Shown piece after piece: positions 1 through 64,000 of a stretch of DNA of 64,000 nt. How positions within the stretch are numbered: the first letter of the stretch is position 1; each line of letters opens with the position of its first letter. The position numbers were made by a program, and so were the translations under genes. Location: the NCBI RefSeq assembly GCF_000178115.2, contig NC_014828.1, positions 62,001 to 126,000 of the forward strand. The letters are read 5' to 3'. The notes beneath the pieces were generated by a model. The model made no database searches and had not been told where the DNA came from. It saw only the letters and a list, made by a program, of their open reading frames with translations. Source of the DNA: Ethanoligenens harbinense YUAN-3 (lineage in GTDB: Bacteria; Bacillota; Clostridia; Oscillospirales; Ethanoligenentaceae).

Positions 1-2
1 GC

Positions 3-515
3 ATGGTGACCAGCATGTTCGGTTCGGCGCTGTCCCATCCCGTCGCGGTGGACGAAGCGGTGGCCACGGTGGCGGGCATGCTGCCGGTGAGCGGCGGCCG
101 GGAACCGGTGTTGCTCACCGTGGCGCAGATGCGCGCGGACGGCGCCGCCTACCTTGCGCGGCTGGCCATGCCGCAGGCGGTCTTCCTGCGGCGTGGGCGG
201 GTGCTGCCGCTCGTTTTCACGCCCCGCCGATGCGGCCCCGTTGTGCTGGAAGAGGCGCGCCTGCAACTCAAGTCCCGCGACACGCTGGTCTGCTTCGGGC
301 ATGGCGTTGCGCGTGCAGGCGAGGGCGTACCCTATGCCGCGGGTTGGGAAAACGTTTTGCTTCCCGCCTATTTGCAGGCGGCCTATACGCCGTCCGTTCC
401 GGCCGGGAAACTGGTGGAGCTGCTGCTCGGCATTAGCTGCTCGCTCTGTGGTGAAAAGCCGCGCAGCGATCTTTCGGCCGCCGTGCTTCGCTACCGTGCC
501 GTGCGGGAGGGATGA
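3..515 (+). CDS. SpoIIE/PPM-like phosphatase-fold protein, 5' partial
   Basis: The reading frame is open to the left edge, so the true start probably lies outside the window. The C-terminal 120 residues resemble the SpoIIE/RsbU serine phosphatase core: RDTLVCFGHGVARAG sits where the family has a GD-LV-SDGV-EA block, and SDLSAAVLRYR sits where the family has DDMT-L-LR. The metal-binding Asp of the SDG motif is His here (GHG), so phosphatase activity is doubtful. The stop codon overlaps or closely precedes the start of the TnpB-like gene, indicating one operon. The family call rests on motif shape only; it could be a degenerate member used for binding rather than catalysis. Confidence 0.5.
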   Translation: MVTSMFGSALSHPVAVDEAVATVAGMLPVSGGREPVLLTVAQMRADGAAYLARLAMPQAVFLRRGRVLPLVFTPRRCGPVVLEEARLQLKSRDTLVCFGHGVARAGEGVPYAAGWENVLLPAYLQAAYTPSVPAGKLVELLLGISCSLCGEKPRSDLSAAVLRYRAVREG

Positions 516-517
516 CG

Positions 518-2056
518 ATGCCCTGCTACAAAACGCTTTCGTTGGAGATCCGTGAGCCTGGGCGGCGGAAACGGGAACTGATGGATACCGCCCTGCTGTC
601 CTATACCCGCGCGTTGGAGCAACTGCTGCGGCAGTGCCGGGAGCCGGTGCAGGCGCTGGCCCGGGGCGGCCGGCGCGTCACGCGTGCGCAGGTGCAGGCG
701 CTGGCGGACAAGGATATGCTGCGTGCACTCAATGTTTACGGTGTGCAGCCCTTCAAGGACTCGCTCAAGCAGGATTTTGCCACTATTTTGCTCAGTTTTG
801 CCGCGCGCTGGCAGAAGTCGGGCGGCCAGGCGGGCTATCCCTGTGTCCGCCTGGAGCCGGAGGAGGCGGATGCGCGGATCCGCGCCCTGACGGACGCTTA
901 CGATGCGGGAATGCTTTCGGCCGCAGAGATGCGCGGGCGGCTGGCGGTTGTGCTTGCGCACAGTGGGCGGGTGCATCCGCTCTATTTCGGGCGGTATGCC
1001 GCCGCGCGGGACTATTGCCTGCTCTATGATCCCGGTACCGGGCGTTTTTTCGCCAAGCTGCACCTGCTCAATGCCAAAAGCCGTTTGCCGCCGGCGCCTT
1101 TCGGGCGCGAACTGCGCGTAGTGGCGCCCGGTCTTCCGTCTGCTCAGGCAACGGACGGCCCCCGGCGGTTCATCGTGGTGCCGCTGTCGTTCGGCAAAGC
1201 GCAGCAGGAGGTGCTGCGGCAGGCTCTGGACCATCCGCAGATTCTCCGCACGGCAAGGCTGGTGCGGCACGGCGACGCATACCGTCTGGTGCTGAGCGTG
1301 GAGGTATCCTGCAATGCGTGCGTGGTGCCGCAGGCGACGATGGGCGTGGCGCGAGCAGCCGCGGCGCTGGCCTGCACGGTGTGCGGCAGGGATGGCGCCG
1401 TGCAGGGAAACGCCATGCTCTCCGCGAGAGGCGGGCAGATGCTGTTCTGCCTGGCGAAGGAGATCACTGCGCGCGCATTGGAGGCACGCGCACAGGTGGT
1501 GCTGGAAGCAAACGGCGGTCGGGGCGACGGCTTTCTCCTGCGGGATGGCGGCCGTTTCCAGCCGGAGGTGTTCCCTGCCGGGCAATATATGCGGCTGGAG
1601 CATATCCTGCGGTATAAACTCGTGGAAGCGGGGCTGCCTCCGCCTGTATGTGTCAGCGGCAGCGGCTTGAACATCACCTGCCCCCGCTGTGGGGCGGTTA
1701 CCCGAAAAAACCGTCTTTCCCCGCAGATGTTCGCCTGTGTTGCCTGTGGATACGCAGCGCCCTTTCCGTTCGTGGGCAGCCGCAACCTTGCCGTCCGGCT
1801 GCAGAAATACGCGGGCAACAAGGTGCCCGTGTATGTGCGGGAGGAAAACGGCATGCGGCACTATTTCAACGACGCGCTGGGTTTTTCCTGCACGGTGCCC
1901 GCCGAGGACGGAGAGACCGTGGTGTTTTACGAGTTGAGCCTGATGGCGAAAGGCCGGCAGGAGGACTGGTGCGAAGGCAAAAAATACGCCATGCTCTGCA
2001 AACTGCGCGCGGCGGAGGATATCCGCAATGCGGTGCGCTGGGTGCCGGTGAAATGA
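518..2056 (+). CDS. TnpB-family protein with inactivated RuvC site (TldR-like candidate)
   Basis: This 512-residue protein has the TnpB layout: an N-terminal region opening KTLSLEI, a beta-rich stretch before RuvC-I, a Glu-bearing RuvC-II strand (VVLEANG, Glu330), then a four-Cys ribbon (Cys388, 391, 407, 410) and a terminal SRNLA in place of the usual AARNI. In TnpB the RuvC-I Asp follows a GI dipeptide; here the strand reads MGVARAAAALA, with Ala278 at that position. The RuvC-III Asp, eight positions into the CG-x5-D-x-NAARN block, is Pro417. Two of three catalytic acids are therefore missing, as in TldR-type RNA-guided repressors derived from TnpB. About 85 residues follow the RuvC-III block, which is unusual. 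No TnpA is nearby. ATG 518 is chosen over ATG 512 because GGGAGG at 505-510 is correctly spaced for it. Confidence 0.72.
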   Translation: MPCYKTLSLEIREPGRRKRELMDTALLSYTRALEQLLRQCREPVQALARGGRRVTRAQVQALADKDMLRALNVYGVQPFKDSLKQDFATILLSFAARWQKSGGQAGYPCVRLEPEEADARIRALTDAYDAGMLSAAEMRGRLAVVLAHSGRVHPLYFGRYAAARDYCLLYDPGTGRFFAKLHLLNAKSRLPPAPFGRELRVVAPGLPSAQATDGPRRFIVVPLSFGKAQQEVLRQALDHPQILRTARLVRHGDAYRLVLSVEVSCNACVVPQATMGVARAAAALACTVCGRDGAVQGNAMLSARGGQMLFCLAKEITARALEARAQVVLEANGGRGDGFLLRDGGRFQPEVFPAGQYMRLEHILRYKLVEAGLPPPVCVSGSGLNITCPRCGAVTRKNRLSPQMFACVACGYAAPFPFVGSRNLAVRLQKYAGNKVPVYVREENGMRHYFNDALGFSCTVPAEDGETVVFYELSLMAKGRQEDWCEGKKYAMLCKLRAAEDIRNAVRWVPVK

Positions 2057-2191
2057 CCACCGATCAAAATGAATCAGGGTGCTTTGGCTGCCGCATCATG
2101 CGGCTGAACACGCGGCGTAGTCCCGTGCCCGGCTGCGATCCCCGCTGAGCGGGCGGGCGTTTCGCCCGAAAAGTGCAGCTATTTATATAAA
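2057..2191 (+). ncRNA. candidate structured 3' RNA (possible guide RNA) of the TnpB-like gene
   Basis: The segment after the TnpB-like stop holds three short hairpins: 2090-2104 (GCCGCA/TGCGGC), 2141-2153 (CCCGC/GCGGG) and 2154-2168 (CGGGCG/CGCCCG). A 23-nt A/T-rich stretch without self-pairing follows (2169-2191), and then a strong terminator. TnpB and TldR families take their guide RNA from the 3' end of the gene, with scaffold first and guide last, so the layout fits. A competing stem (GGCTGC near 2131 with GCAGCT near 2175) would use part of the proposed guide. The RNA identity is inference. Confidence 0.35.
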
Positions 2192-2222
2192 GGGCCGTCC
2201 CCCTTGCGGGGACGGCCCTTTT
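2192..2222 (+). terminator. Rho-independent terminator
   Basis: An 11-bp perfect stem, GGGCCGTCCCC with GGGGACGGCCC, has a 5-nt loop and is followed by TTTT. It ends the SpoIIE-like/TnpB-like transcription unit. Confidence 0.9.
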
Positions 2223-2273
2223 GTGTGGATGGAGGATGTCGAAACAAGTCTTACGGCTTCGGATAATCTGCCT

Positions 2274-2501
2274 TCACTTTTTGGCGAATGGTCTACCGAG
2301 GGGAAAAGGGGCCGCTTGACCATCAAGCACTATTTTTGCACTATCCTTTTGAGAAGGTTCTTCCTCTTTCATGAAATGCAGTTCCGGTTGGTCGGAAGTC
2401 ATGTAAAGCTCTTCGGTCTCTTGTTGGGCTTTTTGCAGAATGTCGATTGCTTTGGTAGTTGCTTAAAACAATTTTCGATACATTTCCCGGTAGTCTGCCA
2501 T
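2274..2501 (-). pseudogene. small clostridial hypothetical protein, interrupted by an ochre stop
   Basis: Read on the minus strand from ATG at 2501, the frame gives MADYREMYRKLF, a TAA at 2465-2463, and then 63 further sense codons (ATTKAIDILQKAQQETEELY...) up to TGA at 2274. The pattern resembles small acidic proteins, often near XRE regulators in Clostridia, that share an A-KAI-IL--AQ--TEELY core (recalled, not searched). The stop could be a single CAA-to-TAA change. It is divergent from the XRE gene. Confidence 0.6.
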
Positions 2502-2539
2502 ATATGAACATCACACCTTCTTTGAGTCTATGAATGTTT

Positions 2540-2581
2540 TAGCGATATATCCGCTAAAATTCAATAGCGGATATTCCGCTA
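2540..2581. promoter_or_regulatory. two palindromic operator sites
   Basis: Site 1 (2540-2556, TAGCGATATATCCGCTA) and site 2 (2565-2581, TAGCGGATATTCCGCTA) share TAGCG...CCGCTA arms; the second is a perfect palindrome around TAT. They lie between the divergent small pseudogene and the XRE gene, the expected place for autoregulation. Confidence 0.7.
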
Positions 2582-2608
2582 TTTTATAATAACCCCGAGG
2601 TGGGCGTG

Positions 2609-2827
2609 ATGTATAAACGAATTAGAGATTTGCGAGAAGACAAAAGCCTTTCACAAACCCGGATGGCGGAAATCCTGCATTGCAGTCAGCGGGTTTACAG
2701 CAATTATGAGCGTGGAGAAGTGGACATACCGACCGGCATTTTAATCAGGCTGGCAGATTTCCACCAGACCAGTACGGATTACCTGCTGGGAAGGACAAGC
2801 GTTTCAAAACCCTATCCAAAAGGGTGA
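2609..2827 (+). CDS. XRE-family helix-turn-helix regulator
   Basis: This 72-residue protein is almost entirely one HTH domain (MYKRIRDLREDKSLSQ, then MAEILHCSQRVYSNYERG and LADFHQTSTDYLLGRT). It is a small DNA-binding repressor of the type that controls its own divergent promoter region. ATG 2609 is preferred over GTG 2600 because GAGG at 2597-2600 has an 8-nt spacing to it. The two palindromes just upstream are its likely operators. Confidence 0.8.
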   Translation: MYKRIRDLREDKSLSQTRMAEILHCSQRVYSNYERGEVDIPTGILIRLADFHQTSTDYLLGRTSVSKPYPKG

Positions 2828-3204
2828 TTCCCTTTATGGGGGCAAGCCATAGATTAAAATCATGCCGATGAATAAAGGAACCGCCACATTTGACAGAAGT
2901 CTTAGTAGCGGTTCCTTAGCGTAATATTGTCTATCCGGCTCCCGTTCGGTTTTGTTACTCCGGATACCACACCGCATCCCTTGAGAAATTTGGAACACTT
3001 TTCTTGCAAGTCCGCAGTATACGGTGTGCTGTTTTTGTGCCATAATGGGGCAAAGGCAAGCGCAAGGCATCGGTTTTCAGGCTGTGCGGTCGTGTTTTTT
3101 AAAAAGCCTTTTTGGACCTAAACGCGGGCCGTGCCCGCCGCCCGTTCAGGCTGAGAAGGCATTTTCCGGCCCGGCTTGCCTGCACTTAAAAAGGGTCCTC
3201 GCCC
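2828..3204. other. intergenic stretch with one inverted repeat
   Basis: I see no convincing gene here. A 10-bp inverted repeat (AAGGAACCGC at 2875-2884 with GCGGTTCCTT at 2908-2917, 23-nt loop) follows the XRE gene. It has no T tract, so it could be an operator or a mobile-element scar rather than a terminator. Confidence 0.4.
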
Positions 3205-4371
3205 CTATTCGTAGCGGAGGGCGTCGATGGGGCGCATTTTGGAAGCCTTGTTGGCGGGATACAGCCCGAAGATCACGCCGACGGAAACGGCGAACGCCAG
3301 CGCGAGAATTGCGACCCCGGGTGTAACGCTCATCGGCACATCCATCACCTTGCCCACGATCGCGGTGCCCACGCCGCCCAGCACCAGCCCGATGACGCCG
3401 CCCGTGAGGGAGATGAGCATGGACTCGATGAGGAACTGCACCAAAATGCTGCCGCGGCCCGCGCCGATGGCCTTGCGGATGCCGATCTCGCGCGTGCGCT
3501 CGGTCACGGAAACCAGCATGATGTTCATGATGCCGATGCCGCCCACCAGCAGCGAGATGCCGGCCAGTGCCCCCAGCATGGCCGTGAGGGTGCCGGTGAT
3601 GGTGTTCAGGGTGGAGAGCAGGTCGCTCTGGCTGAAGATGGTGTAGGCGCTGGTGTCCTTGGTTTTGTGGTACATAAAGGTTTCCAGCGTCTGCACGCCC
3701 TGCTGCACGCTGTCGCCGTCCTTGGCGGTGGCAAACACCTGCAGGATCTGTGTCTGGTGCAGCATACGCTGCGCGGTGGTCACCGGGATGATGATGCGGT
3801 TGTCGTTGGAGCCCATTGCGCTGCTGCCCTTGTGGGTGAGTACCCCCACGATGTCGAACGAGCGTCCCGCCACCTGCACGGTCTGTCCCACCACATTGCG
3901 GCCGCCGAAAAGCGTGTCCGCCACGTCGGTGCCGATCACGGCCACGGAGCTGCGGTTGTCCACGTCCGCCTGGATCAGGAAACGCCCGCTCTGCACCGAA
4001 AGGTCGCGGATGGCGTCATAGCCCGGCGTGGTGCCCTCGATGGAGGTGTTGATAGTGCGGGTGCCGGATTTGGCCACATACTGGGTGGATACCAGCGGCG
4101 CCACCAGCGAAAGCCCGCCGGTGTCCTGCAGGTTTTCCACGTCGTTCAAAGATATGTACACCGGCTTCTGGCCGGTGACGGCGGCTGTGAGCAGGTTTGC
4201 GCCCAGCCCCTGTATTTGCCCGGTGATCTGCGCGGTCGCGCCCTGCCCGATGGAGACCAGCATGGTCACGGCCAGCACGCCGATGATGATGCCCAGCATG
4301 GTGAGAAACGACCGCATTTTATTGGAAAAGACCGAAAGCCATGCCATGCGCATTGCCTGTGAAAAATTCAT
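3205..4371 (-). CDS. MacB/FtsX-type ABC transporter permease
   Basis: This 388-residue membrane protein has one N-terminal membrane segment (about residues 18-42), a long extracytoplasmic MacB-PCD-type region, and three C-terminal membrane segments from about residue 270. That is the typical layout of MacB-class permeases, which couple ATP hydrolysis to movement of an external domain instead of transporting through the bilayer. The conserved [14 protein letters not shown] block lies in the cytoplasmic loop between the second and third segments. The start overlaps the ATPase stop by 4 nt (translational coupling). The substrate is not predictable; antimicrobial peptide or drug efflux is usual. 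Confidence 0.92.
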
Positions 4372-5054
4372 GCGGCACCTCCGTTTCGGTCGTCCGAAGT
4401 AATCAGCCCGTCGGCGATGCGCACGCGGCGCGTGGCCTCCGCGGCCACCTTGGAATCGTGCGTGATGAGCACGATGGTGTTGCCGCTCTCATGCAGTTGG
4501 TGCAGGATGGTCATCACTTCCGCGCCGGATTTGGAGTCGAGGTTGCCGGTCGGCTCGTCGGCCAAAATGATGGAGGGTTTTGCCGCAAACGCGCGGGCGA
4601 TGGCCACACGCTGCTGCTGCCCGCCGCTAAGCTCCTTGGGTTTGTGGTGGATGCGTTCGCCCAGTCCTACGCGTTCAAGCGATTCCATCGCCCGCCGTCG
4701 CCGTTCCTTGGCGGGCACGCCCTGATAGATCATCGGCAGCTCCACATTCTCCAGCGCGGTGAGTTTTTGCAGCAGGTTGAACTGCTGGAAGATGAATCCG
4801 ATCTTGCGGCTGCGGATGCGGCTGAGGTTCTTTTCGCTCACCTTGGTCATGTCCGTGCCGTCGAGGAAATAGTCGCCCTCGTCGGGGGTGTCCAGGCAGC
4901 CGAGGATATTCATCAGCGTGGATTTACCGCTGCCGGAGGGGCCAATGATGGCGGTAAACTCTCCGTCGGCAATGGAGATCGACACGCCGCCCAGCGCGGC
5001 CACCTCGTTGTCTCCCATCTTATAGACTTTTTTGACGTTTTTCAGTTCGATCAA
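4368..5054 (-). CDS. MacB/LolD-type ABC transporter ATPase
   Basis: This 228-residue ATPase has Walker [11 protein letters not shown]-loop QQFNLL, signature [14 protein letters not shown], Walker [13 protein letters not shown] and a switch His in LITHDSK. The TGNLDS sequence is typical of the LolD/MacB subfamily. The start is apparently TTG (5054), overlapping the upstream TGA. It is the energy unit for the downstream permease and upstream adaptor. Confidence 0.95.
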
Positions 5055-6019
5055 GACGCCTTCCCCCCCGAAGCGGTCGAGGACGCGCCGGATGCGGCCG
5101 CGCCCGAGGAGGAACTGCTGTCACTGCTGTTTCGGTTAAGCCCGTTGATGCTGGTGCCGTTGGTGGGCGCCAGGCTGGGCAGCACCACGGTGTCTCCTTC
5201 GTTCACGCCGGAGGTGATCTCGGCCTGCGTGTCGCTGATGAGTCCCACGGAGACTTTCACCTGTGTGTCTTTGGTCGTTTTGCCGGATGTGGTGCGCACG
5301 GTGAGGTAGCGGTCCGCGCCTTTGGTCTGGAGCGCTTCCACCGGCACCAGCAGTGCGTTCTGGTTTTCACCGGTATGGATATCGGCGCTGGCGCTCATGT
5401 TGGACATCAATCCGGTGGAATCGTCCATGCTGAGGGTCACGCTGAAGTCGGTGACGCCGTTTGTGGCCACGCCCACCTGCGAAATTTTCTGCACGGTGCC
5501 TGAAAAGAGCTTGCCGGAGATCGCGTCCACGCTCACATCGGCTTTCTGGCCGGCTTTCACGCCCGCGATGTCCAGTTCGTCCACGTTGACCACCGCATTG
5601 AAGCTGGCCGCGCTCTGCACCTGACAGACCGTCATCCCCGGCTGCACCGGCGTGCCAACCGTAAGCTGGGAAAGCGCCACCACGCCGTCCATGGGGGCGG
5701 TGATGTCGGTCGTGGCGCCGGTACCGGTGGCCGTCACCTCCGCGATGTTGTCGCCGTCATTCACGGGGTCGCCATTCTGCTTGAAGATCTGCGTGACCTT
5801 GCCGGTGACGGTGCTGCTCACCGCCTGCACCGAGGTGGGCTGGATGGTGCCGGTGCCGTGCACGGTCACGGAGATGGCGCCGCGGGTCACTTTTGCCGTA
5901 CGCGTCTGGGTGGAGGTGCTGGCCTTGCGGATGCCGCAGCCGCCGAGGGCGGCCGCCATCGCCGCGCAGGCAAGCAGGATCGCGGCGATGCGCAGGCGGT
6001 GGATGTTCTGTTTTTTCAT
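5051..6019 (-). CDS. RND/HlyD-type adaptor (membrane fusion) lipoprotein-like protein
   Basis: This 322-residue protein starts at ATG 6019, preceded by GGAG at the right distance (the upstream TTG 6025 is less likely). An N-terminal hydrophobic segment ends in GGCGIRK, so it may be lipid-anchored. It is followed by barrel-sandwich (biotinyl-lipoyl-like) halves around PMDGVVALSQLTVGTPVQPG and a beta-barrel region. The C-terminus is Ser/Ala/Gly-rich low complexity. It is the first gene of the adaptor-ATPase-permease operon, and all junctions overlap by 4 nt. Confidence 0.88.
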   Translation of the reverse strand: MKKQNIHRLRIAAILLACAAMAAALGGCGIRKASTSTQTRTAKVTRGAISVTVHGTGTIQPTSVQAVSSTVTGKVTQIFKQNGDPVNDGDNIAEVTATGTGATTDITAPMDGVVALSQLTVGTPVQPGMTVCQVQSAASFNAVVNVDELDIAGVKAGQKADVSVDAISGKLFSGTVQKISQVGVATNGVTDFSVTLSMDDSTGLMSNMSASADIHTGENQNALLVPVEALQTKGADRYLTVRTTSGKTTKDTQVKVSVGLISDTQAEITSGVNEGDTVVLPSLAPTNGTSINGLNRNSSDSSSSSGAAASGASSTASGGKAS

Positions 6020-6122
6020 GTACAAACTCCTTCGCGTGTCTTTTCATTCGGGGGACGGGTTTCTTTTTTCATCTTTTCCGTGATCTGCCTGCTTTGCGGG
6101 GCCGCGCACAAAACCGCCCGCG

Positions 6123-6151
6123 TTGCCCTGCGCCGCCTGTTATGCTATACT
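6123..6151 (+). promoter_or_regulatory. possible sigma-A promoter
   Basis: TTGCCC (6123-6128), a 17-nt spacer and TATACT (6146-6151) point toward the lipoprotein gene. The rest of the 356-nt gap between the divergent ABC operon and that gene shows nothing else I can name. Confidence 0.4.
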
Positions 6152-6375
6152 GTCCCAAAGAAGCGCCGGGGGGCATGACGGCGGTTGGCAGATATTATTT
6201 AGCCTTACTAATTATACCCCCAAATCCGGCGGGGAAAAAGACGCAATATGGATAATGCTTGTCCGTTTCGTGTGATGAAAATTGTGAATGTGTATTCGCC
6301 ATGCGGCAGTTTGGAATACGGAAAGCCGCCCGGTGCCCGGAAAAGGCGCGCGGCGCGGAAGGATGGAGGGGTTTG

Positions 6376-6870
6376 ATGAGAACGGCTCGCATAGGACTGC
6401 TGTTTGCGCTGCTGGCGGCCTGGATGCTGGCGGCTACGGGGTGCGTATCCATTCACAGGGAAAAACAGGTGACGGTGTTTGCGGATACCTCCCTCAAGCC
6501 TGTGCTGGACGCAACGGCGGCCGAGCTGCAAAAAGAGGACGGTCTCACTCTGCACATCCGGTATGACGGCACCGCCGCGCTGCAGGCGGCGGTGGATGCC
6601 GGCGCTCGTACCGATCTACTGGCGCTGGGAGGAGTTTCGGCATCGCCGCGCGGCAGCTATACGTTTGGTTCAAATGCGGTGCGCGCCCTGATGAGCGCGC
6701 ACAAGGTCGATAATTATGTCAACATCGCCGTGGGGGCGGACGGCAGTGCCTATTCGGTCACCAAGCCGCTCTCCAGTAAAAACTACGCCGCCGCCCAGAT
6801 GGTGGTGGATTTTCTGCTGTCCAAAAAAGGCGTGCATCTGCTCGAGCAGAGCGGATTTGTCATGGAGTGA
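6376..6870 (+). CDS. short ModA-like substrate-binding lipoprotein
   Basis: This 164-residue protein has a signal peptide ending in a lipobox-like ATGC. The mature N-terminus (VTVFADTSLKPVLDATAAEL, then IRYDGTAALQAAVDAGARTDLL) matches the first lobe of ModA-type molybdate-binding proteins. The C-terminus (VVDFLLSKKGVHLLEQSGFV) matches the end of such proteins. The middle, normally about 80-100 residues, is missing, so this looks like an internally deleted paralog. ATG 6376 is preceded by GGAGGG. No ModB or ModC is adjacent. It converges with the lipid kinase, overlapping it by 11 nt. Confidence 0.6.
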   Translation: MRTARIGLLFALLAAWMLAATGCVSIHREKQVTVFADTSLKPVLDATAAELQKEDGLTLHIRYDGTAALQAAVDAGARTDLLALGGVSASPRGSYTFGSNAVRALMSAHKVDNYVNIAVGADGSAYSVTKPLSSKNYAAAQMVVDFLLSKKGVHLLEQSGFVME

Positions 6871-7843
6871 GATGCGGCGACCGGCTGTGTGAAAACCGGC
6901 TGCGCCGCGCGCGTATGCGCTGAGGACGGCCTGAAATGAACGGCAGCGCGCGGTGCAGCGTGCGGATCTCCACCGAGCGGGTGGTTCCGCCGTATTCGCC
7001 GTCCACTGTCCAGGAGGTTTCGGTTTCAAACCGGAACGATACCGTCCGCACATGCCGGAAAATAACGAAATGATCGTCCGCTTTGCGGCGGATGAGGTTG
7101 TGCGCGATGCGGAAAAATTCCAGTGGATTTTCGGGATGACGGATGAGCATCAACTCGAACAGGCCATCGTCCAGGGAGACATCTTCGGGTTTGAACCGGA
7201 AAATACCCGATACGGAGCGGGCGTTGCTCACGCTTCCAAACAGGAAGCGCCCTTTTGCATGCAGGCCGTCATTCGTTTCCATTTCCAGCGCATACGGGTG
7301 CATCTCCGGCAGGCACCGCAGCACTTGAAGCAGATAGGCGGGATAGCCCAGCAGGTTTTTCAGCCATTGGGGCGTGGAATACGGGATGCTGGTGAAAGCG
7401 CCGAACGACGCGATATAGGAGAAATACTGCGTGCCGTTGAACAGGCCGAGATCCTGCGCGGCGGTATGACCCTGCAGCACCACGCCTGCGGCTTTGCGCA
7501 CGTCGCCCGGCAGGCGCAGGGTGCGGGCCATGTCGTTGGTGGTGCCGGTGGGCAGATATCCCAGCGGCACCTGTGCAGACGCGCGCAGCATTCCGTTAAC
7601 GACTTCGTGCAGTGTGCCGTCGCCGCCGCAGCAGACCACCAGATCGTAGGCGGATGCAAGTTGTTCGGCCAGTTCCGCTGCGTCGCCGGGGCGGGTGGTT
7701 GTCCGCGCGTCCACGCGGCAGCCGCTTTCTTCAAAAAGTGTGACCAGCTCGTCCGACTTGCGGCCGATATGCTGTTTGCCGGCGTTGGGGTTGAGGATAA
7801 ACAGAATATTTTTCCCTGTGCGTTCTGATAACATGCGGTTCAT
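6860..7843 (-). CDS. diacylglycerol kinase-like lipid kinase (YegS/DgkB family)
   Basis: This 327-residue cytosolic enzyme opens with ILFILNPNAGK, and has GGDGTLHEVVNG (residues 73-84) and LPTGTTNDMAR, the ATP-binding signatures of the DAGKc family. Such enzymes phosphorylate diacylglycerol or related lipids and recycle it into phospholipid synthesis. The start is uncertain: ATG 7843 (MNRML) is given, and ATG 7861 would add six residues; neither has a well-spaced RBS. The reading frame stays open further upstream, but that part is low-quality sequence. Confidence 0.85.
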   Translation of the reverse strand: MNRMLSERTGKNILFILNPNAGKQHIGRKSDELVTLFEESGCRVDARTTTRPGDAAELAEQLASAYDLVVCCGGDGTLHEVVNGMLRASAQVPLGYLPTGTTNDMARTLRLPGDVRKAAGVVLQGHTAAQDLGLFNGTQYFSYIASFGAFTSIPYSTPQWLKNLLGYPAYLLQVLRCLPEMHPYALEMETNDGLHAKGRFLFGSVSNARSVSGIFRFKPEDVSLDDGLFELMLIRHPENPLEFFRIAHNLIRRKADDHFVIFRHVRTVSFRFETETSWTVDGEYGGTTRSVEIRTLHRALPFISGRPQRIRARRSRFSHSRSPHLTP

Positions 7844-8200
7844 CTCTTTTCGGTGAGGCATCCCTTTTAGTTTGACTGAAAAGCACGCGTACATACGGAA
7901 TAAATAGAAAAAACAGGAAAACTTTGCGTTGCTTTCGCCATTCTTCCCAGTATAGCAGGTTCGCGGAACCGGGACAAGACGAAGCATGAAACGGAAAAGG
8001 CGGAGATGAAGAAGTGCCTTCTTGCATTTCCTGCGACATGTGGCTATAATGGACACGATGGGTGATATTGGCCGATTGAGACCGTGCCGCATTTGCGATT
8101 GCTGCCCGGCATACAGATGGACGCCGTGTACGGACCGTTGGAATGGCGGGCTTGGGCGTCTGCGTATCCGGAAAGCGGGAACGACCCGCATGGAGGGACT

Positions 8201-9709
8201 GTGAATATCCTGCTTGTTTATCCGGAATATCCGGTGACGTACTGGGGGTTTCAATATGCGCTGCGGTTTGTGGCCAAAAAAGCGGCATTTCCGCCGCTTG
8301 GCCTGCTGACGGTGGCCGCTATGATACCCGACGAAACCTACCACAAAAAATTAGTCGATATGAATGTGCAGCGCCTGCGTGACGCGGATTTGCGCTGGGC
8401 GGATCTGGTGCTTATCAGCGCCATGGTGGTACAGCGCACGTCGGTCAAAGAGGTTATTGCCCGTTGCAAACGGCTGGGTGTTAAGACGGCGGCAGGCGGC
8501 CCGTTGTTCACGGCGGAAAAAGATGATTATGACGACGTCGATTATCTGATTTTAGGTGAAGGCGAAATCACCATGCCGATGTTTCTGGCGGATTGGGAGG
8601 CGGGTCATGCCAAACACCTGTATCTGCCGGACCGGTTTCCCGAACTGTCGGAAACTCCGGTGCCGCAGTGGAACCTCATCCACGTGAAGAAATACGCGTC
8701 GATGAACATCCAGTATTCCCGCGGGTGTCCGTTTGACTGCGAATTCTGTGACATCACGTCCCTGTATGGCAGGACTCCGCGCACCAAAAACGCGGAGCAG
8801 GTCGTGGCGGAAATGCAGGCACTCTATGAGACCGGGTGGAGCAACGGGGTGTTTTTTGTTGACGACAATTTCATTGGAAACAAGAAGAAATTGAAAGAAG
8901 AGATCCTGCCCGCCATCACCGAGTGGATGGATGCACATGGCCGCCCGTTTCAGTTCATTACCGAAACGTCCATCAACATCGTGGATGACGAGCAGTTGAT
9001 GAACGACATGGTGCGCGCGGGTTTCCATCAGGTATTCATCGGTATTGAGACGCCGGACGAGGCAAGCTTAGCGGAATGCCATAAGAACCAGAACAAAAAC
9101 CGTGATCTGCTCGCCTGCATTCGGAAGATCCAGCGCTTTGGACTGGAAGTGCAGGCAGGGTTTATCGTCGGTTTCGACAGTGATACCAGTACCATTTTTG
9201 ACCGCATGGTCAAGTTCATTCAGGCAAGCGGCATCACCACGGCAATGGTGGGGCTGCTGAACGCGCCGAAAGGCACCAAGCTGTACCAGCGGCTGGTGCG
9301 CGAGGGGCGGATGACCGAACATTTTTCGGGCAGCAATACCGACTTTTCCTTGAATTTTGTTCCCAAGATGGATAAAAATATGCTGGTGCAAGGGTACCAG
9401 AAAATCATTTCCACCATTTATTCGCCGAAATATTATTATGCCCGTGTCAAGGATTTTCTGACCGGATATGCGCCGGGTGGAAAATCCAGCGAAAAAATCT
9501 GCTCGGCCAATGTGCGCGCGTTCCTCCGCTCGGTGGTCCGTCTCGGCATTTTCGGGAAAGAGCGCCGGTATTACTGGAACCTTCTGTTCTGGGCGCTGCG
9601 CGAGCGGCCGGAGATGTTTCCGTCTGCAGTGCGGCTTTCCATTTATGGGTTTCACTTCCGCAAGGTCTTTCAGCTGTCGCTTGCCAAGCCGCAGATGCAG
9701 ATTTCCTGA
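8201..9709 (+). CDS. B12-binding-domain radical SAM protein (DUF4070-type)
   Basis: This 502-residue enzyme has an N-terminal cobalamin-binding-like Rossmann half (ILLVYPEYP, GGPLFTAEKDD, ILGEGE). The radical SAM cluster motif CPFDCEFC (Cys176, 180, 183) follows, then FVDDNFIGN and FIGIETPDE typical of this class, and a C-terminal helical domain of the DUF4070 type. Relatives include the HpnP/HpnR-type cobalamin-dependent methylases and oxidases; the substrate here is unknown. The start is GTG 8201 with GGAGGG just upstream; upstream ATG codons in frame lack a ribosome binding site. Confidence 0.85.
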   Translation: MNILLVYPEYPVTYWGFQYALRFVAKKAAFPPLGLLTVAAMIPDETYHKKLVDMNVQRLRDADLRWADLVLISAMVVQRTSVKEVIARCKRLGVKTAAGGPLFTAEKDDYDDVDYLILGEGEITMPMFLADWEAGHAKHLYLPDRFPELSETPVPQWNLIHVKKYASMNIQYSRGCPFDCEFCDITSLYGRTPRTKNAEQVVAEMQALYETGWSNGVFFVDDNFIGNKKKLKEEILPAITEWMDAHGRPFQFITETSINIVDDEQLMNDMVRAGFHQVFIGIETPDEASLAECHKNQNKNRDLLACIRKIQRFGLEVQAGFIVGFDSDTSTIFDRMVKFIQASGITTAMVGLLNAPKGTKLYQRLVREGRMTEHFSGSNTDFSLNFVPKMDKNMLVQGYQKIISTIYSPKYYYARVKDFLTGYAPGGKSSEKICSANVRAFLRSVVRLGIFGKERRYYWNLLFWALRERPEMFPSAVRLSIYGFHFRKVFQLSLAKPQMQIS

Positions 9710-9724
9710 TGCATGGCACCAAAT

Positions 9725-9764
9725 AAATCCCCTGGCAGTTCTGTTCAGAAACGCCAGGGGATTT
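9725..9764. terminator. bidirectional terminator
   Basis: The arms AAATCCCCTGGC and GCCAGGGGATTT (12 bp) have a 16-nt loop. It lies between the radical SAM gene and the end of the oppositely oriented ClpP remnant and can serve both. Confidence 0.8.
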
Positions 9765-9768
9765 GAGT

Positions 9769-9900
9769 TTATCGACGGTGTATCACGCCGTCTACCAGGC
9801 CGTAGGCCCGAGATTCTTCGGCGGTCATATAATGGTCGCGGTTGGTGTCGGCTTTTATGGTCTGCTGTGTATCTTTGTGATACCAGAAATACGCCGCCGT
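9769..9900 (-). pseudogene. ClpP protease C-terminal remnant
   Basis: The minus-strand translation [15 protein letters not shown] followed by [15 protein letters not shown] matches the last 40 or so residues of ClpP (family pattern DTDRDxFMxAEEAKxYGxxDxVI). No catalytic Ser or His region remains, and the sequence upstream loses similarity after about 44 codons. It is a decayed gene end that still carries its terminator. Confidence 0.75.
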
Positions 9901-10003
9901 TGCTTTAGAAAAATCGTGCAATACACGTATCTGCCTGCCGATGCAGTCGTTCAATCACGTTAGGCTGCGTTTTGCAGGGAATCATGTAAATGGGCGGCGT
10001 TTG

Positions 10004-10032
10004 TTGTGGCGGCCGCGGTTTCGTGGTATAAT
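10004..10032 (+). promoter_or_regulatory. sigma-A promoter of the NYN gene
   Basis: TTGTGG, a 17-nt spacer and TATAAT (10027-10032), with the extended -10 form TGGTATAAT, lie 44 nt before the NYN start codon. Confidence 0.7.
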
Positions 10033-10075
10033 AAGCAGCATGGATTGCGGTCCGGAGAAGAAAAGAGTGGAAAAT

Positions 10076-10858
10076 ATGAGGCGGGATGGAATGGAAGTGC
10101 AGCAGGATATGCGGCTGGCCGTGCTGATTGACGCGGAAAATGTGCCCTACAGCAATGTGACCGGCATGCTCGAGGAAATCACGCGATATGGCACTCCTAC
10201 CGTCAAGCGCATCTATGGCGACTGGACGACGCAGAATATGTCCGGCTGGAAAAACGTGCTGGTACCCAACGCTATCGTGCCGGTGCAGCAGTATTGCTAC
10301 ACTTCCGGAAAAAATTCAAGCGATTCCGCCATGATTATCGACGCGATGGATATCCTTTATGCGGGCAAGATCGACGGGTTCTGCCTGGTTTCCAGCGACA
10401 GTGACTTCACGCGGCTGGCCACCCGCCTGCGCGAGTCCGGCAAAAAAGTCTATGGATTCGGCGAAAAAAAGACGCCCGACGCGTTTATCGCCGCCTGTGA
10501 CAAATTCATTTATCTGGAGATCATTGCCTCCGCTGAGCAGGATACGGATACCACGGGCACGCCGGGCGACAACGCCCCCAAGCGCCGTGAGATTTCGAAG
10601 GTGGACCGGCAGGTCATCCAGCTCATTGCCAACTCCGTCTCCGATCTGGCCAACGAGGACGGCTGGGCGTTTCTTGGTGAGGTGGGCAGTCTCATCCTCA
10701 AGAAAAAGCCTGATTTTGACTCCCGTAACTACGGGTTTTCTAAGCTTTCACTGTTGGTGGAGTCCACCAAACGATTCGAGTTGGATATCCGCGAGCGCGG
10801 GCACAAAGGGCACAACGTCTATATCCGCAACCGCGAAAAAAGCAAAGGCGGCAACTGA
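10076..10858 (+). CDS. NYN-domain protein with C-terminal OST-HTH-like domain
   Basis: This 260-residue protein has an N-terminal NYN (PIN-like) domain: LAVLIDAENVPY, KRIYGDW, DSAMIIDAMDIL and LVSSDSDFTRLATRLRESG carry the expected acidic residues. It is followed by an OST-HTH/LOTUS-type domain (VIQLIANSVSDLANEDGWAFLGEVGSLI in two parts, then SRNYGFSKLSLLVES). LabA/DUF88-type proteins with this architecture are predicted metal-dependent RNases. ATG 10076 is chosen; ATG 10091 (MEVQQD) is also possible. It is a single-gene unit with its own promoter and terminator. Confidence 0.88.
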   Translation: MRRDGMEVQQDMRLAVLIDAENVPYSNVTGMLEEITRYGTPTVKRIYGDWTTQNMSGWKNVLVPNAIVPVQQYCYTSGKNSSDSAMIIDAMDILYAGKIDGFCLVSSDSDFTRLATRLRESGKKVYGFGEKKTPDAFIAACDKFIYLEIIASAEQDTDTTGTPGDNAPKRREISKVDRQVIQLIANSVSDLANEDGWAFLGEVGSLILKKKPDFDSRNYGFSKLSLLVESTKRFELDIRERGHKGHNVYIRNREKSKGGN

Positions 10859-10888
10859 TCGCCGGCCCGGCAACGCGTAGACATACCC

Positions 10889-10931
10889 AAATCCCCCGCA
10901 CGCAGGAACATTTCCTGCGTGCGGGGGATTT
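10889..10931. terminator. strong bidirectional terminator
   Basis: A 20-bp perfect stem (AAATCCCCCGCACGCAGGAA with its complement) has a 3-nt loop. It closes the NYN gene and, from the other side, the small minus-strand ORF at 10977-11081. Confidence 0.92.
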
Positions 10932-10976
10932 TAGGTTTCCAATACGGTCCGCTACGGCTTGCTGTTTCAGAGAAGC

Positions 10977-11081
10977 CTACAGGTACGGCTTGTTGGCCAT
11001 GGGGGTGGAGGTATGGCCCTGAAGTTTTGGGCGGACCAGGCCGGTGTCGCGGTAAAGTGTCATACAAGCATCATCGTTCAT
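10977..11081 (-). CDS. possible 34-residue small protein
   Basis: The minus-strand frame from ATG 11081 to TAG 10977 translates as MNDDACMTLYRDTGLVRP, KLQGHTSTPMANKPYL. Third codon positions are mostly G or C, as in neighbouring genes, and the frame runs into the shared terminator at 10931. No good ribosome binding site is visible, and I do not recognise the family. It could also be the remnant of a longer gene. Confidence 0.35.
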   Translation of the reverse strand: MNDDACMTLYRDTGLVRPKLQGHTSTPMANKPYL

Positions 11082-11148
11082 TGAAAAACGGGTTGTCCCG
11101 TATATTTTATATGTGCTATAAGAACAGGGGCCTTTATGTCGTTTGATT

Positions 11149-11176
11149 TTTTACGATATATATTTTATGGTATAAT
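11149..11176 (+). promoter_or_regulatory. promoter of the GGDEF-EAL pair
   Basis: TTTACG, a 16-nt spacer and TATAAT (11171-11176), with the extended -10 form TGGTATAAT, lie 47 nt before the start codon. I see no c-di-GMP riboswitch in the gap. Confidence 0.6.
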
Positions 11177-11222
11177 AGAAAAGCTTGGGTAAAATGGCGT
11201 TAAGCGGAGAGGACGAAGATGC

Positions 11223-14200
11223 GTGCAAGGACCGATACTGCTCGGCACAGTGTTTTTGGCAGCCGGAGGCGCTGCGCTTGCCTGTGCATTGTTTACCGTC
11301 CAGGGCAACTATAAACCCAAGATCAATCGGGAATTTTTGGCGGAGGCCGGTTCGCTGGTGATCTGGAACTTTGGCCGGGCGCTGTTTGGTGCCGGAGCGG
11401 ATGTGGGTGTTCGCTCCATAGGCGCACACTTTTCCGCTGTTGGCTATACGTTGAGCTTTTTCTTTTTGCTGCGCTGCCTGCTGCTTTTGACGGGCAGGCA
11501 GGATCTTTTTCATAAATCGTATATCCGCGTGCTGCTGTATCTGCCGTTTTTGGTACTGCTGTGCGGATTTGTGGCGTTGCCGCTTTTCCACCCGAGTGGC
11601 ATAACGTGGTTCTATTCTCGGTGGGGTTGGATCGAGATCTCCAAGCCGGGCCTATGGGACTTTTTTTTCTGTGGCTATTACGGTGTGTTCCTGGCTGTTT
11701 CCGGCCGGCTGTTGCTGCGATGGGTCCGAAGCTCCTCTGTGATGCGCAGGCGCGCCGGGTGGCTGATGGGTTCTTTTATTTTTGCGGCGGTGGGTGGCAT
11801 GACGGATATCCTGCTTCCGCTTTTGCAGGTGCCTTGCCCGCGCATGGCGGCTGTGTGTTGGGTCCTTCCGGTGCTTGTGACGGGACATTCCGTCAGGCGG
11901 TTCCATCTGACACAAGACCTGGAAGACGGCGGCATGATCCTGACTGACAAGGCCCGGCATGTGATCTACCGCCTTTTTGCATGTTATCTGATTTCAGGCG
12001 GATTGGTGAACGCGCTGCTTCAAAAGATCTTTTGTATAGAAAAAGAGATCGCTCTGGCCTATTTGTTCAGCGCTGTTTTGGTTTTGATCGGTATGATCCT
12101 GCTGTTTCTCGGCGGATTCCGCAAAACCCGTATCCCGCAGGAATTTCTGCTTGCGGTTATGGCGGCTTTGCTCATTCCGGTCATTCTACTGTGCTTTTAT
12201 GCGGATGGGGGCATCACGGTCTGGGCGTTCGTTTTTCCGCTGATAGTCATCGGCCTGCTGTTCAACAAGCGGGTTCTGTTGGTTACAGCGGTCGTCTGCG
12301 CGTCTCAGGCGCAGTTGTTTCTGTGGGGCATATGCCCGCATGCAGGCGCAACGGTGAATATGACCGATTATATTACCCGGGTCATCCTCATCGTTGCCAC
12401 TTCGTCCGTCTGTCTGTCTGCCAACGGAATCTATTTGAACCGCCTCAGGGAAAATGCCATGCATTCCGCCGGGCAGCTGCTGGTGTCGGAGATCTCGCGC
12501 AGCTTCCTGGCTGCGAATGAAGAAACAATAGAAGAAAAAATCAGGGACATGCTCCGGAAGACCGGTGCGTTCATCCAGTGTGACCAAGCATATATCGCGC
12601 TGTTGAACAAAGCCGACCGGCAGGCTCGCTTTTCCTGTGAATGGCTGGCTGAGGGCGCCGCCCCCGCGCGCAAACAGCTGGATGAAAACATACAGAAACT
12701 CTGCCGGGTGATGCAGACGCCGTCCAACAACGGGCATCCGGTCATATTTCTCGATCTGGAAGATATCCTGCCCGAAGCGGAGTGCCTGCGGTATTCACCG
12801 GGCGGAACCGGCGCACACCGGCTCGTCTGCCTGCCGATCCAAAAGAAAGAGGAAACCGTTGGGCTGTTGCTTTTTGCGGGAGTCAATTCCGCACAGTTAT
12901 GGAAAAGCTTTGTGTTTCTCTCCATAATTTCCAATATCGTAGCCGACACCGCCAACAGGCTGGACGGTATGCGGAAGATCCGGATGATGGCATACCACGA
13001 TCAGCTGACCGGTCTGCCCAACCGCGTGTTGTTCAAAAAGCAACTGAAGCAGGCGATTGCGGACGCCCGCCGCGAGGAAACCATACTGGGCATTGTTTTT
13101 ATCGATCTGGATTCGTTCAAAGTCATCAACGACACACTGGGGCATGAAGCGGGCGACCGGCTGCTGAAGGCGGTGGCGGGCATTTTTCTCGGGCAGGTTT
13201 GGGGCGGCGATATCGTTTGCCGCTTTGGGGGGGACGAATTTGTCTTCCTGTTTGAGCAGGTTCCCCATATCGATGTGCTACTGCGCAGGCTGGAGACGAT
13301 CCTCGATGCGCTTCGCCGGCCGGTTCGGGTGGATGACCAGGAAATATGCATAATGGGCAGCGCCGGCGTGGCGGTCTTCCCGCGGGATGGAGACACGGCC
13401 GGAACGCTGATCAAAAACGCCGATATGGCGATGTACCACGCCAAAGGCATGGGGAAAAACCGGTATGCACTGTGCTCAAGCGAAATGAAAGACGAAATGG
13501 CCAGGCAGGGCGAGATGATCAATCTGCTCTACCGTGCGCAGGAAAAAGAGCAGCTGTTTTTATGCTATCAGCCGCAGGTGGACCTGAAAACGCGCCGCGT
13601 GGTGGGTGTTGAGGCGCTGATGCGGTGGGATCTGCCGGGCCAGGGCATCATCACCCCGGGCGCCTTCATTCCGCTTGCCGAGCAGACGGGACTGATCCAG
13701 CCGATCGGCGAATGGGCGCTGCTTACCGCGTGCAGGCAGGCGGCCAGGTGGCGGGAGATGGAACTGCCGCCTCTGCGGATGGCGGTGAATATTTCCGTGC
13801 AGCAGCTTGCCAGCCCGCATTTTTCGCAGCGTGTGGCGGATATTCTCCAAAAAACCGGCCTGCCGCCCCGGTATCTGGAGCTTGAAGTGACGGAGAGCGT
13901 CGCATACCGCGACATTGCGGATTTTCCCATGCGCCTGAATCAGTTGAAAAAGCTGGGTGTATCCATTTCAATAGACGATTTCGGTACGGGATATTCTTCT
14001 TTTGGCCGGATCAAGCTGCTGCCTGTCGATCGTATCAAACTGGATATCCAGTTCGTGCGCGGCATCGAAATCTCCGCATACGACCGCGCCGTGGCCGACG
14101 CCGTCATCGAAATGGCCAAAGGACTGAAGATGAAGGTGATCGCCGAGGGGATGGAGACGACGGCTCAGCTGGAGTTCCTCAGCCGGCGGATGTGTGATGA

Positions 14201-14324
14201 AGTGCAGGGATATTATTATTTCAAGCCGATGCCGGCGGCGAAGATTGAAAAACTGCTGCGGGAGAACTGCCCAGTGCGCCCTGCCATGCCGGAGCCGCTG
14301 AACAATGGGGTGGGGATGGAATGA
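11223..14324 (+). CDS. membrane-bound GGDEF-EAL protein, copy 1
   Basis: This 1033-residue protein has about 12-14 N-terminal membrane segments in two groups (to about residue 395), a GAF-like region (about 415-575), a GGDEF domain with intact GGDEF at 669-673, and an EAL domain with EAL at 797-799. The EAL motifs are complete: ELEVTES, IDDFGTGYSS, DRIKLD, AEGMET. The inhibitory RxxD site before GGDEF is WGGD here (660-663), so product inhibition is likely absent. It probably makes or degrades cyclic di-GMP in response to a membrane or GAF signal. The start is GTG with an upstream GGAGAGG. It overlaps the next gene by 4 nt. Confidence 0.9.
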   Translation: MQGPILLGTVFLAAGGAALACALFTVQGNYKPKINREFLAEAGSLVIWNFGRALFGAGADVGVRSIGAHFSAVGYTLSFFFLLRCLLLLTGRQDLFHKSYIRVLLYLPFLVLLCGFVALPLFHPSGITWFYSRWGWIEISKPGLWDFFFCGYYGVFLAVSGRLLLRWVRSSSVMRRRAGWLMGSFIFAAVGGMTDILLPLLQVPCPRMAAVCWVLPVLVTGHSVRRFHLTQDLEDGGMILTDKARHVIYRLFACYLISGGLVNALLQKIFCIEKEIALAYLFSAVLVLIGMILLFLGGFRKTRIPQEFLLAVMAALLIPVILLCFYADGGITVWAFVFPLIVIGLLFNKRVLLVTAVVCASQAQLFLWGICPHAGATVNMTDYITRVILIVATSSVCLSANGIYLNRLRENAMHSAGQLLVSEISRSFLAANEETIEEKIRDMLRKTGAFIQCDQAYIALLNKADRQARFSCEWLAEGAAPARKQLDENIQKLCRVMQTPSNNGHPVIFLDLEDILPEAECLRYSPGGTGAHRLVCLPIQKKEETVGLLLFAGVNSAQLWKSFVFLSIISNIVADTANRLDGMRKIRMMAYHDQLTGLPNRVLFKKQLKQAIADARREETILGIVFIDLDSFKVINDTLGHEAGDRLLKAVAGIFLGQVWGGDIVCRFGGDEFVFLFEQVPHIDVLLRRLETILDALRRPVRVDDQEICIMGSAGVAVFPRDGDTAGTLIKNADMAMYHAKGMGKNRYALCSSEMKDEMARQGEMINLLYRAQEKEQLFLCYQPQVDLKTRRVVGVEALMRWDLPGQGIITPGAFIPLAEQTGLIQPIGEWALLTACRQAARWREMELPPLRMAVNISVQQLASPHFSQRVADILQKTGLPPRYLELEVTESVAYRDIADFPMRLNQLKKLGVSISIDDFGTGYSSFGRIKLLPVDRIKLDIQFVRGIEISAYDRAVADAVIEMAKGLKMKVIAEGMETTAQLEFLSRRMCDEVQGYYYFKPMPAAKIEKLLRENCPVRPAMPEPLNNGVGME

Positions 14325-17300
14325 CAGCTGTAGATTGGATCAATGTATGTTTACTGACGGTGTGCGGCTTTGCCTTCGCGGGCGGGTTGTATGCCACCCA
14401 CGGGGAGTATAGGCCGCTGCTGCACAAGCTGATGATGCTTGCCAGCGCCGCGCTGGTGCTGGGTGCGTTTGGCCTCGTCCTGCTTGCGGCGGCGCATACG
14501 GACCAGATCCGCGACAGCGGGTGCCGGCTGGTCTGCATCGGCTGGACATTGACATCCGCCGTCACGTTCCACTGTGTTTTGCTGCTCACGGGCAGGACGG
14601 TGCTGTTCCGGAACTGGCGGGGGTATGCGCTGCTCTATCTGCCCGCGGCCGTGGTTGTGGCGGCGGATACATTCCGCGCGTGCGGGATGGCGGCTGGCAG
14701 TACAAGGTTTTTGGTCGTTCCGGTGCCCATGCCTGCCGGTACGGTTTGGAGCGTGGTTTCTGCGCTCTATTCTATAAGCGTGGCGGCCATCGGGGCGGCG
14801 CTCCTGCTGCAATGGGCGCGGCATCGCACGGGTCAGGGGAAAAGTGCTTCCTTCCGGGCGTTGACAGGCACGGCCGCTGTGGCGGATGCACTGTTTGCGG
14901 GGTTCACGGTACGGAGCGCTTTCTGTAATCTGTGTGTGCCGGTGCCGACGGTTTTTTTCGGGCTCCTGCTGGTTTTGGCGCTCAGTGGCCTGACGCACCG
15001 CTGCCATGCCGTGCAGATGCGCCGAAAGGGCCATAATGATGTGATCCTGTCGCAGGCGTCCCGTTCGCATATGTATCTCTGTGTGAGCCTGGTGCTCATT
15101 GGAGAGGGCTTCCTCACGATCCTTGGCAGAAACTTTTATTACAGACAGGCGCCGGTCGTGTCCGTGGCGATGTGCAGCGCGAATCTGATTCTGCTGGGAC
15201 TCATCCTAGCGGTGGTGAACCGGCTGCGTCTGAATGAATCTCTGAAAGAAATGCTGATGTCGGTCATTTTTTCGTTCGGGATACCGGCCACGGCGCTTTG
15301 GTTCGTTTATTTCCAGTGCTATGCGACGTGGGCGTACATATTCCCGGTGATGATTATCAGCATGTTGTTCAACCGGCGGATCCTGTTGGGCACGGTCATG
15401 GTGGAGTCCATTTTGACGCAGCTGCTTCTATGGGTCGCTTTTCCGCAGCTGTCGATGTGGGTCGAAGGCCCGGATTATGTGGTCCGGCTTACCGTCATGG
15501 GGCTTTCGGTCATTCTGGTGTTCTATGTCAGCCATGTGTATATCAGCCGGCTGTATAAAAACATCTACGATACGCAGGCACAGGCCCTCATGGCGGAACT
15601 GTCACAGGAATTCATTTCCGCAGAGGAATATAATCTCGACCAAAAGCTGTATGCAGCCTTGCAGCGCTGCGGCCGGTTCATCCAGTGCGATCGGGCGTTT
15701 CTCGTGCTGGTGGACGCGCGTACACGGACGTTCCGGCATTCCTGCGAATGGATGGAGGAAGGGCACCCTTCTTTGATCCATGGATTTGAAGCGATCTGGA
15801 AGGATATTCCCAAAGAAGTTCTGCGGACGTTGGAAGGCGGCATGCATGTGGAGATGGCCGATGTGCCCCGTCTGCCGCAGACGGCGGCCCGGCTTCGCAC
15901 GACACTGCTGTCATGGGGCGTCCGGTCTTATGCGGTGCTGCCCATCCAGAGAAACAAGCGGCCCATCGGGGCCCTTGCTTTCAGTGCGGGGCGGCCGCTC
16001 AGAAGATGGAACCTGCGATCCGGGGCCTTTTTGGAAATTATCGCCGCCGTCCTTTCCGATGCGATTGTCAAGGTGGAACGCGAAAAAGAGGCCGGTTTCC
16101 TTGCCTATCACGATCAGCTCACCCGCCTGCCCAACCGTACTTTGTTTAAGAAAAAGCTCGACCGGGCCATCCGGCTGGCCGGCCAGGTGGGCGAGATGGT
16201 CGGCATCGTTTTTCTGGATCTGGATTCCTTCAAGGCGGTGAACGATACCATGGGGCACGATCTGGGCGACCGGCTGCTTTCCAAGGTTGCCCGGCAGATT
16301 CAGAATGCGGTGCGGGAGGTCGATACGGTTTCCCGGTTTGGTGGAGACGAGTTCGTGCTGCTGCTCGATCACATCTCCGACGTGCAGGACGTATTGCAGA
16401 TGGCGGAAAACATCCTGAACGACATACAGCAACCTGTGGCGGTGAACCAGCAGGAGCTCTTCGTCACGGCCAGCATGGGCATTGCCCTGTTTCCTCAGGA
16501 CGGCAGGGAGCCTGAAGCGCTCATCCAGAACGCGGACGACGCGATGTATCATGCCAAAAGCATGGGTAAGAACCGGTGCGTCCTCTGTTCCCAGATGATT
16601 AAGGATCATGTCCTGAAAAAGATGGAGCTGACAAATCTGTTATATCATGCGCAGGAAAAGGGCCAGTTGGAGCTGTATTACCAGCCGCAGTTCGATATGG
16701 CTGCCCAAGCGATTGTAGGGGTTGAAGCGCTTCTGCGCTGGCGCCTGCCGGAGAAAGGCATGGTGGAACCGGCGCAGTTCATCCCGCTGGCCGAGCAGTC
16801 GGGCATGATCTATTCCATCGGCGAGTGGGTGCTTGAAACGGCATGCCAGCAAAACAAGGTCTGGCAGGACAGCGGCCTGCCCAGGATGCGTGTGATGGTC
16901 AATCTTTCCGCCAATCAGCTGACCAGCCCGAAACTGGTGCAGTGCGTCGTTCGGGTGCTGAAGAAAACCAGGCTGCCGCCGGAATATCTGGAGCTGGAGA
17001 TCACGGAAACGGCTGCCAGCACCAATCTGCCGCTGGTTCTGGATACATTGAGGCGGCTGAAGGCTATGGGCGTTTCCCTTGCCATTGACGATTTTGGTAG
17101 CGCGCAGTCCTTGCTGAGCCGGCTGAAGATGCTGCCCGTCGACCGCATTAAGATCGATGCGCAGTTTGTGCAGGGAATCGAAAAAAGTGATAAAGATCAA
17201 ACGGTGCTGAAAGCGATGGTCCGGCTGATCCGGAGCCTGGGCCTGCGGGTGGTGGCGGAAGGTGTGGAGACTCCGCGGCAGTTTGACTTCCTTGCCGGGG

Positions 17301-17395
17301 TTATGTGCGATGAGGTGCAGGTTTTTTTCTGCTGCCGCCCAATGGAAGCGGCGGCCATACAAGCCGTCCTGTCCGAATATGCAGGGCTGCGGTGA
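14321..17395 (+). CDS. membrane-bound GGDEF-EAL protein, copy 2
   Basis: This 1024-residue paralog of the upstream protein has the same layout: membrane segments, GAF-like region, GGDEF at 674-678 and EAL at 802-804. It differs in key places. The RxxD inhibitory site is present (REVD, 665-668). EAL loop 6 after Asp923-Asp924 reads DDFGSAQSLL instead of DDFGTGYSSL, and the final CDEVQG block is CDEVQV. Loop-6 changes usually reduce phosphodiesterase activity, so this copy may be mainly a cyclase or a GTP/c-di-GMP sensor. ATGA overlap with copy 1 shows tight co-translation. Confidence 0.9.
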   Translation: MTAVDWINVCLLTVCGFAFAGGLYATHGEYRPLLHKLMMLASAALVLGAFGLVLLAAAHTDQIRDSGCRLVCIGWTLTSAVTFHCVLLLTGRTVLFRNWRGYALLYLPAAVVVAADTFRACGMAAGSTRFLVVPVPMPAGTVWSVVSALYSISVAAIGAALLLQWARHRTGQGKSASFRALTGTAAVADALFAGFTVRSAFCNLCVPVPTVFFGLLLVLALSGLTHRCHAVQMRRKGHNDVILSQASRSHMYLCVSLVLIGEGFLTILGRNFYYRQAPVVSVAMCSANLILLGLILAVVNRLRLNESLKEMLMSVIFSFGIPATALWFVYFQCYATWAYIFPVMIISMLFNRRILLGTVMVESILTQLLLWVAFPQLSMWVEGPDYVVRLTVMGLSVILVFYVSHVYISRLYKNIYDTQAQALMAELSQEFISAEEYNLDQKLYAALQRCGRFIQCDRAFLVLVDARTRTFRHSCEWMEEGHPSLIHGFEAIWKDIPKEVLRTLEGGMHVEMADVPRLPQTAARLRTTLLSWGVRSYAVLPIQRNKRPIGALAFSAGRPLRRWNLRSGAFLEIIAAVLSDAIVKVEREKEAGFLAYHDQLTRLPNRTLFKKKLDRAIRLAGQVGEMVGIVFLDLDSFKAVNDTMGHDLGDRLLSKVARQIQNAVREVDTVSRFGGDEFVLLLDHISDVQDVLQMAENILNDIQQPVAVNQQELFVTASMGIALFPQDGREPEALIQNADDAMYHAKSMGKNRCVLCSQMIKDHVLKKMELTNLLYHAQEKGQLELYYQPQFDMAAQAIVGVEALLRWRLPEKGMVEPAQFIPLAEQSGMIYSIGEWVLETACQQNKVWQDSGLPRMRVMVNLSANQLTSPKLVQCVVRVLKKTRLPPEYLELEITETAASTNLPLVLDTLRRLKAMGVSLAIDDFGSAQSLLSRLKMLPVDRIKIDAQFVQGIEKSDKDQTVLKAMVRLIRSLGLRVVAEGVETPRQFDFLAGVMCDEVQVFFCCRPMEAAAIQAVLSEYAGLR

Positions 17396-17689
17396 GTCTC
17401 GCTCCCCCGCCTGCCACGCCCCTTGTAAAACCGGGCAAAACCGTGTATGATGGAAACGGCGGCATCGCTTGCGAGCCGCACACGGCGATTTCTTTCCCCG
17501 CTTGCAAAATCGGCTTTGATCCGTTGCGACAAAGACTTCCATACGCTGTTTTTGATGAGATGTCTTTTCCATCTGCAACAGAACGTGCCCCGGTTTTGCG
17601 GGTTGCGGGCGGATGGAGAAGGCTTTTTTGTTTGCCGGGGCAACCTATGGGCGGGAATGATACGGAACCGCGAAAGGAAGTGGACCGGA

Positions 17690-18523
17690 TTGAGCAGAAC
17701 CGTTACCACGCAATCGTTTTTGGATGCCAAACAAAACCGGCGAAAAATCGCCATGCTGACGGCCTACGATTATGCAATGGCCAAAATCGTGGACGGCAGC
17801 GGCATCGACGCCGTTCTGGTCGGAGATTCACTCGGAATGGTCGTGCAGGGGCACGATTCCACGCTGGAAGTCACGATGGACGATATGGCGTACCATTGCG
17901 CGTGTGTGGCCAGAGGGCTGCAGCACGCTCTGCTGGTCTGCGACATGCCGTTTCTGTCCTGCCATGTCGGCTTGGAGGAAGCGGTGCGCAACGCCGGTCG
18001 GCTGGTGCAGCAGAGCAAGGCGGATGCTGTAAAGCTGGAGGGCGGAATCGGCATGGCCGATACCGTAAAGGCGATCGTGCGCGCGCAGATTCCGGTGATG
18101 GGGCACATCGGCTTGACGCCGCAGTCCGTCCGGCTGATAGGCGGGTATAAAGTGCAGGGAAAAGACGAGGCGAAGGCCAGAGGACTGATTGAGGATGCCC
18201 TTGCTCTGGAGGACGCGGGCGTTTTCAGCATTGTGCTGGAGGCCGTGCCGGAAGGACTGGCAAAGATCATCACAGAGAAAGTTTCGGTGCCCACCATCGG
18301 CATTGGCGCCGGCCGGTATTGCGACGGGCAGGTGCTGGTCGTTCACGACCTGCTGGGCATGTACGATGCGTTTGTTCCCAAATTCGTGAAGCAATATGCA
18401 CATCTGGGCGGCCTGATCGCAGAGGCCGTCTCCGCCTATGCGCGGGATGTCCGGGAAGGGCGGTTCCCGGAGCAAAAGCACACGTTTTCAGCCGGTGAAT
18501 CGTTTCTGGAAAAGCTGTATTGA
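17690..18523 (+). CDS. panB: ketopantoate hydroxymethyltransferase
   Basis: This 277-residue protein is PanB: RRKIAMLTAYDYAMAKIVD, VGDSLGMVVQGHDSTLEVT, KADAVKLEGG, VMGHIGLTPQ and GIGAGRYCDGQVLVVHDLLG. It adds a hydroxymethyl group from methylene-THF to ketoisovalerate in pantothenate synthesis; Mg ligands are in the VGDS and GHDS blocks. The start is TTG 17690 with AAAGGAAG 9 nt upstream, since the longer frame upstream has unrelated composition. The 294-nt gap before it shows no gene. panC follows after 24 nt. Confidence 0.95.
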   Translation: MSRTVTTQSFLDAKQNRRKIAMLTAYDYAMAKIVDGSGIDAVLVGDSLGMVVQGHDSTLEVTMDDMAYHCACVARGLQHALLVCDMPFLSCHVGLEEAVRNAGRLVQQSKADAVKLEGGIGMADTVKAIVRAQIPVMGHIGLTPQSVRLIGGYKVQGKDEAKARGLIEDALALEDAGVFSIVLEAVPEGLAKIITEKVSVPTIGIGAGRYCDGQVLVVHDLLGMYDAFVPKFVKQYAHLGGLIAEAVSAYARDVREGRFPEQKHTFSAGESFLEKLY

Positions 18524-18547
18524 CGTGAAAAATAAGGAGGGGCTGGT

Positions 18548-19423
18548 ATGAGCCTGATTGGGACGGCCCGGGAATGGGACGCCTTTTGCACGCGCCACAA
18601 TCGGAAAAACGAGACGCTGGGGTTCGTCCCCACGCTGGGGTGCCTGCACGAAGGTCATCTTTCTCTGATCCGGAAAGCGAAGGAACAGAATGATCTGGTG
18701 GCGGTCAGTGTGTTTGTGAACCCCACGCAGTTTGGACCGGGCGAAGATTATGAGGCTTATCCGCGGGATATCGAGCGCGACCACCGCCTGGCCACGGAGG
18801 CAGGCGCGGACGTTGTGTTCCATCCCGCTGCGGAGGAGATCTATCCGCGGGGGGCGTCCACGGAGGTGGAGGTGAAAGGCCCGCTGACCCAAAAGCTCTG
18901 CGGGGCGTCACGGCCCATCCATTTCAAAGGGGTGGCCACGGTGGTCAGCATTCTGTTTCATATCATCGGGCCGGACCGTGCGTATTTCGGACAGAAAGAC
19001 GCCCAGCAGGTCGCCGTTCTCAAAAAGATGGTCCGTGATCTGCATATCCCGGTGGAGCTTGTGGTCTGCCCTATCGTGCGCGAGGCGGATGGTCTTGCCA
19101 AAAGTTCCCGTAACCGGTATCTGAGTCCCGCGGAGCGTCAGCAGGCCGCCGCACTCTACCGCGGGCTGCAACAGGCGCGCGGGTATCTGGCATCCGTGGC
19201 CGGCGGGTGCGCCGATGCCGCTTGGCTGAAAGAAATGATCCGCGCCGAGATCCAGGCGCAGCCGCTGGCAGAGGTGGAGTACGTGGAGATTCTGGACAGC
19301 GACACGCTGGATGATATCCATACGGTCGGACCGGAAAAGAATGCGCTGGCGGCCGTCGCCGTCCGGTTTGGCAAGACTCGTCTGATCGATAACATGATCC
19401 TGACGCCGGAGATCGGCAGATAG
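18548..19423 (+). CDS. panC: pantothenate synthetase (pantoate-beta-alanine ligase)
   Basis: This 291-residue enzyme has the HIGH-type motif PTLGCLHEGHLSLIRKA, then VFVNPTQFGPGEDY-YPR, FGQKDAQQ and KSSRNRYLS. It joins pantoate to beta-alanine using ATP. The family's PTMGALH appears here as PTLGCLH, a tolerated change. The RBS is AAGGAGG. panD is not next to it, so beta-alanine comes from elsewhere. Confidence 0.95.
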   Translation: MSLIGTAREWDAFCTRHNRKNETLGFVPTLGCLHEGHLSLIRKAKEQNDLVAVSVFVNPTQFGPGEDYEAYPRDIERDHRLATEAGADVVFHPAAEEIYPRGASTEVEVKGPLTQKLCGASRPIHFKGVATVVSILFHIIGPDRAYFGQKDAQQVAVLKKMVRDLHIPVELVVCPIVREADGLAKSSRNRYLSPAERQQAAALYRGLQQARGYLASVAGGCADAAWLKEMIRAEIQAQPLAEVEYVEILDSDTLDDIHTVGPEKNALAAVAVRFGKTRLIDNMILTPEIGR

Positions 19424-19438
19424 AGAGGAGAAAAGCAG

Positions 19439-20014
19439 ATGCCGGAGATGAAAAAGAAGCGGAACAGCATTTTCTGGGTGGCGCAGGCGGGGCTGCTCAT
19501 CGCGCTGCTGGTCGTTGTGCAGTTGCTGACGTTTTTGATGCCGAAATCCGTGCCGCTGATCGGGCAATTGTTCACCGGCACATTGGTAAACCTGGTGCTT
19601 ATCGTGGGGGCGGGATCGGTTGGGTTTGCCGGCACGGCGGCTGCGGCAGTGCTGTCGCCTGTGCTGGCGTTTGCGTTTGGTCAAATGGTTTTTCCGCCGA
19701 TGATCCCGGTCGTGGCCATCGGCAATCTGGTGATCGTTGCCGTCACCTGGGCGGTTTTTGTGCATGAGACCCGCCGGCCCCCAAAAAACAGTTCGGTGTT
19801 CCGCATGGCCGGCATTGTCTGCGGTGCGGCGGCAAAGACGGCCTTTTTATGGCTGGCTACCGTTTTGCTGGTTGTTCCGGTGCTTTTTGGCGGTAAACCG
19901 GCGGTCGCGCAGGTCCTGTCGCTCATGTTTTCCTGGCCGCAGCTCGTCACGGCAATGGTCGGCGGTGCTTTGGCGCTGGTAGTTCTGCGGTTCATACAGG
20001 GGTATCAGGAATAA
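19439..20014 (+). CDS. ECF-transporter S-component-like membrane protein
   Basis: This 191-residue protein has five to six hydrophobic segments, a basic N-terminus (MKKKRNSIFW) and an early polar-hydrophobic helix like S components of energy-coupling-factor vitamin transporters. It is 15 nt behind panC and probably in the same operon, so pantothenate or a precursor is the likely ligand (inference by context). No ATPase or T component is nearby; S components commonly share a housekeeping one. Confidence 0.55.
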   Translation: MPEMKKKRNSIFWVAQAGLLIALLVVVQLLTFLMPKSVPLIGQLFTGTLVNLVLIVGAGSVGFAGTAAAAVLSPVLAFAFGQMVFPPMIPVVAIGNLVIVAVTWAVFVHETRRPPKNSSVFRMAGIVCGAAAKTAFLWLATVLLVVPVLFGGKPAVAQVLSLMFSWPQLVTAMVGGALALVVLRFIQGYQE

Positions 20015-20245
20015 GCACCAGCCCAACCGGCCACGATCCGTTGCGGCACGTTTTCCGGGCTGTTCGGGGCGAATGCATGTCGCCGTTCGTTTTCCTGTGC
20101 CATACACTGTATCAAGGAGCGCGTCTTCATATGGAAACAGAAAGCATGGTACAGGATTTTTTCGGCTTTTTCGCATACCGATCGGGAAAGGCGCAAAGCA
20201 GTCGATGTGATCGGCGGTGCGGGAGGCCGGAAAGAAGGAGAACGC

Positions 20246-20689
20246 ATGATGGATCCGTGCAGACTGCCGATGCAAACAGCGGCGATGGCCAATTCCCTTT
20301 ACCATTCCCTGCAAGGTCAATATTTTGTAGGGTATGCGGACAATATGTTTTTTGAAAAAGATAAAAACGCGTGGGCGGCGCTCGTCAACCCCAACAACTC
20401 GGGGATCAACCTATTTGTAAACGTATGGACGGTGTCGGACCTTTATGAACCTCCGATCCGGCTTCAGTTCTGGATCAATTCCACATTGCCCGGCGACCCC
20501 ATCGAATCCAGACTGGTGGCTCCGTCCAACACGGCGCTGTATCCTTTGCCCACCCCCCGCGTCCGTTTGCTGCAGGCATCCAACGTGATCGGTTTCCCGG
20601 CAGGCGGCATCAAGGGCTTTGTCAGAAGGACCGTGCCGGGCGAAACGGTGGCGGAGGAAGAAGACGGCAAATTTATTGTTCCTCTGTGA
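20246..20689 (+). pseudogene. DUF6143-like protein, 5' part, interrupted by the prophage
   Basis: The frame from ATG 20246 (AAGGAG upstream) encodes YHSLQGQYFVGYADNMFF, KNAWAALVNPNNSGINLFVN and so on, a pattern I associate with the DUF6143 family of clostridial proteins of unknown function. Host sequence ends after codon 146; the last Leu and stop come from the prophage left end (TG at 20685). The natural continuation is at 52015-52148 in the same frame, giving an uninterrupted protein of about 190 residues. The phage supplies an immediate stop, so a shortened product may still be made. Confidence 0.85.
20680..20684. repeat. left target-site duplication (TCCTC)
   Basis: The five bases TCCTC directly precede the TG terminus of the prophage and recur exactly after its CA terminus, as expected for Mu-type transposition. 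Confidence 0.9.
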
Positions 20690-20820
20690 GTTTTCGGGAA
20701 GAATGCAAAAAAGGCTGAGTTGATGAAAAAAACCGGAAAAATGCGAAAAACGGCGTAGATAAGCCAAAAAATCGTGAAAATGAGCCGTGAAAAAATAAAA
20801 AATTTGCAAATAGTGCGAAA
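20685..20820. repeat. left end with candidate transposase-binding sites
   Basis: The end reads TGTGAGTTTTCGGGAAGAAT, which aligns with the inverted right end TGTAGCTTTTCGCGCTAAAT (13 of 20 identical). Further weaker sites with the GCGAAAA core lie at 20741-20749 (ATGCGAAAA) and 20812-20820 (GTGCGAAAA), with a variant at 20771-20779. The spacing is irregular, as at the Mu left end. Confidence 0.6.
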
Positions 20821-20909
20821 ACGGAAACGGGGCGTTTCGGCACGAGACTAAGAGGGCACATGGTGCTCTGCCGCTTTTAAAAAATGAGCTTTTAAAACCT
20901 TTTAAAAAT

Positions 20910-20956
20910 TAAAAGAAAGCCTGTAAAACCGCTTTATCGCTGGTTTTACAGGCTTT
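20910..20956 (-). terminator. terminator of the repressor-ImmA operon
   Basis: A 15-bp stem (AAAGCCTGTAAAACC with its complement) has an 11-nt loop. In the minus direction it is followed by a T-rich run. It lies downstream of the immA-like gene; the 415 nt from the left end to that gene otherwise hold the transposase sites and no gene. Confidence 0.75.
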
Positions 20957-21104
20957 TTACGATTGCGCCGGCGTGAGAAAAGAGACTGTGTAAAAATTGC
21001 ATATTTTACAAAATTCACCCGGAACTCGCGGAACTGTTTTTTTATTGTCGCGGAACTGGTTCCGCGACACCTGCGGAAATCTAAATTGCTTATTGCAAAA
21101 TAAA

Positions 21105-21521
21105 CTATAGCAGCCCTTTCTGCCGGTAAATCTGAATGGCCGTTTCCAACAGATGTTCGGTACAATTGCAGTACTCCGCAATCTCCCAATATTCGCGGCA
21201 ACCGTCTTTTAGAGCTTTCCGAATGGACGCAACCGGAAGCAATTCTTTCACCATCCAAATATTGGCCTGATGCTCCATTTTGCCACGATTATTGGCGCAA
21301 TAGGGTGAATCATAATATGTACCCGTAAAGAAATGACCGAGTTCATGTGCCATCGATTCGGCGGCTTCCTGAGATGAGAAAATTCCAGAAGAACTCAGAC
21401 AAATAGCAGGGTCCATGTCTTTTAAATCCGCAATCATGGACTGGATGTTCTCAAGAGATAATTCATAAACAGAAATTCCATTATCGGCTGCTTTTTGAAG
21501 AAAATATTCAAGGGGCGTCAC
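21105..21521 (-). CDS. ImmA/IrrE-family metallopeptidase
   Basis: This 138-residue protein has the zinc protease motif HELGH (residues 59-63) in ESMAHELGHFF and a downstream acidic region KMEHQANIWMVKELLP, as in ImmA of ICEBs1. Such proteases cleave the neighbouring XRE repressor to induce mobile elements. The start is GTG 21521, overlapping the end of the repressor gene by 14 nt, so the two are coupled. Confidence 0.85.
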   Translation of the reverse strand: MTPLEYFLQKAADNGISVYELSLENIQSMIADLKDMDPAICLSSSGIFSSQEAAESMAHELGHFFTGTYYDSPYCANNRGKMEHQANIWMVKELLPVASIRKALKDGCREYWEIAEYCNCTEHLLETAIQIYRQKGLL

Positions 21522-21930
21522 CGCTCTCCCCTTCTTTCTTTTTCGCGTCTGGCCTCTGCGACTTCAAGAAGTTGATGAATTTCAAAACGTCCTTTTTTTC
21601 GCCCATGGTGAGGTCGCCGATTGCGTCCCGATCCAGCGAGGAAAGGGCGTATTTTATGCCTGTAATCTGGCTGTCAATTTCGGCCTCTTCAGGGTCACGC
21701 GCCGGAGGGGCTTTCGGGGTGTCTTCTCCCGAAAGAAGATAGTCCACTGACACCTTAAAGTAATCGGCGATTTTAAGTAGTTTATCTGCGGATGGCATAG
21801 CACTTCGTTTCTCCATATCGTAAATTAAACTCTTTGATATTTTGCAGTCTATAAGTAGCTTGTTTACGGAGATCCCCGTATTTTTAGCCAATAGTTTGAT
21901 CCTTTTGGCACAATCTGATGCTTTCGACAT
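21508..21930 (-). CDS. XRE-family phage repressor (Mu c / ImmR-like)
   Basis: This 140-residue protein has an N-terminal HTH (IKLLAKNTGISVNKLLIDC, ISKSLIYDMEKRSAMPSADKLL) and a YFKVSVDYLLSGED end typical of this class. A linker and an acidic C-terminal tail follow that could be the ImmA target. It is divergent from the early operon, and the palindromes at 21953-21994 are its likely operators. It is the probable lysogeny repressor. Confidence 0.85.
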   Translation of the reverse strand: MSKASDCAKRIKLLAKNTGISVNKLLIDCKISKSLIYDMEKRSAMPSADKLLKIADYFKVSVDYLLSGEDTPKAPPARDPEEAEIDSQITGIKYALSSLDRDAIGDLTMGEKKDVLKFINFLKSQRPDAKKKEGESGDAP

Positions 21931-21952
21931 GTTAAATCCCCTATGTTATTCA

Positions 21953-21994
21953 GAAATATCCGTAAAACTCATTGACTTACGGATATTTCCGTAA
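21953..21994. promoter_or_regulatory. phage operator sites
   Basis: TTACGGATATTTCCGTAA (21977-21994) has 7-bp inverted arms. A second copy, GAAATATCCGTAA (21953-21965), lies in the opposite orientation toward the repressor gene. The first sits inside the spacer of the early promoter. Confidence 0.75.
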
Positions 21995-22000
21995 TATACT
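21972..22000 (+). promoter_or_regulatory. phage early promoter
   Basis: TTGACT (21972-21977), a 17-nt spacer and TATACT (21995-22000) give a near-consensus promoter for the rightward transposition operon. The spacer is almost wholly occupied by an operator palindrome, so repressor binding should exclude RNA polymerase. Confidence 0.85.
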
Positions 22001-22083
22001 TTACTCATGCAACCATCATAAAGCAAGTGTATCACGCGGGGACATAACATGCAACCGCGTTGCAACCACAAAGGAGGCGCAAC

Positions 22084-22263
22084 ATGCAAATTGCGAAGAC
22101 CCGGGCGCGTGGCACGCCGACGAAGCCCGTTACCGTGCGGTACGAGCTGGGGGTATACGATTCCATCAAAAAATATGCGGATGAGAACAGCATGTCCATC
22201 GCGCTGGCGACGGAAAGCCTGGTCATCAAGGGCCTGAAGCGGGCCAGCCGTCAAGCATCGTAA
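22084..22263 (+). CDS. small early phage protein, ribbon-helix-helix-like
   Basis: This 59-residue protein (MQIAKTRARGTPTKPVTVRY then YDSIKKYADENSMSIALATE) has a basic N-terminus, a short beta strand and two helices, like Arc/CopG-type regulators. It takes the place of ner in Mu, so a regulator of early transcription is likely. AAAGGAGG precedes ATG 22084. Confidence 0.6.
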   Translation: MQIAKTRARGTPTKPVTVRYELGVYDSIKKYADENSMSIALATESLVIKGLKRASRQAS

Positions 22264-22279
22264 TCATCGGGAGGGAGAT

Positions 22280-22624
22280 ATGGACAAACAAGAAGAACAG
22301 GCCGTGATCGGGCGGGTGATCGCGCACCTGAATGAAAAAACGGGCGCGCATTACCGGGCAGATGCAGCGGCGAACAAGCGCCATGTTCTGGCACGGCTGG
22401 CAGACGGTTTTAGCGAGCAGGATTTGCTGGACGTGATCGACGGCATGTCGGCCACATGGGCGGATTCCGACTTTGCGCGCTATCTGCGGCCGGAAACACT
22501 TTTCCGCTCACAAGGAAAAACCGAAAGCTATTTGCAAGAAGCGCGCCGCAGGCAAAAGAAAAAAGCCGCTCCGGCGGCATCGCCCGGGCGGTTTCGGAGC
22601 GCGGACGATTTGCTGGAGGGCTGA
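22280..22624 (+). CDS. phage conserved C-terminal-domain replication-associated protein
   Basis: This 114-residue protein has IGRVIAHLNEKTGAHYRADA and LRPETLFRSQGKTESYL, which resemble the conserved C-terminal domain found at the end of many Gram-positive phage replication initiators. Here the domain stands alone with a basic tail. It is next to a helicase loader, so a role in replication is plausible. Confidence 0.6.
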   Translation: MDKQEEQAVIGRVIAHLNEKTGAHYRADAAANKRHVLARLADGFSEQDLLDVIDGMSATWADSDFARYLRPETLFRSQGKTESYLQEARRRQKKKAAPAASPGRFRSADDLLEG

Positions 22625-22625
22625 T

Positions 22626-23459
22626 ATGGAACAGGCAATGAAGACTGGGCTGGAAAGCTGGTTTCAGCCGCTTCCGGACAAGCAGTGCCCTTTCTGTGGG
22701 CATATGCTGCGCCAGCTGACGCACACGGTGGCATCCGGTGAAACGTACCTGCTGGGCATTTATGAAACATGCACCTGCGCGGCGGCACAGTCGGAACAGG
22801 CGGCGGCCATGGCCGCAAAGGCCGAAGCCGAGCGGAAGCGGGTGGAGGACACCCGCGCAAGCACCGTGCATGCACTGATGGCCGCCAGCGGCATCCGGGG
22901 ACGATACGCCAGCCGAACGCTGCAAACCTACGCCGTGCCGCCGGGCGATGAACGGGCTTTAAAGGTTGCTTTAAACTACGTTTTGAAATTTGAAGAGCAG
23001 CGGGAAAAAGGCATGGGGCTGTATCTTTACGGTACTTGCGGGGTGGGAAAAACACATTTGGCCTATGGCGTGGCCCACGCGCTGATTGAGCAGCTGCACA
23101 GTGTGATCTGCCGATCGGCAACGGACATTTTGCTCGAATTGCGCGGGCAGATGGACGGCACGGCAAACGGAACCGAATACGAAACCATGCTGCGGTATCT
23201 GACCTGCGACCTGCTGGTGATCGACGACCTGGGCAAACAGCAGGTGACCGACTGGAGCATGGCGCAACTATCCACCATCTTTGACGGCCGCTGTCAGGAC
23301 ATGTTGCCCGTGATTGTGACCACCAACTATAGCGACGCCGAGCTGATCGAACGCCTGGCGCTGCGGAGCGACAAAAAAACGGCGGCATCTATCGTCAGCC
23401 GCCTGCACGAAATGACTTATGACGTGCCGATGAGCGGGCAGGACTACCGCTCACGGTGA
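22626..23459 (+). CDS. DnaC-like helicase loader ATPase
   Basis: This 277-residue protein has an N-terminal zinc-binding segment (CPFCGHML...CTCA), a coiled Ala/Glu-rich linker, then an AAA+ core with Walker A GTCGVGKTH, Walker B LLVIDDLGKQ and VTTNYSDAEL. It resembles DnaC/DnaI loaders that place the replicative helicase. In a Mu-like element it may replace host loading during replicative transposition. The start is ATG 22626. Confidence 0.88.
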   Translation: MEQAMKTGLESWFQPLPDKQCPFCGHMLRQLTHTVASGETYLLGIYETCTCAAAQSEQAAAMAAKAEAERKRVEDTRASTVHALMAASGIRGRYASRTLQTYAVPPGDERALKVALNYVLKFEEQREKGMGLYLYGTCGVGKTHLAYGVAHALIEQLHSVICRSATDILLELRGQMDGTANGTEYETMLRYLTCDLLVIDDLGKQQVTDWSMAQLSTIFDGRCQDMLPVIVTTNYSDAELIERLALRSDKKTAASIVSRLHEMTYDVPMSGQDYRSR

Positions 23460-23553
23460 GAAGCCGAAACGGGGCTGCGGCCCCGTCCGCTGGGGATGGC
23501 CTCCCCGCGCTGATGATGGCAGGCCAACCGAAAAGAGGTGATGCAACACGGAA

Positions 23554-25506
23554 ATGCTGACAGTGGCGCAGGTGGCGCAGGTCAAAGGGTGTACGGAACG
23601 TTACGTGCGTACGATGATTGCCAAAGGCAAACTGGAGCATGTGCTGGACGACGACCCGCGCAACCATATGCGACAATATCTAGTGCCGGTGGCCGCGCTT
23701 CCGGAAAAACTGCAGGCCAAATACTACGGACGGGTGGCACCCACAAAAACCGCAGCCATTGCCGCGCCACAGGAGCCTCCCAAGCCGCTGGATGCTTACA
23801 GCGAGGAGGAGCGCCGGGAGATTGAGCTGTGGATTGGGATCGTGCAGGAATGGAAGACCTACCGCATCGGGCGCGACCGAAAAGCCGCCGACGGGGCCTT
23901 TGTGGCACAGATGCGGCAGCGGCACCCGGAACTGTCTATCTCGACGGACGTGCTGTACCGCCGCTGGAAGGCATGGCGCGACCAGCATTATGACGGACTG
24001 ATCGACCGGCGCGGAAAGTGGCGCAAAGGACGGTACGCGATGGATGAAACGGTGTGGGAATGCTTCCTGTCCTACTGGTTCGACCTGCGCAAGTACCCAA
24101 TGAAGCAATGCATCCACTACACACAGCTCTGGTGTGAGCAGGAACACCCGGAATTGCTGGCCGGGATCCCATCCTACAGCGCTTTTTACCGGCGCTGGAA
24201 GGCCGAGATACCGGAGGCGCTCAATGTGCTGGGTCGCGAGGGCGACAAGGTATTTGACGACCGATGCGGGCCGTATCTACCCCGCATCTACGACGACATG
24301 GCATCCAATGATTTCTGGATTGCGGACAACCACACCTTCGACATCATCAGCGAGGGGGAAAACGGGACAAGGCATCGCCTGTACCTCACAGCATTCATGG
24401 ACGCGCGCTCCGGCATCATCACAGGGTTCCATATCACGGATAACCCATCCAGCGAAGCCACAATTTACGCGCTGCGCGCGGGCATCCTGCAATATGGCAT
24501 TCCAAAGTATATCTATGTAGATAACGGCCGCGAGTTCCTTACATACGACGTTGGGGGCCTCGGGCACCGCCGGAAAAAGAAAAGCGCGGATACTTTTTCG
24601 CCGCCGCCGATTTTCGCCAGGCTTGGCATTACGATGATCAACGCGCAGGTGCGGAATGCGCGGGCGAAGATCATCGAACGCCGGTTCCTTGATTTCAAGA
24701 ACCAAATCAGCCGACTATTTATGACGTTCACGGGCGGGAACGTGCTTGAAAAGCCCGCAAATCTGAAACATGTGCTGAAAGCCGGGCATGTGCCTGCGGA
24801 TCACCGGCTGCGCGAGGTTGTGGGGCAACTGCTGGAAGGATACTTCAACGAGCAGCCTTACAACGGCTCCGTCGCGGCGGACAAAGGCAAAAACCGGAAG
24901 GACGTTTACTACGACCATCTGGAAGAAAAACGCGTGGCCTCCGCCGACGACTTGACGCTGATGCTGATGCGCAGCACGCGCTTGCAAAAGGTTGGCCGAA
25001 TGGGCGTGCATCTGACGATTGGCGGGTTCCGCATTGACTACCGGGACGACGCGTTTTGCCTGCGTTACCAAGGCGAGCAGGTTTATGTGCGCTACGACCC
25101 GGAAAACATCAGTTCCGTGCGCGTCTACGATGAGCAGGACCGGTTTATCGCCGTCCTTCAGGCGAACAGCAACATCATATCCGGCTATGTTACCAGCAAG
25201 GAAGTTGCGAAAGAATCCATCAGCAAAATCAAGTCCGCCAAGAAGCTGGCCCGGCAGGAGATCAAGTCCCGCGTACTGGCCTCTATGGATCAGGTGGACG
25301 CGCTGGATCTGGTGCTGGGTGACGCGCAGCGGAATATTGCCGCCCGAATGGAAAATGGGGAACCTGACCGCTCGGTACTGCAGATCCACCGCGTGAGCGA
25401 GGAACCGCTGATGCCGCCGCGTGTGGTGAACGGCGCATTGCCGCTGGACACCATGCTGAAAAATGCCGAAAACGCCCAAAGGGCGTCTCAACATAAGGAC
25501 ATCTGA
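23554..25506 (+). CDS. Mu-type DDE transposase (MuA)
   Basis: This 650-residue protein has an N-terminal HTH (LTVAQVAQVKGCTERYVRTMI), further DNA-binding domains, then a catalytic core with Asp258 (WIADNHTF), Asp323 (YVDNGREF) and Glu375 (AKIIERRF); phage Mu A has D269, D336 and E392, so spacing agrees. A beta-barrel and a C-terminal tail that would contact the B protein follow. It cuts and joins the element ends. The start codon ATG 23554 has a weak GAGGTG upstream. Confidence 0.95.
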   Translation: MLTVAQVAQVKGCTERYVRTMIAKGKLEHVLDDDPRNHMRQYLVPVAALPEKLQAKYYGRVAPTKTAAIAAPQEPPKPLDAYSEEERREIELWIGIVQEWKTYRIGRDRKAADGAFVAQMRQRHPELSISTDVLYRRWKAWRDQHYDGLIDRRGKWRKGRYAMDETVWECFLSYWFDLRKYPMKQCIHYTQLWCEQEHPELLAGIPSYSAFYRRWKAEIPEALNVLGREGDKVFDDRCGPYLPRIYDDMASNDFWIADNHTFDIISEGENGTRHRLYLTAFMDARSGIITGFHITDNPSSEATIYALRAGILQYGIPKYIYVDNGREFLTYDVGGLGHRRKKKSADTFSPPPIFARLGITMINAQVRNARAKIIERRFLDFKNQISRLFMTFTGGNVLEKPANLKHVLKAGHVPADHRLREVVGQLLEGYFNEQPYNGSVAADKGKNRKDVYYDHLEEKRVASADDLTLMLMRSTRLQKVGRMGVHLTIGGFRIDYRDDAFCLRYQGEQVYVRYDPENISSVRVYDEQDRFIAVLQANSNIISGYVTSKEVAKESISKIKSAKKLARQEIKSRVLASMDQVDALDLVLGDAQRNIAARMENGEPDRSVLQIHRVSEEPLMPPRVVNGALPLDTMLKNAENAQRASQHKDI

Positions 25507-25521
25507 CAGGAGGAACAGGAA

Positions 25522-26472
25522 ATGGCACAAACATACGATGTAAAATTACAGGCTCGCGTAGAGGAACTGATCAAGCAGTGCGGTAGCCAAGCCAAAGCAT
25601 CCCGTATCCTTGGATGGAGCGACGGCGTCATCAGCCAATACCGTCGCAGCGATTATGAGCGCGGACGTGTGGATGAGGTGGAAGCCAGCCTGAGGGAGTA
25701 TTTCCGGCTGCAGGACGAGGCGGCCGCCCAGGCGCAACGCGCTGAACCATTTCAGCCCGTGCTGGACACCTACATACCGATCAGCGTCAGCGAGGACATC
25801 CGCAAGGCAATCCGCTTTGGGCAGTTGAAAAAAGGCATCACCATCCTGCACGGTGACGCGGGCATCGGGAAGACGATGGCGGCCGAAAAATATTTGCGGG
25901 ACAACCCCAACACCGCCGTGCTGATCACCGTGACCCCTCTCACCGGCACCGTAGGAAACGTGATGAAGCTGATCTGCCGGGCGCTGCATATCCCCGAGGG
26001 GCGCAGCAAGCTGGATATGATCATCGACCTGAAGGAACGCCTGTACAATACGGACAAAGTCCTCATCATCGACGAAGCCCAGCATTTGCAGGTGCGGGCG
26101 CTGGACGAGATTCGGCCCCTTTCCGAGCCGCACATTGATGGGAAAAAAGGCATCGGCATCGTGCTGATCGGAAACTCCGAAATCTACGACCGGATGGAAG
26201 GACGCAGGCAATCGTGCTTTGCGCAGCTCTATTCCCGCAAGCGGCTCACCCGAAAATACACCACCAAACAGGTAACACCGGAAGATATCGCGCTGTTGTT
26301 TCCCGCGCTGGAAGGGAAAAAACGAGAGTTGAACTTTTTGCGCGGCATCTGCCAGGGCCGTTACGGAATCCGCGGCGGCGTAAATGTGTACAACAATGCG
26401 GTTGACGCGGAAAACATTGGAATCGACATGCTGACGCTGCAGGCCCGGGAAATGGGCATCGGCCTGAACTGA
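25522..26472 (+). CDS. Mu-type transposition target-selection ATPase (MuB)
   Basis: This 316-residue protein has an N-terminal HTH (ASRILGWSDGVISQYRRSDY) and an AAA+ domain with Walker A GDAGIGKTMAA and Walker B VLIIDEAQHL. MuB binds target DNA and stimulates MuA, and provides target immunity. It follows the transposase by 15 nt. Confidence 0.93.
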   Translation: MAQTYDVKLQARVEELIKQCGSQAKASRILGWSDGVISQYRRSDYERGRVDEVEASLREYFRLQDEAAAQAQRAEPFQPVLDTYIPISVSEDIRKAIRFGQLKKGITILHGDAGIGKTMAAEKYLRDNPNTAVLITVTPLTGTVGNVMKLICRALHIPEGRSKLDMIIDLKERLYNTDKVLIIDEAQHLQVRALDEIRPLSEPHIDGKKGIGIVLIGNSEIYDRMEGRRQSCFAQLYSRKRLTRKYTTKQVTPEDIALLFPALEGKKRELNFLRGICQGRYGIRGGVNVYNNAVDAENIGIDMLTLQAREMGIGLN

Positions 26473-26482
26473 GGAGGATGCA

Positions 26483-26674
26483 TTGCAATTGTGGTATTTT
26501 TCGGCGGCGGAGAGCGCCGTCTTTCGGAATAGGCTGCGGCAGGCGGACACCAGAGAACTGCGCATGGCCAAAGAAGCGCTGGAATCCTACCGGACGCAGG
26601 GATACCATGTGGCCGACCGGTACCGGGCTGTAAAGAAGGAATTGGACAAACGGATGACATATGGCAGGAGATGA
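26483..26674 (+). CDS. small phage protein of unknown function
   Basis: This 63-residue basic, helix-rich protein (NRLRQADTRELRMAKEALE) begins with TTG 26483 behind GAGGAGGA. I do not recognise it. Its position after MuB corresponds to the kil/early accessory region in Mu. Confidence 0.55.
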   Translation: MQLWYFSAAESAVFRNRLRQADTRELRMAKEALESYRTQGYHVADRYRAVKKELDKRMTYGRR

Positions 26675-26680
26675 AAAATA

Positions 26681-27157
26681 ATGGATTTTGTGTCCGCAGT
26701 GAAGGAAATGTGGAATTGCGGCTCCACTTGTGTGAGCTTGCCGATCGGGAATGAACGAAAAATCGTGATCCGCCCGCGGCCTTTCCCCAAAATGATGGAA
26801 AAGGCCGTGTTCGGGCGGGACAAACGCCTTTCAGAGGTATATCAGGGCGCCAGCCTGACATTAAATGAGCTGCTTGCAAACGACTGGGAGGTATTTGACC
26901 CGGCGGAATTTGCTCTTGCTGGCGCGGCTCCGGCAAAAATGGACAAATTACTGGAACTGCCGGCGGCGCTGTCCGGGGCAAAAAAAATCACGTCGGTGGA
27001 AGCGGCTGTACGGAAACTGAGCGATGAGGAACTGTACACTGCCGCGGATGTATATGAGGAGCGTGTGGCTCAGGGTAAGAGAGAAAAGACGAGGCTGCGG
27101 TTTGTGCTGGAGGAAATCCGGCACCGGGAAAGAAAGAGAGGGCAGGCACATGCGTAA
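26681..27157 (+). CDS. phage protein of unknown function
   Basis: This 158-residue protein has a charged, partly helical C-terminal half. The region NELLANDWEVFDP resembles the small MW1434/Thoeris-associated-type DUF domain (-LLA-DW--), but the match is short. It overlaps the next gene by 8 nt and belongs to the early operon. Function is not predicted. Confidence 0.55.
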   Translation: MDFVSAVKEMWNCGSTCVSLPIGNERKIVIRPRPFPKMMEKAVFGRDKRLSEVYQGASLTLNELLANDWEVFDPAEFALAGAAPAKMDKLLELPAALSGAKKITSVEAAVRKLSDEELYTAADVYEERVAQGKREKTRLRFVLEEIRHRERKRGQAHA

Positions 27158-27458
27158 AACGGCTTGGCTTTTGGCTGGAATCCTGCTCGGCGGCATGGCC
27201 GGAGCGGGCGGCGCGCTGGCGGCATCCGACGCGGGCATGACGATATCCGCCTGGGCGGCGGAACTGGCGGTGCTGGTGCTGGTGCTGGCGCTCGGTATCC
27301 TGCTCGGGTACGAATTTGGGCGGCACAAGGCATATGCCCGTGGATACAGACGCGGGTTTGAAGCCGGAAAAAACGCGCCGCCGGATCACCCGAGTTGCAG
27401 GCACAGCTTTGCACTGTATTGTGAAGAAAGACCCGGACGGATATCCAACTGGAATTGA
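27150..27458 (+). CDS. small phage membrane protein
   Basis: This 102-residue protein has a signal-like first segment (residues 5-25) and a second membrane helix (about 33-51), followed by a basic cytosolic tail with a Cys pair. There is no known family match. It could be a superinfection-exclusion or lysis-timing protein, but nothing in the sequence shows this. Confidence 0.5.
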   Translation: MRKTAWLLAGILLGGMAGAGGALAASDAGMTISAWAAELAVLVLVLALGILLGYEFGRHKAYARGYRRGFEAGKNAPPDHPSCRHSFALYCEERPGRISNWN

Positions 27459-27559
27459 ACATATGGGGGCGCAAGCCCCGCCTTAATGCGGCCAGAGCCG
27501 GTCCCCAGCCCGGAAAACGCAGAGGGAGGCAGCACCAACCAAAACAAAGGAGGATGGAT

Positions 27560-28000
27560 ATGGAACTGAAAGACGCGATCAGGCAAGCCATGACCGACGG
27601 AAGCGGATGCATCGCGCGCCAGATCGGGGTCATGAAAGCGCGGTATGTCCTGCTGACAGGCGGCAAACTGCTGCGCACGGAATCGTACGGCCCGCTCGGC
27701 GGCTTATCACCGCTGGTGCCCTGGGAACCGGACATTGACGATTTTAACGGCACGGACTGGACGCCGGTGCCCGCCGCAAAGGTTGCAGGCGCGCCGCTGG
27801 CCCCCGCAAAGCCGGAGGAACGGGGTCCCTGCACCATGCAGGATGCACGTGAATCGGTGTGCAGAGCCATTTGCGAGATGACCGCCCGGGGCGTCGATCT
27901 GGAAAGTGACGGGCGCTGCGCATCGTATCTTGCGGATGCGCTGTGCAAGCTGGCGGAAGCGGAAGCGAACCTGAACACAATCCAGAAGGAGGCGGACTGA
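27560..28000 (+). CDS. phage protein of unknown function
   Basis: This 146-residue protein starts at ATG 27560 (AAAGGAGG at 27546-27553 spaces it better than ATG 27554). It has a Pro/Ala-rich middle and a helical C-terminus. It is 1 nt ahead of the AbrB-like gene. I do not recognise it. Confidence 0.5.
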   Translation: MELKDAIRQAMTDGSGCIARQIGVMKARYVLLTGGKLLRTESYGPLGGLSPLVPWEPDIDDFNGTDWTPVPAAKVAGAPLAPAKPEERGPCTMQDARESVCRAICEMTARGVDLESDGRCASYLADALCKLAEAEANLNTIQKEAD

Positions 28001-28001
28001 C

Positions 28002-28274
28002 ATGACCGTAAGCAAAAGACTGGGCGGAAAGGGCGGCCTGACGATCCCGCAGGCGGTGCGGCATGCCGCAGGGCTGGCACCCGGCGCGCCGATCGACATC
28101 GAAGACGCAGGAGACGGTATCCTCATCCGGAAGCATGTGCCCAGCTGCATCTTCTGTGGAGGCACCACGGAAGTCGTCACCGTGGCTGGCAAAGAAATCT
28201 GCCTGGCATGCGCGCGTGAATTGGCCGCGCTGGCGGCGGAAAAGCTGGAGGACTTTGTGCATGATGGAGAATGA
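28002..28274 (+). CDS. AbrB/SpoVT-like domain fused to a zinc ribbon
   Basis: This 90-residue protein has an N-terminal swapped-hairpin AbrB-type domain (LGGKGGLTIPQAVRHAAGL, PIDIEDAGDGILIRK). A CIFC-(17)-CLAC zinc ribbon follows, then a helix. AbrB domains bind DNA as dimers; the ribbon may add contacts. It is likely a phage transcriptional regulator. It overlaps the next gene by 14 nt. Confidence 0.7.
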   Translation: MTVSKRLGGKGGLTIPQAVRHAAGLAPGAPIDIEDAGDGILIRKHVPSCIFCGGTTEVVTVAGKEICLACARELAALAAEKLEDFVHDGE

Positions 28275-28926
28275 ACCTCTTTTCTCCACGGAGGAAACGG
28301 TGCTGCGGGTGGGCAGACTGGTTGCCCTGAAAGCGCAGGAAAGCAAAATCAAGGCCGAGATCGGCGACCTGCAAGGTTATTTTGAACGCCTGGGCATCGA
28401 CGCCCTGGAGAACACCAAGGAAAAGACCGTGGCGTGGTGGAGCGCAGCCGGACGCGTGGAGGTGGGCACAAGCGAAAAGGTGGACATTCTTTCGGAAACG
28501 GCTCTTAAAACACTTTTACAGGGCGTTTTCGGGGATTTGTTCAAGGAGCAGCCCGTGACCTATCAGCCCACCGCCGCCTGCAAGCAGCTGCTGGCCGCCA
28601 TCGCCGCGGGAAACTATCTGGAGGGGTCGCTGGACGATATCGTTGCGCGGGTGGCCGATGACGATAAAACGAACAAAACCCTGCGCAAAAAGCTGTGCGG
28701 CAACTTCAAACGCGACAAAAAGGCCCTGATTGATGTGGCCGGGCTTTCGAAAACGGACGCCGAGGAATACGCCTACATGGCGGCGGAGATCGTGGCCTAT
28801 ACGCGCTTTCGGCAGCTATTGCAGGCGGCCGGATACACAGGGACATTTGAGGCCGCGCGCGATATCGTGAAAGCAGCCGTGGTCGTCGAGGAAGGCACCA
28901 AAGTGACCGTGGAGGCTTCAAAATAG
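28261..28926 (+). CDS. phage protein in the Gam/DUF3164 position, unknown
   Basis: This 221-residue protein has a helical N-terminus (VALKAQESKIKAEIGDL) that may form a coiled coil, and a largely helical C-terminal half. Its place between MuB and GemA is where Mu-like phages carry the end-protecting Gam or DUF3164 protein, but I see no convincing motif of either. ATG 28261 or 28264 can start it. Confidence 0.5.
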   Translation: MMENEPLFSTEETVLRVGRLVALKAQESKIKAEIGDLQGYFERLGIDALENTKEKTVAWWSAAGRVEVGTSEKVDILSETALKTLLQGVFGDLFKEQPVTYQPTAACKQLLAAIAAGNYLEGSLDDIVARVADDDKTNKTLRKKLCGNFKRDKKALIDVAGLSKTDAEEYAYMAAEIVAYTRFRQLLQAAGYTGTFEAARDIVKAAVVVEEGTKVTVEASK

Positions 28927-28956
28927 CGGGTAGAAACTGAGAAGGAGGAACCGGCG

Positions 28957-29457
28957 GTGAACATTACAAAGCAGCAGATCAAATCCATCTATGCCCTGGG
29001 CGCGGGGCTGCATATCGTGGGGCGCGGCCACGACGATGAGCTGCACGCGTTGGTGGATGGCCTGACGGGCAAAGAATCCATTACGGCGCTTGATCGGGAC
29101 GAAGCCCAGCGCGTGATTGCGGAACTGATGCGGCGGATGCGCGGCACACCGCCGGTGCCTCCGGCCCGAAAAAAGCCCAGGCATTACGAAGAAGCGCCCG
29201 GCGGTATCACCGCCGACCAGCAGCGCAAGGTGTGGGCGCTGATGTACGAGCTGAAAAAATTCGACGTCAAGCCGGTGGACGCTGCCCTTGGAGACCGGCT
29301 GTGCGGGATCATCCGGCGGCAATTCGGCATGGACTGCACCGCAAAAAAGCCGATGCAGTTTCTGGACCAGGCCGCGGGCGGCGAACTGATTGAGTTTCTG
29401 AAAAATTACTGCTATAATGCGGAGAAGCGGCACATCCGGGAGGTGGGCGGTGGATGA
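28957..29457 (+). CDS. GemA-family (DUF1018) regulatory protein
   Basis: This 166-residue protein has the DUF1018 pattern: ITKQQIKSIYALGAGL, then TADQQRKVWALMYELKKFDV and FLDQAAGGELIEFLK. GemA of Mu modulates host gene expression and supercoiling. It lies directly before mor as in Mu. Confidence 0.85.
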   Translation: MNITKQQIKSIYALGAGLHIVGRGHDDELHALVDGLTGKESITALDRDEAQRVIAELMRRMRGTPPVPPARKKPRHYEEAPGGITADQQRKVWALMYELKKFDVKPVDAALGDRLCGIIRRQFGMDCTAKKPMQFLDQAAGGELIEFLKNYCYNAEKRHIREVGGG

Positions 29458-29777
29458 ATCTGGAACGTGTTACACTGGAGGATCTGGACGGCGACCAGCG
29501 CGAACTCGCGGAGCTGATCGGCATGGAAGCCTATCGGGCACTGGCCACACACCACGGCGGAACCTATGTGTATGTGCAGGCCCCGAACAGCCTGCTTCGC
29601 AAAGACCGCAACGAGCAGATCCGCCGGAAATTCGACGGAAAAAACTATAAAGAGCTGGCGCTGGAGTATCAAATTTCGGAAAGCACCGTTCGCTTGATCG
29701 TAGAGGATGACGCCAGACGGATGCGGTATGGCCCCATTTCCGGGCAAATCAACCTGTTTGATAAAAAAATGTTTTAA
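29454..29777 (+). CDS. Mor-family middle operon activator
   Basis: This 107-residue protein has a Mor/C-type layout: a dimerisation half (LAELIGMEAYRALATHHGG) and a C-terminal HTH (IRRKFDGKNYKELALEYQIS then STVRLIVED). Mor activates the middle promoter of Mu. The terminator right after it separates early from later genes, so its target promoter should lie between 29845 and 29947. Confidence 0.88.
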   Translation: MNLERVTLEDLDGDQRELAELIGMEAYRALATHHGGTYVYVQAPNSLLRKDRNEQIRRKFDGKNYKELALEYQISESTVRLIVEDDARRMRYGPISGQINLFDKKMF

Positions 29778-29805
29778 TCCTGTATCTACAATATATATGC
29801 CTTGT

Positions 29806-29844
29806 AAGGTAGACTATCGGTGTGGCCGGTAGCCTGCCTTTTTT
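29806..29844 (+). terminator. terminator ending the early operon
   Basis: A 15-bp stem with a few G-U pairs (AAGGTAGACTATCGG against CCGGTAGCCTGCCTT) has loop TGTGG and is followed by TTTT. Confidence 0.88.
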
Positions 29845-29947
29845 GTTTGCCGCCCGCCACAACCTCCATTTCTTGCCTCTTGTTCTTGCCGCCGTGCCCG
29901 CACCACGGCGGCGCATTGTAAATCCACGCCGAAGGGGCGGTACATAT

Positions 29948-30286
29948 ATGAATGCATCCAACTGGCTGAACGCAATCCCTCCGCTTATACTCTCGGTTCT
30001 TGTCGGCATCATCGGTTTTTTTTTGAAACGAACAATCGGTCTGGTCGACCGGCACGAAACCGAAATCAGCGCTATCAAAGACCAATACGTGACGAAAGAA
30101 GAAATGGACTGCCTGCAGGACGACCTGAAATCCGGCCTTGGAAAACTGTCGGAAGGCATCGACGCCCTGAAAGACAATTACATGCGCAAGGACGACTTTG
30201 TGCGCGCGATTGCCGATGTCAACCGACGGCAGGATCGCATTTTCGACGTGCTGCTGGAAATGAAGGGAGATAAGAACCGTGGATAA
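29948..30286 (+). CDS. membrane-anchored coiled-coil phage protein (DUF2730-like)
   Basis: This 112-residue protein has one N-terminal membrane helix (PPLILSVLVGIIGFFL) and then a long amphipathic helix with repeated spacing (LVDRHETEISAIKDQ and LGKLSEGIDALK). It sits at the position of the small membrane proteins of Mu (gp19-25 region). ATG 29948 has AAGGGG upstream. It is the first gene after the early terminator. Confidence 0.65.
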   Translation: MNASNWLNAIPPLILSVLVGIIGFFLKRTIGLVDRHETEISAIKDQYVTKEEMDCLQDDLKSGLGKLSEGIDALKDNYMRKDDFVRAIADVNRRQDRIFDVLLEMKGDKNRG

Positions 30287-30605
30287 AAAAGAACTGGAAC
30301 GCCGCATCGAGGGCGGTGCGTTTGCAGCCAACAACGGCCGGCTGCTGCGTACCATCAACATCCTGTCCGGGCGGGATATCAAGATGCGCAGCCTACAGTA
30401 TGCACTGCCGGATGTGTCCAAAGGCGAGCTGGCCGAATCCCTGTATTATCTGCAGGAGGCCGGATATCTGCATGCGCGGCACGCCGCCTACGGCGCGGAC
30501 GTGGACGTGGCCGAGGCCGATCAGGACGATACCGAGGTGCGGCTGACGGCCAAAGGCATTCAGCTGCTGAAAGGCTATGCGGCCGACCCGGCGGTATCGA
30601 TCTGA
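30279..30605 (+). CDS. winged-helix-like phage protein (Mu gp26-like position)
   Basis: This 108-residue protein has helices followed by LAESLYYLQEAGYLHAR and EVRLTAKGIQLLKG, a winged-helix pattern. Mu-like phages have such a small DNA-binding protein just before the small terminase. The start is GTG 30279 with GGGAG upstream. Confidence 0.65.
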   Translation: MDKKELERRIEGGAFAANNGRLLRTINILSGRDIKMRSLQYALPDVSKGELAESLYYLQEAGYLHARHAAYGADVDVAEADQDDTEVRLTAKGIQLLKGYAADPAVSI

Positions 30606-30626
30606 GACAGATGGGAGGGAATCGGA

Positions 30627-31199
30627 ATGGCGAACCGCGCGCATGGCATCATCGACGGGCTGAATCCCGCGCTGCGCAGTACAGTGGAGCAGATGCTGCT
30701 CTCTGGTAAAAGTACCTATGCGGACGTCATCGACTATCTGGCACGGCATGATGTAGCCATCAGCGCGGCCAGTGTCTGCCGGTACGCGCAGCGGTATAAC
30801 GCCAACGCCGCCCTCTTGAATGTGGCGCAGGAAAATTTCAGCCGCATGATGCAGGAAATGGACAAGTATCCGGATCTCGACACGACCGAGGCGATCATCC
30901 GGCTGGCCAGCCAAAACGTGTTCGCCGCCCTGGCCAACACGAATGAAGACCAGTGGAACAATCTGGACAAGGACAAATTGCTGGACAGCGCACTGGGGCT
31001 GGCGCGCGCGGCATCCTATAAAAAGCGGACGGACGCCGCCGTGCGTGCCGAGGCCGACAACGGACTCGACGCGGTGAAATCCATCGTGTTTCAGGCAATG
31101 TCCAAAGAACGGCCGGATCTGTACAAGCAAGTGGCCGCCTTTCTTTCAGAAAAGAAAAAGGACGGCAGCCTGCGGCCCAAAAAGGAGAAAGCGCCATGA
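30627..31199 (+). CDS. small terminase-like protein (DUF3486, Mu gp27 type)
   Basis: This 190-residue protein starts RAHGIIDGLNPALRSTVEQM and has an HTH (TYADVIDYLARHDVAISAAS) as in DUF3486 proteins, which are Mu-type small terminase subunits. A lysine-rich C-terminus follows. It overlaps the NusG-like gene by 4 nt. Confidence 0.82.
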   Translation: MANRAHGIIDGLNPALRSTVEQMLLSGKSTYADVIDYLARHDVAISAASVCRYAQRYNANAALLNVAQENFSRMMQEMDKYPDLDTTEAIIRLASQNVFAALANTNEDQWNNLDKDKLLDSALGLARAASYKKRTDAAVRAEADNGLDAVKSIVFQAMSKERPDLYKQVAAFLSEKKKDGSLRPKKEKAP

Positions 31200-31690
31200 G
31201 CATGTATGTGTTACAAGTGCTCTCCGGGGCGGAAAAGGATGTATGCGCCGCACTGCTTGACCAGGGCATTCCCGCGTATACTCCGGAAGAAAACCGACAG
31301 ATCCGTTCCGGCGGTCTCTGGCGGGCGCGCCCATACCTGCTGTTTCGCGGCTATGTGTTTGTGGTGGTGCGCGACGTGCGCGCGTCGTATTACCAGATTC
31401 GACGGATACCGGGTGTGCTGCGCTGGCTGGAACTGCACGCAGGTCAGGCCACGGCCCTGACGCCGGGCGAGGAAGACAGAATCCGGCGGATGGGCGGCCA
31501 GCTTCTTGAATCACATGTGCTCCAGCTGGCGGACGACCTGTTCGAGCCTGTAGACGGGCCGCTGAAAGAGTACGCCGATGCGGGTGTGCGCATCCTATAC
31601 AACCGGCATCTGCGCCGTGCCTACGTATTCGAGCCGCTGTCCGTAATGCACAACCGCTGTTTGCGGATGTCGTTCACGCTGATAAAATAA
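31196..31690 (+). CDS. NusG-family specialised antiterminator (LoaP-like)
   Basis: This 164-residue protein has a NusG N-terminal domain: MYVLQVLSGAEKDVCAALL, then RARPYLLFRGYVFVVV, YYQIRRIPGVLRWLEL and LTPGEEDRIRRMGG. The C-terminus keeps a KOW-like turn (VDGPLKEY...NRHLRRAYVFEPL), with GPLK and RH-RRA as in LoaP. LoaP proteins bind a leader RNA hairpin and let RNA polymerase read through terminators in long operons. It is the last gene before the terminase large subunit and is followed by a structured leader. No housekeeping nusG context is present. Confidence 0.82.
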   Translation: MSMYVLQVLSGAEKDVCAALLDQGIPAYTPEENRQIRSGGLWRARPYLLFRGYVFVVVRDVRASYYQIRRIPGVLRWLELHAGQATALTPGEEDRIRRMGGQLLESHVLQLADDLFEPVDGPLKEYADAGVRILYNRHLRRAYVFEPLSVMHNRCLRMSFTLIK

Positions 31691-31903
31691 TCCGGATGCC
31701 CGGGGCGGTTGATTCGTCCCAAACCGGGTGCCGGAGGTGAGATGGACCAAGAGAACCGGGGCTTTTGAAAGCCGCGGGATGGCGAAGCCTGCCTATGCCT
31801 TTTAAAAGGTTTTTAACGGCTTTTAATTCGCGCGCGGAGAACTTGCCCGTCACATTTTGCCCCTGTGCCCCAGCGCGGCGCACAGGGGCTTTGAGCGCGT
31901 GCT
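31691..31903 (+). promoter_or_regulatory. structured leader before the terminase: candidate antiterminator target
   Basis: Right after the NusG-like stop a long hairpin (31691-31703 TCCGGATGCCCGG with CCGGGTGCCGGA near 31724-31735) encloses a second small stem (GGGCG/CGTCC). A broad hairpin closing AAAGCCG/CGGCTTTTAA (about 31767-31827) and a 9-bp stem CCCCTGTGC/GCACAGGGG (31860-31888) followed by CTTTG resemble terminators. This layout, recognition hairpin then terminators, is what LoaP-type control requires. Confidence 0.55.
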
Positions 31904-31921
31904 TTGCGGGAGGTGGGGAAG

Positions 31922-33373
31922 ATGGAAAACAAACAGGACAGAAGCATCCGACTGCTGGATGAAATGGTGCGGCTGGGGAAACGAACGCGCCGGAAACGGG
32001 GCACTGTAACCACAGCTGAGATTCGGCGGGCGCAGAGGGATTTCTTTACGTTCTGCCGCGTGTGCGCCCCCGAGTTTTACAAACCGGATCGGGCATATCT
32101 GGTACGGCTGTGCGCGGAGCTGCAGGACTTTTACAACAGCGACGACGAGCTGCTGGTGATCAACCTGCCGCCTCGACACGGCAAGAGTCGGACGGCTGGA
32201 CTGTTTGCCCAATGGATTTTTGGCGGACACCCGTCCGAAAAAATCATGACCGGCAGCTACAACGAGCGGCTTTCCACCCAGTTTGCGAAATCCGTACGCA
32301 ACGGCATCGCCGAACAGAAGACCGACCCGGGGATGCTGGTCTACAGCGACATCTTCCCGGGGGTACGCATCCAGCGCGGCGACGCGGCGGCCAACCTCTG
32401 GGCGTTGGAGGGGCAATACGCCAGCTATCTGGCCACCAGCCCCACCGGCACGGCCACCGGATTCGGCTGCGGGCTGCTCATCATCGACGATGTTATCAAA
32501 AACGCATATGAGGCCAACAACGCGCCGCTGCTGGATAACCTGTGGCACTGGTTTACCGACACGATGCTTTCCCGCGTAGAGGAAAATGGCAAGATTATTA
32601 TCATTATGACCAGATGGGCCACAAAAGACCTCGCCGGGCAGGCCGTCAAGACCTTCACAGAGCAGGGCCGCCCGTTCCGTGTGCTGAGCATGAAAGCGTT
32701 GCAGGACGACGGCGCCATGCTCTGCCCGGAGGTGTTGAGCCGCCGAAGCTACGAGAACAAGACGCGCACCATGGCGCGCGAGATCGCCGCGGCCAACTAC
32801 CAACAGGAGCCGATTGATATCAAAGGACGGCTGTACAGTGGGTTTAAGACCTACGCGGAGATTCCCGCTGCCGGCGGCCATCCGCTGTTCGACGGCATTT
32901 ACAGCTACACCGATACCGCCGATGAGGGCAGCGACTATCTTTGCAGTATCATTTTCGGCGTGTATCGCCACGAGGCGTATGTGCTGGATGTCTATTACAC
33001 AAAAGAGCCGATGGAGGTGACCGAGCCGGAGGTGGGCCGCCGCCAAAAGGAACACGGCGTGGGCATGGCTCGAATTGAAAGCAACAACGGCGGCAAGGGA
33101 TTTGCCCGCGCCATCAAGCAGATCCTTGAAAACAAGCTGAACTGGTACAGCACCAGCGTGCGCTGGTTTGCGCAGTCCAAAAACAAGGTGGCGCGGATCC
33201 TCACGGCCGCGCCGTGGATCCTCGAGCATGTTTACTACCCCGTGAACTGGCGCGACCGCTGGCCCGCATACTACAACGCGATGGCGGAATACCAGCGCGA
33301 GGGCAAGAACGCGCACGACGACGCGCCGGATGCCACGACCGGAATGGCCGAGACCGTGCAGGCCATCCGATGA
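31922..33373 (+). CDS. phage terminase large subunit
   Basis: This 483-residue packaging motor has Walker A LPPRHGKS (residues 82-89), Walker B LLIIDD (Asp189-190), the coupling motif IIIMTRW and a C-terminal RNase H-like nuclease (YTDTADEGSDY, ESNNGGKGF, NAHDDAPDA). The nuclease acids appear intact. ATG 31922 is preceded by GGGAGGTGG. It cuts and packages DNA into heads; in Mu-like phages packaging takes flanking host DNA too. Confidence 0.95.
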   Translation: MENKQDRSIRLLDEMVRLGKRTRRKRGTVTTAEIRRAQRDFFTFCRVCAPEFYKPDRAYLVRLCAELQDFYNSDDELLVINLPPRHGKSRTAGLFAQWIFGGHPSEKIMTGSYNERLSTQFAKSVRNGIAEQKTDPGMLVYSDIFPGVRIQRGDAAANLWALEGQYASYLATSPTGTATGFGCGLLIIDDVIKNAYEANNAPLLDNLWHWFTDTMLSRVEENGKIIIIMTRWATKDLAGQAVKTFTEQGRPFRVLSMKALQDDGAMLCPEVLSRRSYENKTRTMAREIAAANYQQEPIDIKGRLYSGFKTYAEIPAAGGHPLFDGIYSYTDTADEGSDYLCSIIFGVYRHEAYVLDVYYTKEPMEVTEPEVGRRQKEHGVGMARIESNNGGKGFARAIKQILENKLNWYSTSVRWFAQSKNKVARILTAAPWILEHVYYPVNWRDRWPAYYNAMAEYQREGKNAHDDAPDATTGMAETVQAIR

Positions 33374-33390
33374 AGAAAGAAGGTTGAAGC

Positions 33391-34818
33391 ATGTTTGAAA
33401 AGCTGCTGCGATGGCTGCGCTCCATGCTCTCGCAGATGTTTGCGCAGGGCGCGGATGCAGACATCGTGCTGTCGGACAAAATGACCTCGGCCATTGCGAT
33501 GTGGGCGCGCATGTATGAGGACGGAGGCGCGTGGTGCAACCCGAAATCCGGCATCCACAGCCTGCGGCTGGCCGCAGCTATCGCTTCGGAAATCGCGCGC
33601 CTGGTGACCATTGAAATGGGCGTGTCGGTGACCGGGAGCGCGCGGGCGGATTTCCTGCAGGCGCAGCTTGCCCCATTTCTGGACGGCCTGCGCCGCCATG
33701 TGGAAGTGGGCTGCGCACTGGGCGGCGAAGTGTTCAAGCCGTATGTGGACGACGGGCGCGTCTGCATCGACGCCGTGCAGGGGGATTGCTTCTTTCCCAC
33801 GACGGTCGACACGTCGGGCCGGATGCTGGGCGCTATCTTCGTTGCGCAGATCAAGCGCCGCGATACAATCTATACCCGCGCGGAGCACCACGAATTCCAG
33901 AGCGGCACGCACACCATTGAAAACCGGGCGTTCGCCAGCAAGTCCAGCTATTCTTTTGGCACGCCAATCGACCTGACGGCGGTGCCGGAATGGGCCGACA
34001 TCCAGCCGCAGGTGACCATTGAGCATGTCGACCGGCCGCTGTTCGCGTACTTTCGGATTCCGCGCGCCAACAAGCAAGACCGGCAATCGCCGCTCGGCGT
34101 GTCCGTCTACGCGGACGCGATGGAGACCATCCGGGACGCGGACGAGCAGTACGGCCGGATGCTGTGGGAGTATGAGGGCGGGCAGCTGGCCGTGGAGATG
34201 GAGGAAAGCCTGCTGAAGCACGGCCCGAATGGCAGCGTGTCATCCCCACGGCTGGAGGAGCGCTTGTATCGCAGGCGCGCGGGAGACATTGACGCGGGAA
34301 ACAACTTTTATCAGATCTTCGCTCCTACGCTTCGAGACGATGCGTATGCGCGGGGGCTGAACACCATCCTGAAAAAAATCGAGTATCAGTCCGGGCTGGC
34401 GTACGGTACCCTGTCCGACCCTATTGAAACGGACAAAACGGCCACGGAAATCAACGCCAGCAAACAGCGCAGCTATAGCACCGTCCGCGACATCCAGAAA
34501 GCCCTGCAAAGCGCGCTGGACGACCTGCTGTATTCCATGGATGCGCTGGCCACCCTCTATAATCTGGCTCCCGCCGGAAGCTACACGGCGGCCTACGACT
34601 GGGACGACAGCATCGTAAACGACCCGAGCCAGCGAAAAAGCATGTTCTGGAGCTATGTGATGGCCGGGAAGTATCCGATGTGGCGCTATCTGGTGGAGTT
34701 CGAGGGATACACCGAGGACGAGGCCAGGGAAATCGCGGACGAGACGCAGGCCGACTTCAACAACCCGTTTGGCTTTACCCAGCCGGCGGCAGGCGGTGGC
34801 GGAAATGCTGACGCCTGA
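33391..34818 (+). CDS. phage portal protein (SPP1/A118 type)
   Basis: This 475-residue protein follows the terminase. The pattern RLAAAIASEIARLVTIEMGV, VEVGCALGGEVFKPYVDDG and SPLGVSVYADAMETIRDADE is that of Gram-positive siphophage portals, the dodecamer at the head vertex. A Gly/Ala-rich tail overlaps the minor capsid gene by 14 nt. Confidence 0.85.
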   Translation: MFEKLLRWLRSMLSQMFAQGADADIVLSDKMTSAIAMWARMYEDGGAWCNPKSGIHSLRLAAAIASEIARLVTIEMGVSVTGSARADFLQAQLAPFLDGLRRHVEVGCALGGEVFKPYVDDGRVCIDAVQGDCFFPTTVDTSGRMLGAIFVAQIKRRDTIYTRAEHHEFQSGTHTIENRAFASKSSYSFGTPIDLTAVPEWADIQPQVTIEHVDRPLFAYFRIPRANKQDRQSPLGVSVYADAMETIRDADEQYGRMLWEYEGGQLAVEMEESLLKHGPNGSVSSPRLEERLYRRRAGDIDAGNNFYQIFAPTLRDDAYARGLNTILKKIEYQSGLAYGTLSDPIETDKTATEINASKQRSYSTVRDIQKALQSALDDLLYSMDALATLYNLAPAGSYTAAYDWDDSIVNDPSQRKSMFWSYVMAGKYPMWRYLVEFEGYTEDEAREIADETQADFNNPFGFTQPAAGGGGNADA

Positions 34819-36472
34819 ATGGTTCGACGGCGCGGCGGACGACATTCTGGAGCTGTACGGACAGTTGGATGAATCCATCCTGCAGGACTTTGTGCGGCGC
34901 ATCATCAAATCCGGCGGCATTCTCACACAGACGGCCCGCTGGCAGGCGCAAAGCCTGCAGGACGGCGGCATGCTGTATGAAGACATCATCCGCGCGGTGG
35001 CGTCCATGACGAGCGCCAGCACAGCACAAGTGCGCACACTGTTTGAAGACGGCGGCGTGGAGGCGTTGAAATATGACTTTTCTATCTATGAGGCCGCCGG
35101 TCTTTCGCCGCTGCCGCTCAAGCAATCGCCCGTTGCCGCGCAGGTGCTGCGGGCCGGGATGCAAAAGACCGCCGGACATCTGCGCAACCTGACCATGACG
35201 ACGGCGGCCGGCACAGAGCAGGCGTACAAGAATGCCGCCCGGCTGGCGGAAATGCAGGTGGAATCCGGTGCATTTGATTACATATCCGCTATCCGAAACG
35301 CCGTGCGGACGGCCGCACAGTCAGGCACAACCGTACTGTATCCATCCGGGCACACGGACGATTTAGACGTGGCCGTGCGGCGGGCGGTCCTGACCGGTAT
35401 GAGCCAGACAGCGGCTCAGGTATCTCTGCGGTATGCTGACGATATGGGCTGCGACCTCGTGGAGACCACCGCGCATCCGGGCGCGCGGTGGTCGCATGCC
35501 ATCTGGCAGGGGCGGGTATTTTGCCGCAATGGAAAACGCGGCAAATATCCCGATTTTGTATCGTCCACCGGGTATGGCTCGGGCGACGGCCTGTGCGGCT
35601 GGAACTGCCGACACAGCTTTTTTCCTTACTTCGAGGGGTTGAGCACGCCAGCCTATCCCCACACCAAGCTGGCCGAATACGCCCAAAAAACCGTGACGTA
35701 CAACGGCGACACGATGACCTATTACGCCGCCACACAGAAGCAGCGCGCCATGGAGCGCGCCATCCGCGCGACCAAACGGGAGCTGGCCGGATATTACACC
35801 GGCCTGCAGGCCGAGGACGAAGGCATCCGGAACGCGATGCGTGAAGAATATACCAAAACGTCCGTAAAATTGAAAGGGCAGGAAGCCCGGCTGGCGGATT
35901 TCACCGACAAGGCGGGGGTGGATCGCCAGCGGGAACGCGAACAGTCGCTTGGCTTTGGGCGCGGACCGGCGCAGCAGGCGCGCCAATCTGCCGAAAAGCA
36001 TTACCGAAAATGGGCACAAGGAATCGGCGCGGACGACGCCGCACCGAAAACGCTTGCAAAATACTACCAGGAGAAGTATAATAACTCTCCTGCCCACGAG
36101 CTGCTGGCGGGTTACAATAAGGCAGTGAAGCGAGGAGATGTCTCCCCGCTGGTGGGATTTGAACAATACACCAGGACGGCAAAGGACGCCGATGCCCAGA
36201 TTGTCGGCGTCACCACGGCCAACGGCGTTAAGATCGAATCGTATACCACGCATTTCATTGACCGGCTGATCGGGCAGACCTCCACGCCGCACACCGGCAT
36301 GCGCACGGGCGTGTCCATTGCGGACGCGAAAGATGCGCTGGTGCGCCCGATGCAGATAAGCAACCCGTATGCGGCCGAGGACGGCGACCTGCGACAGCAA
36401 TTCTTTGGAGAAAATGCTTCGGTGGTCATCAGCCTGCGGGATAAAAAGGTGATCCAGACCAATCCGCTGTAA
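34805..36472 (+). CDS. minor capsid protein 2 with C-terminal nuclease-like domain
   Basis: This 555-residue protein has an N-terminal Phage_min_cap2-type region with the core GARWSHAIWQGRVFCRNG and GDGLCGWNCRHSFFPYFEG. A helical linker follows, then a C-terminal domain of about 100 residues (SYTTHFIDRLIGQ, VSIADAKDALVRPMQIS, FFGENASVVISLRD) that resembles the PBECR/barnase-EndoU-like nuclease folds attached to phage head proteins. Such domains may be injected with DNA. ATG 34805 overlaps the portal gene; the C-terminal call is inference. Confidence 0.75.
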   Translation: MLTPEWFDGAADDILELYGQLDESILQDFVRRIIKSGGILTQTARWQAQSLQDGGMLYEDIIRAVASMTSASTAQVRTLFEDGGVEALKYDFSIYEAAGLSPLPLKQSPVAAQVLRAGMQKTAGHLRNLTMTTAAGTEQAYKNAARLAEMQVESGAFDYISAIRNAVRTAAQSGTTVLYPSGHTDDLDVAVRRAVLTGMSQTAAQVSLRYADDMGCDLVETTAHPGARWSHAIWQGRVFCRNGKRGKYPDFVSSTGYGSGDGLCGWNCRHSFFPYFEGLSTPAYPHTKLAEYAQKTVTYNGDTMTYYAATQKQRAMERAIRATKRELAGYYTGLQAEDEGIRNAMREEYTKTSVKLKGQEARLADFTDKAGVDRQREREQSLGFGRGPAQQARQSAEKHYRKWAQGIGADDAAPKTLAKYYQEKYNNSPAHELLAGYNKAVKRGDVSPLVGFEQYTRTAKDADAQIVGVTTANGVKIESYTTHFIDRLIGQTSTPHTGMRTGVSIADAKDALVRPMQISNPYAAEDGDLRQQFFGENASVVISLRDKKVIQTNPL

Positions 36473-36484
36473 GGAGGGAACGGC

Positions 36485-36706
36485 ATGCTGAATTACACAG
36501 AAAATGACAGGCAGTTTATTGAGAAGAATTTTGAAAACGCCGCCCAACTGCTGGCGTCCTCCTCCAGACGGGAGGTGCTGCTTACCATTGAGAACCTGAT
36601 CGAGCAAAAAGGCTTTGCGCCGCCGCACTATTACGACTACAATGATTTTGGCCGAAAGGCTCAGACCGTGTACGACAGCATTTACCAAAACAACGAAAAA
36701 AGCTGA
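36485..36706 (+). CDS. small protein next to the minor capsid gene
   Basis: This 73-residue acidic, helical protein (YTENDRQFIEKNFENAAQLL) starts 12 nt after the minor capsid stop with GGAGGG upstream. It ends just before a terminator, so it forms a pair with the nuclease-like head protein. It could act as a partner or inhibitor of that domain, but no family supports this. Confidence 0.5.
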   Translation: MLNYTENDRQFIEKNFENAAQLLASSSRREVLLTIENLIEQKGFAPPHYYDYNDFGRKAQTVYDSIYQNNEKS

Positions 36707-36716
36707 ATCGCGCTTT

Positions 36717-36765
36717 ACGCACATGCGCCCTCTTTTTAGAGGGTGCATTTTTGTGCGTTTTTTTT
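36717..36765 (+). terminator. intrinsic terminator inside the late operon
   Basis: Nested stems ACGCAC/GTGCGT and GCGCCCTCT/AGAGGGTGC are followed by eight T residues (36758-36765). All flanking late genes point the same way and no new promoter is obvious between here and the scaffold gene. Confidence 0.85.
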
Positions 36766-36870
36766 CCGCTCGACCGGCCCGAAGTCGTAAAACTACGGGG
36801 CCGCAGCCGATGCAACCGGCGTAAAAAAGCGTAGCGGTGAACGCACACACCGCAGCCGAAAGGAGCCTGT

Positions 36871-37410
36871 ATGAAACGCGAGGACATCACCGCGCTCGGT
36901 ATCAGCGACGAGGCAGCCGTGAACAAAATCATGGAGCTGCACGGGGCGGATATCGAGAAGCAGAAAAACACCATCGCCACCCTGACCACCGAGCGCGACG
37001 GGTTGAAAACGCAGCTCGGCGAGGCCAACGGCAAACTGGCCGGGTATGACCCTGAATGGAAAGCCAAATCGGACGCAGCCCAGGAGGCAGCCGACGGCAA
37101 GGTGGCCGCTTTGCAGTATGAATTTGCAGCCAACACCGCCGTGAACGGGATGAAATTTACCAGCGAGAGCGCGAAAAAAGCGTTTTTGTCCGATTTGGTC
37201 GCCAAAAAGCTGCCCCTTCAGGACGGCAAACTGCTGGGCTATGACGATTTTACAAAATCGTATAAAGAAATGGATCCCGGCGCGTTCGCGTCCGATGCGG
37301 CCGCCCCGAAGTTCAGCGCGTCTACGCCCGGCCCTGCCGGAGGCGCATTGACCGGGAACGACAAGGCAAACGCCGCCCTGCGTGAAGCATTCGGCAGGGT
37401 CAGCCAGTAA
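36871..37410 (+). CDS. phage scaffolding protein (GP20 type)
   Basis: This 179-residue protein has a coiled-coil N-terminal half (IMELHGADIEKQKNTIATL, TTERDGLKTQLGEANGKL) and the KDG-L-GYDDF-KSYKEMDPGAF end of GP20 scaffolds. It directs capsid assembly and is then lost. It directly precedes the major capsid gene. Confidence 0.85.
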   Translation: MKREDITALGISDEAAVNKIMELHGADIEKQKNTIATLTTERDGLKTQLGEANGKLAGYDPEWKAKSDAAQEAADGKVAALQYEFAANTAVNGMKFTSESAKKAFLSDLVAKKLPLQDGKLLGYDDFTKSYKEMDPGAFASDAAAPKFSASTPGPAGGALTGNDKANAALREAFGRVSQ

Positions 37411-37422
37411 AGGAGAACAACT

Positions 37423-38598
37423 ATGCCGATCGACAGACAGGCCGCAGAGGCCCTTATTCAGGATCAGATCGTAAACACCATTTTCGAGGACGTGCCCAAG
37501 CAGTCCGCCGTCCTTTCCCTGATGCGCAAGCTGCCCAACATGACCAGCAAGCAGACGCGTATCCCCGTGCTGGATGCATTGCCCCTTGCCTACTGGGTGA
37601 ACGGGGACACCGGATTCAAGCAGACCACCCGGCAGGCATGGGACAACGTGTGGCTGGTTGCGGCCGAACTGGCCACCATCGTGCCGATCCCCGAAGCTGT
37701 GCTGGATGACTCCAGTTATGACATCATGGGCGAAGTGACGCCGCGTGTGAACGAGGCGATGGGGGCCGTCATCGACGGTGCAATCGTTTTCGGCGTCAAC
37801 AGGCCGTCCGAGTGGCAGAACGATATCGTCACGCTGGCCAGACAGGCCGGAAACAACGTGGCTGCCAGTGGCGGCATTACCTATGACAATATCATGGGAC
37901 AGGACGGACTGATCTCCAAAGTGGAGGAGTCCGGCTATATGGTGGACGGTATCCTCGCCTCCATTAAAACCCGCGCGGGCCTGCGCGGCATCAAGGACAG
38001 CAACAACCGCCCAATTTTTGTGCCGGAAATGCAGAGCGGCACCACCTATACGCTGGACGGCACGCCGATCACGTTCCAGCAGAACGGGGCGTTCAATGCG
38101 ACCGTAGCGCAGATGATCGCGGGCGCATGGTCGCAGGCCGTGTATGCCATGAGGCAGGACGTGACCGTGAAGATCCTCGACCAGGGCGTTATTCAGGACC
38201 CGAACTCCAAAGAAATCATCTACAACCTTGCGCAGCAGGACATGATTGCCCTGCGCGTGGTGATGCGGCTGGGCTGGGCGCTGCCGAACCCGGCTACCGC
38301 CGTGAACAGCGACCGCACAAATGTGCCGTTTGCGTACATTGAGGCCGCGACGCCGTATACCGACTACTCCGTGACCTTTACCGTCAAAGACAATGACACG
38401 GATCCGATCGCGGGCGTGCGTGTCAATGTAAACGGCGCGAACAAGAAAACGGCGGCGGACGGCACGGCGGTGTTCAACCTGCGCGCCGGGACGTATCCTG
38501 TCACCATCAAGGCGGATGACTATGCGACGCAGTCCGCCACCGTGACCGTGACCAACGCGCCGGTGCCGGTGGCCATCACGCTGCAGGCCGCGCAGTAA
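37423..38598 (+). CDS. major capsid protein (HK97 fold) with C-terminal Ig-like domain
   Basis: This 391-residue protein has a typical HK97-like core (DVPKQSAVLSLMRKLPNM, PIPEAVLDDSSYDI, GITYDNIMGQDGLISKVEES). The final 80 residues form a separate module: TVKDNDTDPIAGVRVNVNG, TAADGTAVFNLRAGTYPVTI, matching carboxypeptidase-regulatory/PEGA-type Ig-like folds. Such domains would be displayed on the head surface. Confidence 0.88.
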   Translation: MPIDRQAAEALIQDQIVNTIFEDVPKQSAVLSLMRKLPNMTSKQTRIPVLDALPLAYWVNGDTGFKQTTRQAWDNVWLVAAELATIVPIPEAVLDDSSYDIMGEVTPRVNEAMGAVIDGAIVFGVNRPSEWQNDIVTLARQAGNNVAASGGITYDNIMGQDGLISKVEESGYMVDGILASIKTRAGLRGIKDSNNRPIFVPEMQSGTTYTLDGTPITFQQNGAFNATVAQMIAGAWSQAVYAMRQDVTVKILDQGVIQDPNSKEIIYNLAQQDMIALRVVMRLGWALPNPATAVNSDRTNVPFAYIEAATPYTDYSVTFTVKDNDTDPIAGVRVNVNGANKKTAADGTAVFNLRAGTYPVTIKADDYATQSATVTVTNAPVPVAITLQAAQ

Positions 38599-38611
38599 AC
38601 GGAGGACATCT

Positions 38612-38983
38612 ATGTATGCGGATTATGCCTTTTACAGCGGCACCTATGCGGGAACTGCCGTCTCGGAGAGCGATTTTCCCGCCCTAGCGCGGGACGCTTC
38701 CAACTTCATTGATCGGATCACCTTCGGCCGCCTGAAGACTGGAACGCCGGTTACGGAGGATGTACAGTTGGCCACCTGCGCGGTAATCGACCGCATGCAT
38801 GCCGCCAGACAATCCGGCGCGCTGGAGGTAAATGTCGCCGTGAAGACCGAAAACAACGACGGGTTCAGCCAGACGTTTGCCGCGCCGGGCGATGTTCGCG
38901 CGGAGCTACAGGCGGACTATACCGACGCCGCGGCCGCTTATCTGCTCTACACCGGGCTGATGGACAGGAGCGTGAGCACATGA
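38612..38983 (+). CDS. head-tail connector protein
   Basis: This 123-residue protein has an ALARDASNFIDRITFGRL block typical of Gram-positive siphophage connectors placed just after the capsid gene. It overlaps the next gene by 4 nt. Confidence 0.7.
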   Translation: MYADYAFYSGTYAGTAVSESDFPALARDASNFIDRITFGRLKTGTPVTEDVQLATCAVIDRMHAARQSGALEVNVAVKTENNDGFSQTFAAPGDVRAELQADYTDAAAAYLLYTGLMDRSVST

Positions 38984-39402
38984 CCACGAACGCCGACATC
39001 ACCCTGTACAACCAGTGGTACAACCGCGTGACGCGGCTGATCGAGTGGAAGCGCGTGCAGATTCCCGGTGTGAGCTGGCACGGCGGAATCGTCACCGACG
39101 TGACCGGCAATGGCCTGCAGGCGGCGAATGCCTATATCGTGCGGATCCCTTTGGATGCGGCTCCTGCCGGGCGCACATTTGCGTGTCCGGAGGATTGGGC
39201 GGCCACTGAAAGCGACGACCTGGGCGCATTGTGGACGATACAGCCGGGAGATATCCTGATAAACGGGCTTTTGGCCGACGACATCGCAAAGGCATCGGAT
39301 CTGACCGCAAAGTATGGCAGCCGGTGCTGCACGGTGATTGGCTGGAAGGACAACCGACGGGGATCCGCTGCTCTGCAACACTGGCGGATAGACGGGAAGT
39401 GA
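38980..39402 (+). CDS. phage head-closure-region protein (DUF6751-like)
   Basis: This 140-residue protein (NADITLYNQWYNRVTRLIEW, YIVRIPLDAAPAG, IQPGDILINGLL) resembles a clostridial phage family I recall as DUF6751. Its position between connector and minor capsid proteins suggests a head-closure or stopper role. Confidence 0.6.
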   Translation: MTTNADITLYNQWYNRVTRLIEWKRVQIPGVSWHGGIVTDVTGNGLQAANAYIVRIPLDAAPAGRTFACPEDWAATESDDLGALWTIQPGDILINGLLADDIAKASDLTAKYGSRCCTVIGWKDNRRGSAALQHWRIDGK

Positions 39403-39406
39403 TGCC

Positions 39407-39820
39407 GTGTCCGGGCAAAACAAAAAGCTGATCGTTAAAACGCCGCGCGGCGAGGTCGTGCAGGTGACGACCAAAAGCGGCAAGGTGACCGCCAAGCTGA
39501 CGTGGAATCCCGATTTTGGTGACCGCAAGACCGGCGACTTTTCCAGGGCGCAGAAGTTCCTTGATTCGGAGGTGCTGCGCACTACGACGCCGTTTGTGCC
39601 GATCAAGACCGGCGCGCTCATCAAGTCCGGCCAACTCGGCACTGTGATCGGCAGCGGACAGGTGACGTGGCATGCACCATACGCCCGTTATCAATATTAC
39701 AGCACATCGCTATCGCGCACCTATGATGCCCAGCGCGGCGGGAAATGGTTTGAGCGCAGCAAGGCAACCAACAAGCCTGCGTGGATCGCCGGGGTGAAAA
39801 AGATTGCGGGAGGCAGGTAA
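39407..39820 (+). CDS. minor capsid protein (tail-completion type)
   Basis: This 137-residue protein begins with GTG 39407. It has LDSEVLRTTTPFVPIKTGAL and SGQVTWHAPYARYQYYS, the signature of Minor_capsid_2/gp10-type neck proteins. Its stop overlaps the next start (TAATG). Confidence 0.78.
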   Translation: MSGQNKKLIVKTPRGEVVQVTTKSGKVTAKLTWNPDFGDRKTGDFSRAQKFLDSEVLRTTTPFVPIKTGALIKSGQLGTVIGSGQVTWHAPYARYQYYSTSLSRTYDAQRGGKWFERSKATNKPAWIAGVKKIAGGR

Positions 39821-40245
39821 TGAGTATTATAAACAGCCTTTACGAGTATTTTAAAAGCTGCCCGCTGCTCGGGGATGAAAAAATCAATGTGGACTATCTG
39901 CCGGAGACCGCGCGGGAATATACCATTGATACCATTACGGGTGATCCCATCATCAAACGCTATGCGCGCGGGGCAACACTCCGGCAATATCTGTTTGCGT
40001 TCGGCAGCCGGGATTTTTACGGGCCGGATGTGCTCCAAAACCTTTCCAACAGCGGATTCTATGAGGATTTTGCGGCGTGGCTGGACGAGCAGAACAAGGC
40101 CAAGAACTTTCCTGTGCTGCCGCCCAATTGTGTACCGCAAAAAGTTGAAGTTCAGACCAGTGGTTACCTGTTTGGAGCCGATGCCGAAACAGCACGGTAT
40201 CAGATACAATGCCGCGTCGTCTATTACCAGGAGGGAATTATATGA
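39820..40245 (+). CDS. minor capsid protein 3 (tail terminator type)
   Basis: This 141-residue protein, ATG 39820, has INSLYEYFKSCPLLGDEKIN and VLPPNCVPQKVEVQTSGYLF as in Minor_capsid_3, a tail-terminator-like protein. It overlaps the tail tube gene by 4 nt. Confidence 0.78.
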   Translation: MSIINSLYEYFKSCPLLGDEKINVDYLPETAREYTIDTITGDPIIKRYARGATLRQYLFAFGSRDFYGPDVLQNLSNSGFYEDFAAWLDEQNKAKNFPVLPPNCVPQKVEVQTSGYLFGADAETARYQIQCRVVYYQEGII

Positions 40246-40745
40246 AACTGTCCGATCTTATGCAGGGCAAAACGCCCAGCCCAACATACGCAGGTTTTGC
40301 CACCAACGATGATTTTGTTCTGGCAGTCGATACCGGCACCGGGAGCACCCAGACCGCCGACGGGGACTATGCCATCGTAGAGGCAGGTATCACCAAGAGC
40401 GAGGCGTCCGCCGATGCCGAAACCAAAGATAACCAGTACATCCGCACCGGCAAAAAAACAACCAAGACCGGCACACAGCGCAAGTTTTCCATTGAGGGCG
40501 ACCGCTGCGATGGTGATGCTTTTCAGGATTTTTGCCTGTCCAATGCTATTGTGTTCGGCGTTGGGGCGGCTGTGGAACGCAAGTATATCTATTTCAACAT
40601 GCTGACAGGTGTCGGCGAGCGCGGAACCGTGACCATCGTGGTGAGCGACACGCAGACCGGCAATGCTGGCGACAACGCCACCTTTAAGGTGGATATGACG
40701 TCCACCGCGACCCCGACCGATTATACCTATTCCAGCGAATCGTAA
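40242..40745 (+). CDS. phage tail tube protein
   Basis: This 167-residue protein starts at ATG 40242. The pattern YAIVEAGITKSEASADAETK and RKFSIEGDRCDGDAFQDF is that of Gram-positive siphophage tail tube subunits. No sheath gene precedes it, so the tail is non-contractile. Confidence 0.82.
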   Translation: MKLSDLMQGKTPSPTYAGFATNDDFVLAVDTGTGSTQTADGDYAIVEAGITKSEASADAETKDNQYIRTGKKTTKTGTQRKFSIEGDRCDGDAFQDFCLSNAIVFGVGAAVERKYIYFNMLTGVGERGTVTIVVSDTQTGNAGDNATFKVDMTSTATPTDYTYSSES

Positions 40746-40757
40746 GGAGGAATGACC

Positions 40758-41114
40758 ATGGAGATCAATGGCGTAACGCTTGATCTGGATCTGGATGATA
40801 TGGACAAAGCCGAACAGGTGCAAAAGGTCATCGAGGGAATGCAGTCCAAAATTGAACAGGTCAAGGAAACGGACGACTATGTTACCGGCGGACGCAAAGT
40901 CTGCCGAATCGTCAATGATTGTTTCAATCAAATTTTTGGCACAGGGACTTCCGAAAAAATCTTTGAGGGTATGAAGCTTACACCACACATCGACGCTTTT
41001 GTGGCACTCGGCGACGCGATCAAGGAGCAAAAGGAACAGCAAAACGCCCATATGCAGAGCGTCTGTCATAAATACAGCCCGAATCGGACAGAGCGCCGGG
41101 CACGAAAGAAATGA
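40758..41114 (+). CDS. tail assembly chaperone (G-like)
   Basis: This 118-residue acidic, helical protein lies between tail tube and Gp15. AAGGAGG at 40744-40750 places the start at ATG 40758 rather than 40752. Its order matches the chaperone upstream of the tape measure. It overlaps Gp15 by 4 nt. Confidence 0.68.
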   Translation: MEINGVTLDLDLDDMDKAEQVQKVIEGMQSKIEQVKETDDYVTGGRKVCRIVNDCFNQIFGTGTSEKIFEGMKLTPHIDAFVALGDAIKEQKEQQNAHMQSVCHKYSPNRTERRARKK

Positions 41115-41710
41115 ACATATTACTGGACATCCTGCCGGAGGAAATTGACGGCATCCCAATCCGCAGTGATTTCCGCATTATGGTTCAGTTTGAGCTGATG
41201 ATGACAGACCTGACAGTGCCGCAGGATGCCCGTATTCCGCTGGCAATCAATCTGTTATACCAACAGCCCGTCCACGACTTGAAACAGGCAATAGACGGGC
41301 TGCTGCGGTTTTATCGTTGTGGCGCACCGTTAAAGCAGGGCGGCGCGGGTGGTGGCGGGAAACATGAACGGGCTTACGACTTTGAACAGGACGCGCCGGA
41401 CATTTACGCCGCTTTTATGCAGACATATGGGATTGACTTAAACGATGTGGACATGCACTGGTGGAAATTCCACGCGCTGATGTTTGCGTTGCCAGAAGAC
41501 TGCAAATTCAGCCGCATCATGAGATACCGCACGATGGATCTGTCCGATTTTAAAGGAAAAGAGCGCAAATTTTACGCCGATAAGCAGGTGCAATATCGCT
41601 TGCGCCCGTTGGGTACGGAAAAGCTCACAGCGGCAGCGGCGGAGCAGGTGGCAAAGGAACGCGTGGCAAAGCGGTTTGCAGAAGCAGAGAGGTGGGCGAA
41701 ATCACACTGA
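41111..41710 (+). CDS. bacteriophage Gp15-family tail assembly protein
   Basis: This 199-residue protein has SDFRIMVQFELMMTDLTVP, YDFEQDAPDIYAAFMQTYG and MHWWKFHALMFALPEDCKFS, the clear Gp15 signature; it works as the second tail chaperone. Its end overlaps the antisense zinc-ribbon gene by 9 nt. Confidence 0.88.
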   Translation: MNILLDILPEEIDGIPIRSDFRIMVQFELMMTDLTVPQDARIPLAINLLYQQPVHDLKQAIDGLLRFYRCGAPLKQGGAGGGGKHERAYDFEQDAPDIYAAFMQTYGIDLNDVDMHWWKFHALMFALPEDCKFSRIMRYRTMDLSDFKGKERKFYADKQVQYRLRPLGTEKLTAAAAEQVAKERVAKRFAEAERWAKSH

Positions 41711-41935
41711 CCATTTATGCCCGCAGTTTTGGCAAAGAGCAACTTTCTGGTTGGAAAATTTTGTGTTTGAAGTTCCTCGATGTTTCCCCACCAATAGCCA
41801 TAAACCACATGTAATGAGGATCAGAAACAGCCTCCCGATTCCCCACAAGCACCCGTTCCCTCGGGTGGATGTTTTTGCTCGTGTTTGTTCAAGCACGATA
41901 TTTACGCTTTGGCTGCCGCATTTTGGGCATGTCAT
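41702..41935 (-). CDS. antisense zinc-ribbon membrane protein (moron candidate)
   Basis: This 77-residue protein is on the strand opposite to all late genes. It has CPKCGS at the N-terminus and CQNCGHKWSV at the C-terminus, flanking a membrane segment (LFLILITCGLWLLVG), so one zinc ribbon brackets a hydrophobic hairpin. GAGGAG is 7 nt before ATG 41935, supporting expression. It splits Gp15 from the tape measure, and the region is AT-richer than the tail genes. It is probably an independently expressed lysogeny gene. Confidence 0.75.
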   Translation of the reverse strand: MTCPKCGSQSVNIVLEQTRAKTSTRGNGCLWGIGRLFLILITCGLWLLVGKHRGTSNTKFSNQKVALCQNCGHKWSV

Positions 41936-42008
41936 GTGGAACTCTCCTCTGCTGTTTTTATTTGATTTTACCATAAATTACTTTTTTGGGAAAGGAGGTT
42001 TTAAAAAA

Positions 42009-44339
42009 ATGGGTTTTGATGGATCTATCAATATTGACTCCAGCATTGACGGCACAGGGTTTTCCAAAGGGATAGAAAAACTCGGAGGTGTCGCAAAAGC
42101 CTCTCTTGGAGCTATCACCGGGTTAATCAGTGGCGCGGCCACCGCACTCGGCGGGGCCGCAGCAGAGGGTATAAAGTACAACAACCAAATGGAGCAGTAC
42201 CAGACCTCTTTTGCAGTTATGTTAGGAAGTGCCGCTAAAGCGCAGGAGATGATAAATAATCTTCAAAATTTCTCCATGAAAACTCCGTTTCAGATGGCGA
42301 ATCTTGCGGATGCCACCAAAACGCTGATGGGATACGGAATATCCGTGCAGGACATCATGCCCGATTTGGAAATGCTGGGGGATGTCAGTCAGGGCAATTC
42401 GCAAAAATTACAAAATCTCGCTCTGGTGTTCGGGCAGGTCCAGGCAGCCGGTAAACTGCAAGGGCAGGATTTGCTTCAACTGATAGACAACGGATTTAAT
42501 CCACTACAGACCATCTCCCAGCAAACGGGCAAAAGCATGGCTGAACTGCGCACGGAAATGGAAAACGGGCAAATCAGTGCACAGGATGTGACAAATGCCT
42601 TTAAATCAGCCACCAGCGCGGGCGGTCTTTTCTACAACGATTTGGAAGAACAGTCCAAAACATTTAACGGACAACTCTCAACTTTAAAAGACCACGTGCT
42701 GATATTTTTAGGAAGCATCACCGGGGCGCTGACAAACAGCCTGAAAGACACCGCCCTGCCCATGGTAAACGGCTGGTTGGAGCAGTTGCAGTCCGCATTT
42801 AACGCAGGAGGTGTAAACGGCGTTGTCGGCGCTTTTGGGAATGTGCTATCCCAAGCAGTCAATGCCGTTGCCGCACAAGCGCCGCAGTTGATATCCCTTG
42901 CAGTCATGCTCACTACAACATTGCTAAATGGATTAAACGCAAACGCCGGACAGTTGGCTTCATCCGGGGCGAGTGTGGTTACTGGTCTGGCAAAAGGGAT
43001 TATATCTGTAGCGCAAAGTTTGGGTGCCGTTGGGATCAATCTGATTCAAAATATCATAGAGGGTATCACATCGTCCTTACCATCGATTGCCGTTAGCGCT
43101 GTTCAAGTAGCCACTCGAATTGTTGAGGCTCTGTTAAATGCGTTGCCATCTGTAGTAACCGCTGCCTGGGCATTAACTGCCGGAGTAGCGCAGGGGCTTA
43201 CTTCCGCTCTGCCTACGCTTATAATGACCATCGTGCAAATCATCCCACAGATCATAAACGCAATAGCGGTACAAATGCCTGCACTTATGGCTGCTCTTAC
43301 AGCAATGATCCCGCAAGTTATCAACGCTCTGTCTACCGCGCTGGTCACTGGCATACCTCTCATTTTGCAGGCGGCTATTCAGTTGCTGATGGCGATTGTA
43401 CAGGCTATACCGCAGATCATTGTTGCTGTGGTTACTGCGCTGCCCACACTCATACAGTCTATCGTCACGACGTTGGTACAGGCGCTCCCAATTTTGATAA
43501 CTGGCGCTGTCCAGCTACTGATGGCGATTGTACAGGCTATCCCGCAAATTCTTCCGCCACTGATTGCCGCTATTCCTCAAATCATTACAACGCTTATCAC
43601 TGGGCTTGTGCAGGCACTCCCTGAACTGATAAATGGGGCTGTCCAGCTTCTCATGGCTATTATTGATGCAATCCCTATCATCATTCAAACGCTTATACCC
43701 ATGATTCCGGAGATTGTTCACGCAATTGTAGATGCCCTAATTCGAGCAATGCCTGTCCTTATTGAGGGGTCCATCGAACTGTTCTTCGCGATCCTTAAAG
43801 CAATCCCTATGATTGTTGTGGAACTCATAAAGGACATGCCGCAAATTATTCAAGCTATTTTACAGGGACTCGCGGCGGGTGGCGGAGAATTGAAGAACGC
43901 TGGAGGGGACTTGATTCGCGGACTTTGGCAAGGCATACAGGATGTGTCCGGCTGGCTTTGGAATAAAGTCAGCGGGTTCTTCGGAACGTTGACGGATAAA
44001 ATCAAGAATTTTTTCGGTATCCACTCCCCGTCCCGCCTGATGCGCGATGAAATCGGCAAGATGTTGCCGCCCGGCATCGCCCTCGGTTTTGAGGCGTCTA
44101 TGCCCGATGCCATATCGGACATGCAGGCGGAGATGGATGCCATGACGGCCAAGATGCAAGCCAGTGTGGCAGCGCAACAGAGCGCGGTATTCGTGGGGAC
44201 ATCCGGCACGGGCGCGCAGACCATTGACAACTCCGTAACCAAATCACCGATTATCAACATCAACGGGCCGGTCAACGTGACCGATCAGGGCAACCAGCGG
44301 CAGACACTACAGCAGCTGCAATTTTTAGCGGCCATCTAA
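42009..44339 (+). CDS. phage tail tape measure protein
   Basis: This 776-residue protein starts at ATG 42009 behind AAAGGAGG. It has an N-terminal tape-measure domain (YQTSFAVMLGSAAKAQEMI, LMGYGISVQDIMPDLEMLGD), and a long hydrophobic repeated region (AVQLLMAIVQAIPQI and variants, about residues 450-620). The C-terminus has KNFFGIHSPSRLMRDEIG. It sets tail length and later enters the cell membrane. Confidence 0.93.
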   Translation: MGFDGSINIDSSIDGTGFSKGIEKLGGVAKASLGAITGLISGAATALGGAAAEGIKYNNQMEQYQTSFAVMLGSAAKAQEMINNLQNFSMKTPFQMANLADATKTLMGYGISVQDIMPDLEMLGDVSQGNSQKLQNLALVFGQVQAAGKLQGQDLLQLIDNGFNPLQTISQQTGKSMAELRTEMENGQISAQDVTNAFKSATSAGGLFYNDLEEQSKTFNGQLSTLKDHVLIFLGSITGALTNSLKDTALPMVNGWLEQLQSAFNAGGVNGVVGAFGNVLSQAVNAVAAQAPQLISLAVMLTTTLLNGLNANAGQLASSGASVVTGLAKGIISVAQSLGAVGINLIQNIIEGITSSLPSIAVSAVQVATRIVEALLNALPSVVTAAWALTAGVAQGLTSALPTLIMTIVQIIPQIINAIAVQMPALMAALTAMIPQVINALSTALVTGIPLILQAAIQLLMAIVQAIPQIIVAVVTALPTLIQSIVTTLVQALPILITGAVQLLMAIVQAIPQILPPLIAAIPQIITTLITGLVQALPELINGAVQLLMAIIDAIPIIIQTLIPMIPEIVHAIVDALIRAMPVLIEGSIELFFAILKAIPMIVVELIKDMPQIIQAILQGLAAGGGELKNAGGDLIRGLWQGIQDVSGWLWNKVSGFFGTLTDKIKNFFGIHSPSRLMRDEIGKMLPPGIALGFEASMPDAISDMQAEMDAMTAKMQASVAAQQSAVFVGTSGTGAQTIDNSVTKSPIININGPVNVTDQGNQRQTLQQLQFLAAI

Positions 44340-44351
44340 GGAGGCGATAGC

Positions 44352-44897
44352 ATGATCTCACCGATCAGCTTCAACGGCGTGGCGCTCAACGACGGATTTT
44401 TCTCCAGCGACCTGCGCGGCGTATTTGACAGCGACAAGGTGCTTACCCTCAACGATATCCTCGGCGACGGGCAGGTGTTTGGGCGCTCCAAAGCCGCCGA
44501 GCGCAAGCTGGTGCTCAACATTACGGCGGCAGCGCAGGATCTGTCGCGCATCGCTGCCCTCAACCAGATGATGGCGGGCAACGCGCTTAAAATGCTTATC
44601 ATCGCCACGGACATCGGGCGGTTGTATGGGTACGGCGAGGTGACTACTTTTGCGTGGGCGAGCGACACACCGCTGATGCAATCGGTGCAAATCACCATGC
44701 CAGACCCCCACTGGCAGGCCTTGCAGCCGGACACGCTGTCGCTGGAGCCGTCCATCGCAAACGGGGTGATATTTGGCGACCCGGTACGCATCGCATTGGA
44801 CGCGGGCGGCTCGGACAACGCTGCACGCACCATACTGGATGCCGACAACTCAGACAGCGCCGCACGCACGCAACTGGATGCAGGAGGGAGCAACTGA
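44352..44897 (+). CDS. distal tail-like protein, N-terminal part
   Basis: This 181-residue protein (ISPISFNGVALNDGFFSSDL, LGDGQVFGRSKAAERKLVLN) matches the N-terminal half of siphophage distal tail (Dit) proteins. It ends in three short tandem units of the form LDAGGSD/AART. The C-terminal half expected in this family appears in the gene at 45802-47079, so the Dit protein seems split. Confidence 0.7.
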   Translation: MISPISFNGVALNDGFFSSDLRGVFDSDKVLTLNDILGDGQVFGRSKAAERKLVLNITAAAQDLSRIAALNQMMAGNALKMLIIATDIGRLYGYGEVTTFAWASDTPLMQSVQITMPDPHWQALQPDTLSLEPSIANGVIFGDPVRIALDAGGSDNAARTILDADNSDSAARTQLDAGGSN

Positions 44898-45802
44898 TGG
44901 CCGCTTTATACGATTTACTTAACCGGCGCGACACATGGGCAAACTGGCAGAACAACAACATCATTTTGCCGGACGGCGTGCTGGGTGTCATCACCGACAG
45001 CCCGGCTGATGAGCTGTGGCTGCTGATGGGCGATGGCACCACGCACGTCAAGGACTTAAAAATCTGGAAACTGTATCAGGTCGATATGTCTTCGCTGGCG
45101 CAGTCGGTGATTACCTTGCAACAGACCGTGGCGGCTTTGCAGCAGGTCGTATCCACGGATGGAACGGCCACGCTCTCCCAGCTGACGCTAAAGTCAGATG
45201 GGGTGCATGATCCGCTGACAGTGGAGGGAGTAGATGGCGTATCCGTAGGAAGCATTGACAAGGATGGGTACACCTATATAGGTAAGGCGTCAACCATCAT
45301 GGCAGAAGATGATGATCATATGATATTATCTAATGTCGGATATCTCGGGGGGGCTCAAGCCCAAGGTGGCGTAAATTTAGATAATGTTTCCGGACTGTTT
45401 GGAATGGTTGATGAAAATGGAAACGGAATAAATGTCACCGGGATTACAATGCTTGAATTTAACGGGGCGGCAAACATGAATCTTCCTTCTACGGGGCTGA
45501 ATGTAAACGGAGGCCCTCTGACTTCTAATGAAAAATTCACGTCAAATGGCGGTGCCCAAATTAACGGAAATACAACCATCAACGGAGACACTTCCGTGTA
45601 TGGAGAAGTGGCGTCAGTCGCGCCATCATCCCTAGCAACAATGAGCGGCCCCACCTCCTCCCGCCCAACGCAAATCATGGATAACGTGCCTGTCATACCA
45701 GGCTATCAGTATTTTGATACCACCCTTGGCAAGCCCATTTGGGTAAAATCCAACGTCAACGGCACTGTAACCTGGGTGGATAGCACGGGGGCGGTGGTCT
45801 GA
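44897..45802 (+). CDS. tail fibre-like protein
   Basis: This 301-residue protein has an early coiled-coil-like helix (LAQSVITLQQTVAALQQVV), then beta-rich, Gly/Asn-rich repeats (INGNTTINGDTSVYGEV) as in phage fibres, ending in a compact domain (PGYQYFDTTLGKPIWV). It overlaps both neighbours by 1 nt (ATG at the TGATG junctions). It is a likely host-recognition protein. Confidence 0.65.
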   Translation: MAALYDLLNRRDTWANWQNNNIILPDGVLGVITDSPADELWLLMGDGTTHVKDLKIWKLYQVDMSSLAQSVITLQQTVAALQQVVSTDGTATLSQLTLKSDGVHDPLTVEGVDGVSVGSIDKDGYTYIGKASTIMAEDDDHMILSNVGYLGGAQAQGGVNLDNVSGLFGMVDENGNGINVTGITMLEFNGAANMNLPSTGLNVNGGPLTSNEKFTSNGGAQINGNTTINGDTSVYGEVASVAPSSLATMSGPTSSRPTQIMDNVPVIPGYQYFDTTLGKPIWVKSNVNGTVTWVDSTGAVV

Positions 45803-47079
45803 TGCTGCATGACGTCATCTTCGGAGCCCCCAAAAACCTGCTCAGGCTGCTTTCCAGCGCGCAGTCCGCAAACGGCGTCACCGCACAGGTGGATGCAAAC
45901 GGGCTGGTCACGCTTTCCGGAACCGCCACGGCGGACACCACCTTCACCCTGCCCGCAAACGCCGTCACACTCGGCACGGGTGCCTACACCGCTTCGCTTA
46001 CCGTCAAAAACGGCTATGCGACCGGAACGGTGACGGCGGCCATAACGCAGACGGCGCAAGCTACACAGGTCATAACCAATGGTAATTTCGCCACGTCAAG
46101 CAATAATCTGGCGACGGGATTTGCAGTAGGACATGGGGTAGCAGTATCTTGCACAAATAACACGCAGACATTTAGAGCGACTGCACAGAGTGGCCAGCTT
46201 GATATGTACAATTATCCATATTTATCAGGTCATAAATATTTCATACGCTGTTATGTGCAGGCTACATCTACGGGCGTAGTCCTATACGCCCAAAATGGTA
46301 CTGCCGTTACTCATCCAGGTGACGGAAAGTATGAGCCATTGTCATGCATAGTAACAGCAACGGTTTCAAATTTTTATGCGGCTATTGTCGACAGAAGAAC
46401 ATCCGGATGGGACAACATCTCCGTCCAATCCTTCATGGCTATTGACATGGGAACCGATGCATCCAACCCGCTTTACAATCTCACCTCCGCCCAGATGGCG
46501 GCATTGTTTCCATCGTATTTCGATGGCGCCAAAACCGTTACACTACCCAATCCATTCGCGACCGTATCCGTCGGTAGCCCCGCCACGTTCACCGCACAAT
46601 CCGGGCAGTCCATTCCGTCCGTGCAGATTTCTATTCCGGCCGGCGCAGCCTGCTCGCAATATGCGGTGGGTCTGCAGGTCGAATCCGGAAGCACGGCGAC
46701 CGGATGGGTGTCCCCCGGTACACAGGGCGTCATTTTCTACCCCGCCGAGGGTGAAACCGGCACCATCACCAACACCGGAAATGTGGACGCCTATCCGGTC
46801 ATCACCATCACCGGCGCGTGCGCCAACCCATCCGTGACCAATGACACGACCGGGGAGAGCATCTCCGTCAACCTCGCCCTTGGCAGCACGGACACGCTCG
46901 TCATCGACTGCCGCCCCGCCACGCGCGGCTGTTACCTCAACGGCACGCTGGCGTTCGGCATCAAGCAGGAACTTGGGTGGATACACTGCCCGCCGGGTGA
47001 CAATGTGCTGACGTTCGCCCGCAACGGCTACGACACCAAGCGCCACTGCACCGTCAGCCTGCAAGGGAGGTATCTGTAA
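45802..47079 (+). CDS. tail protein with fibre-like insert and Dit-type C-terminus
   Basis: This 425-residue protein begins DVIFGAPKNLLRLLSS, then has carbohydrate-binding-like beta repeats, and ends with a Dit-like domain (NAYPVITI-type block, PSVTNDTTGESISVNL, VIDCRPATRGCYLNG, GWIHCPPGDNVLTFARNG). The start motif VIFGAP parallels VIFGDP near the end of the gene at 44352. It is probably the baseplate partner of that protein. Confidence 0.65.
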   Translation: MLHDVIFGAPKNLLRLLSSAQSANGVTAQVDANGLVTLSGTATADTTFTLPANAVTLGTGAYTASLTVKNGYATGTVTAAITQTAQATQVITNGNFATSSNNLATGFAVGHGVAVSCTNNTQTFRATAQSGQLDMYNYPYLSGHKYFIRCYVQATSTGVVLYAQNGTAVTHPGDGKYEPLSCIVTATVSNFYAAIVDRRTSGWDNISVQSFMAIDMGTDASNPLYNLTSAQMAALFPSYFDGAKTVTLPNPFATVSVGSPATFTAQSGQSIPSVQISIPAGAACSQYAVGLQVESGSTATGWVSPGTQGVIFYPAEGETGTITNTGNVDAYPVITITGACANPSVTNDTTGESISVNLALGSTDTLVIDCRPATRGCYLNGTLAFGIKQELGWIHCPPGDNVLTFARNGYDTKRHCTVSLQGRYL

Positions 47080-48134
47080 TGTACGTCAAGCTCTTTGACC
47101 GCAGCCACATACAGCTCGACGAGCTGTACCAGTTCAGCCCGCCGAAATACGGCTGGACGCTCAACGACATCGACACCCTCACGCTGGACATCGCGCTGGC
47201 CGATCCCAAATGCACACCCGCCAACACGCGGCTTGGCAACCATATCGAGTATGCGGCGGACGATGGCACAACGATTTGGGGCGGATACATTGCCGGGCAC
47301 AGTTTCAACGACGCAAAGCTCACTCTCAACTGCGTGGACTACAACGCCCTGCTGAAATACCGCCGCCTGCGCGCCAAGCAGTACGGCACGATGGATTACG
47401 GCAGCCTTGTACGGCAGATGATTGCGGACTGTCAGGCGGCGCGGTCGGATGATCCCATCGGGCTGACCGGGTACGACATCGCGCCGGGCGCGATCCAGAC
47501 GACGCGCGAGGTCAAGGCGACGGACATGCTGCTGGCCAAGATCAAAGACTTTTGCGCCGATGCCAACTACGACTACTGGGTGGATGCCGCCCGCGTGTTC
47601 CATTTCGCCCTACGGCGCGGCGCGGACAAGCCCCAGTATGTGCTCGAATACGGCGGCGAGGCGGACAACATCACCGCCGCGCCCACACTGGCGCGCGACA
47701 TCCTGAACCTCGCCAACGACGTCTACGCCGAAAGCACCGTGACCGACGATAGCAACAACAGCACGACCATCACCAGCGAACAGCAGGACGCATCCAGCCA
47801 GTCCACCTACGGCCTGTATGAGGGCACGTTCAGCCCCAATGACGGCGTAACCGATCAATCCACGCTGGATACGCAGACGCAGGCGGCGCTTGCATTGGAC
47901 AGCGCTCCGGCGGACAGCATCACCCTCACCTGCACCGACGGCACGCTCTGCCCGTTTGACGATCTCGCCATCGGCGACCGCGTGACTCTGCATCTCGCGC
48001 CCTACTTCGACTACACCGCCAGCGTGCGGGTGCTGCGCATGGTGCAGGATGACGACAAACAGACGCGCGAGATCACCGTGGGCAGCGTGGTATATAAGCC
48101 GCAAGGCCCGCAGCGCCGCGCTTACGCCGGATAA
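47079..48134 (+). CDS. tail-associated baseplate hub protein (Gp37/Tal-like)
   Basis: This 351-residue protein (YGWTLNDIDTLTLDIALADP, GTTIWGGYIAGHSFNDAKL, YRRLRAKQYGTMDYGSLVRQ) has the beta-barrel hub layout of siphophage baseplate proteins related to ReqiPepy6 Gp37. No peptidase motif is visible. It starts 1 nt inside the previous stop. Confidence 0.72.
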   Translation: MYVKLFDRSHIQLDELYQFSPPKYGWTLNDIDTLTLDIALADPKCTPANTRLGNHIEYAADDGTTIWGGYIAGHSFNDAKLTLNCVDYNALLKYRRLRAKQYGTMDYGSLVRQMIADCQAARSDDPIGLTGYDIAPGAIQTTREVKATDMLLAKIKDFCADANYDYWVDAARVFHFALRRGADKPQYVLEYGGEADNITAAPTLARDILNLANDVYAESTVTDDSNNSTTITSEQQDASSQSTYGLYEGTFSPNDGVTDQSTLDTQTQAALALDSAPADSITLTCTDGTLCPFDDLAIGDRVTLHLAPYFDYTASVRVLRMVQDDDKQTREITVGSVVYKPQGPQRRAYAG

Positions 48135-48147
48135 GGAGGACTATTTC

Positions 48148-48876
48148 ATGGCAAACCACACCCAATTTTTCAGCGACGGTACGACCGTCTACGGCGCGTC
48201 GGACTTCATCGCGCCAATGAACGCGCTCACCACCAGCGGCATTATCGGCGGCTATCAGGTTACGGCCCCGTCATCCGGCATGACAGTCAACGTCGCGGCG
48301 GGCAGCGCCATCCTGAATGGTGTGCTGACGACCGACGACACCACGCAGGCCGTTCCCGTTCCCACCAACACCGGCGGAAACGCACGCACCGACGCCATCG
48401 TGCTGCAAATCGACGCCACCGCCATGACCACGACCGTCGTCGATGTTCCCGGCGCCACCACGGAGGCAGCCAACCAGATTCTGCTGGCGGTCGTCACGGT
48501 GCCCGCCGGGGCAAGCAGCATCGTGGCCGGAAACATCGACGGCAGCGGGCGCGTTTACGCCGGGCTGGACAACCCCTTCGCGGCGGTAGCATCCGCTTCG
48601 CTGGGGTCCAACGGCTATGTGCTGCTGGGGAACGGTCTGGCACTGCAATGGGGCACACTCTCGCTTGGCGCTTTCCCCGCTTACACGGATGTATCTTTCC
48701 CGCAGGCATTTAGCGCCGTGCCGTTTACCATCGTGGCCACCATGGAGGACAGCGCACCGTATGCCGTATCCACCGCCGTGTGGACGGCAACCAAATTTAC
48801 GGCAATCCAGGCGGATAGCGTGGCGCACCTTATGCACTGGTTCGCCGTTGGGCCGATGGCCGTCGTTAGGACGTGA
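48148..48876 (+). CDS. tail tip/receptor-binding-type protein
   Basis: This 242-residue protein starts ATG 48148 (AAGGAGG upstream). A conserved baseplate-fibre N-terminus (YQVTAPSSGMTVNVAAGSAI) and a C-terminal domain with LGSNGYVLLGNGLALQWG, then FPQAFSAVPFTIVATME, match phage tail fibre tips. Confidence 0.7.
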   Translation: MANHTQFFSDGTTVYGASDFIAPMNALTTSGIIGGYQVTAPSSGMTVNVAAGSAILNGVLTTDDTTQAVPVPTNTGGNARTDAIVLQIDATAMTTTVVDVPGATTEAANQILLAVVTVPAGASSIVAGNIDGSGRVYAGLDNPFAAVASASLGSNGYVLLGNGLALQWGTLSLGAFPAYTDVSFPQAFSAVPFTIVATMEDSAPYAVSTAVWTATKFTAIQADSVAHLMHWFAVGPMAVVRT

Positions 48877-48900
48877 TTACATATGTACACAGGCAGACCG

Positions 48901-48924
48901 CCGCCCGCTTGGGCGGTATTTTTA
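48901..48924 (+). terminator. intrinsic terminator before the lysis genes
   Basis: CCGCCC/GGGCGG with loop GCTT is followed by TATTTTT. It separates the tail and lysis genes on the same strand; no strong promoter is visible after it. Confidence 0.75.
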
Positions 48925-48948
48925 CGCGTAAAAAGGAAGGATGATTTC

Positions 48949-49866
48949 ATGCACAAAATTATCAGATGCGCCGCCGTGTGGCTGCTCACGGCGGCATTGC
49001 TGTGCGCCACCGTTGTCCCGGCGATGGCCGTAACGCCGCCGGGCGGCGCGGTATCCTATCATGGTGTGGACATCTACCATGGAACAAGCGACAACGGACA
49101 GATCAATTGGAACAGACTGGCGCAAACACAGAATTTTGTCTACATAAAAACCGACGAAGGCATATCGTATGTGGACAGAATGTGGACGATCAACCGCACC
49201 GCAGCAGCCGCTCACGGCATGGCATGGGGTCCGTATCACTTTCTGCGCCTCAACAGCGACCCCGTGAAACAGGCAGACAGTTTCTGGGCGCGCATCCGGG
49301 GCACTGGATATTCTCTTGTTCCTGCCGTAGATGTAGAGAGCTACGACGGACAACAGAGTGCCGCCTCCATGCGGCAGATCATCCGGGCATTCATCACGGA
49401 GCTTCAGCGCGTTTCCGGCATCACACCAGTGCTCTACACCTACACGGCCTACGCCAATGACATCCTGCGCGGGCAGTTTACAGATTGTCCGCTGTGGCTG
49501 GCGGATTACCGGGGATATGCCGGAGATGTGGTCGGCTGGGGGGCATGGGATGCCTGGCAATATTCAGAGCACGGACAGATTGAGGCCATCTCCAACAATG
49601 AGGTCGATCTGGACTATGCCACTGCGGGAATCTATGTAGGTGGAGCGCATACTCCCGCAAATCCATATCCGTACATTATCTCTGTCCAGCGCGGGAACTA
49701 TCAGCGCCGCACTGTACGCACGTCCGCGTCTTGGTCTGCCCGCGTAATCGGCCATATATCCGTCGGGGACAACTACGAGATCATGGGGCCGACCAACTCC
49801 GAGGGATGGGTGCAGATCGGCCTGTGTGGGCACGCCATTGGGTACGTTCCGGCGTACTGCTTTTAA
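48949..49866 (+). CDS. secreted GH25 lysozyme with SH3-like domain (endolysin)
   Basis: This 305-residue protein has a signal peptide (residues 1-27, ending VVPAMA), a GH25 muramidase domain (YHGVDIYHGT, LVPAVDVESYDG with the catalytic DxE, PLWLADYRG, WQYSEHG) and a C-terminal bacterial SH3 (RTSASWSARVIGHISVG, GWVQIGLCGHAIGYV). A Sec signal on an endolysin means export does not require holin pores; the holin would then collapse the membrane potential to trigger it. Confidence 0.92.
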   Translation: MHKIIRCAAVWLLTAALLCATVVPAMAVTPPGGAVSYHGVDIYHGTSDNGQINWNRLAQTQNFVYIKTDEGISYVDRMWTINRTAAAAHGMAWGPYHFLRLNSDPVKQADSFWARIRGTGYSLVPAVDVESYDGQQSAASMRQIIRAFITELQRVSGITPVLYTYTAYANDILRGQFTDCPLWLADYRGYAGDVVGWGAWDAWQYSEHGQIEAISNNEVDLDYATAGIYVGGAHTPANPYPYIISVQRGNYQRRTVRTSASWSARVIGHISVGDNYEIMGPTNSEGWVQIGLCGHAIGYVPAYCF

Positions 49867-49883
49867 CAATAGGAGGATTTATC

Positions 49884-50231
49884 ATGTCTAATCTCAAGAA
49901 ACTGCTTTCGGACAAGTCGTTTTGGGCGGCCGTGATCGCCCTTTCCACATCCATACTGATCTCCTTCAATGTGCCGCAGGGCAGTGTGGAGCAAATCACG
50001 GCCATCATCGCGGCAGGGGGTACGTTCATCGCCTACATCGTATCCACCGGCATTCAGTCGGCGGCGCAGATCAAAGCCGACGCACAGATCAAAACGGCAC
50101 AGATCGCCGTGCAGGCCCGGACATCGGAGCAGGCGCTGACGGTGCTTAATGTGCAAAACCGGGCAGCGGATGACAGCCAAGGCGTGCCCACTCCGCTTCG
50201 TGCGGGAGACGGCACAAAGGAGGACAAATAA
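49884..50231 (+). CDS. phage holin
   Basis: This 115-residue protein has two hydrophobic segments (SFWAAVIALSTSILISF and IIAAGGTFIAYIVST) and a charged Gln/Ala-rich C-terminus, the layout of LLH/phi-LC3-type holins. It follows the lysin and overlaps the protease gene start by 1 nt. Confidence 0.82.
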   Translation: MSNLKKLLSDKSFWAAVIALSTSILISFNVPQGSVEQITAIIAAGGTFIAYIVSTGIQSAAQIKADAQIKTAQIAVQARTSEQALTVLNVQNRAADDSQGVPTPLRAGDGTKEDK

Positions 50232-51013
50232 TGCGACACAAATATCTGCTCCGCCCGGATGCGCCGGATGCGCGCGACTATCGTTTTTCCGCGCTGGCCC
50301 CGGTGCCCGTTTTGCACGACACCGACTACACCGCCAAATTTCCTCCCGTTTGGGATCAGGGACAGCTCAGCAGCTGCCAGAGCCATGCCATCGACGCCAT
50401 CGACGCGTATGTCAAGGGATATGCGTTCACGCCGTCCCACCTGTTTGAATACTACAACGTGCGCGCGCTGATGGGCACCGTGAGCGAGGACTCCGGCGGC
50501 GACCTGCGCACCACCTGTCAGGCATTATCCAACAACGGCGTGTGCGACGCGGCTGTCTGGCCGTATAACATCTCCCGATTTGCCGACAAACCCCCGCAGG
50601 TCGCTTATGACAACGCCAATCTGGACAACGACAAAATCTATACCTACTACCGCGTATCCGGCATCGATCAGATCCGGCAGGCGCTTTCCGCCGGGCACAC
50701 GCCGCTCATCGGCATCCGAATATACGAAAACTTTGAATCCCAGACCACACTGCAAAGCGGCATCATCCCCGCGCCGGGCGGCGCGCTGCTGGGCGGACAC
50801 GCGCTGGTGATTGTCGCCCATCATGACGAGCCGTCCACAGGTTGCAAGGCCAAGGATTTTATGGGCCATGTGGTTCTGCGCCACAGCGCCGGATTTTTCA
50901 AAATTCGCAACAGCTGGGGTACCGGCATCGGCTTGAACGGTTCCGGCTATTTCACGGCCACCTATGAGGTGCTGGAAAAGCTGCTGATGGATACGTGGGT
51001 AATCGTACAGTAG
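50231..51013 (+). CDS. C1A papain-like cysteine protease
   Basis: This 260-residue protein has DQGQLSSCQSHA (Cys49), GGHALVIVAHHD (His190) and KIRNSWG (Asn227), the papain triad. Gln43 of the DQGQ motif provides the oxyanion hole. No signal peptide or propeptide is visible. It is the last gene of the late operon, after the holin; it may help lysis or degrade host proteins. Confidence 0.88.
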   Translation: MRHKYLLRPDAPDARDYRFSALAPVPVLHDTDYTAKFPPVWDQGQLSSCQSHAIDAIDAYVKGYAFTPSHLFEYYNVRALMGTVSEDSGGDLRTTCQALSNNGVCDAAVWPYNISRFADKPPQVAYDNANLDNDKIYTYYRVSGIDQIRQALSAGHTPLIGIRIYENFESQTTLQSGIIPAPGGALLGGHALVIVAHHDEPSTGCKAKDFMGHVVLRHSAGFFKIRNSWGTGIGLNGSGYFTATYEVLEKLLMDTWVIVQ

Positions 51014-51039
51014 GATTTTTCACCTGAAACATTAAAAAT

Positions 51040-51074
51040 AGCCTTCATGCAATGCAGCATGAGGGCTGATTTTA
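51040..51074 (+). terminator. terminator after the late operon
   Basis: AGCCTTCATGC pairs with GCATGAGGGCT and is followed by GATTTT. It is the first of two terminators before the recombinase gene. Confidence 0.7.
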
Positions 51075-51141
51075 GTGCTTCAATATTTTCGGTTGACAAA
51101 AGGGCGCGGTTTTCTTAAAAACATACCATAGGCTGCGTTGT

Positions 51142-51179
51142 ATCATCCCAATAAACGACCGTTTAATGGGATGATTTTT
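51142..51179 (+). terminator. second terminator of the late operon
   Basis: ATCATCCCAATAAACG pairs with CGTTTAATGGGATGAT (16-bp stem, one A-A mismatch) and is followed by TTTTT. Confidence 0.85.
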
Positions 51180-51307
51180 AAAAGGCTGGTAAAAACAGTT
51201 TAAAGCCATTTTTAAAGTCCCATAAAATATTCCCCAAAACGATTCCCACACATTGCAGATTTAACCCTTTTATGGTACGATTGAAGTATCAGAAGGGGGA
51301 TGGGTAT

Positions 51308-51874
51308 ATGTTGTTGGGATATGCTCGGGTGAGTACGGGCGAACAGCTGCTGGATCGGCAAATTGACGCGTTAGAATTGGCCGGTGTTGAAAAAATTTAT
51401 CATGAGAAAGTCACTGGTGCAAAGGTCGACCGGCCAAAATTAAATGAACTCTTGAATCATTTACGGTCAGGAGATGTAATCGTAGTTTCTGATCTTACAC
51501 GATTGAGCCGGAGTACCAAAGATCTGTTTTCTATCGTGGATCGTATCCAATTGGCGGGCGCCGATATCAAAAGTTTAAAGGAATCATGGATCGATACAAC
51601 CACGCCGCAGGGAAAACTGCTTTTTACTATTTTTGCGGGAATTTCGCAATTTGAGCGTGATCTTATTTCTCAACGGACGAGAGAAGGAATTGCGGCTGCT
51701 GCATCTCGTGGCCGGCATGGTGGCCGACCCTCAAAAAGAAATCCAAAAGCGGATACTGCGCTCAAAATGTACGATAGCCAGGAATACACAATCCCCGAAA
51801 TTTGCAGTGCCACAGGGCTTTCCAAGAGCACTTTATACCGCTATGTGGCATCGCGGAACCAGTTGCGCGACTGA
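51308..51874 (+). CDS. small serine recombinase (resolvase/DNA invertase type)
   Basis: This 188-residue protein has the catalytic Ser in YARVSTGEQ (Ser10), LTRLSRSTKDLF, GKLLFTIFAGISQFERDLI and a C-terminal HTH (YTIPEICSATGLSKSTLYRY). The size and domains match Hin/Gin/Tn3 resolvases. It is the last gene before the right end, where Mu has gin. It could invert a fibre segment or resolve cointegrates; I did not find paired inversion sites by eye. Confidence 0.9.
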   Translation: MLLGYARVSTGEQLLDRQIDALELAGVEKIYHEKVTGAKVDRPKLNELLNHLRSGDVIVVSDLTRLSRSTKDLFSIVDRIQLAGADIKSLKESWIDTTTPQGKLLFTIFAGISQFERDLISQRTREGIAAAASRGRHGGRPSKRNPKADTALKMYDSQEYTIPEICSATGLSKSTLYRYVASRNQLRD

Positions 51875-51950
51875 AAAAGCCTTTAAAACAGCCCTAGAAG
51901 CGCCTTTGCGGGAATTTCTAGGGCTTGATTTTTTTGGGTTTTTGCATTTT

Positions 51951-52009
51951 GTGCGAAAATATTTCGAATTTAGCGCGAAAAGTTTTCGGATTTAGCGCGA
52001 AAAGCTACA
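51951..52009. repeat. right end with three 22-bp-spaced transposase sites
   Basis: The core G(T/C)GCGAAAA occurs at 51951-51959, 51973-51981 and 51995-52003, at exactly 22-bp intervals, ending with CTACA. Sites of 22 bp are the size of MuA-binding repeats. The final CA is 52008-52009. Confidence 0.82.
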
Positions 52010-52014
52010 TCCTC
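52010..52014. repeat. right target-site duplication (TCCTC)
   Basis: This copy of TCCTC follows the CA end of the prophage; its partner is at 20680-20684. Confidence 0.9.
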
Positions 52015-52148
52015 CCGGTGGAAATTTTGCCATTTTTCTTTCAAACCAGGAGGGAGCCAATACACCTGCCAGCGTACGGGTCGCTTATGGCTGGTGGGAG
52101 GAACGCGTATGCAGCGGTTCTTATGGTACGGCACCAAATGTCGGGTGA
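52015..52148 (+). pseudogene. DUF6143-like protein, 3' part
   Basis: Joined after codon 146 of the 5' part, this continues in frame as GGNFAIFLSNQEGANTPASV, RVAYGWWEERVC and ends at TGA 52146-52148. No start of its own is visible, so it is an unexpressed fragment until the prophage leaves. Confidence 0.85.
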
Positions 52149-52159
52149 CCAATCGCACG

Positions 52160-52197
52160 AACGAGCCGCTCCCAGAACAGGGGGAGCGGCTCGTTTT
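52160..52197 (+). terminator. terminator of the interrupted host gene
   Basis: AACGAGCCGCTCCC pairs with GGGAGCGGCTCGTT (14 bp), loop 8 nt, followed by TT. It lies 11 nt after the 3' part of the interrupted gene. Confidence 0.85.
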
Positions 52198-52239
52198 GCG
52201 TTGTTTTGCGGCGGCTTTTTGTCCGCGTGCCATTTTCCG

Positions 52240-52600
52240 TTATTTTCGGAGCACGGGCTGGGGGATCACGCTTTTGCTCCATATGAGCTTTCGGACGAGT
52301 TCCGGCACATCTCCCTCATATGGAAAGTTTTTGCGGACGAGCAGGATGGTGATGCCGTGAACCGATCCCCAACTGAAAAGTGTCAGCATATCCGAATCAT
52401 CGTATTCGGATGGCTCTTTTTTTCTGATCCCGGATGATTCGTGTGATCAGGTCGGTGAACACCATATAGGGGATCGGTCAAGCGACACCGGTTTGTCTTT
52501 CAGTGTTTCATCCGAGATCTTCCGGTAGGAAAATCGCATAAAAAGAAAAGCCGCAGATATTCCGGATTGTCCAGAAAAAACTTAACATATGGTTTGTTAT
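52240..52600 (-). pseudogene. TetR/AcrR regulator, frameshifted remnant
   Basis: Minus-strand fragments in changing frames give KFFLDNPEYLRLF, MRFSYRKISDETLKDKPVSL, YMVFTDLITRIIRDQKK and LTLFSWGSVHGITILLVRKN, the ligand-domain pattern of TetR regulators. One shift lies in the run of seven to eight A residues after RDQ. The N-terminal HTH is missing. Coordinates at the 5' side are approximate. Confidence 0.75.
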
Positions 52601-52717
52601 GGCCAGGAAAAACGGCCTCCGACGAGCGGAGATCTATTGCAGGCTGTTCCAGGATGTGTAAGAACAACCGCCCATGCTCGGAAAACGGGGTGCGCTTCCC
52701 GGAATAAATGCAAAGCG

Positions 52718-52748
52718 AAGCCCCCCTGAATTTCGTTCAGGAGGGCTT
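52718..52748. terminator. terminator-like hairpin
   Basis: AAGCCCCCCTGAA pairs with TTCAGGAGGGCTT around TTTCG. It lies between the TetR remnant and the membrane protein gene, which ends nearby on the minus strand. Confidence 0.65.
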
Positions 52749-52815
52749 TGACGAGTGTGAGAAAAGGCTGAAGGAGGTAGCACAAACATTCCGTATTGTT
52801 TTGAAAATCAGCTCT

Positions 52816-53244
52816 TTATTTGGATCGATATAGTTTTAAGGCTATCAGGATTCCCACGATGCCCAGTTCGACAACCGACAGCGAATAGATAACGATCGAA
52901 ACGACAACTGCTGCCCAAACCAGCCCCGCAGGCGCGATGGCCCCCGATGCCAGCCCGCTGACAACGGCGATGCCTTGGCCGCCAAACAGGCATAGAATCG
53001 CAAGAGTAAAGCCAATGACCACGTATTTTCGATAAAAACGTGTCCGCAGCGCCGTAAATACGAGCAGAATGGCGCCGCCCAAAGCAAACGGAAACAGCTC
53101 TGCCGGCATCAGAAAGTCAAATCGCAGCCTCCCGCTGGTCAGCGTGCCGATCACGGATGTGATGACCGTAAACAAAACCGGAATCCAAACGAGGATCGTC
53201 CCGGATATGGCGGCAATCTTTGTGAAGAAATGCGAGGTTTTCAT
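52816..53244 (-). CDS. membrane protein of unknown function
   Basis: This 142-residue protein has four hydrophobic segments (about residues 10-33, 49-66, 75-98, 104-137). I do not recognise a family. ATG 53244 has GGGG close upstream. It lies beside a TetR remnant and could once have been its target gene. Confidence 0.65.
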   Translation of the reverse strand: MKTSHFFTKIAAISGTILVWIPVLFTVITSVIGTLTSGRLRFDFLMPAELFPFALGGAILLVFTALRTRFYRKYVVIGFTLAILCLFGGQGIAVVSGLASGAIAPAGLVWAAVVVSIVIYSLSVVELGIVGILIALKLYRSK

Positions 53245-53373
53245 GGGGAGCCCCTTTCTTCCCTTTTACCATGCAACGCAGTGCAGAATGCATAGGGCGT
53301 ACTTTCTGTGAAATGTGGTCTGAAAACCGTATAATGATTTTGGCTGGCAAGCATGGTCGCAGGGGGAAAATAG

Positions 53374-54213
53374 CTATGCCGTATGAGCCCGCCTTTCACA
53401 GATGTAGGCGCCGATGGTCACAGACAGGCTATCCACTCCCACACGAATCAGAATATCCGCAATGGATGTTTCAAACATCATGGGGATAAAAAAATGATAC
53501 ATCAGCCAGTTCAATCCGAAGATGACCGTGCCAAAGAACAGCGCTTTCGTGATCGGTGCAACTCTCTTGATCCCAGGCCGCAAAAGAACATACAGAACCC
53601 CAATCCAGGCACCCTGGCAGAGCGTCCAGACAAAGGTCCCCAAGGGCATGGCGACATATGCCGAGTGGATATGCAGCACGCCATAGGAGAAATATCTTCC
53701 CCCAACATAAAGCATGGAAATGATTGGGACTTGATACAAGCGCCGGCGGTATCGGCCCTGCACACCGGGTGTTCCGGTAAAAATACCGGCGAGAACGCCC
53801 ATGAATACAATAGGCAAGCCGTCGCATAAACCAACCCAGGTGGCGTTTATCACCGTATCGTTTAAAATCAGTATACCCTCATACATGCCGATCAAATACA
53901 ACCCACCGATGCACAGCCCGTATGTAAGGCCTTCTAGCCATCTGTTGCCAGGCAATCCCTGCTCAATCCACACAAATATGATCGCCATAATCAAATAATC
54001 CGCCCAATAGTACGCGATTAAGAGCGGGTAGATCAGGCCGATCCGAACGAACATGCTCGGCTCAATCGTATTCAGATTATTGACATGCAAAGAAGCTGTG
54101 GCTCCCTGAAGCACAAAGTCCAATGTCCCGCACGCAATGGAAATAATCAGGATTCTCAGCCCGTTCTTTTTTATATGTTCCATGCTCTCCGCCGTCCTTT
54201 CTCTCATTTTCAA
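53374..54213 (-). CDS. polytopic membrane protein of unknown function
   Basis: This 279-residue protein has about seven membrane segments (ILIISIACGTLDFVL, LIYPLLIAYYWADYLIMAII, LYLIGMYEGILIL, and later ones to MYHFFIPMMF). The start at ATG 54213 has AGGTGA upstream; ATG 54183 is an alternative. I see no known motifs. Confidence 0.65.
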   Translation of the reverse strand: MKMRERTAESMEHIKKNGLRILIISIACGTLDFVLQGATASLHVNNLNTIEPSMFVRIGLIYPLLIAYYWADYLIMAIIFVWIEQGLPGNRWLEGLTYGLCIGGLYLIGMYEGILILNDTVINATWVGLCDGLPIVFMGVLAGIFTGTPGVQGRYRRRLYQVPIISMLYVGGRYFSYGVLHIHSAYVAMPLGTFVWTLCQGAWIGVLYVLLRPGIKRVAPITKALFFGTVIFGLNWLMYHFFIPMMFETSIADILIRVGVDSLSVTIGAYICERRAHTA

Positions 54214-54466
54214 TCACCTATTCTATCATACGGGAGATCACATAGCCTTTCAACTAAAACCACGTAAAAAACAGACGAATGCGGAGAAGGACTGTGGGTA
54301 AAAGCAAAGCGTCTGCAATACAAAGCGGCGGGCGTGATTTTCGGTTGTTTTCAAAGACAAGGCATGTTTTATACGAAGCGCATGAAATGGCAGCGAATTT
54401 ATCTGTTGATGCAATACGCCGCGTTTTGTTGAAACTTTGGAAAATGATGTGTTTGGCCACAGGTTG

Positions 54467-54475
54467 TGGTATAAT
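54467..54475 (+). promoter_or_regulatory. extended -10 promoter element
   Basis: TGGTATAAT matches the extended -10 form seen at two other promoters in the window. It is 56 nt before ATG 54532. No good -35 is visible. The rest of the 318-nt gap holds no gene I can support. Confidence 0.55.
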
Positions 54476-54531
54476 AAACCCAAAGGCCAATTTCGTATGG
54501 GTTATATGATAAAACTTGGTTGGGGATCATA

Positions 54532-54939
54532 ATGAACATCAGCATGGAAGAAACATTTGTAAAGACATTTTGTGAAAAGCGAATTGTTGATCGGTTGATA
54601 TATGAATTGAATAATCCCAAGAAACGAATGAATGCTTTATGGAGATTTAGCAATCACGATCAATTTATTAAGAAGTCATGTATTGTTGATTCGAGCAATA
54701 AATTCACTCCGGATAATCTTATGGATAAAATTAAAAAACTTTCTAAGTCTAACAAATGCTATCTTCTTTCTCCATCATTTGATGGCGTTGAGTATTCGCT
54801 GTACGATGGTATTCATCAAGGTTTTTATGAAGGGCTTGCAGTTGTTTTTATTATAGACAGTAATACAGCCGTTATAAAAGATGAGCAAGTCTATGGTGCC
54901 CCCCAAAAATATATATTACATAGTCCTTCCAACAATTAG
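54532..54939 (+). CDS. hypothetical protein
   Basis: This 135-residue protein (SMEETFVKTFCEKRIVDRLI, KKRMNALWRFSNHDQFIKKS, CYLLSPSFDGVEYSLYDGIH) looks like a real gene by its charge pattern. It recalls small proteins found singly in Clostridia and Bacilli with no assigned function. Codons are much AT-richer than in the left flank. Confidence 0.65.
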   Translation: MNISMEETFVKTFCEKRIVDRLIYELNNPKKRMNALWRFSNHDQFIKKSCIVDSSNKFTPDNLMDKIKKLSKSNKCYLLSPSFDGVEYSLYDGIHQGFYEGLAVVFIIDSNTAVIKDEQVYGAPQKYILHSPSNN

Positions 54940-55015
54940 CAGACGACGAAAAGCTAAACTTTGTTGCAGAATGAATTCAATTTTTTGTACAGACGAAATG
55001 GAAAGGATAATCATT

Positions 55016-55366
55016 ATGGACCCTCGGGTTGTTTTTCATATAGATGAAACTCAAAAATGGAATCTGATTATCAACAGTGTTCATAATCTGTTGTTGTCGT
55101 ATGAGGGTATATTCCCTAATGCAATAGTAGAGGTGTTGGCTAATTCAGAAGCTGTTAAGGGTTATTTACTCGATGGCGGCATCGCCGATTCGCACACAAT
55201 GGAGGCCTTGTCACAAAAGGGGGTTCGGTTTGTGGCTTGTAATCATGCATTGCAAGGGATGAAGATTACCAAAGAGCAGATATGCCAATTCGTAAAGATT
55301 GTTCCTGCTGGGGTCAGGGAATTAGTTGACAGGCAGATGGAGGGATATGCATACATCAAACCATAA
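55016..55366 (+). CDS. DsrE/DsrF-like family protein
   Basis: This 116-residue protein has RVVFHIDETQKWNLIINSVH, AIVEVLANSEAVKGYL, VRFVACNHALQGMKI and VPAGVRELVDRQMEGYAYIK, the DsrE-like small sulfur-transfer family. The Cys in VACNHAL is at the position of the active thiol in relatives. AAAGGA precedes ATG 55016. Confidence 0.82.
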   Translation: MDPRVVFHIDETQKWNLIINSVHNLLLSYEGIFPNAIVEVLANSEAVKGYLLDGGIADSHTMEALSQKGVRFVACNHALQGMKITKEQICQFVKIVPAGVRELVDRQMEGYAYIKP

Positions 55367-55577
55367 CTGAAAACGTCATGAGCGTCCCTGTTATATTGTT
55401 CGGCTATTGGGCAAGGTTTATTTGACTGCATATCATCTAATTCTTTGATAGGGGTGTTGACACAGATACAAGGTATTACGCACAAATAAGTGCAGGCCAA
55501 ACGGAATAATCAGGAGTTATATAGAAGTGCAGAGTAAATTTTAATCGATAAAGGAGTCGAAACGATTTATCAGAAAT

Positions 55578-56819
55578 ATGAAAACACCATATTTTTTTAA
55601 GAATGATATTCAAACAAGTACGAGAAAAGAATGTTTGGCAAGCAAAGAGTTTAAAAATGACCTGATCCTCCAAAATATTCAAAGAGGAAAGTTGCTGGCA
55701 ATCGTTATCATAGTCTTCGAGACTGTTTATCTGCTAATTGATGTCATTTGTTCTTTTCAGAAAATCAGCAATACATTTTCCTTTTATTCGTATTCCATCA
55801 TGTATTTTATGATGATTTCCATCAACTTGGTGTATTTGTTTTTGACCCACTGTTTTACTCTGAAATGTATTCATACAAGCGCGACCAATGCTCTATTTAC
55901 ATTTTATTTGACCCTGATTATGGCCTGGGGAAGCGTTATCTCTCTGATGGATCAGCGATTATATGGCCAGCTAATGTCTTTTATGGTCAACATGATCGTA
56001 TGCTCTATCATTTATTTGATGGACGCAAAAATGATGAGAATCCCTTATTTGATTTCTATAATCATTCTCACGGTTGGTCTGCCGTTTTTTCAGAGATCAA
56101 GCAATGTGCTGATCGGTCATTACGTAAATCTGCTTGTTTTTGTTGTCATATCTTGGATGGCATCGAGAATTGTATACCGCAATTACTGCGATAACTATGT
56201 CATCGAAAAACTCATGAATCAGTCGAAAATACTACTCGAAAAGGGAATGGAAGAAAACAGGATCATTAATAGAGAGCTTGCTATCGCGAACATGCAGTTG
56301 AAAAAACTTACGCTTATGGACGAGTTGACGGAGCTTCCAAATCGCAGAAGTTTTCGTGAGTTTGTTGATAAGACGTTTCAAATGCATTCTACTGTATCTG
56401 TCATCATGATAGATATTGACTACTTCAAGCAGTATAACGATTCCTACGGGCATGACGCGGGAGATGCAGCATTGACTACGGTGGCAAAACAGATCGGTTC
56501 CATAGTCGAAAACACATACCAAATCGCCGTTCGCTGGGGCGGTGAGGAATTTATCTATGCGGCTTTCAATATAACCAAAGAAAACATTATCGAGATTGCC
56601 AATGCGCTCCGATTGAGAATTTTAAATCTCAAAATTCCAAACCGGAATTCCCTTGCTTGTCCTTATATCACCATTAGCTTGGGTATCTGCACTGGGACTG
56701 TAGCAAACATAAAAAATTTTGACAGTATAATTAAAATTGCTGACCAAGCTCTATATCAAGCAAAAAATAACGGTCGGAATCGCGTCACTATCTTGGACTA
56801 TGAGGAGGAAACTTTATGA
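55578..56819 (+). CDS. membrane GGDEF diguanylate cyclase
   Basis: This 413-residue protein has six membrane segments (about residues 38-200), a short coiled linker, and a GGDEF domain with LPNRRSFREFVD, DYFKQYNDSYGHDAGDAAL and the active site WGGEEF. The RxxD inhibitory site is absent. It should make cyclic di-GMP. The ribosome binding site AAAGGAG is about 22 nt upstream, unusually far. Confidence 0.88.
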   Translation: MKTPYFFKNDIQTSTRKECLASKEFKNDLILQNIQRGKLLAIVIIVFETVYLLIDVICSFQKISNTFSFYSYSIMYFMMISINLVYLFLTHCFTLKCIHTSATNALFTFYLTLIMAWGSVISLMDQRLYGQLMSFMVNMIVCSIIYLMDAKMMRIPYLISIIILTVGLPFFQRSSNVLIGHYVNLLVFVVISWMASRIVYRNYCDNYVIEKLMNQSKILLEKGMEENRIINRELAIANMQLKKLTLMDELTELPNRRSFREFVDKTFQMHSTVSVIMIDIDYFKQYNDSYGHDAGDAALTTVAKQIGSIVENTYQIAVRWGGEEFIYAAFNITKENIIEIANALRLRILNLKIPNRNSLACPYITISLGICTGTVANIKNFDSIIKIADQALYQAKNNGRNRVTILDYEEETL

Positions 56820-57028
56820 TTTCGTGACATCCATGTTTATCCCCTGCTCTTACAAATGCTCGGAATGCTTAGTAGTGTTTGAAACAATCAGATGAGGTGA
56901 TCTCAGAATTATAGGGAAGAGTATGGATGATTTTAAGGAAAGTAAATATCTCATGTATCGTATTTGTGTTAAAAATTGAAATCAAAAAGCATCCCATTTT
57001 TATGGTTACGATGAACTGTGAGGGCAAT

Positions 57029-57271
57029 ATGGGAAATCAATATGAACTCCGAAAAGATTAGCTCGGTGTAAATCTAGCACATAAAATTGCAACAACAGGT
57101 CAACCTAATCCGGATAAGATGGATGCGCATCATAGTGATACAAATACGTTTTTTGCAGAAAGCTTATTGTTGGTAAAAGCATCCGATTTTGATGAGGCAT
57201 ATGAAGTCGCGGAAGTATCTGCAAAAATGGATAAGGCCAAATGGCAAAACATGAATTTTATAAGTCCATAG
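57029..57271 (+). pseudogene. DUF4288-like protein with internal stop
   Basis: The frame from ATG 57029 gives MGNQYELRKD, a TAG (57059-57061), then 69 codons including FFAESLLLVKASDFDEAYEV and AEVSAKMDKAKW, similar to the DUF4288 pattern. No ribosome binding site fits the part after the stop. The rest of 56820-57573 shows no gene I can support. Confidence 0.5.
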
Positions 57272-57573
57272 ATTGTTATCATTTTTTTAAAAAATTAAAA
57301 AGAGAATGATCAAGCTGTTTTGGACAAAAAATATAATGATTGTACTGCCGGAGATATGGATGTGTTTCGTCACGAATGATCGGAACAACAGGCTGTGAGC
57401 TTCGTTGAATGCCGTTTGTTAGAAATTTGGACGTCTTATTTTGGGCGTAAAACGTTGATGAGATTTTATACGCATATTGCATATTGAAAATCGCCAATCA
57501 TATTGCAAGTCAGATGAGCGAACCTTAAAATGAGCAAATGGATCGCGCTTTTTCCAGCCAAACGAGGGATAAT

Positions 57574-59397
57574 ATGGTTAGACATGGTTCAAGAGGTTCT
57601 CGCTTTTACCATCAAACGGACGAAAAACCACATATTACAAAAGCACTGGTTTTTCGCATTGTCGCATACTTTAAGCCATACTGGAAAATAATGGCGGTTA
57701 TTCTTTTGCTGATTGTTCTTACATCGGCCATGGAAATCGTGCCTCCGTTGCTGACAAAAAACATTATTGACATTGCCTTGCCCCAAAAAAATATCCGATT
57801 GCTGCTGCTTTATATTGTGCTCTCTTTTGCCCTATTGCTGTTGGTAAATCTCATTTCGGTTGGACAGAGTTATCTGAATACGTTGGTCTCCAAAAATATC
57901 ATCCGGAATCTGCGCGAAGATATGTACCAGCATTTGCTGCATATGTCCATCCGCTTTTTTTCCAATGTGCAGGCCGGGGAAATTTCCTCTCGCATCAATA
58001 ACGATATTGGCGGAATCGAAAGCGTTTTTTCCAACACGTTTATTCAGATTTTGCAAGGCATTCTTGTTTTTGTCACAACGACGGTGATATTGCTTTATAT
58101 CAATTGGAAATTGGCAATTATCAGCCTGCTGACTCTCCCGTTGTTTTTGCTTCCCACCAGAAGAGTAGGACGGGCGCGCTGGAAAATAGCAGCGGACATG
58201 CAATCAAAATTGGCAGAGCTCACGACCCTGATTACAGAAACCCTAAATGTCAGCGGTATGATGCTGATCAAACTTTTTACAAAAGAAAAGGAGGAGGAGA
58301 AGGAATTTCAAAACATAAATGATACGGTCACAAAGCTTGGCATACGGGAAACGGTCGTCGGACGTTGGTTTATCATGACCATTCAAACCTTTGTGGCCAT
58401 AGGCCCCATGTTGATCTACCTGTTCGGCGGTTTGATTTTGATCCAGTATCACGATATCACCATAGGCGGCATCGTCATGTTCGTTACATTGGTAACACGA
58501 CTGTATGGTCCGGTCAATACATTTGCAAACATCCATGTCGACATCGTGCGTTCAATGGCATTGTTTGAGCGCATTTTTCAATATCTTGACTTGAAAAATG
58601 AAATTAAAGAAAAACCGGATGCCTGCAACATCGGCAGGGCGGACGGAGAAATTCGTTTCAAGCATGTCTTTTTTTCTTACAAGGAGACCAATGCCCCAAC
58701 GCTGACCGACATCAATATGGAGATCAAGTCTGGTCAAATGGCGGCTTTCGTTGGCCCCAGCGGAGCTGGAAAAACAACGATCACATATCTTGTGCCGCGG
58801 CTCTACGAAGTGCAATCCGGCGCCGTATTGCTGGATGGAATCGACATCAGAGAAATCGCACTGCATTCCCTGCGCAATCAAATCGGCATGGTAACGCAGG
58901 ATACATACCTCTTCAATACAACTATCCGGGAAAATCTGTTGTTTGCCCGCCCCAACGCAAAGGAAGCTGAACTGGTTCAAGCCTGTACAACGGCCAATAT
59001 CCATGATTTTATCAAGTCGCTTCCGCAGGGCTATGACACCGTGGTGGGCGATCGCGGGATCAAACTTTCCGGAGGTGAAAAGCAACGCATTTCCATTGCG
59101 CGAGCGCTCTTAAAAGATCCTCGGATCGTTATTTTTGATGAGGCTACCTCCGCATTGGACTCCAATTCGGAGACGCTCATCCAACAGGCGATTGATCCTC
59201 TTTTGAAAACCCGTACCAGCCTTGTTATTGCCCACAGGCTTTCTACGGTTTTGTCCGCAGACATCATTTTTGTTGTAGAGAACGGACATATCGTTGAAAG
59301 CGGGCGTCATCTCGATCTCATCAAGCTAAATGGGCTTTATAAAGACTTATATGACAAACAGTTTCATTCGGCTGATGAGAGCCATTCGATGCAATAA
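57574..59397 (+). CDS. ABC exporter half-transporter (fused permease and ATPase)
   Basis: This 607-residue protein has six membrane helices (to about residue 300) and a C-terminal ATPase with Walker A GPSGAGKTT, Q-loop VTQDTYLF, signature LSGGEKQRISIARA, Walker B IVIFDEATSALD and switch IAHRLSTV. It is of the MsbA/LmrA type, working as a dimer for lipid or drug export. ATG 57574 is preferred (GAGGGA upstream) over 57538. Confidence 0.93.
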   Translation: MVRHGSRGSRFYHQTDEKPHITKALVFRIVAYFKPYWKIMAVILLLIVLTSAMEIVPPLLTKNIIDIALPQKNIRLLLLYIVLSFALLLLVNLISVGQSYLNTLVSKNIIRNLREDMYQHLLHMSIRFFSNVQAGEISSRINNDIGGIESVFSNTFIQILQGILVFVTTTVILLYINWKLAIISLLTLPLFLLPTRRVGRARWKIAADMQSKLAELTTLITETLNVSGMMLIKLFTKEKEEEKEFQNINDTVTKLGIRETVVGRWFIMTIQTFVAIGPMLIYLFGGLILIQYHDITIGGIVMFVTLVTRLYGPVNTFANIHVDIVRSMALFERIFQYLDLKNEIKEKPDACNIGRADGEIRFKHVFFSYKETNAPTLTDINMEIKSGQMAAFVGPSGAGKTTITYLVPRLYEVQSGAVLLDGIDIREIALHSLRNQIGMVTQDTYLFNTTIRENLLFARPNAKEAELVQACTTANIHDFIKSLPQGYDTVVGDRGIKLSGGEKQRISIARALLKDPRIVIFDEATSALDSNSETLIQQAIDPLLKTRTSLVIAHRLSTVLSADIIFVVENGHIVESGRHLDLIKLNGLYKDLYDKQFHSADESHSMQ

Positions 59398-59714
59398 AAG
59401 ACGATTAATACAGCGTATGTATTTGTCACGGCTAACCAAGCTACGATATCGTCCGTCAATATGGCTGGCCTGCTACCATGTCGCGCCGTGCACCTTTGCC
59501 GGATAACGGGGTTAAACAAGCTGAAATTTAAAAACAGCGAGTGAATCGTGTCGGAAACTGGCCGATTATGATTCCGACGAAGAATCCGTGTATGATTTTA
59601 AGCCAAAATAGTCTTGCGGGGTTTACCGCAGTACGGAATAACGTTTTAGCCCTTGCGATAGCAGGGGGCATTTGTAATTACACAAGAAAAATCAGCTGCC
59701 TTACATAATCGGAT
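59398..59714. other. intergenic stretch without recognisable gene
   Basis: I see no open frame with coding character. A short stem, GCCCTTGCGATAGCAGGGGGC near 59650, lacks a T tract. Confidence 0.5.
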
Positions 59715-60914
59715 TCAGTGAACCAGATCCGTCGGGGTGCCCGATGTTTTCTGTAACATCTGCTTTTTTAAACGTCTGGTCCGTAAGATGGGGATCAGTC
59801 TGGAAGACACCAGGGCAACCATCGGCACCGCCAGAATGACGCCGAAACTGCCGGACAAACTTTCCATTATATCGATACCGACATCGTAGGAGTTGATGGT
59901 CTGCAAAAACGGTTGGTTATAGGCATACAGCGTGACAAGAGTACTCAGCATGCCCCCTGCAAATGCGAGGATCAATGTGTTGCACATGGTGCCGGTCATA
60001 TCGCGGCCTACGTGGATGCCCGACATAAAAAGCTGCTTGGGGGAGATGGTGGCGTTTTGCTCACTGATTTCGTCAATAGCGGAAGCAATGGAATACCCCA
60101 CATCCATTACGGCACCCAGCGAAGAGAACAGGATTCCCGCAAACAGCAGGTCGCCAATCTGGATATGTGTGTTCTGGCCAATGAGAACAAGTGTATCGAT
60201 ATTGGAAACATTATATCCCGATATGCCGGCCACCTGTCCAAACAGAGCGGCAGCCACGCCGGCGATTACAATGCCAAAAATGGTTCCCAAAATACCCGAA
60301 AGCACTTTCACGGTGTAGCCGCCGATGATATATAGGCTGACAATCGTTGTAAACACTGAGATGAGGACAGCTCCCCAAAACGGCGAAAATCCCCGGTAAA
60401 TCATGGGCAGGTAAAGGAAAATGATCGATGAAAATGTAAAGAGCAGTGCAATCGCGGAGCGAATGCCCTTTTTGCCGCCCACCATCCAGAGCACCAACAA
60501 AAATGCACCGACGAATCCATACAATGCTACCTGGCGGTTGGGGCTGTAAACCGTTACGACCGAGGTGTCACCGGATACGCTGATCATGGCGACGACCTCC
60601 ATGCCCACCTTGCACACAGCACCGACCAGGAAACCGTCCGAGCTTGTGGCGGTCATGACCCGGCCCTTGTATTTTCCCTCCAGCACCTGCAGGTTGACGA
60701 TCTGATTGCCATAGCGCTGGCCGTTTGATGCCAGATTGTCCTTCACGATCTCGACCACGCTGGCCCGGGCAAACGTCCTGCCGCTATAGTCCACAATCGT
60801 CGTTTTCGGGATCTGGTTGAAAAAGACCAGAAACACCACATACAGCACCAGAAGCGCTGCAAGTACCACTCGGCGGATCGCAGTAAACGTATCGGGAAAC
60901 CATTTTGAGAGCAT
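59715..60914 (-). CDS. YibE/F family membrane protein
   Basis: This 399-residue protein has an N-terminal membrane helix, a beta domain (VEIVKDNLASNGQRYGNQIV, GKYKGRVMTATSS) and seven or so C-terminal membrane segments with FSSLGAVMDVGYSIASAI and GRDMTGTMCNTLILAFAGG, the YibE/F signature. Its role is unknown. AGGAGG lies 5 nt before ATG 60914, so the longer frame upstream is rejected. Confidence 0.85.
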   Translation of the reverse strand: MLSKWFPDTFTAIRRVVLAALLVLYVVFLVFFNQIPKTTIVDYSGRTFARASVVEIVKDNLASNGQRYGNQIVNLQVLEGKYKGRVMTATSSDGFLVGAVCKVGMEVVAMISVSGDTSVVTVYSPNRQVALYGFVGAFLLVLWMVGGKKGIRSAIALLFTFSSIIFLYLPMIYRGFSPFWGAVLISVFTTIVSLYIIGGYTVKVLSGILGTIFGIVIAGVAAALFGQVAGISGYNVSNIDTLVLIGQNTHIQIGDLLFAGILFSSLGAVMDVGYSIASAIDEISEQNATISPKQLFMSGIHVGRDMTGTMCNTLILAFAGGMLSTLVTLYAYNQPFLQTINSYDVGIDIMESLSGSFGVILAVPMVALVSSRLIPILRTRRLKKQMLQKTSGTPTDLVH

Positions 60915-60932
60915 AAGATCCTCCTGCACAAA

Positions 60933-60974
60933 ACCAAAAACATTACGAAACAGCGTAACTGTCTCGTAATGTTT
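60933..60974 (-). terminator. terminator of the surface phosphatase gene
   Basis: AAACATTACGA pairs with TCGTAATGTTT plus an inner ACAG/CTGT; in the minus direction a T-rich run follows. It lies just upstream of the YibE/F gene. Confidence 0.82.
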
Positions 60975-61008
60975 TGGAGAAAACGATTGCGACAATGAAA
61001 ACCGAGCC

Positions 61009-62886
61009 TTATTTGAATCTCTTTTTGAGTTTGCTGGTAATCAACACCACGCCCGCGCCGATGAGGCCCAGGAACGCCAGCTCACTGTACATATTGCCGA
61101 CTTCACCGGTGTTCGGGTTGCTGACGGTGCTGTTGGAGGTGGTAGAGGTGGTGGAGGAAGTCGTGCCGCCGGTGGTCAGGCCGGTCTGGGTGGCAGACGG
61201 CGAGGACGTCAGCACGAGGTTGCTGTAGGCCTGCTGGAGCTGGCCATAGGCGTTGGAGATATCCGCGGAGGTAGCGGCCGGGTTGTTGACAACTGCCTGC
61301 GCATTGGCGATGGCGGTCTGCAGCACGGTGTAAGAGGTATCCGTGTATTTGCTCTTATCCACTGCCTGCGCCGTCTGGATCAGAGCCTGCAGGCTGGTTT
61401 TATCAGCCGATTTGACAATGGTGAACGTATCGTCGATCTTGGAGCCGGTGTCGGTCTCATAGGTATTGATGGTGAATCCGGTCTCGGTTACGTTGACGAT
61501 GGAGTAGGTGGGAATGAAGCTCTGCCATCTTTTGGCGACATAGTTCTGCTGCGGCGTAATCAGGTTGTAATATTTGCTGCCGGTAGCGGAGTCGGACGTG
61601 AAGTAGTAGGTGCCCTGGGGATCAATGGAGGTCGTCTGATCGATGTAGCTGCCATCCGCGTTCTTGGGGTTGAGGATGGTGTAGCAGTTGTTGGCCGACA
61701 GGTAATCATCGTGAGAAACCGCCGTGCCGTCGCTTGTTTTGTCGGTGCTGGAGAAAGTGGTGTGTGTCTGGCCGTTGTCGACCAGATCGTACGAACGGGA
61801 ATAGCTGTGGTCATGTCCGTTGAGCACCACGTCGATGCCATAGGTTTTCATAAGCGGGGTGATCTGGGTGCGCAGGATAATGCCGTCGGAATCGGAATGA
61901 TCGTTGCCGGAACCGTAAACGTCCTGATGGAACGAAACGATGCGCCATTTGTCGTTCGGATAAGCCTGGGTGGCCGCCTTGAGGGTGTTTTCGTGGTCGG
62001 CCATGTTCATGTTGTTGGTATCGAGCACGATGAACAGCGCGTTGCCGTAGCTGTAGTAGTAGTCGTTGCCCGCGGCGCTTGGCGCAGAGGCGGTGACGGC
62101 GTTGGGATTGTTGTAGTGGTACTGCAGGTCCGGATGCTTGCTGTCGTGGTTACCGATGGTGGTGGCAACCGGAAGCGAACGGAGCAGGCTAGGGGACGCA
62201 AAACCGGCGTATTCCTGTTCCGGCAGGGCATTGGTGCCGCTGCTGCTGTACTGGCATTGGTCACCGGCGGAAAGGATGAAGTTGAAACCGGGATGTGCCT
62301 GCAGCGCGGTCGTCAGCGTAGCCGCCCAGTTGAACGAATCGTTGATGTCCGCGTCCGACTCGGACAGCGTCGCGCCGCTGTCGGTCACATCGCCCTGAGA
62401 GGAACCGATCTGCGGATCGCCTGCCCAGAGGAAGCTGAAGTTGGAGGGGTTTCCGGTCGTGAAAGCCGTCGGGGTGCTGCCGTCATTATACGTATAATAG
62501 TAGGTCGCGCTTGCAGTAAGGCCGGTCACGGTCACTTTGTTGGAAAAATAGGTGGTGCCGTTGCTTGAGGTAAAAGACGTGCTCGTGCCACTGAAGATCT
62601 GGGAGCTGCTCATGTCCGACTTGGCGGATACATGGATCACCGGGGCCTCCTGCGCGTTCGAGTACCAAGCAAAATTCATCTGCGAGCTGTCGGTGCCCGG
62701 TGTCAGAGTAATCAGGCCGGTGTTGTCCCGGATCGAAGCCCAGTTGCTGTTGAAGACAGCCCACTCGTTGCCGCCTTTTGCAGAGGCATCCTGGAAGTTG
62801 GCCGTTTTGGCCATGGCCGTCATGCCTGCGCTGAGCGCCAGAAGCACGGCTACGGTGCCAATGCACGCTTTTTTACGAATATTCAT
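61009..62886 (-). CDS. cell-wall-anchored metallophosphoesterase
   Basis: This 625-residue protein has a signal peptide (to about residue 26), a purple-acid-phosphatase-type N-terminal beta domain, then a calcineurin-like phosphoesterase core (WAGDPQIG, LSAGDQCQ, TIGNHDSKH, SFHQDVYG, NGHDHSYSR). A FIVAR-like helical domain (SYTVLQTAIANAQAVV) follows. A Ser/Thr linker, NPNTGE sorting-type motif, membrane helix and KKRFK tail complete it. It acts at the cell surface; natural substrate unknown. GGAGG precedes ATG 62886. Confidence 0.88.
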   Translation of the reverse strand: MNIRKKACIGTVAVLLALSAGMTAMAKTANFQDASAKGGNEWAVFNSNWASIRDNTGLITLTPGTDSSQMNFAWYSNAQEAPVIHVSAKSDMSSSQIFSGTSTSFTSSNGTTYFSNKVTVTGLTASATYYYTYNDGSTPTAFTTGNPSNFSFLWAGDPQIGSSQGDVTDSGATLSESDADINDSFNWAATLTTALQAHPGFNFILSAGDQCQYSSSGTNALPEQEYAGFASPSLLRSLPVATTIGNHDSKHPDLQYHYNNPNAVTASAPSAAGNDYYYSYGNALFIVLDTNNMNMADHENTLKAATQAYPNDKWRIVSFHQDVYGSGNDHSDSDGIILRTQITPLMKTYGIDVVLNGHDHSYSRSYDLVDNGQTHTTFSSTDKTSDGTAVSHDDYLSANNCYTILNPKNADGSYIDQTTSIDPQGTYYFTSDSATGSKYYNLITPQQNYVAKRWQSFIPTYSIVNVTETGFTINTYETDTGSKIDDTFTIVKSADKTSLQALIQTAQAVDKSKYTDTSYTVLQTAIANAQAVVNNPAATSADISNAYGQLQQAYSNLVLTSSPSATQTGLTTGGTTSSTTSTTSNSTVSNPNTGEVGNMYSELAFLGLIGAGVVLITSKLKKRFK

Positions 62887-63290
62887 TGTTTTCCTCCATC
62901 TTGCGCCATTCTACTTTATATCTCAACCGTATTTTATTATACGGGGGGGCCATCGTCCGCAACAAGGCTATTTACCGTATTTTTACACAACATTACACAC
63001 TTTTTACGAATATTCCTTTTTAATGCCAAATGCGACGGACCGACTGCCAAAAATTGAAAAACGGGATCTCCCCTGCAAAGCGATCTATGTCTAAACGGTA
63101 TAAAACCCCAAAAGTGCTTCTATACGCACGCCGCCGGAAGCGTTACATCTCTTTATGTGGATGTTTATAGCCTTTGCACCGTTTTCCTTTGGAATGCGGG
63201 AGAGCAGACACAAAACCGGCCAAACCCCTCTATACTGTATTGATGGCAACATGTGCTATGCATAAAAACACAATGCAGGGTGGTTTGACG
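62887..63290. other. intergenic stretch between divergent genes
   Basis: I see no supported gene in 404 nt. The sequence next to 62886 is AT-rich and should hold the minus-strand promoter; a TATACT near 63231 could be the -10 of the glycosyltransferase gene, but no matching -35 is visible. Confidence 0.4.
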
Positions 63291-64000
63291 GTGAAGAAAA
63301 CAAGCATCATTCTTTTGACATACAACAATTTAGACGATACGGCGCTTTGTGTGGAAAGCATACGAAGCAACACGCCCGCTGACTCTTATGAACTCATCGT
63401 AGTGGACAATCACTCTACGGACGGTACGCCGGACTGGATTCAAGAGCAGACGGATATCCGGTTTATCCGAAATGAAAGCAATAGAGGGTTTCCTGCCGGA
63501 TGCAACCAGGGTATCCAAACAGCACAAGAGGGAAACGACATCCTGCTGCTAAACAACGACACCATGGTTATGCCGAATTGGCTGCAAAATCTCCAGCGAT
63601 GTCTGTACAGCCGGGAAGATGTCGGCGCCGTCGGCCCCGTGACAAATTGCTGTTCCAACGATCAGCAGATTCAAATCGACCGTTCAAAAGAAAGCAGCCT
63701 GCTTTCTTTTGCCCGCAAATTCAATCGTGCAAAACCGAATTACGAGCGTAAAATCAAGCTGGTCGGTTTTTGTCTGCTGATCAGACGCACGGTCGTCCAA
63801 AAAATCGGGCTGCTGGATGAACGGTTCTATCCCGGCAACTATGAGGATGACGACTATTCGTTTCGTATTCAACGTGCCGGATACCAATTGTTGCTTAGCA
63901 AAAATACATTTATCTATCATAAAGGAAGCGCTTCGTTCGGAAAAGACCCCAAGGCTTATCAAACAGCCTTGGAGGTCAATGCCAAAAAATTTGAAGGAAA
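63291..64000 (+). CDS. GT2-family glycosyltransferase, 3' partial
   Basis: The frame from GTG 63291 (AGGGTGG upstream; ATG 63273 is possible) gives KKTSIILLTYNNLDDTALCV, VVDNHSTDGT, NRGFPAGCNQGI, ILLLNNDTMV and a DERFYPGNYEDDDYSFRIQR block. These are the nucleotide-sugar-binding and DxD-type motifs of GT2 enzymes. The gene continues past the window. It is likely part of a cell-surface polysaccharide cluster. Confidence 0.88.
   Translation, partial: MKKTSIILLTYNNLDDTALCVESIRSNTPADSYELIVVDNHSTDGTPDWIQEQTDIRFIRNESNRGFPAGCNQGIQTAQEGNDILLLNNDTMVMPNWLQNLQRCLYSREDVGAVGPVTNCCSNDQQIQIDRSKESSLLSFARKFNRAKPNYERKIKLVGFCLLIRRTVVQKIGLLDERFYPGNYEDDDYSFRIQRAGYQLLLSKNTFIYHKGSASFGKDPKAYQTALEVNAKKFEG

What the first reader, a model, noticed from the sequence alone, without database searches (positions are those of the whole stretch)
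2057..2191. Possible guide RNA with an A/T-rich 3' segment
Three small hairpins follow the TnpB-like gene, then about 23 unpaired nucleotides (2169-2191) and a strong terminator. TnpB-type guide RNAs have scaffold then guide at the 3' end. The candidate guide GTGCAGCTATTTATATAAAG contains promoter-like A/T-rich sequence, which would suit targeting of a promoter.
Basis: inference. Interest (0 to 1): 0.55.

Follow-up and report, generated by a model that had tools for sequence, protein, structure and literature searches.

The report
Guide RNA in hydrogen-sensor operon
Behind a hydrogen-sensor-like gene this bacterium keeps a TnpB-like protein that has lost DNA-cutting residues, together with a conserved RNA carrying a very short guide, which points to an RNA-guided gene regulator rather than a transposon leftover; which gene it controls is not yet known.

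Summary
The segment is most likely a guide RNA. It directly follows a 514-aa Cas12f/TnpB homologue (512-2056) whose RuvC-I and RuvC-III aspartates are gone. Four genomes carry protein and RNA. Between the window and same-genus G001, 24 RNA bases in a row are identical (2168-2191), although third codon positions in the gene's last 200 codons are 28% identical. The last six scaffold bases (2175-2180) pair with the loop of a first hairpin (2078-2097); two TnpBs with intact RuvC-I and RuvC-III aspartates have the same arrangement, and their sequences diverge right after it. This puts the guide at 2181-2191 (ATTTATATAAA), shorter than proposed. In the three loci with readable upstream DNA, the gene follows an [FeFe]-hydrogenase-like gene and a degenerate SpoIIE-like gene. 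I read this as a TldR-like RNA-guided regulator attached to a hydrogen sensor. The target is unresolved: the only other 11-nt match in the window genome is upstream of nifH; in G096 one of at least three 9-nt matches is in the hydABC promoter; G001 and G273 show no counterpart, and match counts in the window genome do not exceed controls.

The parts
1..515 (+). Degenerate SpoIIE/PP2C-like protein (224-aa ORF at L003:13842-14516, starting 160 bases before the window); overlaps the TnpB-like gene by 4 bases
   Evidence: no Pfam match; 58 of 210 positions (28%) identical to an ordinary SpoIIE partner of another sensor hydrogenase (that protein: SpoIIE E 8.7e-20); profile comparison 98.8%; TDGV motif reads GHGV
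512..2056 (+). Nuclease-dead TnpB/Cas12f homologue, 514 aa, zinc ribbon kept, about 80-aa extra C-terminal region
   Evidence: homology; RuvC-I Asp->Thr, RuvC-III Asp->Pro:
2057..2180 (+). Guide-RNA scaffold
   Evidence: aligned in 4 genomes
2078..2097 (+). Hairpin H1 (arms 2078-2082 and 2093-2097); its loop holds the pairing strand 2086-2091
   Evidence: 5 of 5 arm pairs in window, G001, G096 and in the TnpB RNAs of L085 and L086; 4 of 5 in G273
2175..2180 (+). Last six scaffold bases GCAGCT, pairing with 2086-2091
   Evidence: 24 of 24 cells paired in 4 sequences; closing pair G-U/A-U/C-G/G-U
2181..2191 (+). Guide ATTTATATAAA (ATTAAATAA in G096 and G273)
   Evidence: boundary from the pairing and from divergence of L085 and L086 right after the same strand; identical in G001
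2189..2223 (+). Terminator-like hairpin with T run that bounds the guide
   Evidence: z -5.83

Best explanation
The window carries a domesticated, nuclease-dead TnpB homologue with its own guide RNA, working like a TldR: protein plus RNA bind DNA that matches the AT-rich guide of about 11 nt next to a short motif, and change transcription there instead of cutting. Its operon starts with a PAS-containing [FeFe]-hydrogenase of the kind proposed to sense hydrogen, followed by a phosphatase-like protein that has lost a conserved aspartate motif. I infer that sensor, pseudo-phosphatase and RNA-guided protein form one pathway that adjusts hydrogen or redox genes. Shown by sequence: homology, loss of two catalytic aspartates, conserved RNA and guide boundary, conserved gene order. 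Inferred: RNA-protein assembly, DNA binding, regulation, hydrogen as the signal. Candidate targets only: nifH upstream region (window genome), hydABC promoter (G096).
For: Cas12f/TnpB homology. RuvC-I Asp->Thr in 3 of 3 aligned members; RuvC-III Asp -> Pro, Gln, Glu, Arg in G001 by the alignment. One match in the own genome. RNA aligned in 4 of 4 members; hairpin H1 and pairing strand shared with two TnpB RNAs. 24-base identical run window/G001 while pS is 0.93 and pN 0.29. Order hydrogenase-like, SpoIIE-like, TnpB-like in 3 of 3 members with readable upstream DNA. The one other 11-mer match in the window genome lies upstream of nifH; both GTATTAAATA sites of G096 lie in the hydABC promoter.
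Against: No target is shared by members. G001 (62% complete) has 8 other exact 11-mer sites, none seen by eye beside hydrogenase or nif genes. In G096 the 9-nt ATTAAATAA also occurs at C6:81765 and C15:33533, away from hydABC, and sites preceded by A or C were not searched. G273 has four ATTAAATAA sites outside the RNA in the searched set, none seen beside hydrogenase genes, no GTATTAAATA, and lacks a counterpart of the G096 C13 hydrogenase. Match counts: window genome 20 against control 20, G001 36 against 28; searches are at or below control except G273 (30 against 28). Both candidate sites are perfect inverted repeats, which a protein repressor could also explain. The window's own hydABC, hydA and hydS promoters match only 7, 5 and 6 bases. 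G001's gene has two in-frame stops.
Confidence: 0.6

Rival explanations
1. The RNA and the dead TnpB form a particle, but the conserved AT-rich tail is not a DNA guide; it is a structural or protein-binding tail, or pairs with an mRNA.
For: The tail is conserved across two families (ATTTATATAAA / ATTAAATAA) while no common DNA target was found.
Against: It sits where the two TnpB RNAs carry their guide. TldR guides as short as 6 nt are reported to suffice (PMC13418256, passage seen), so a missed target is plausible.
Confidence: 0.22
2. A decaying TnpB relic without function.
For: Catalytic residues lost; in-frame TAG and TAA in G001.
Against: pN 0.29 against pS 0.93 over 200 codons; 24-base identical run; same operon place in two families.
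Confidence: 0.1
3. An active TnpB homing nuclease with an unusual active site.
For: RuvC-II Glu kept in window, G001 and G096 (LEAN, LESN, VENT).
Against: RuvC-I and RuvC-III Asp lost; one match in the genome; chromosomal operon context.
Confidence: 0.03
4. Only a 3' untranslated region with a terminator; hairpins by chance.
For: The fold of 2057-2191 alone is not unusual.
Against: Conserved pairing and the identical 24-mer.
Confidence: 0.03

Closest known systems
TldR (TnpB-like nuclease-dead repressors), including csrA-associated TldRs of Oscillibacter
   Same: TnpB-family protein with inactivated RuvC, associated guide RNA, stable non-transposon gene partners (PMC13418256, passages seen). 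My searches also returned such loci: L087 with hin-, csrA- and fliC-like genes and L089 with csrA- and fliC-like genes; gene names given by me from the translations.
   Different: Partner genes are an [FeFe]-hydrogenase-like sensor and a degenerate phosphatase, not flagellin or csrA; about 9-14 nt lie between scaffold and terminator stem; extra C-terminal region; separate clade in a 10-protein tree; target not identified.
TnpB of L085 and L086 (G341, G305)
   Same: Best non-member protein hits (E 8.5e-8 and 9.9e-8); same hairpin and same pairing of its loop with the last scaffold bases
   Different: RuvC-I and RuvC-III aspartates intact; the sequence after the scaffold differs between the two loci; their gene neighbours were not examined.
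Group C sensory [FeFe]-hydrogenase operon (HydS plus Ser/Thr phosphatase)
   Same: Hydrogenase-like, PAS and phosphatase-like genes together; described for Ruminococcus albus in PMC6776011 (passages); an ordinary version is in L126
   Different: The phosphatase is degenerate and the operon continues into a dead TnpB with guide RNA.
Cas12f (AsCas12f, OsCas12f)
   Same: Closest solved structures
   Different: No CRISPR-like array in L003:8000-16301 or window 1-6000; two catalytic aspartates lost.

Membership tests
TldR | TnpB-family protein | tested here: met
   (structure model of low confidence: pLDDT 58; Pfam match below its cut-off)
TldR | RuvC active site inactivated | tested here: met
   RuvC-I and III Asp lost; RuvC-II Glu kept in 3 of 4 by the alignment
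TldR | Adjacent guide RNA with TnpB-type scaffold and 3' guide | tested here: met
   sequence evidence only, no RNA data
TldR | Fixed beside non-transposon genes | tested here: met
   one match in own genome; same gene order in 3 of 3 readable members; no dedicated search for tnpA or transposon ends was made
TldR | Guide matches a chromosomal target next to a TAM | tested here: inconclusive
   nifH and hydABC candidates, no common target, counts near controls, TAM unknown
TldR | Changes transcription by RNA-guided DNA binding | not testable with these tools
   needs an experiment
Active IS200/IS605 TnpB | Intact RuvC catalytic triad | tested here: not met
Type V-F CRISPR (Cas12f) | CRISPR array beside the gene | tested here: not met
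   only two-copy direct repeats in L003:8000-16301 and window 1-6000; the rest of the genome was not examined
Group C sensory [FeFe]-hydrogenase operon | H-cluster domain plus PAS plus phosphatase-like gene | tested here: met
   window genome: Fe_hyd_lg_C and PAS_8; phosphatase-like gene present but degenerate
Group C sensory [FeFe]-hydrogenase operon | Senses H2 | not testable with these tools
   proposed, not proven, in the passages seen

The most novel reading that the evidence does not exclude
A hydrogen-sensing operon whose output is an RNA-guided transcription factor: the sensor hydrogenase signals through a dead phosphatase to a dead TnpB, and a very short guide kept by selection across families steers it to promoters of hydrogen-producing enzymes such as hydABC or nitrogenase, possibly as a paired complex on the inverted repeats found there.
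Probability: 0.27. Interest if true: 0.88.

Novelty: new variant of a known kind. Interest (0 to 1): 0.7.

Why it matters
How putative sensory [FeFe]-hydrogenases pass their signal to gene expression is open; PMC6776011 suggests that the phosphatase may modify downstream regulators (passage seen). A dead TnpB with its guide RNA in the same operon is a concrete, testable output. It would also take TldR-like regulation beyond the flagellar cases described in the passages I saw, with an unusually short guide kept across families.

Tried and rejected
Rfam: no family fits the RNA. In permissive mode 17 matches (E up to 10) fell in window 1900-2300, none at its gathering score; none at E <= 1 in L011, L012, L004, L013, L014.

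Guide starting at 2174: the 18-mer with up to 3 mismatches found itself plus 2 three-mismatch sites in G000 (control 3) and itself plus 1 in G001 (control 2). GCAGCKATTWA occurred once in each of 4 genomes, the RNA itself (controls 3, 2, 1, 1), which led me to treat GCAGC as scaffold. I first read the RuvC-I Asp as replaced by Ala/Gly (note); the alignment with TnpBs shows Thr. The RuvC-II column was misaligned.

Hydrogenase-linked promoters as common target: of 10 regions tested, eight matched only 3-7 leading bases (best of these: window hydABC, 7 bases, 115 of 2000 shuffles as good). G096 hydABC (10 bases, 6 of 2000) and window nifH (13 bases, 1 of 2000) stood out, but they were chosen because they held a match, so these are not independent tests; and one search used the guide with base 2180 included, before the boundary was revised.

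With that same older boundary, G096 TATTAAAT has 17 non-self sites, two in the hydABC promoter, and G273 GATTAAAT has 6 non-self sites, none seen beside hydrogenase genes. Under the revised boundary both first letters count; of the 23 TATTAAAT sites of G273 only the three that extend to ATTAAATAA were looked at. Eight GTATTTATA sites lie in the window genome: two upstream of nifH, the other six beside or inside other genes, none recognised by eye as hydrogenase or nif. Gene names at all these sites were judged by eye from translations.

C-terminal region: the whole-protein model matched an antitoxin chain (3k6q_B, Z 9.8, rmsd 2.2 over 80 residues), but the region folded alone was poor (pLDDT 46), so I draw nothing from it. 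Covariation of the six-pair helix with four sequences is weak on its own (121 of 500 shuffles as good). The tree does not resolve which TnpB clade the family came from.

Genome-contig searches gave 0 relatives with the protein and 1, the G001 contig, with an alignment.

On re-checking I added that the 9-nt guide of G096 has further sites outside hydABC and that G001's near-match count is above its control; for the first I lowered the novel case from 0.30 to 0.27 and raised the first rival from 0.20 to 0.22.

Full report
What is there. The window is bases 62001-126000 of a 3,008,576-base single-contig genome (this is the size I recall for Ethanoligenens harbinense, confirmed by no call). ORF 512-2056 encodes 514 aa. 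Sequence searches give a weak Cas12f1-like match (Pfam E 7.7e-4, below its cut-off), AsCas12f chains (E 1.5e-4; names) and, with a 4-sequence profile, Cas12f at E 8.7e-9. A structure model of low confidence (pLDDT 58) still finds AsCas12f first (E 3.4e-9 with TM-score 0.21; best Z 12.1, rmsd 13.8 over 203 residues).

The protein is nuclease-dead. Aligned with seven TnpB-like proteins from the same order, the RuvC-I aspartate is Thr in the window, G273 and G096, and the RuvC-III aspartate is Pro, Gln and Glu; in G001 the RuvC-III position reads Arg by the alignment. The RuvC-II column was misaligned; the glutamate is kept in window, G001 and G096 and is Ala in G273. The zinc-ribbon cysteines are invariant. 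Three of the seven comparison proteins (L087-L089) also have Thr at RuvC-I; L087 and L089 sit in csrA/fliC loci like those published.

Family. Matches were found in 2 of 59 near genomes (the window's own and G001) and 6 of 394 genomes of the order, of which four are members (window genome, G001, G096, G273) and two are weak ordinary TnpB hits. In the family of G273, 7 of 87 genomes matched: two members and five other TnpB-like proteins. G001's gene lies on a 5,958-base contig like that of MAG UBA11209, DOXU01000145.1; it is cut by the contig end and holds a TAG and a TAA.

The RNA. In all four members a similar RNA follows the gene. Between window and G001, 117 of 204 aligned columns agree, with one run of 24 identical bases covering the end of the scaffold and the whole guide; 0 of 20,000 shuffles reach it. 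In 200 aligned codons of the gene's end, third positions agree at 28%, pS is 0.93 and pN 0.29, so this identity is not recent ancestry.

Guide boundary. A consensus fold puts a long-range helix between GGCTGC (2086-2091) and GCAGCT (2175-2180). All 24 cells pair, and the closing pair is G-U, A-U, C-G and G-U in window, G001, G273 and G096; with four sequences this alone is weak (121 of 500 shuffles). The independent support is: the first strand lies in the loop of hairpin H1 in all four members, and the RNAs of two TnpBs with intact RuvC-I and RuvC-III aspartates, L085 and L086, have the same arrangement with different letters, their sequences diverging right after the second strand. I located these arms by eye and the script checked the pairs. 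The guide therefore starts at 2181: ATTTATATAAA in window and G001, ATTAAATAA in both G096 and G273, followed by the terminator stem.

Neighbourhood. Upstream in the window genome lie a hydrogenase-like gene with PAS domain (Fe_hyd_lg_C E 4e-40, PAS_8 5.3e-6) and an ORF without Pfam match that is 28% identical over 210 positions to an ordinary SpoIIE partner of another sensor hydrogenase (profile 98.8%). G096 and G273 have the same order (PAS scanned in G096 only), followed by an NfnA-like gene (Pfam in G096; G273 by sequence likeness). In G096 a hydABC-type operon lies directly upstream. PMC6776011 (passages) describes such a sensor in R. albus and proposes that its phosphatase modifies downstream regulators.

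Targets. In the window genome, ATTTATATAAA occurs once outside the RNA (the list is complete for this genome): 2481717-2481728 (-), just upstream of nifH, inside a perfect inverted repeat. In G096, GTATTAAATA occurs twice, both in the hydABC promoter, again in a perfect inverted repeat. Against this: near-match counts are 20 against control 20 in the window genome and 36 against 28 in G001; the 9-nt guide of G096 has at least two further sites; G001's 8 other exact sites are not seen beside hydrogenase or nif genes; G273 has no GTATTAAATA, and its four known ATTAAATAA sites and six GATTAAAT sites, one of them shared, are not seen beside hydrogenase genes. A target is not established. PMC13418256 reports that 6-nt guides can suffice for a TldR (passage), so exact-match searches may miss real sites.

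What is known. PMC13418256 (passages) covers fliC- and csrA-linked TldRs. Judged from search listings, no paper on a TnpB-like protein in a hydrogenase operon appeared; the library holds only open-licence papers, and the paper I recall as the original TldR report is not held, so earlier mention cannot be excluded.

Verdict. A TldR-like, nuclease-dead TnpB with a very short guide in a hydrogen-sensor operon: RNA and domestication are well supported by sequence; function and target are inferred.

Noticed in passing
window 23462-23528, 31703-31788, 36771-36833: Rfam matches above cut-off on the + strand: Hammerhead_II, RAGATH-28 and GP20-b RNAs; perhaps a prophage region.
   Followed up: no
window 2224-3204: Nearly 1 kb, with an RstR-like HTH gene (2600-2827), lies between the terminator and a MacB-type permease gene; G001 has only about 20 bases there.
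   Followed up: partly
L004 2110-2124 (G001:C197): In-frame TAG and TAA in the G001 copy, between the RuvC I and II regions, followed by an uninterrupted 203-aa frame.
   Followed up: partly
L087, L089: Loci with csrA-like and fliC-like genes beside a TnpB-like protein with RuvC-I Thr, matching the published csrA-TldR description; L087 also has a hin-like recombinase.
   Followed up: partly
window 1784-2053: C-terminal region of about 80 aa beyond the zinc ribbon; structural hit to antitoxin chain 3k6q_B in the whole-protein model only.
   Followed up: partly
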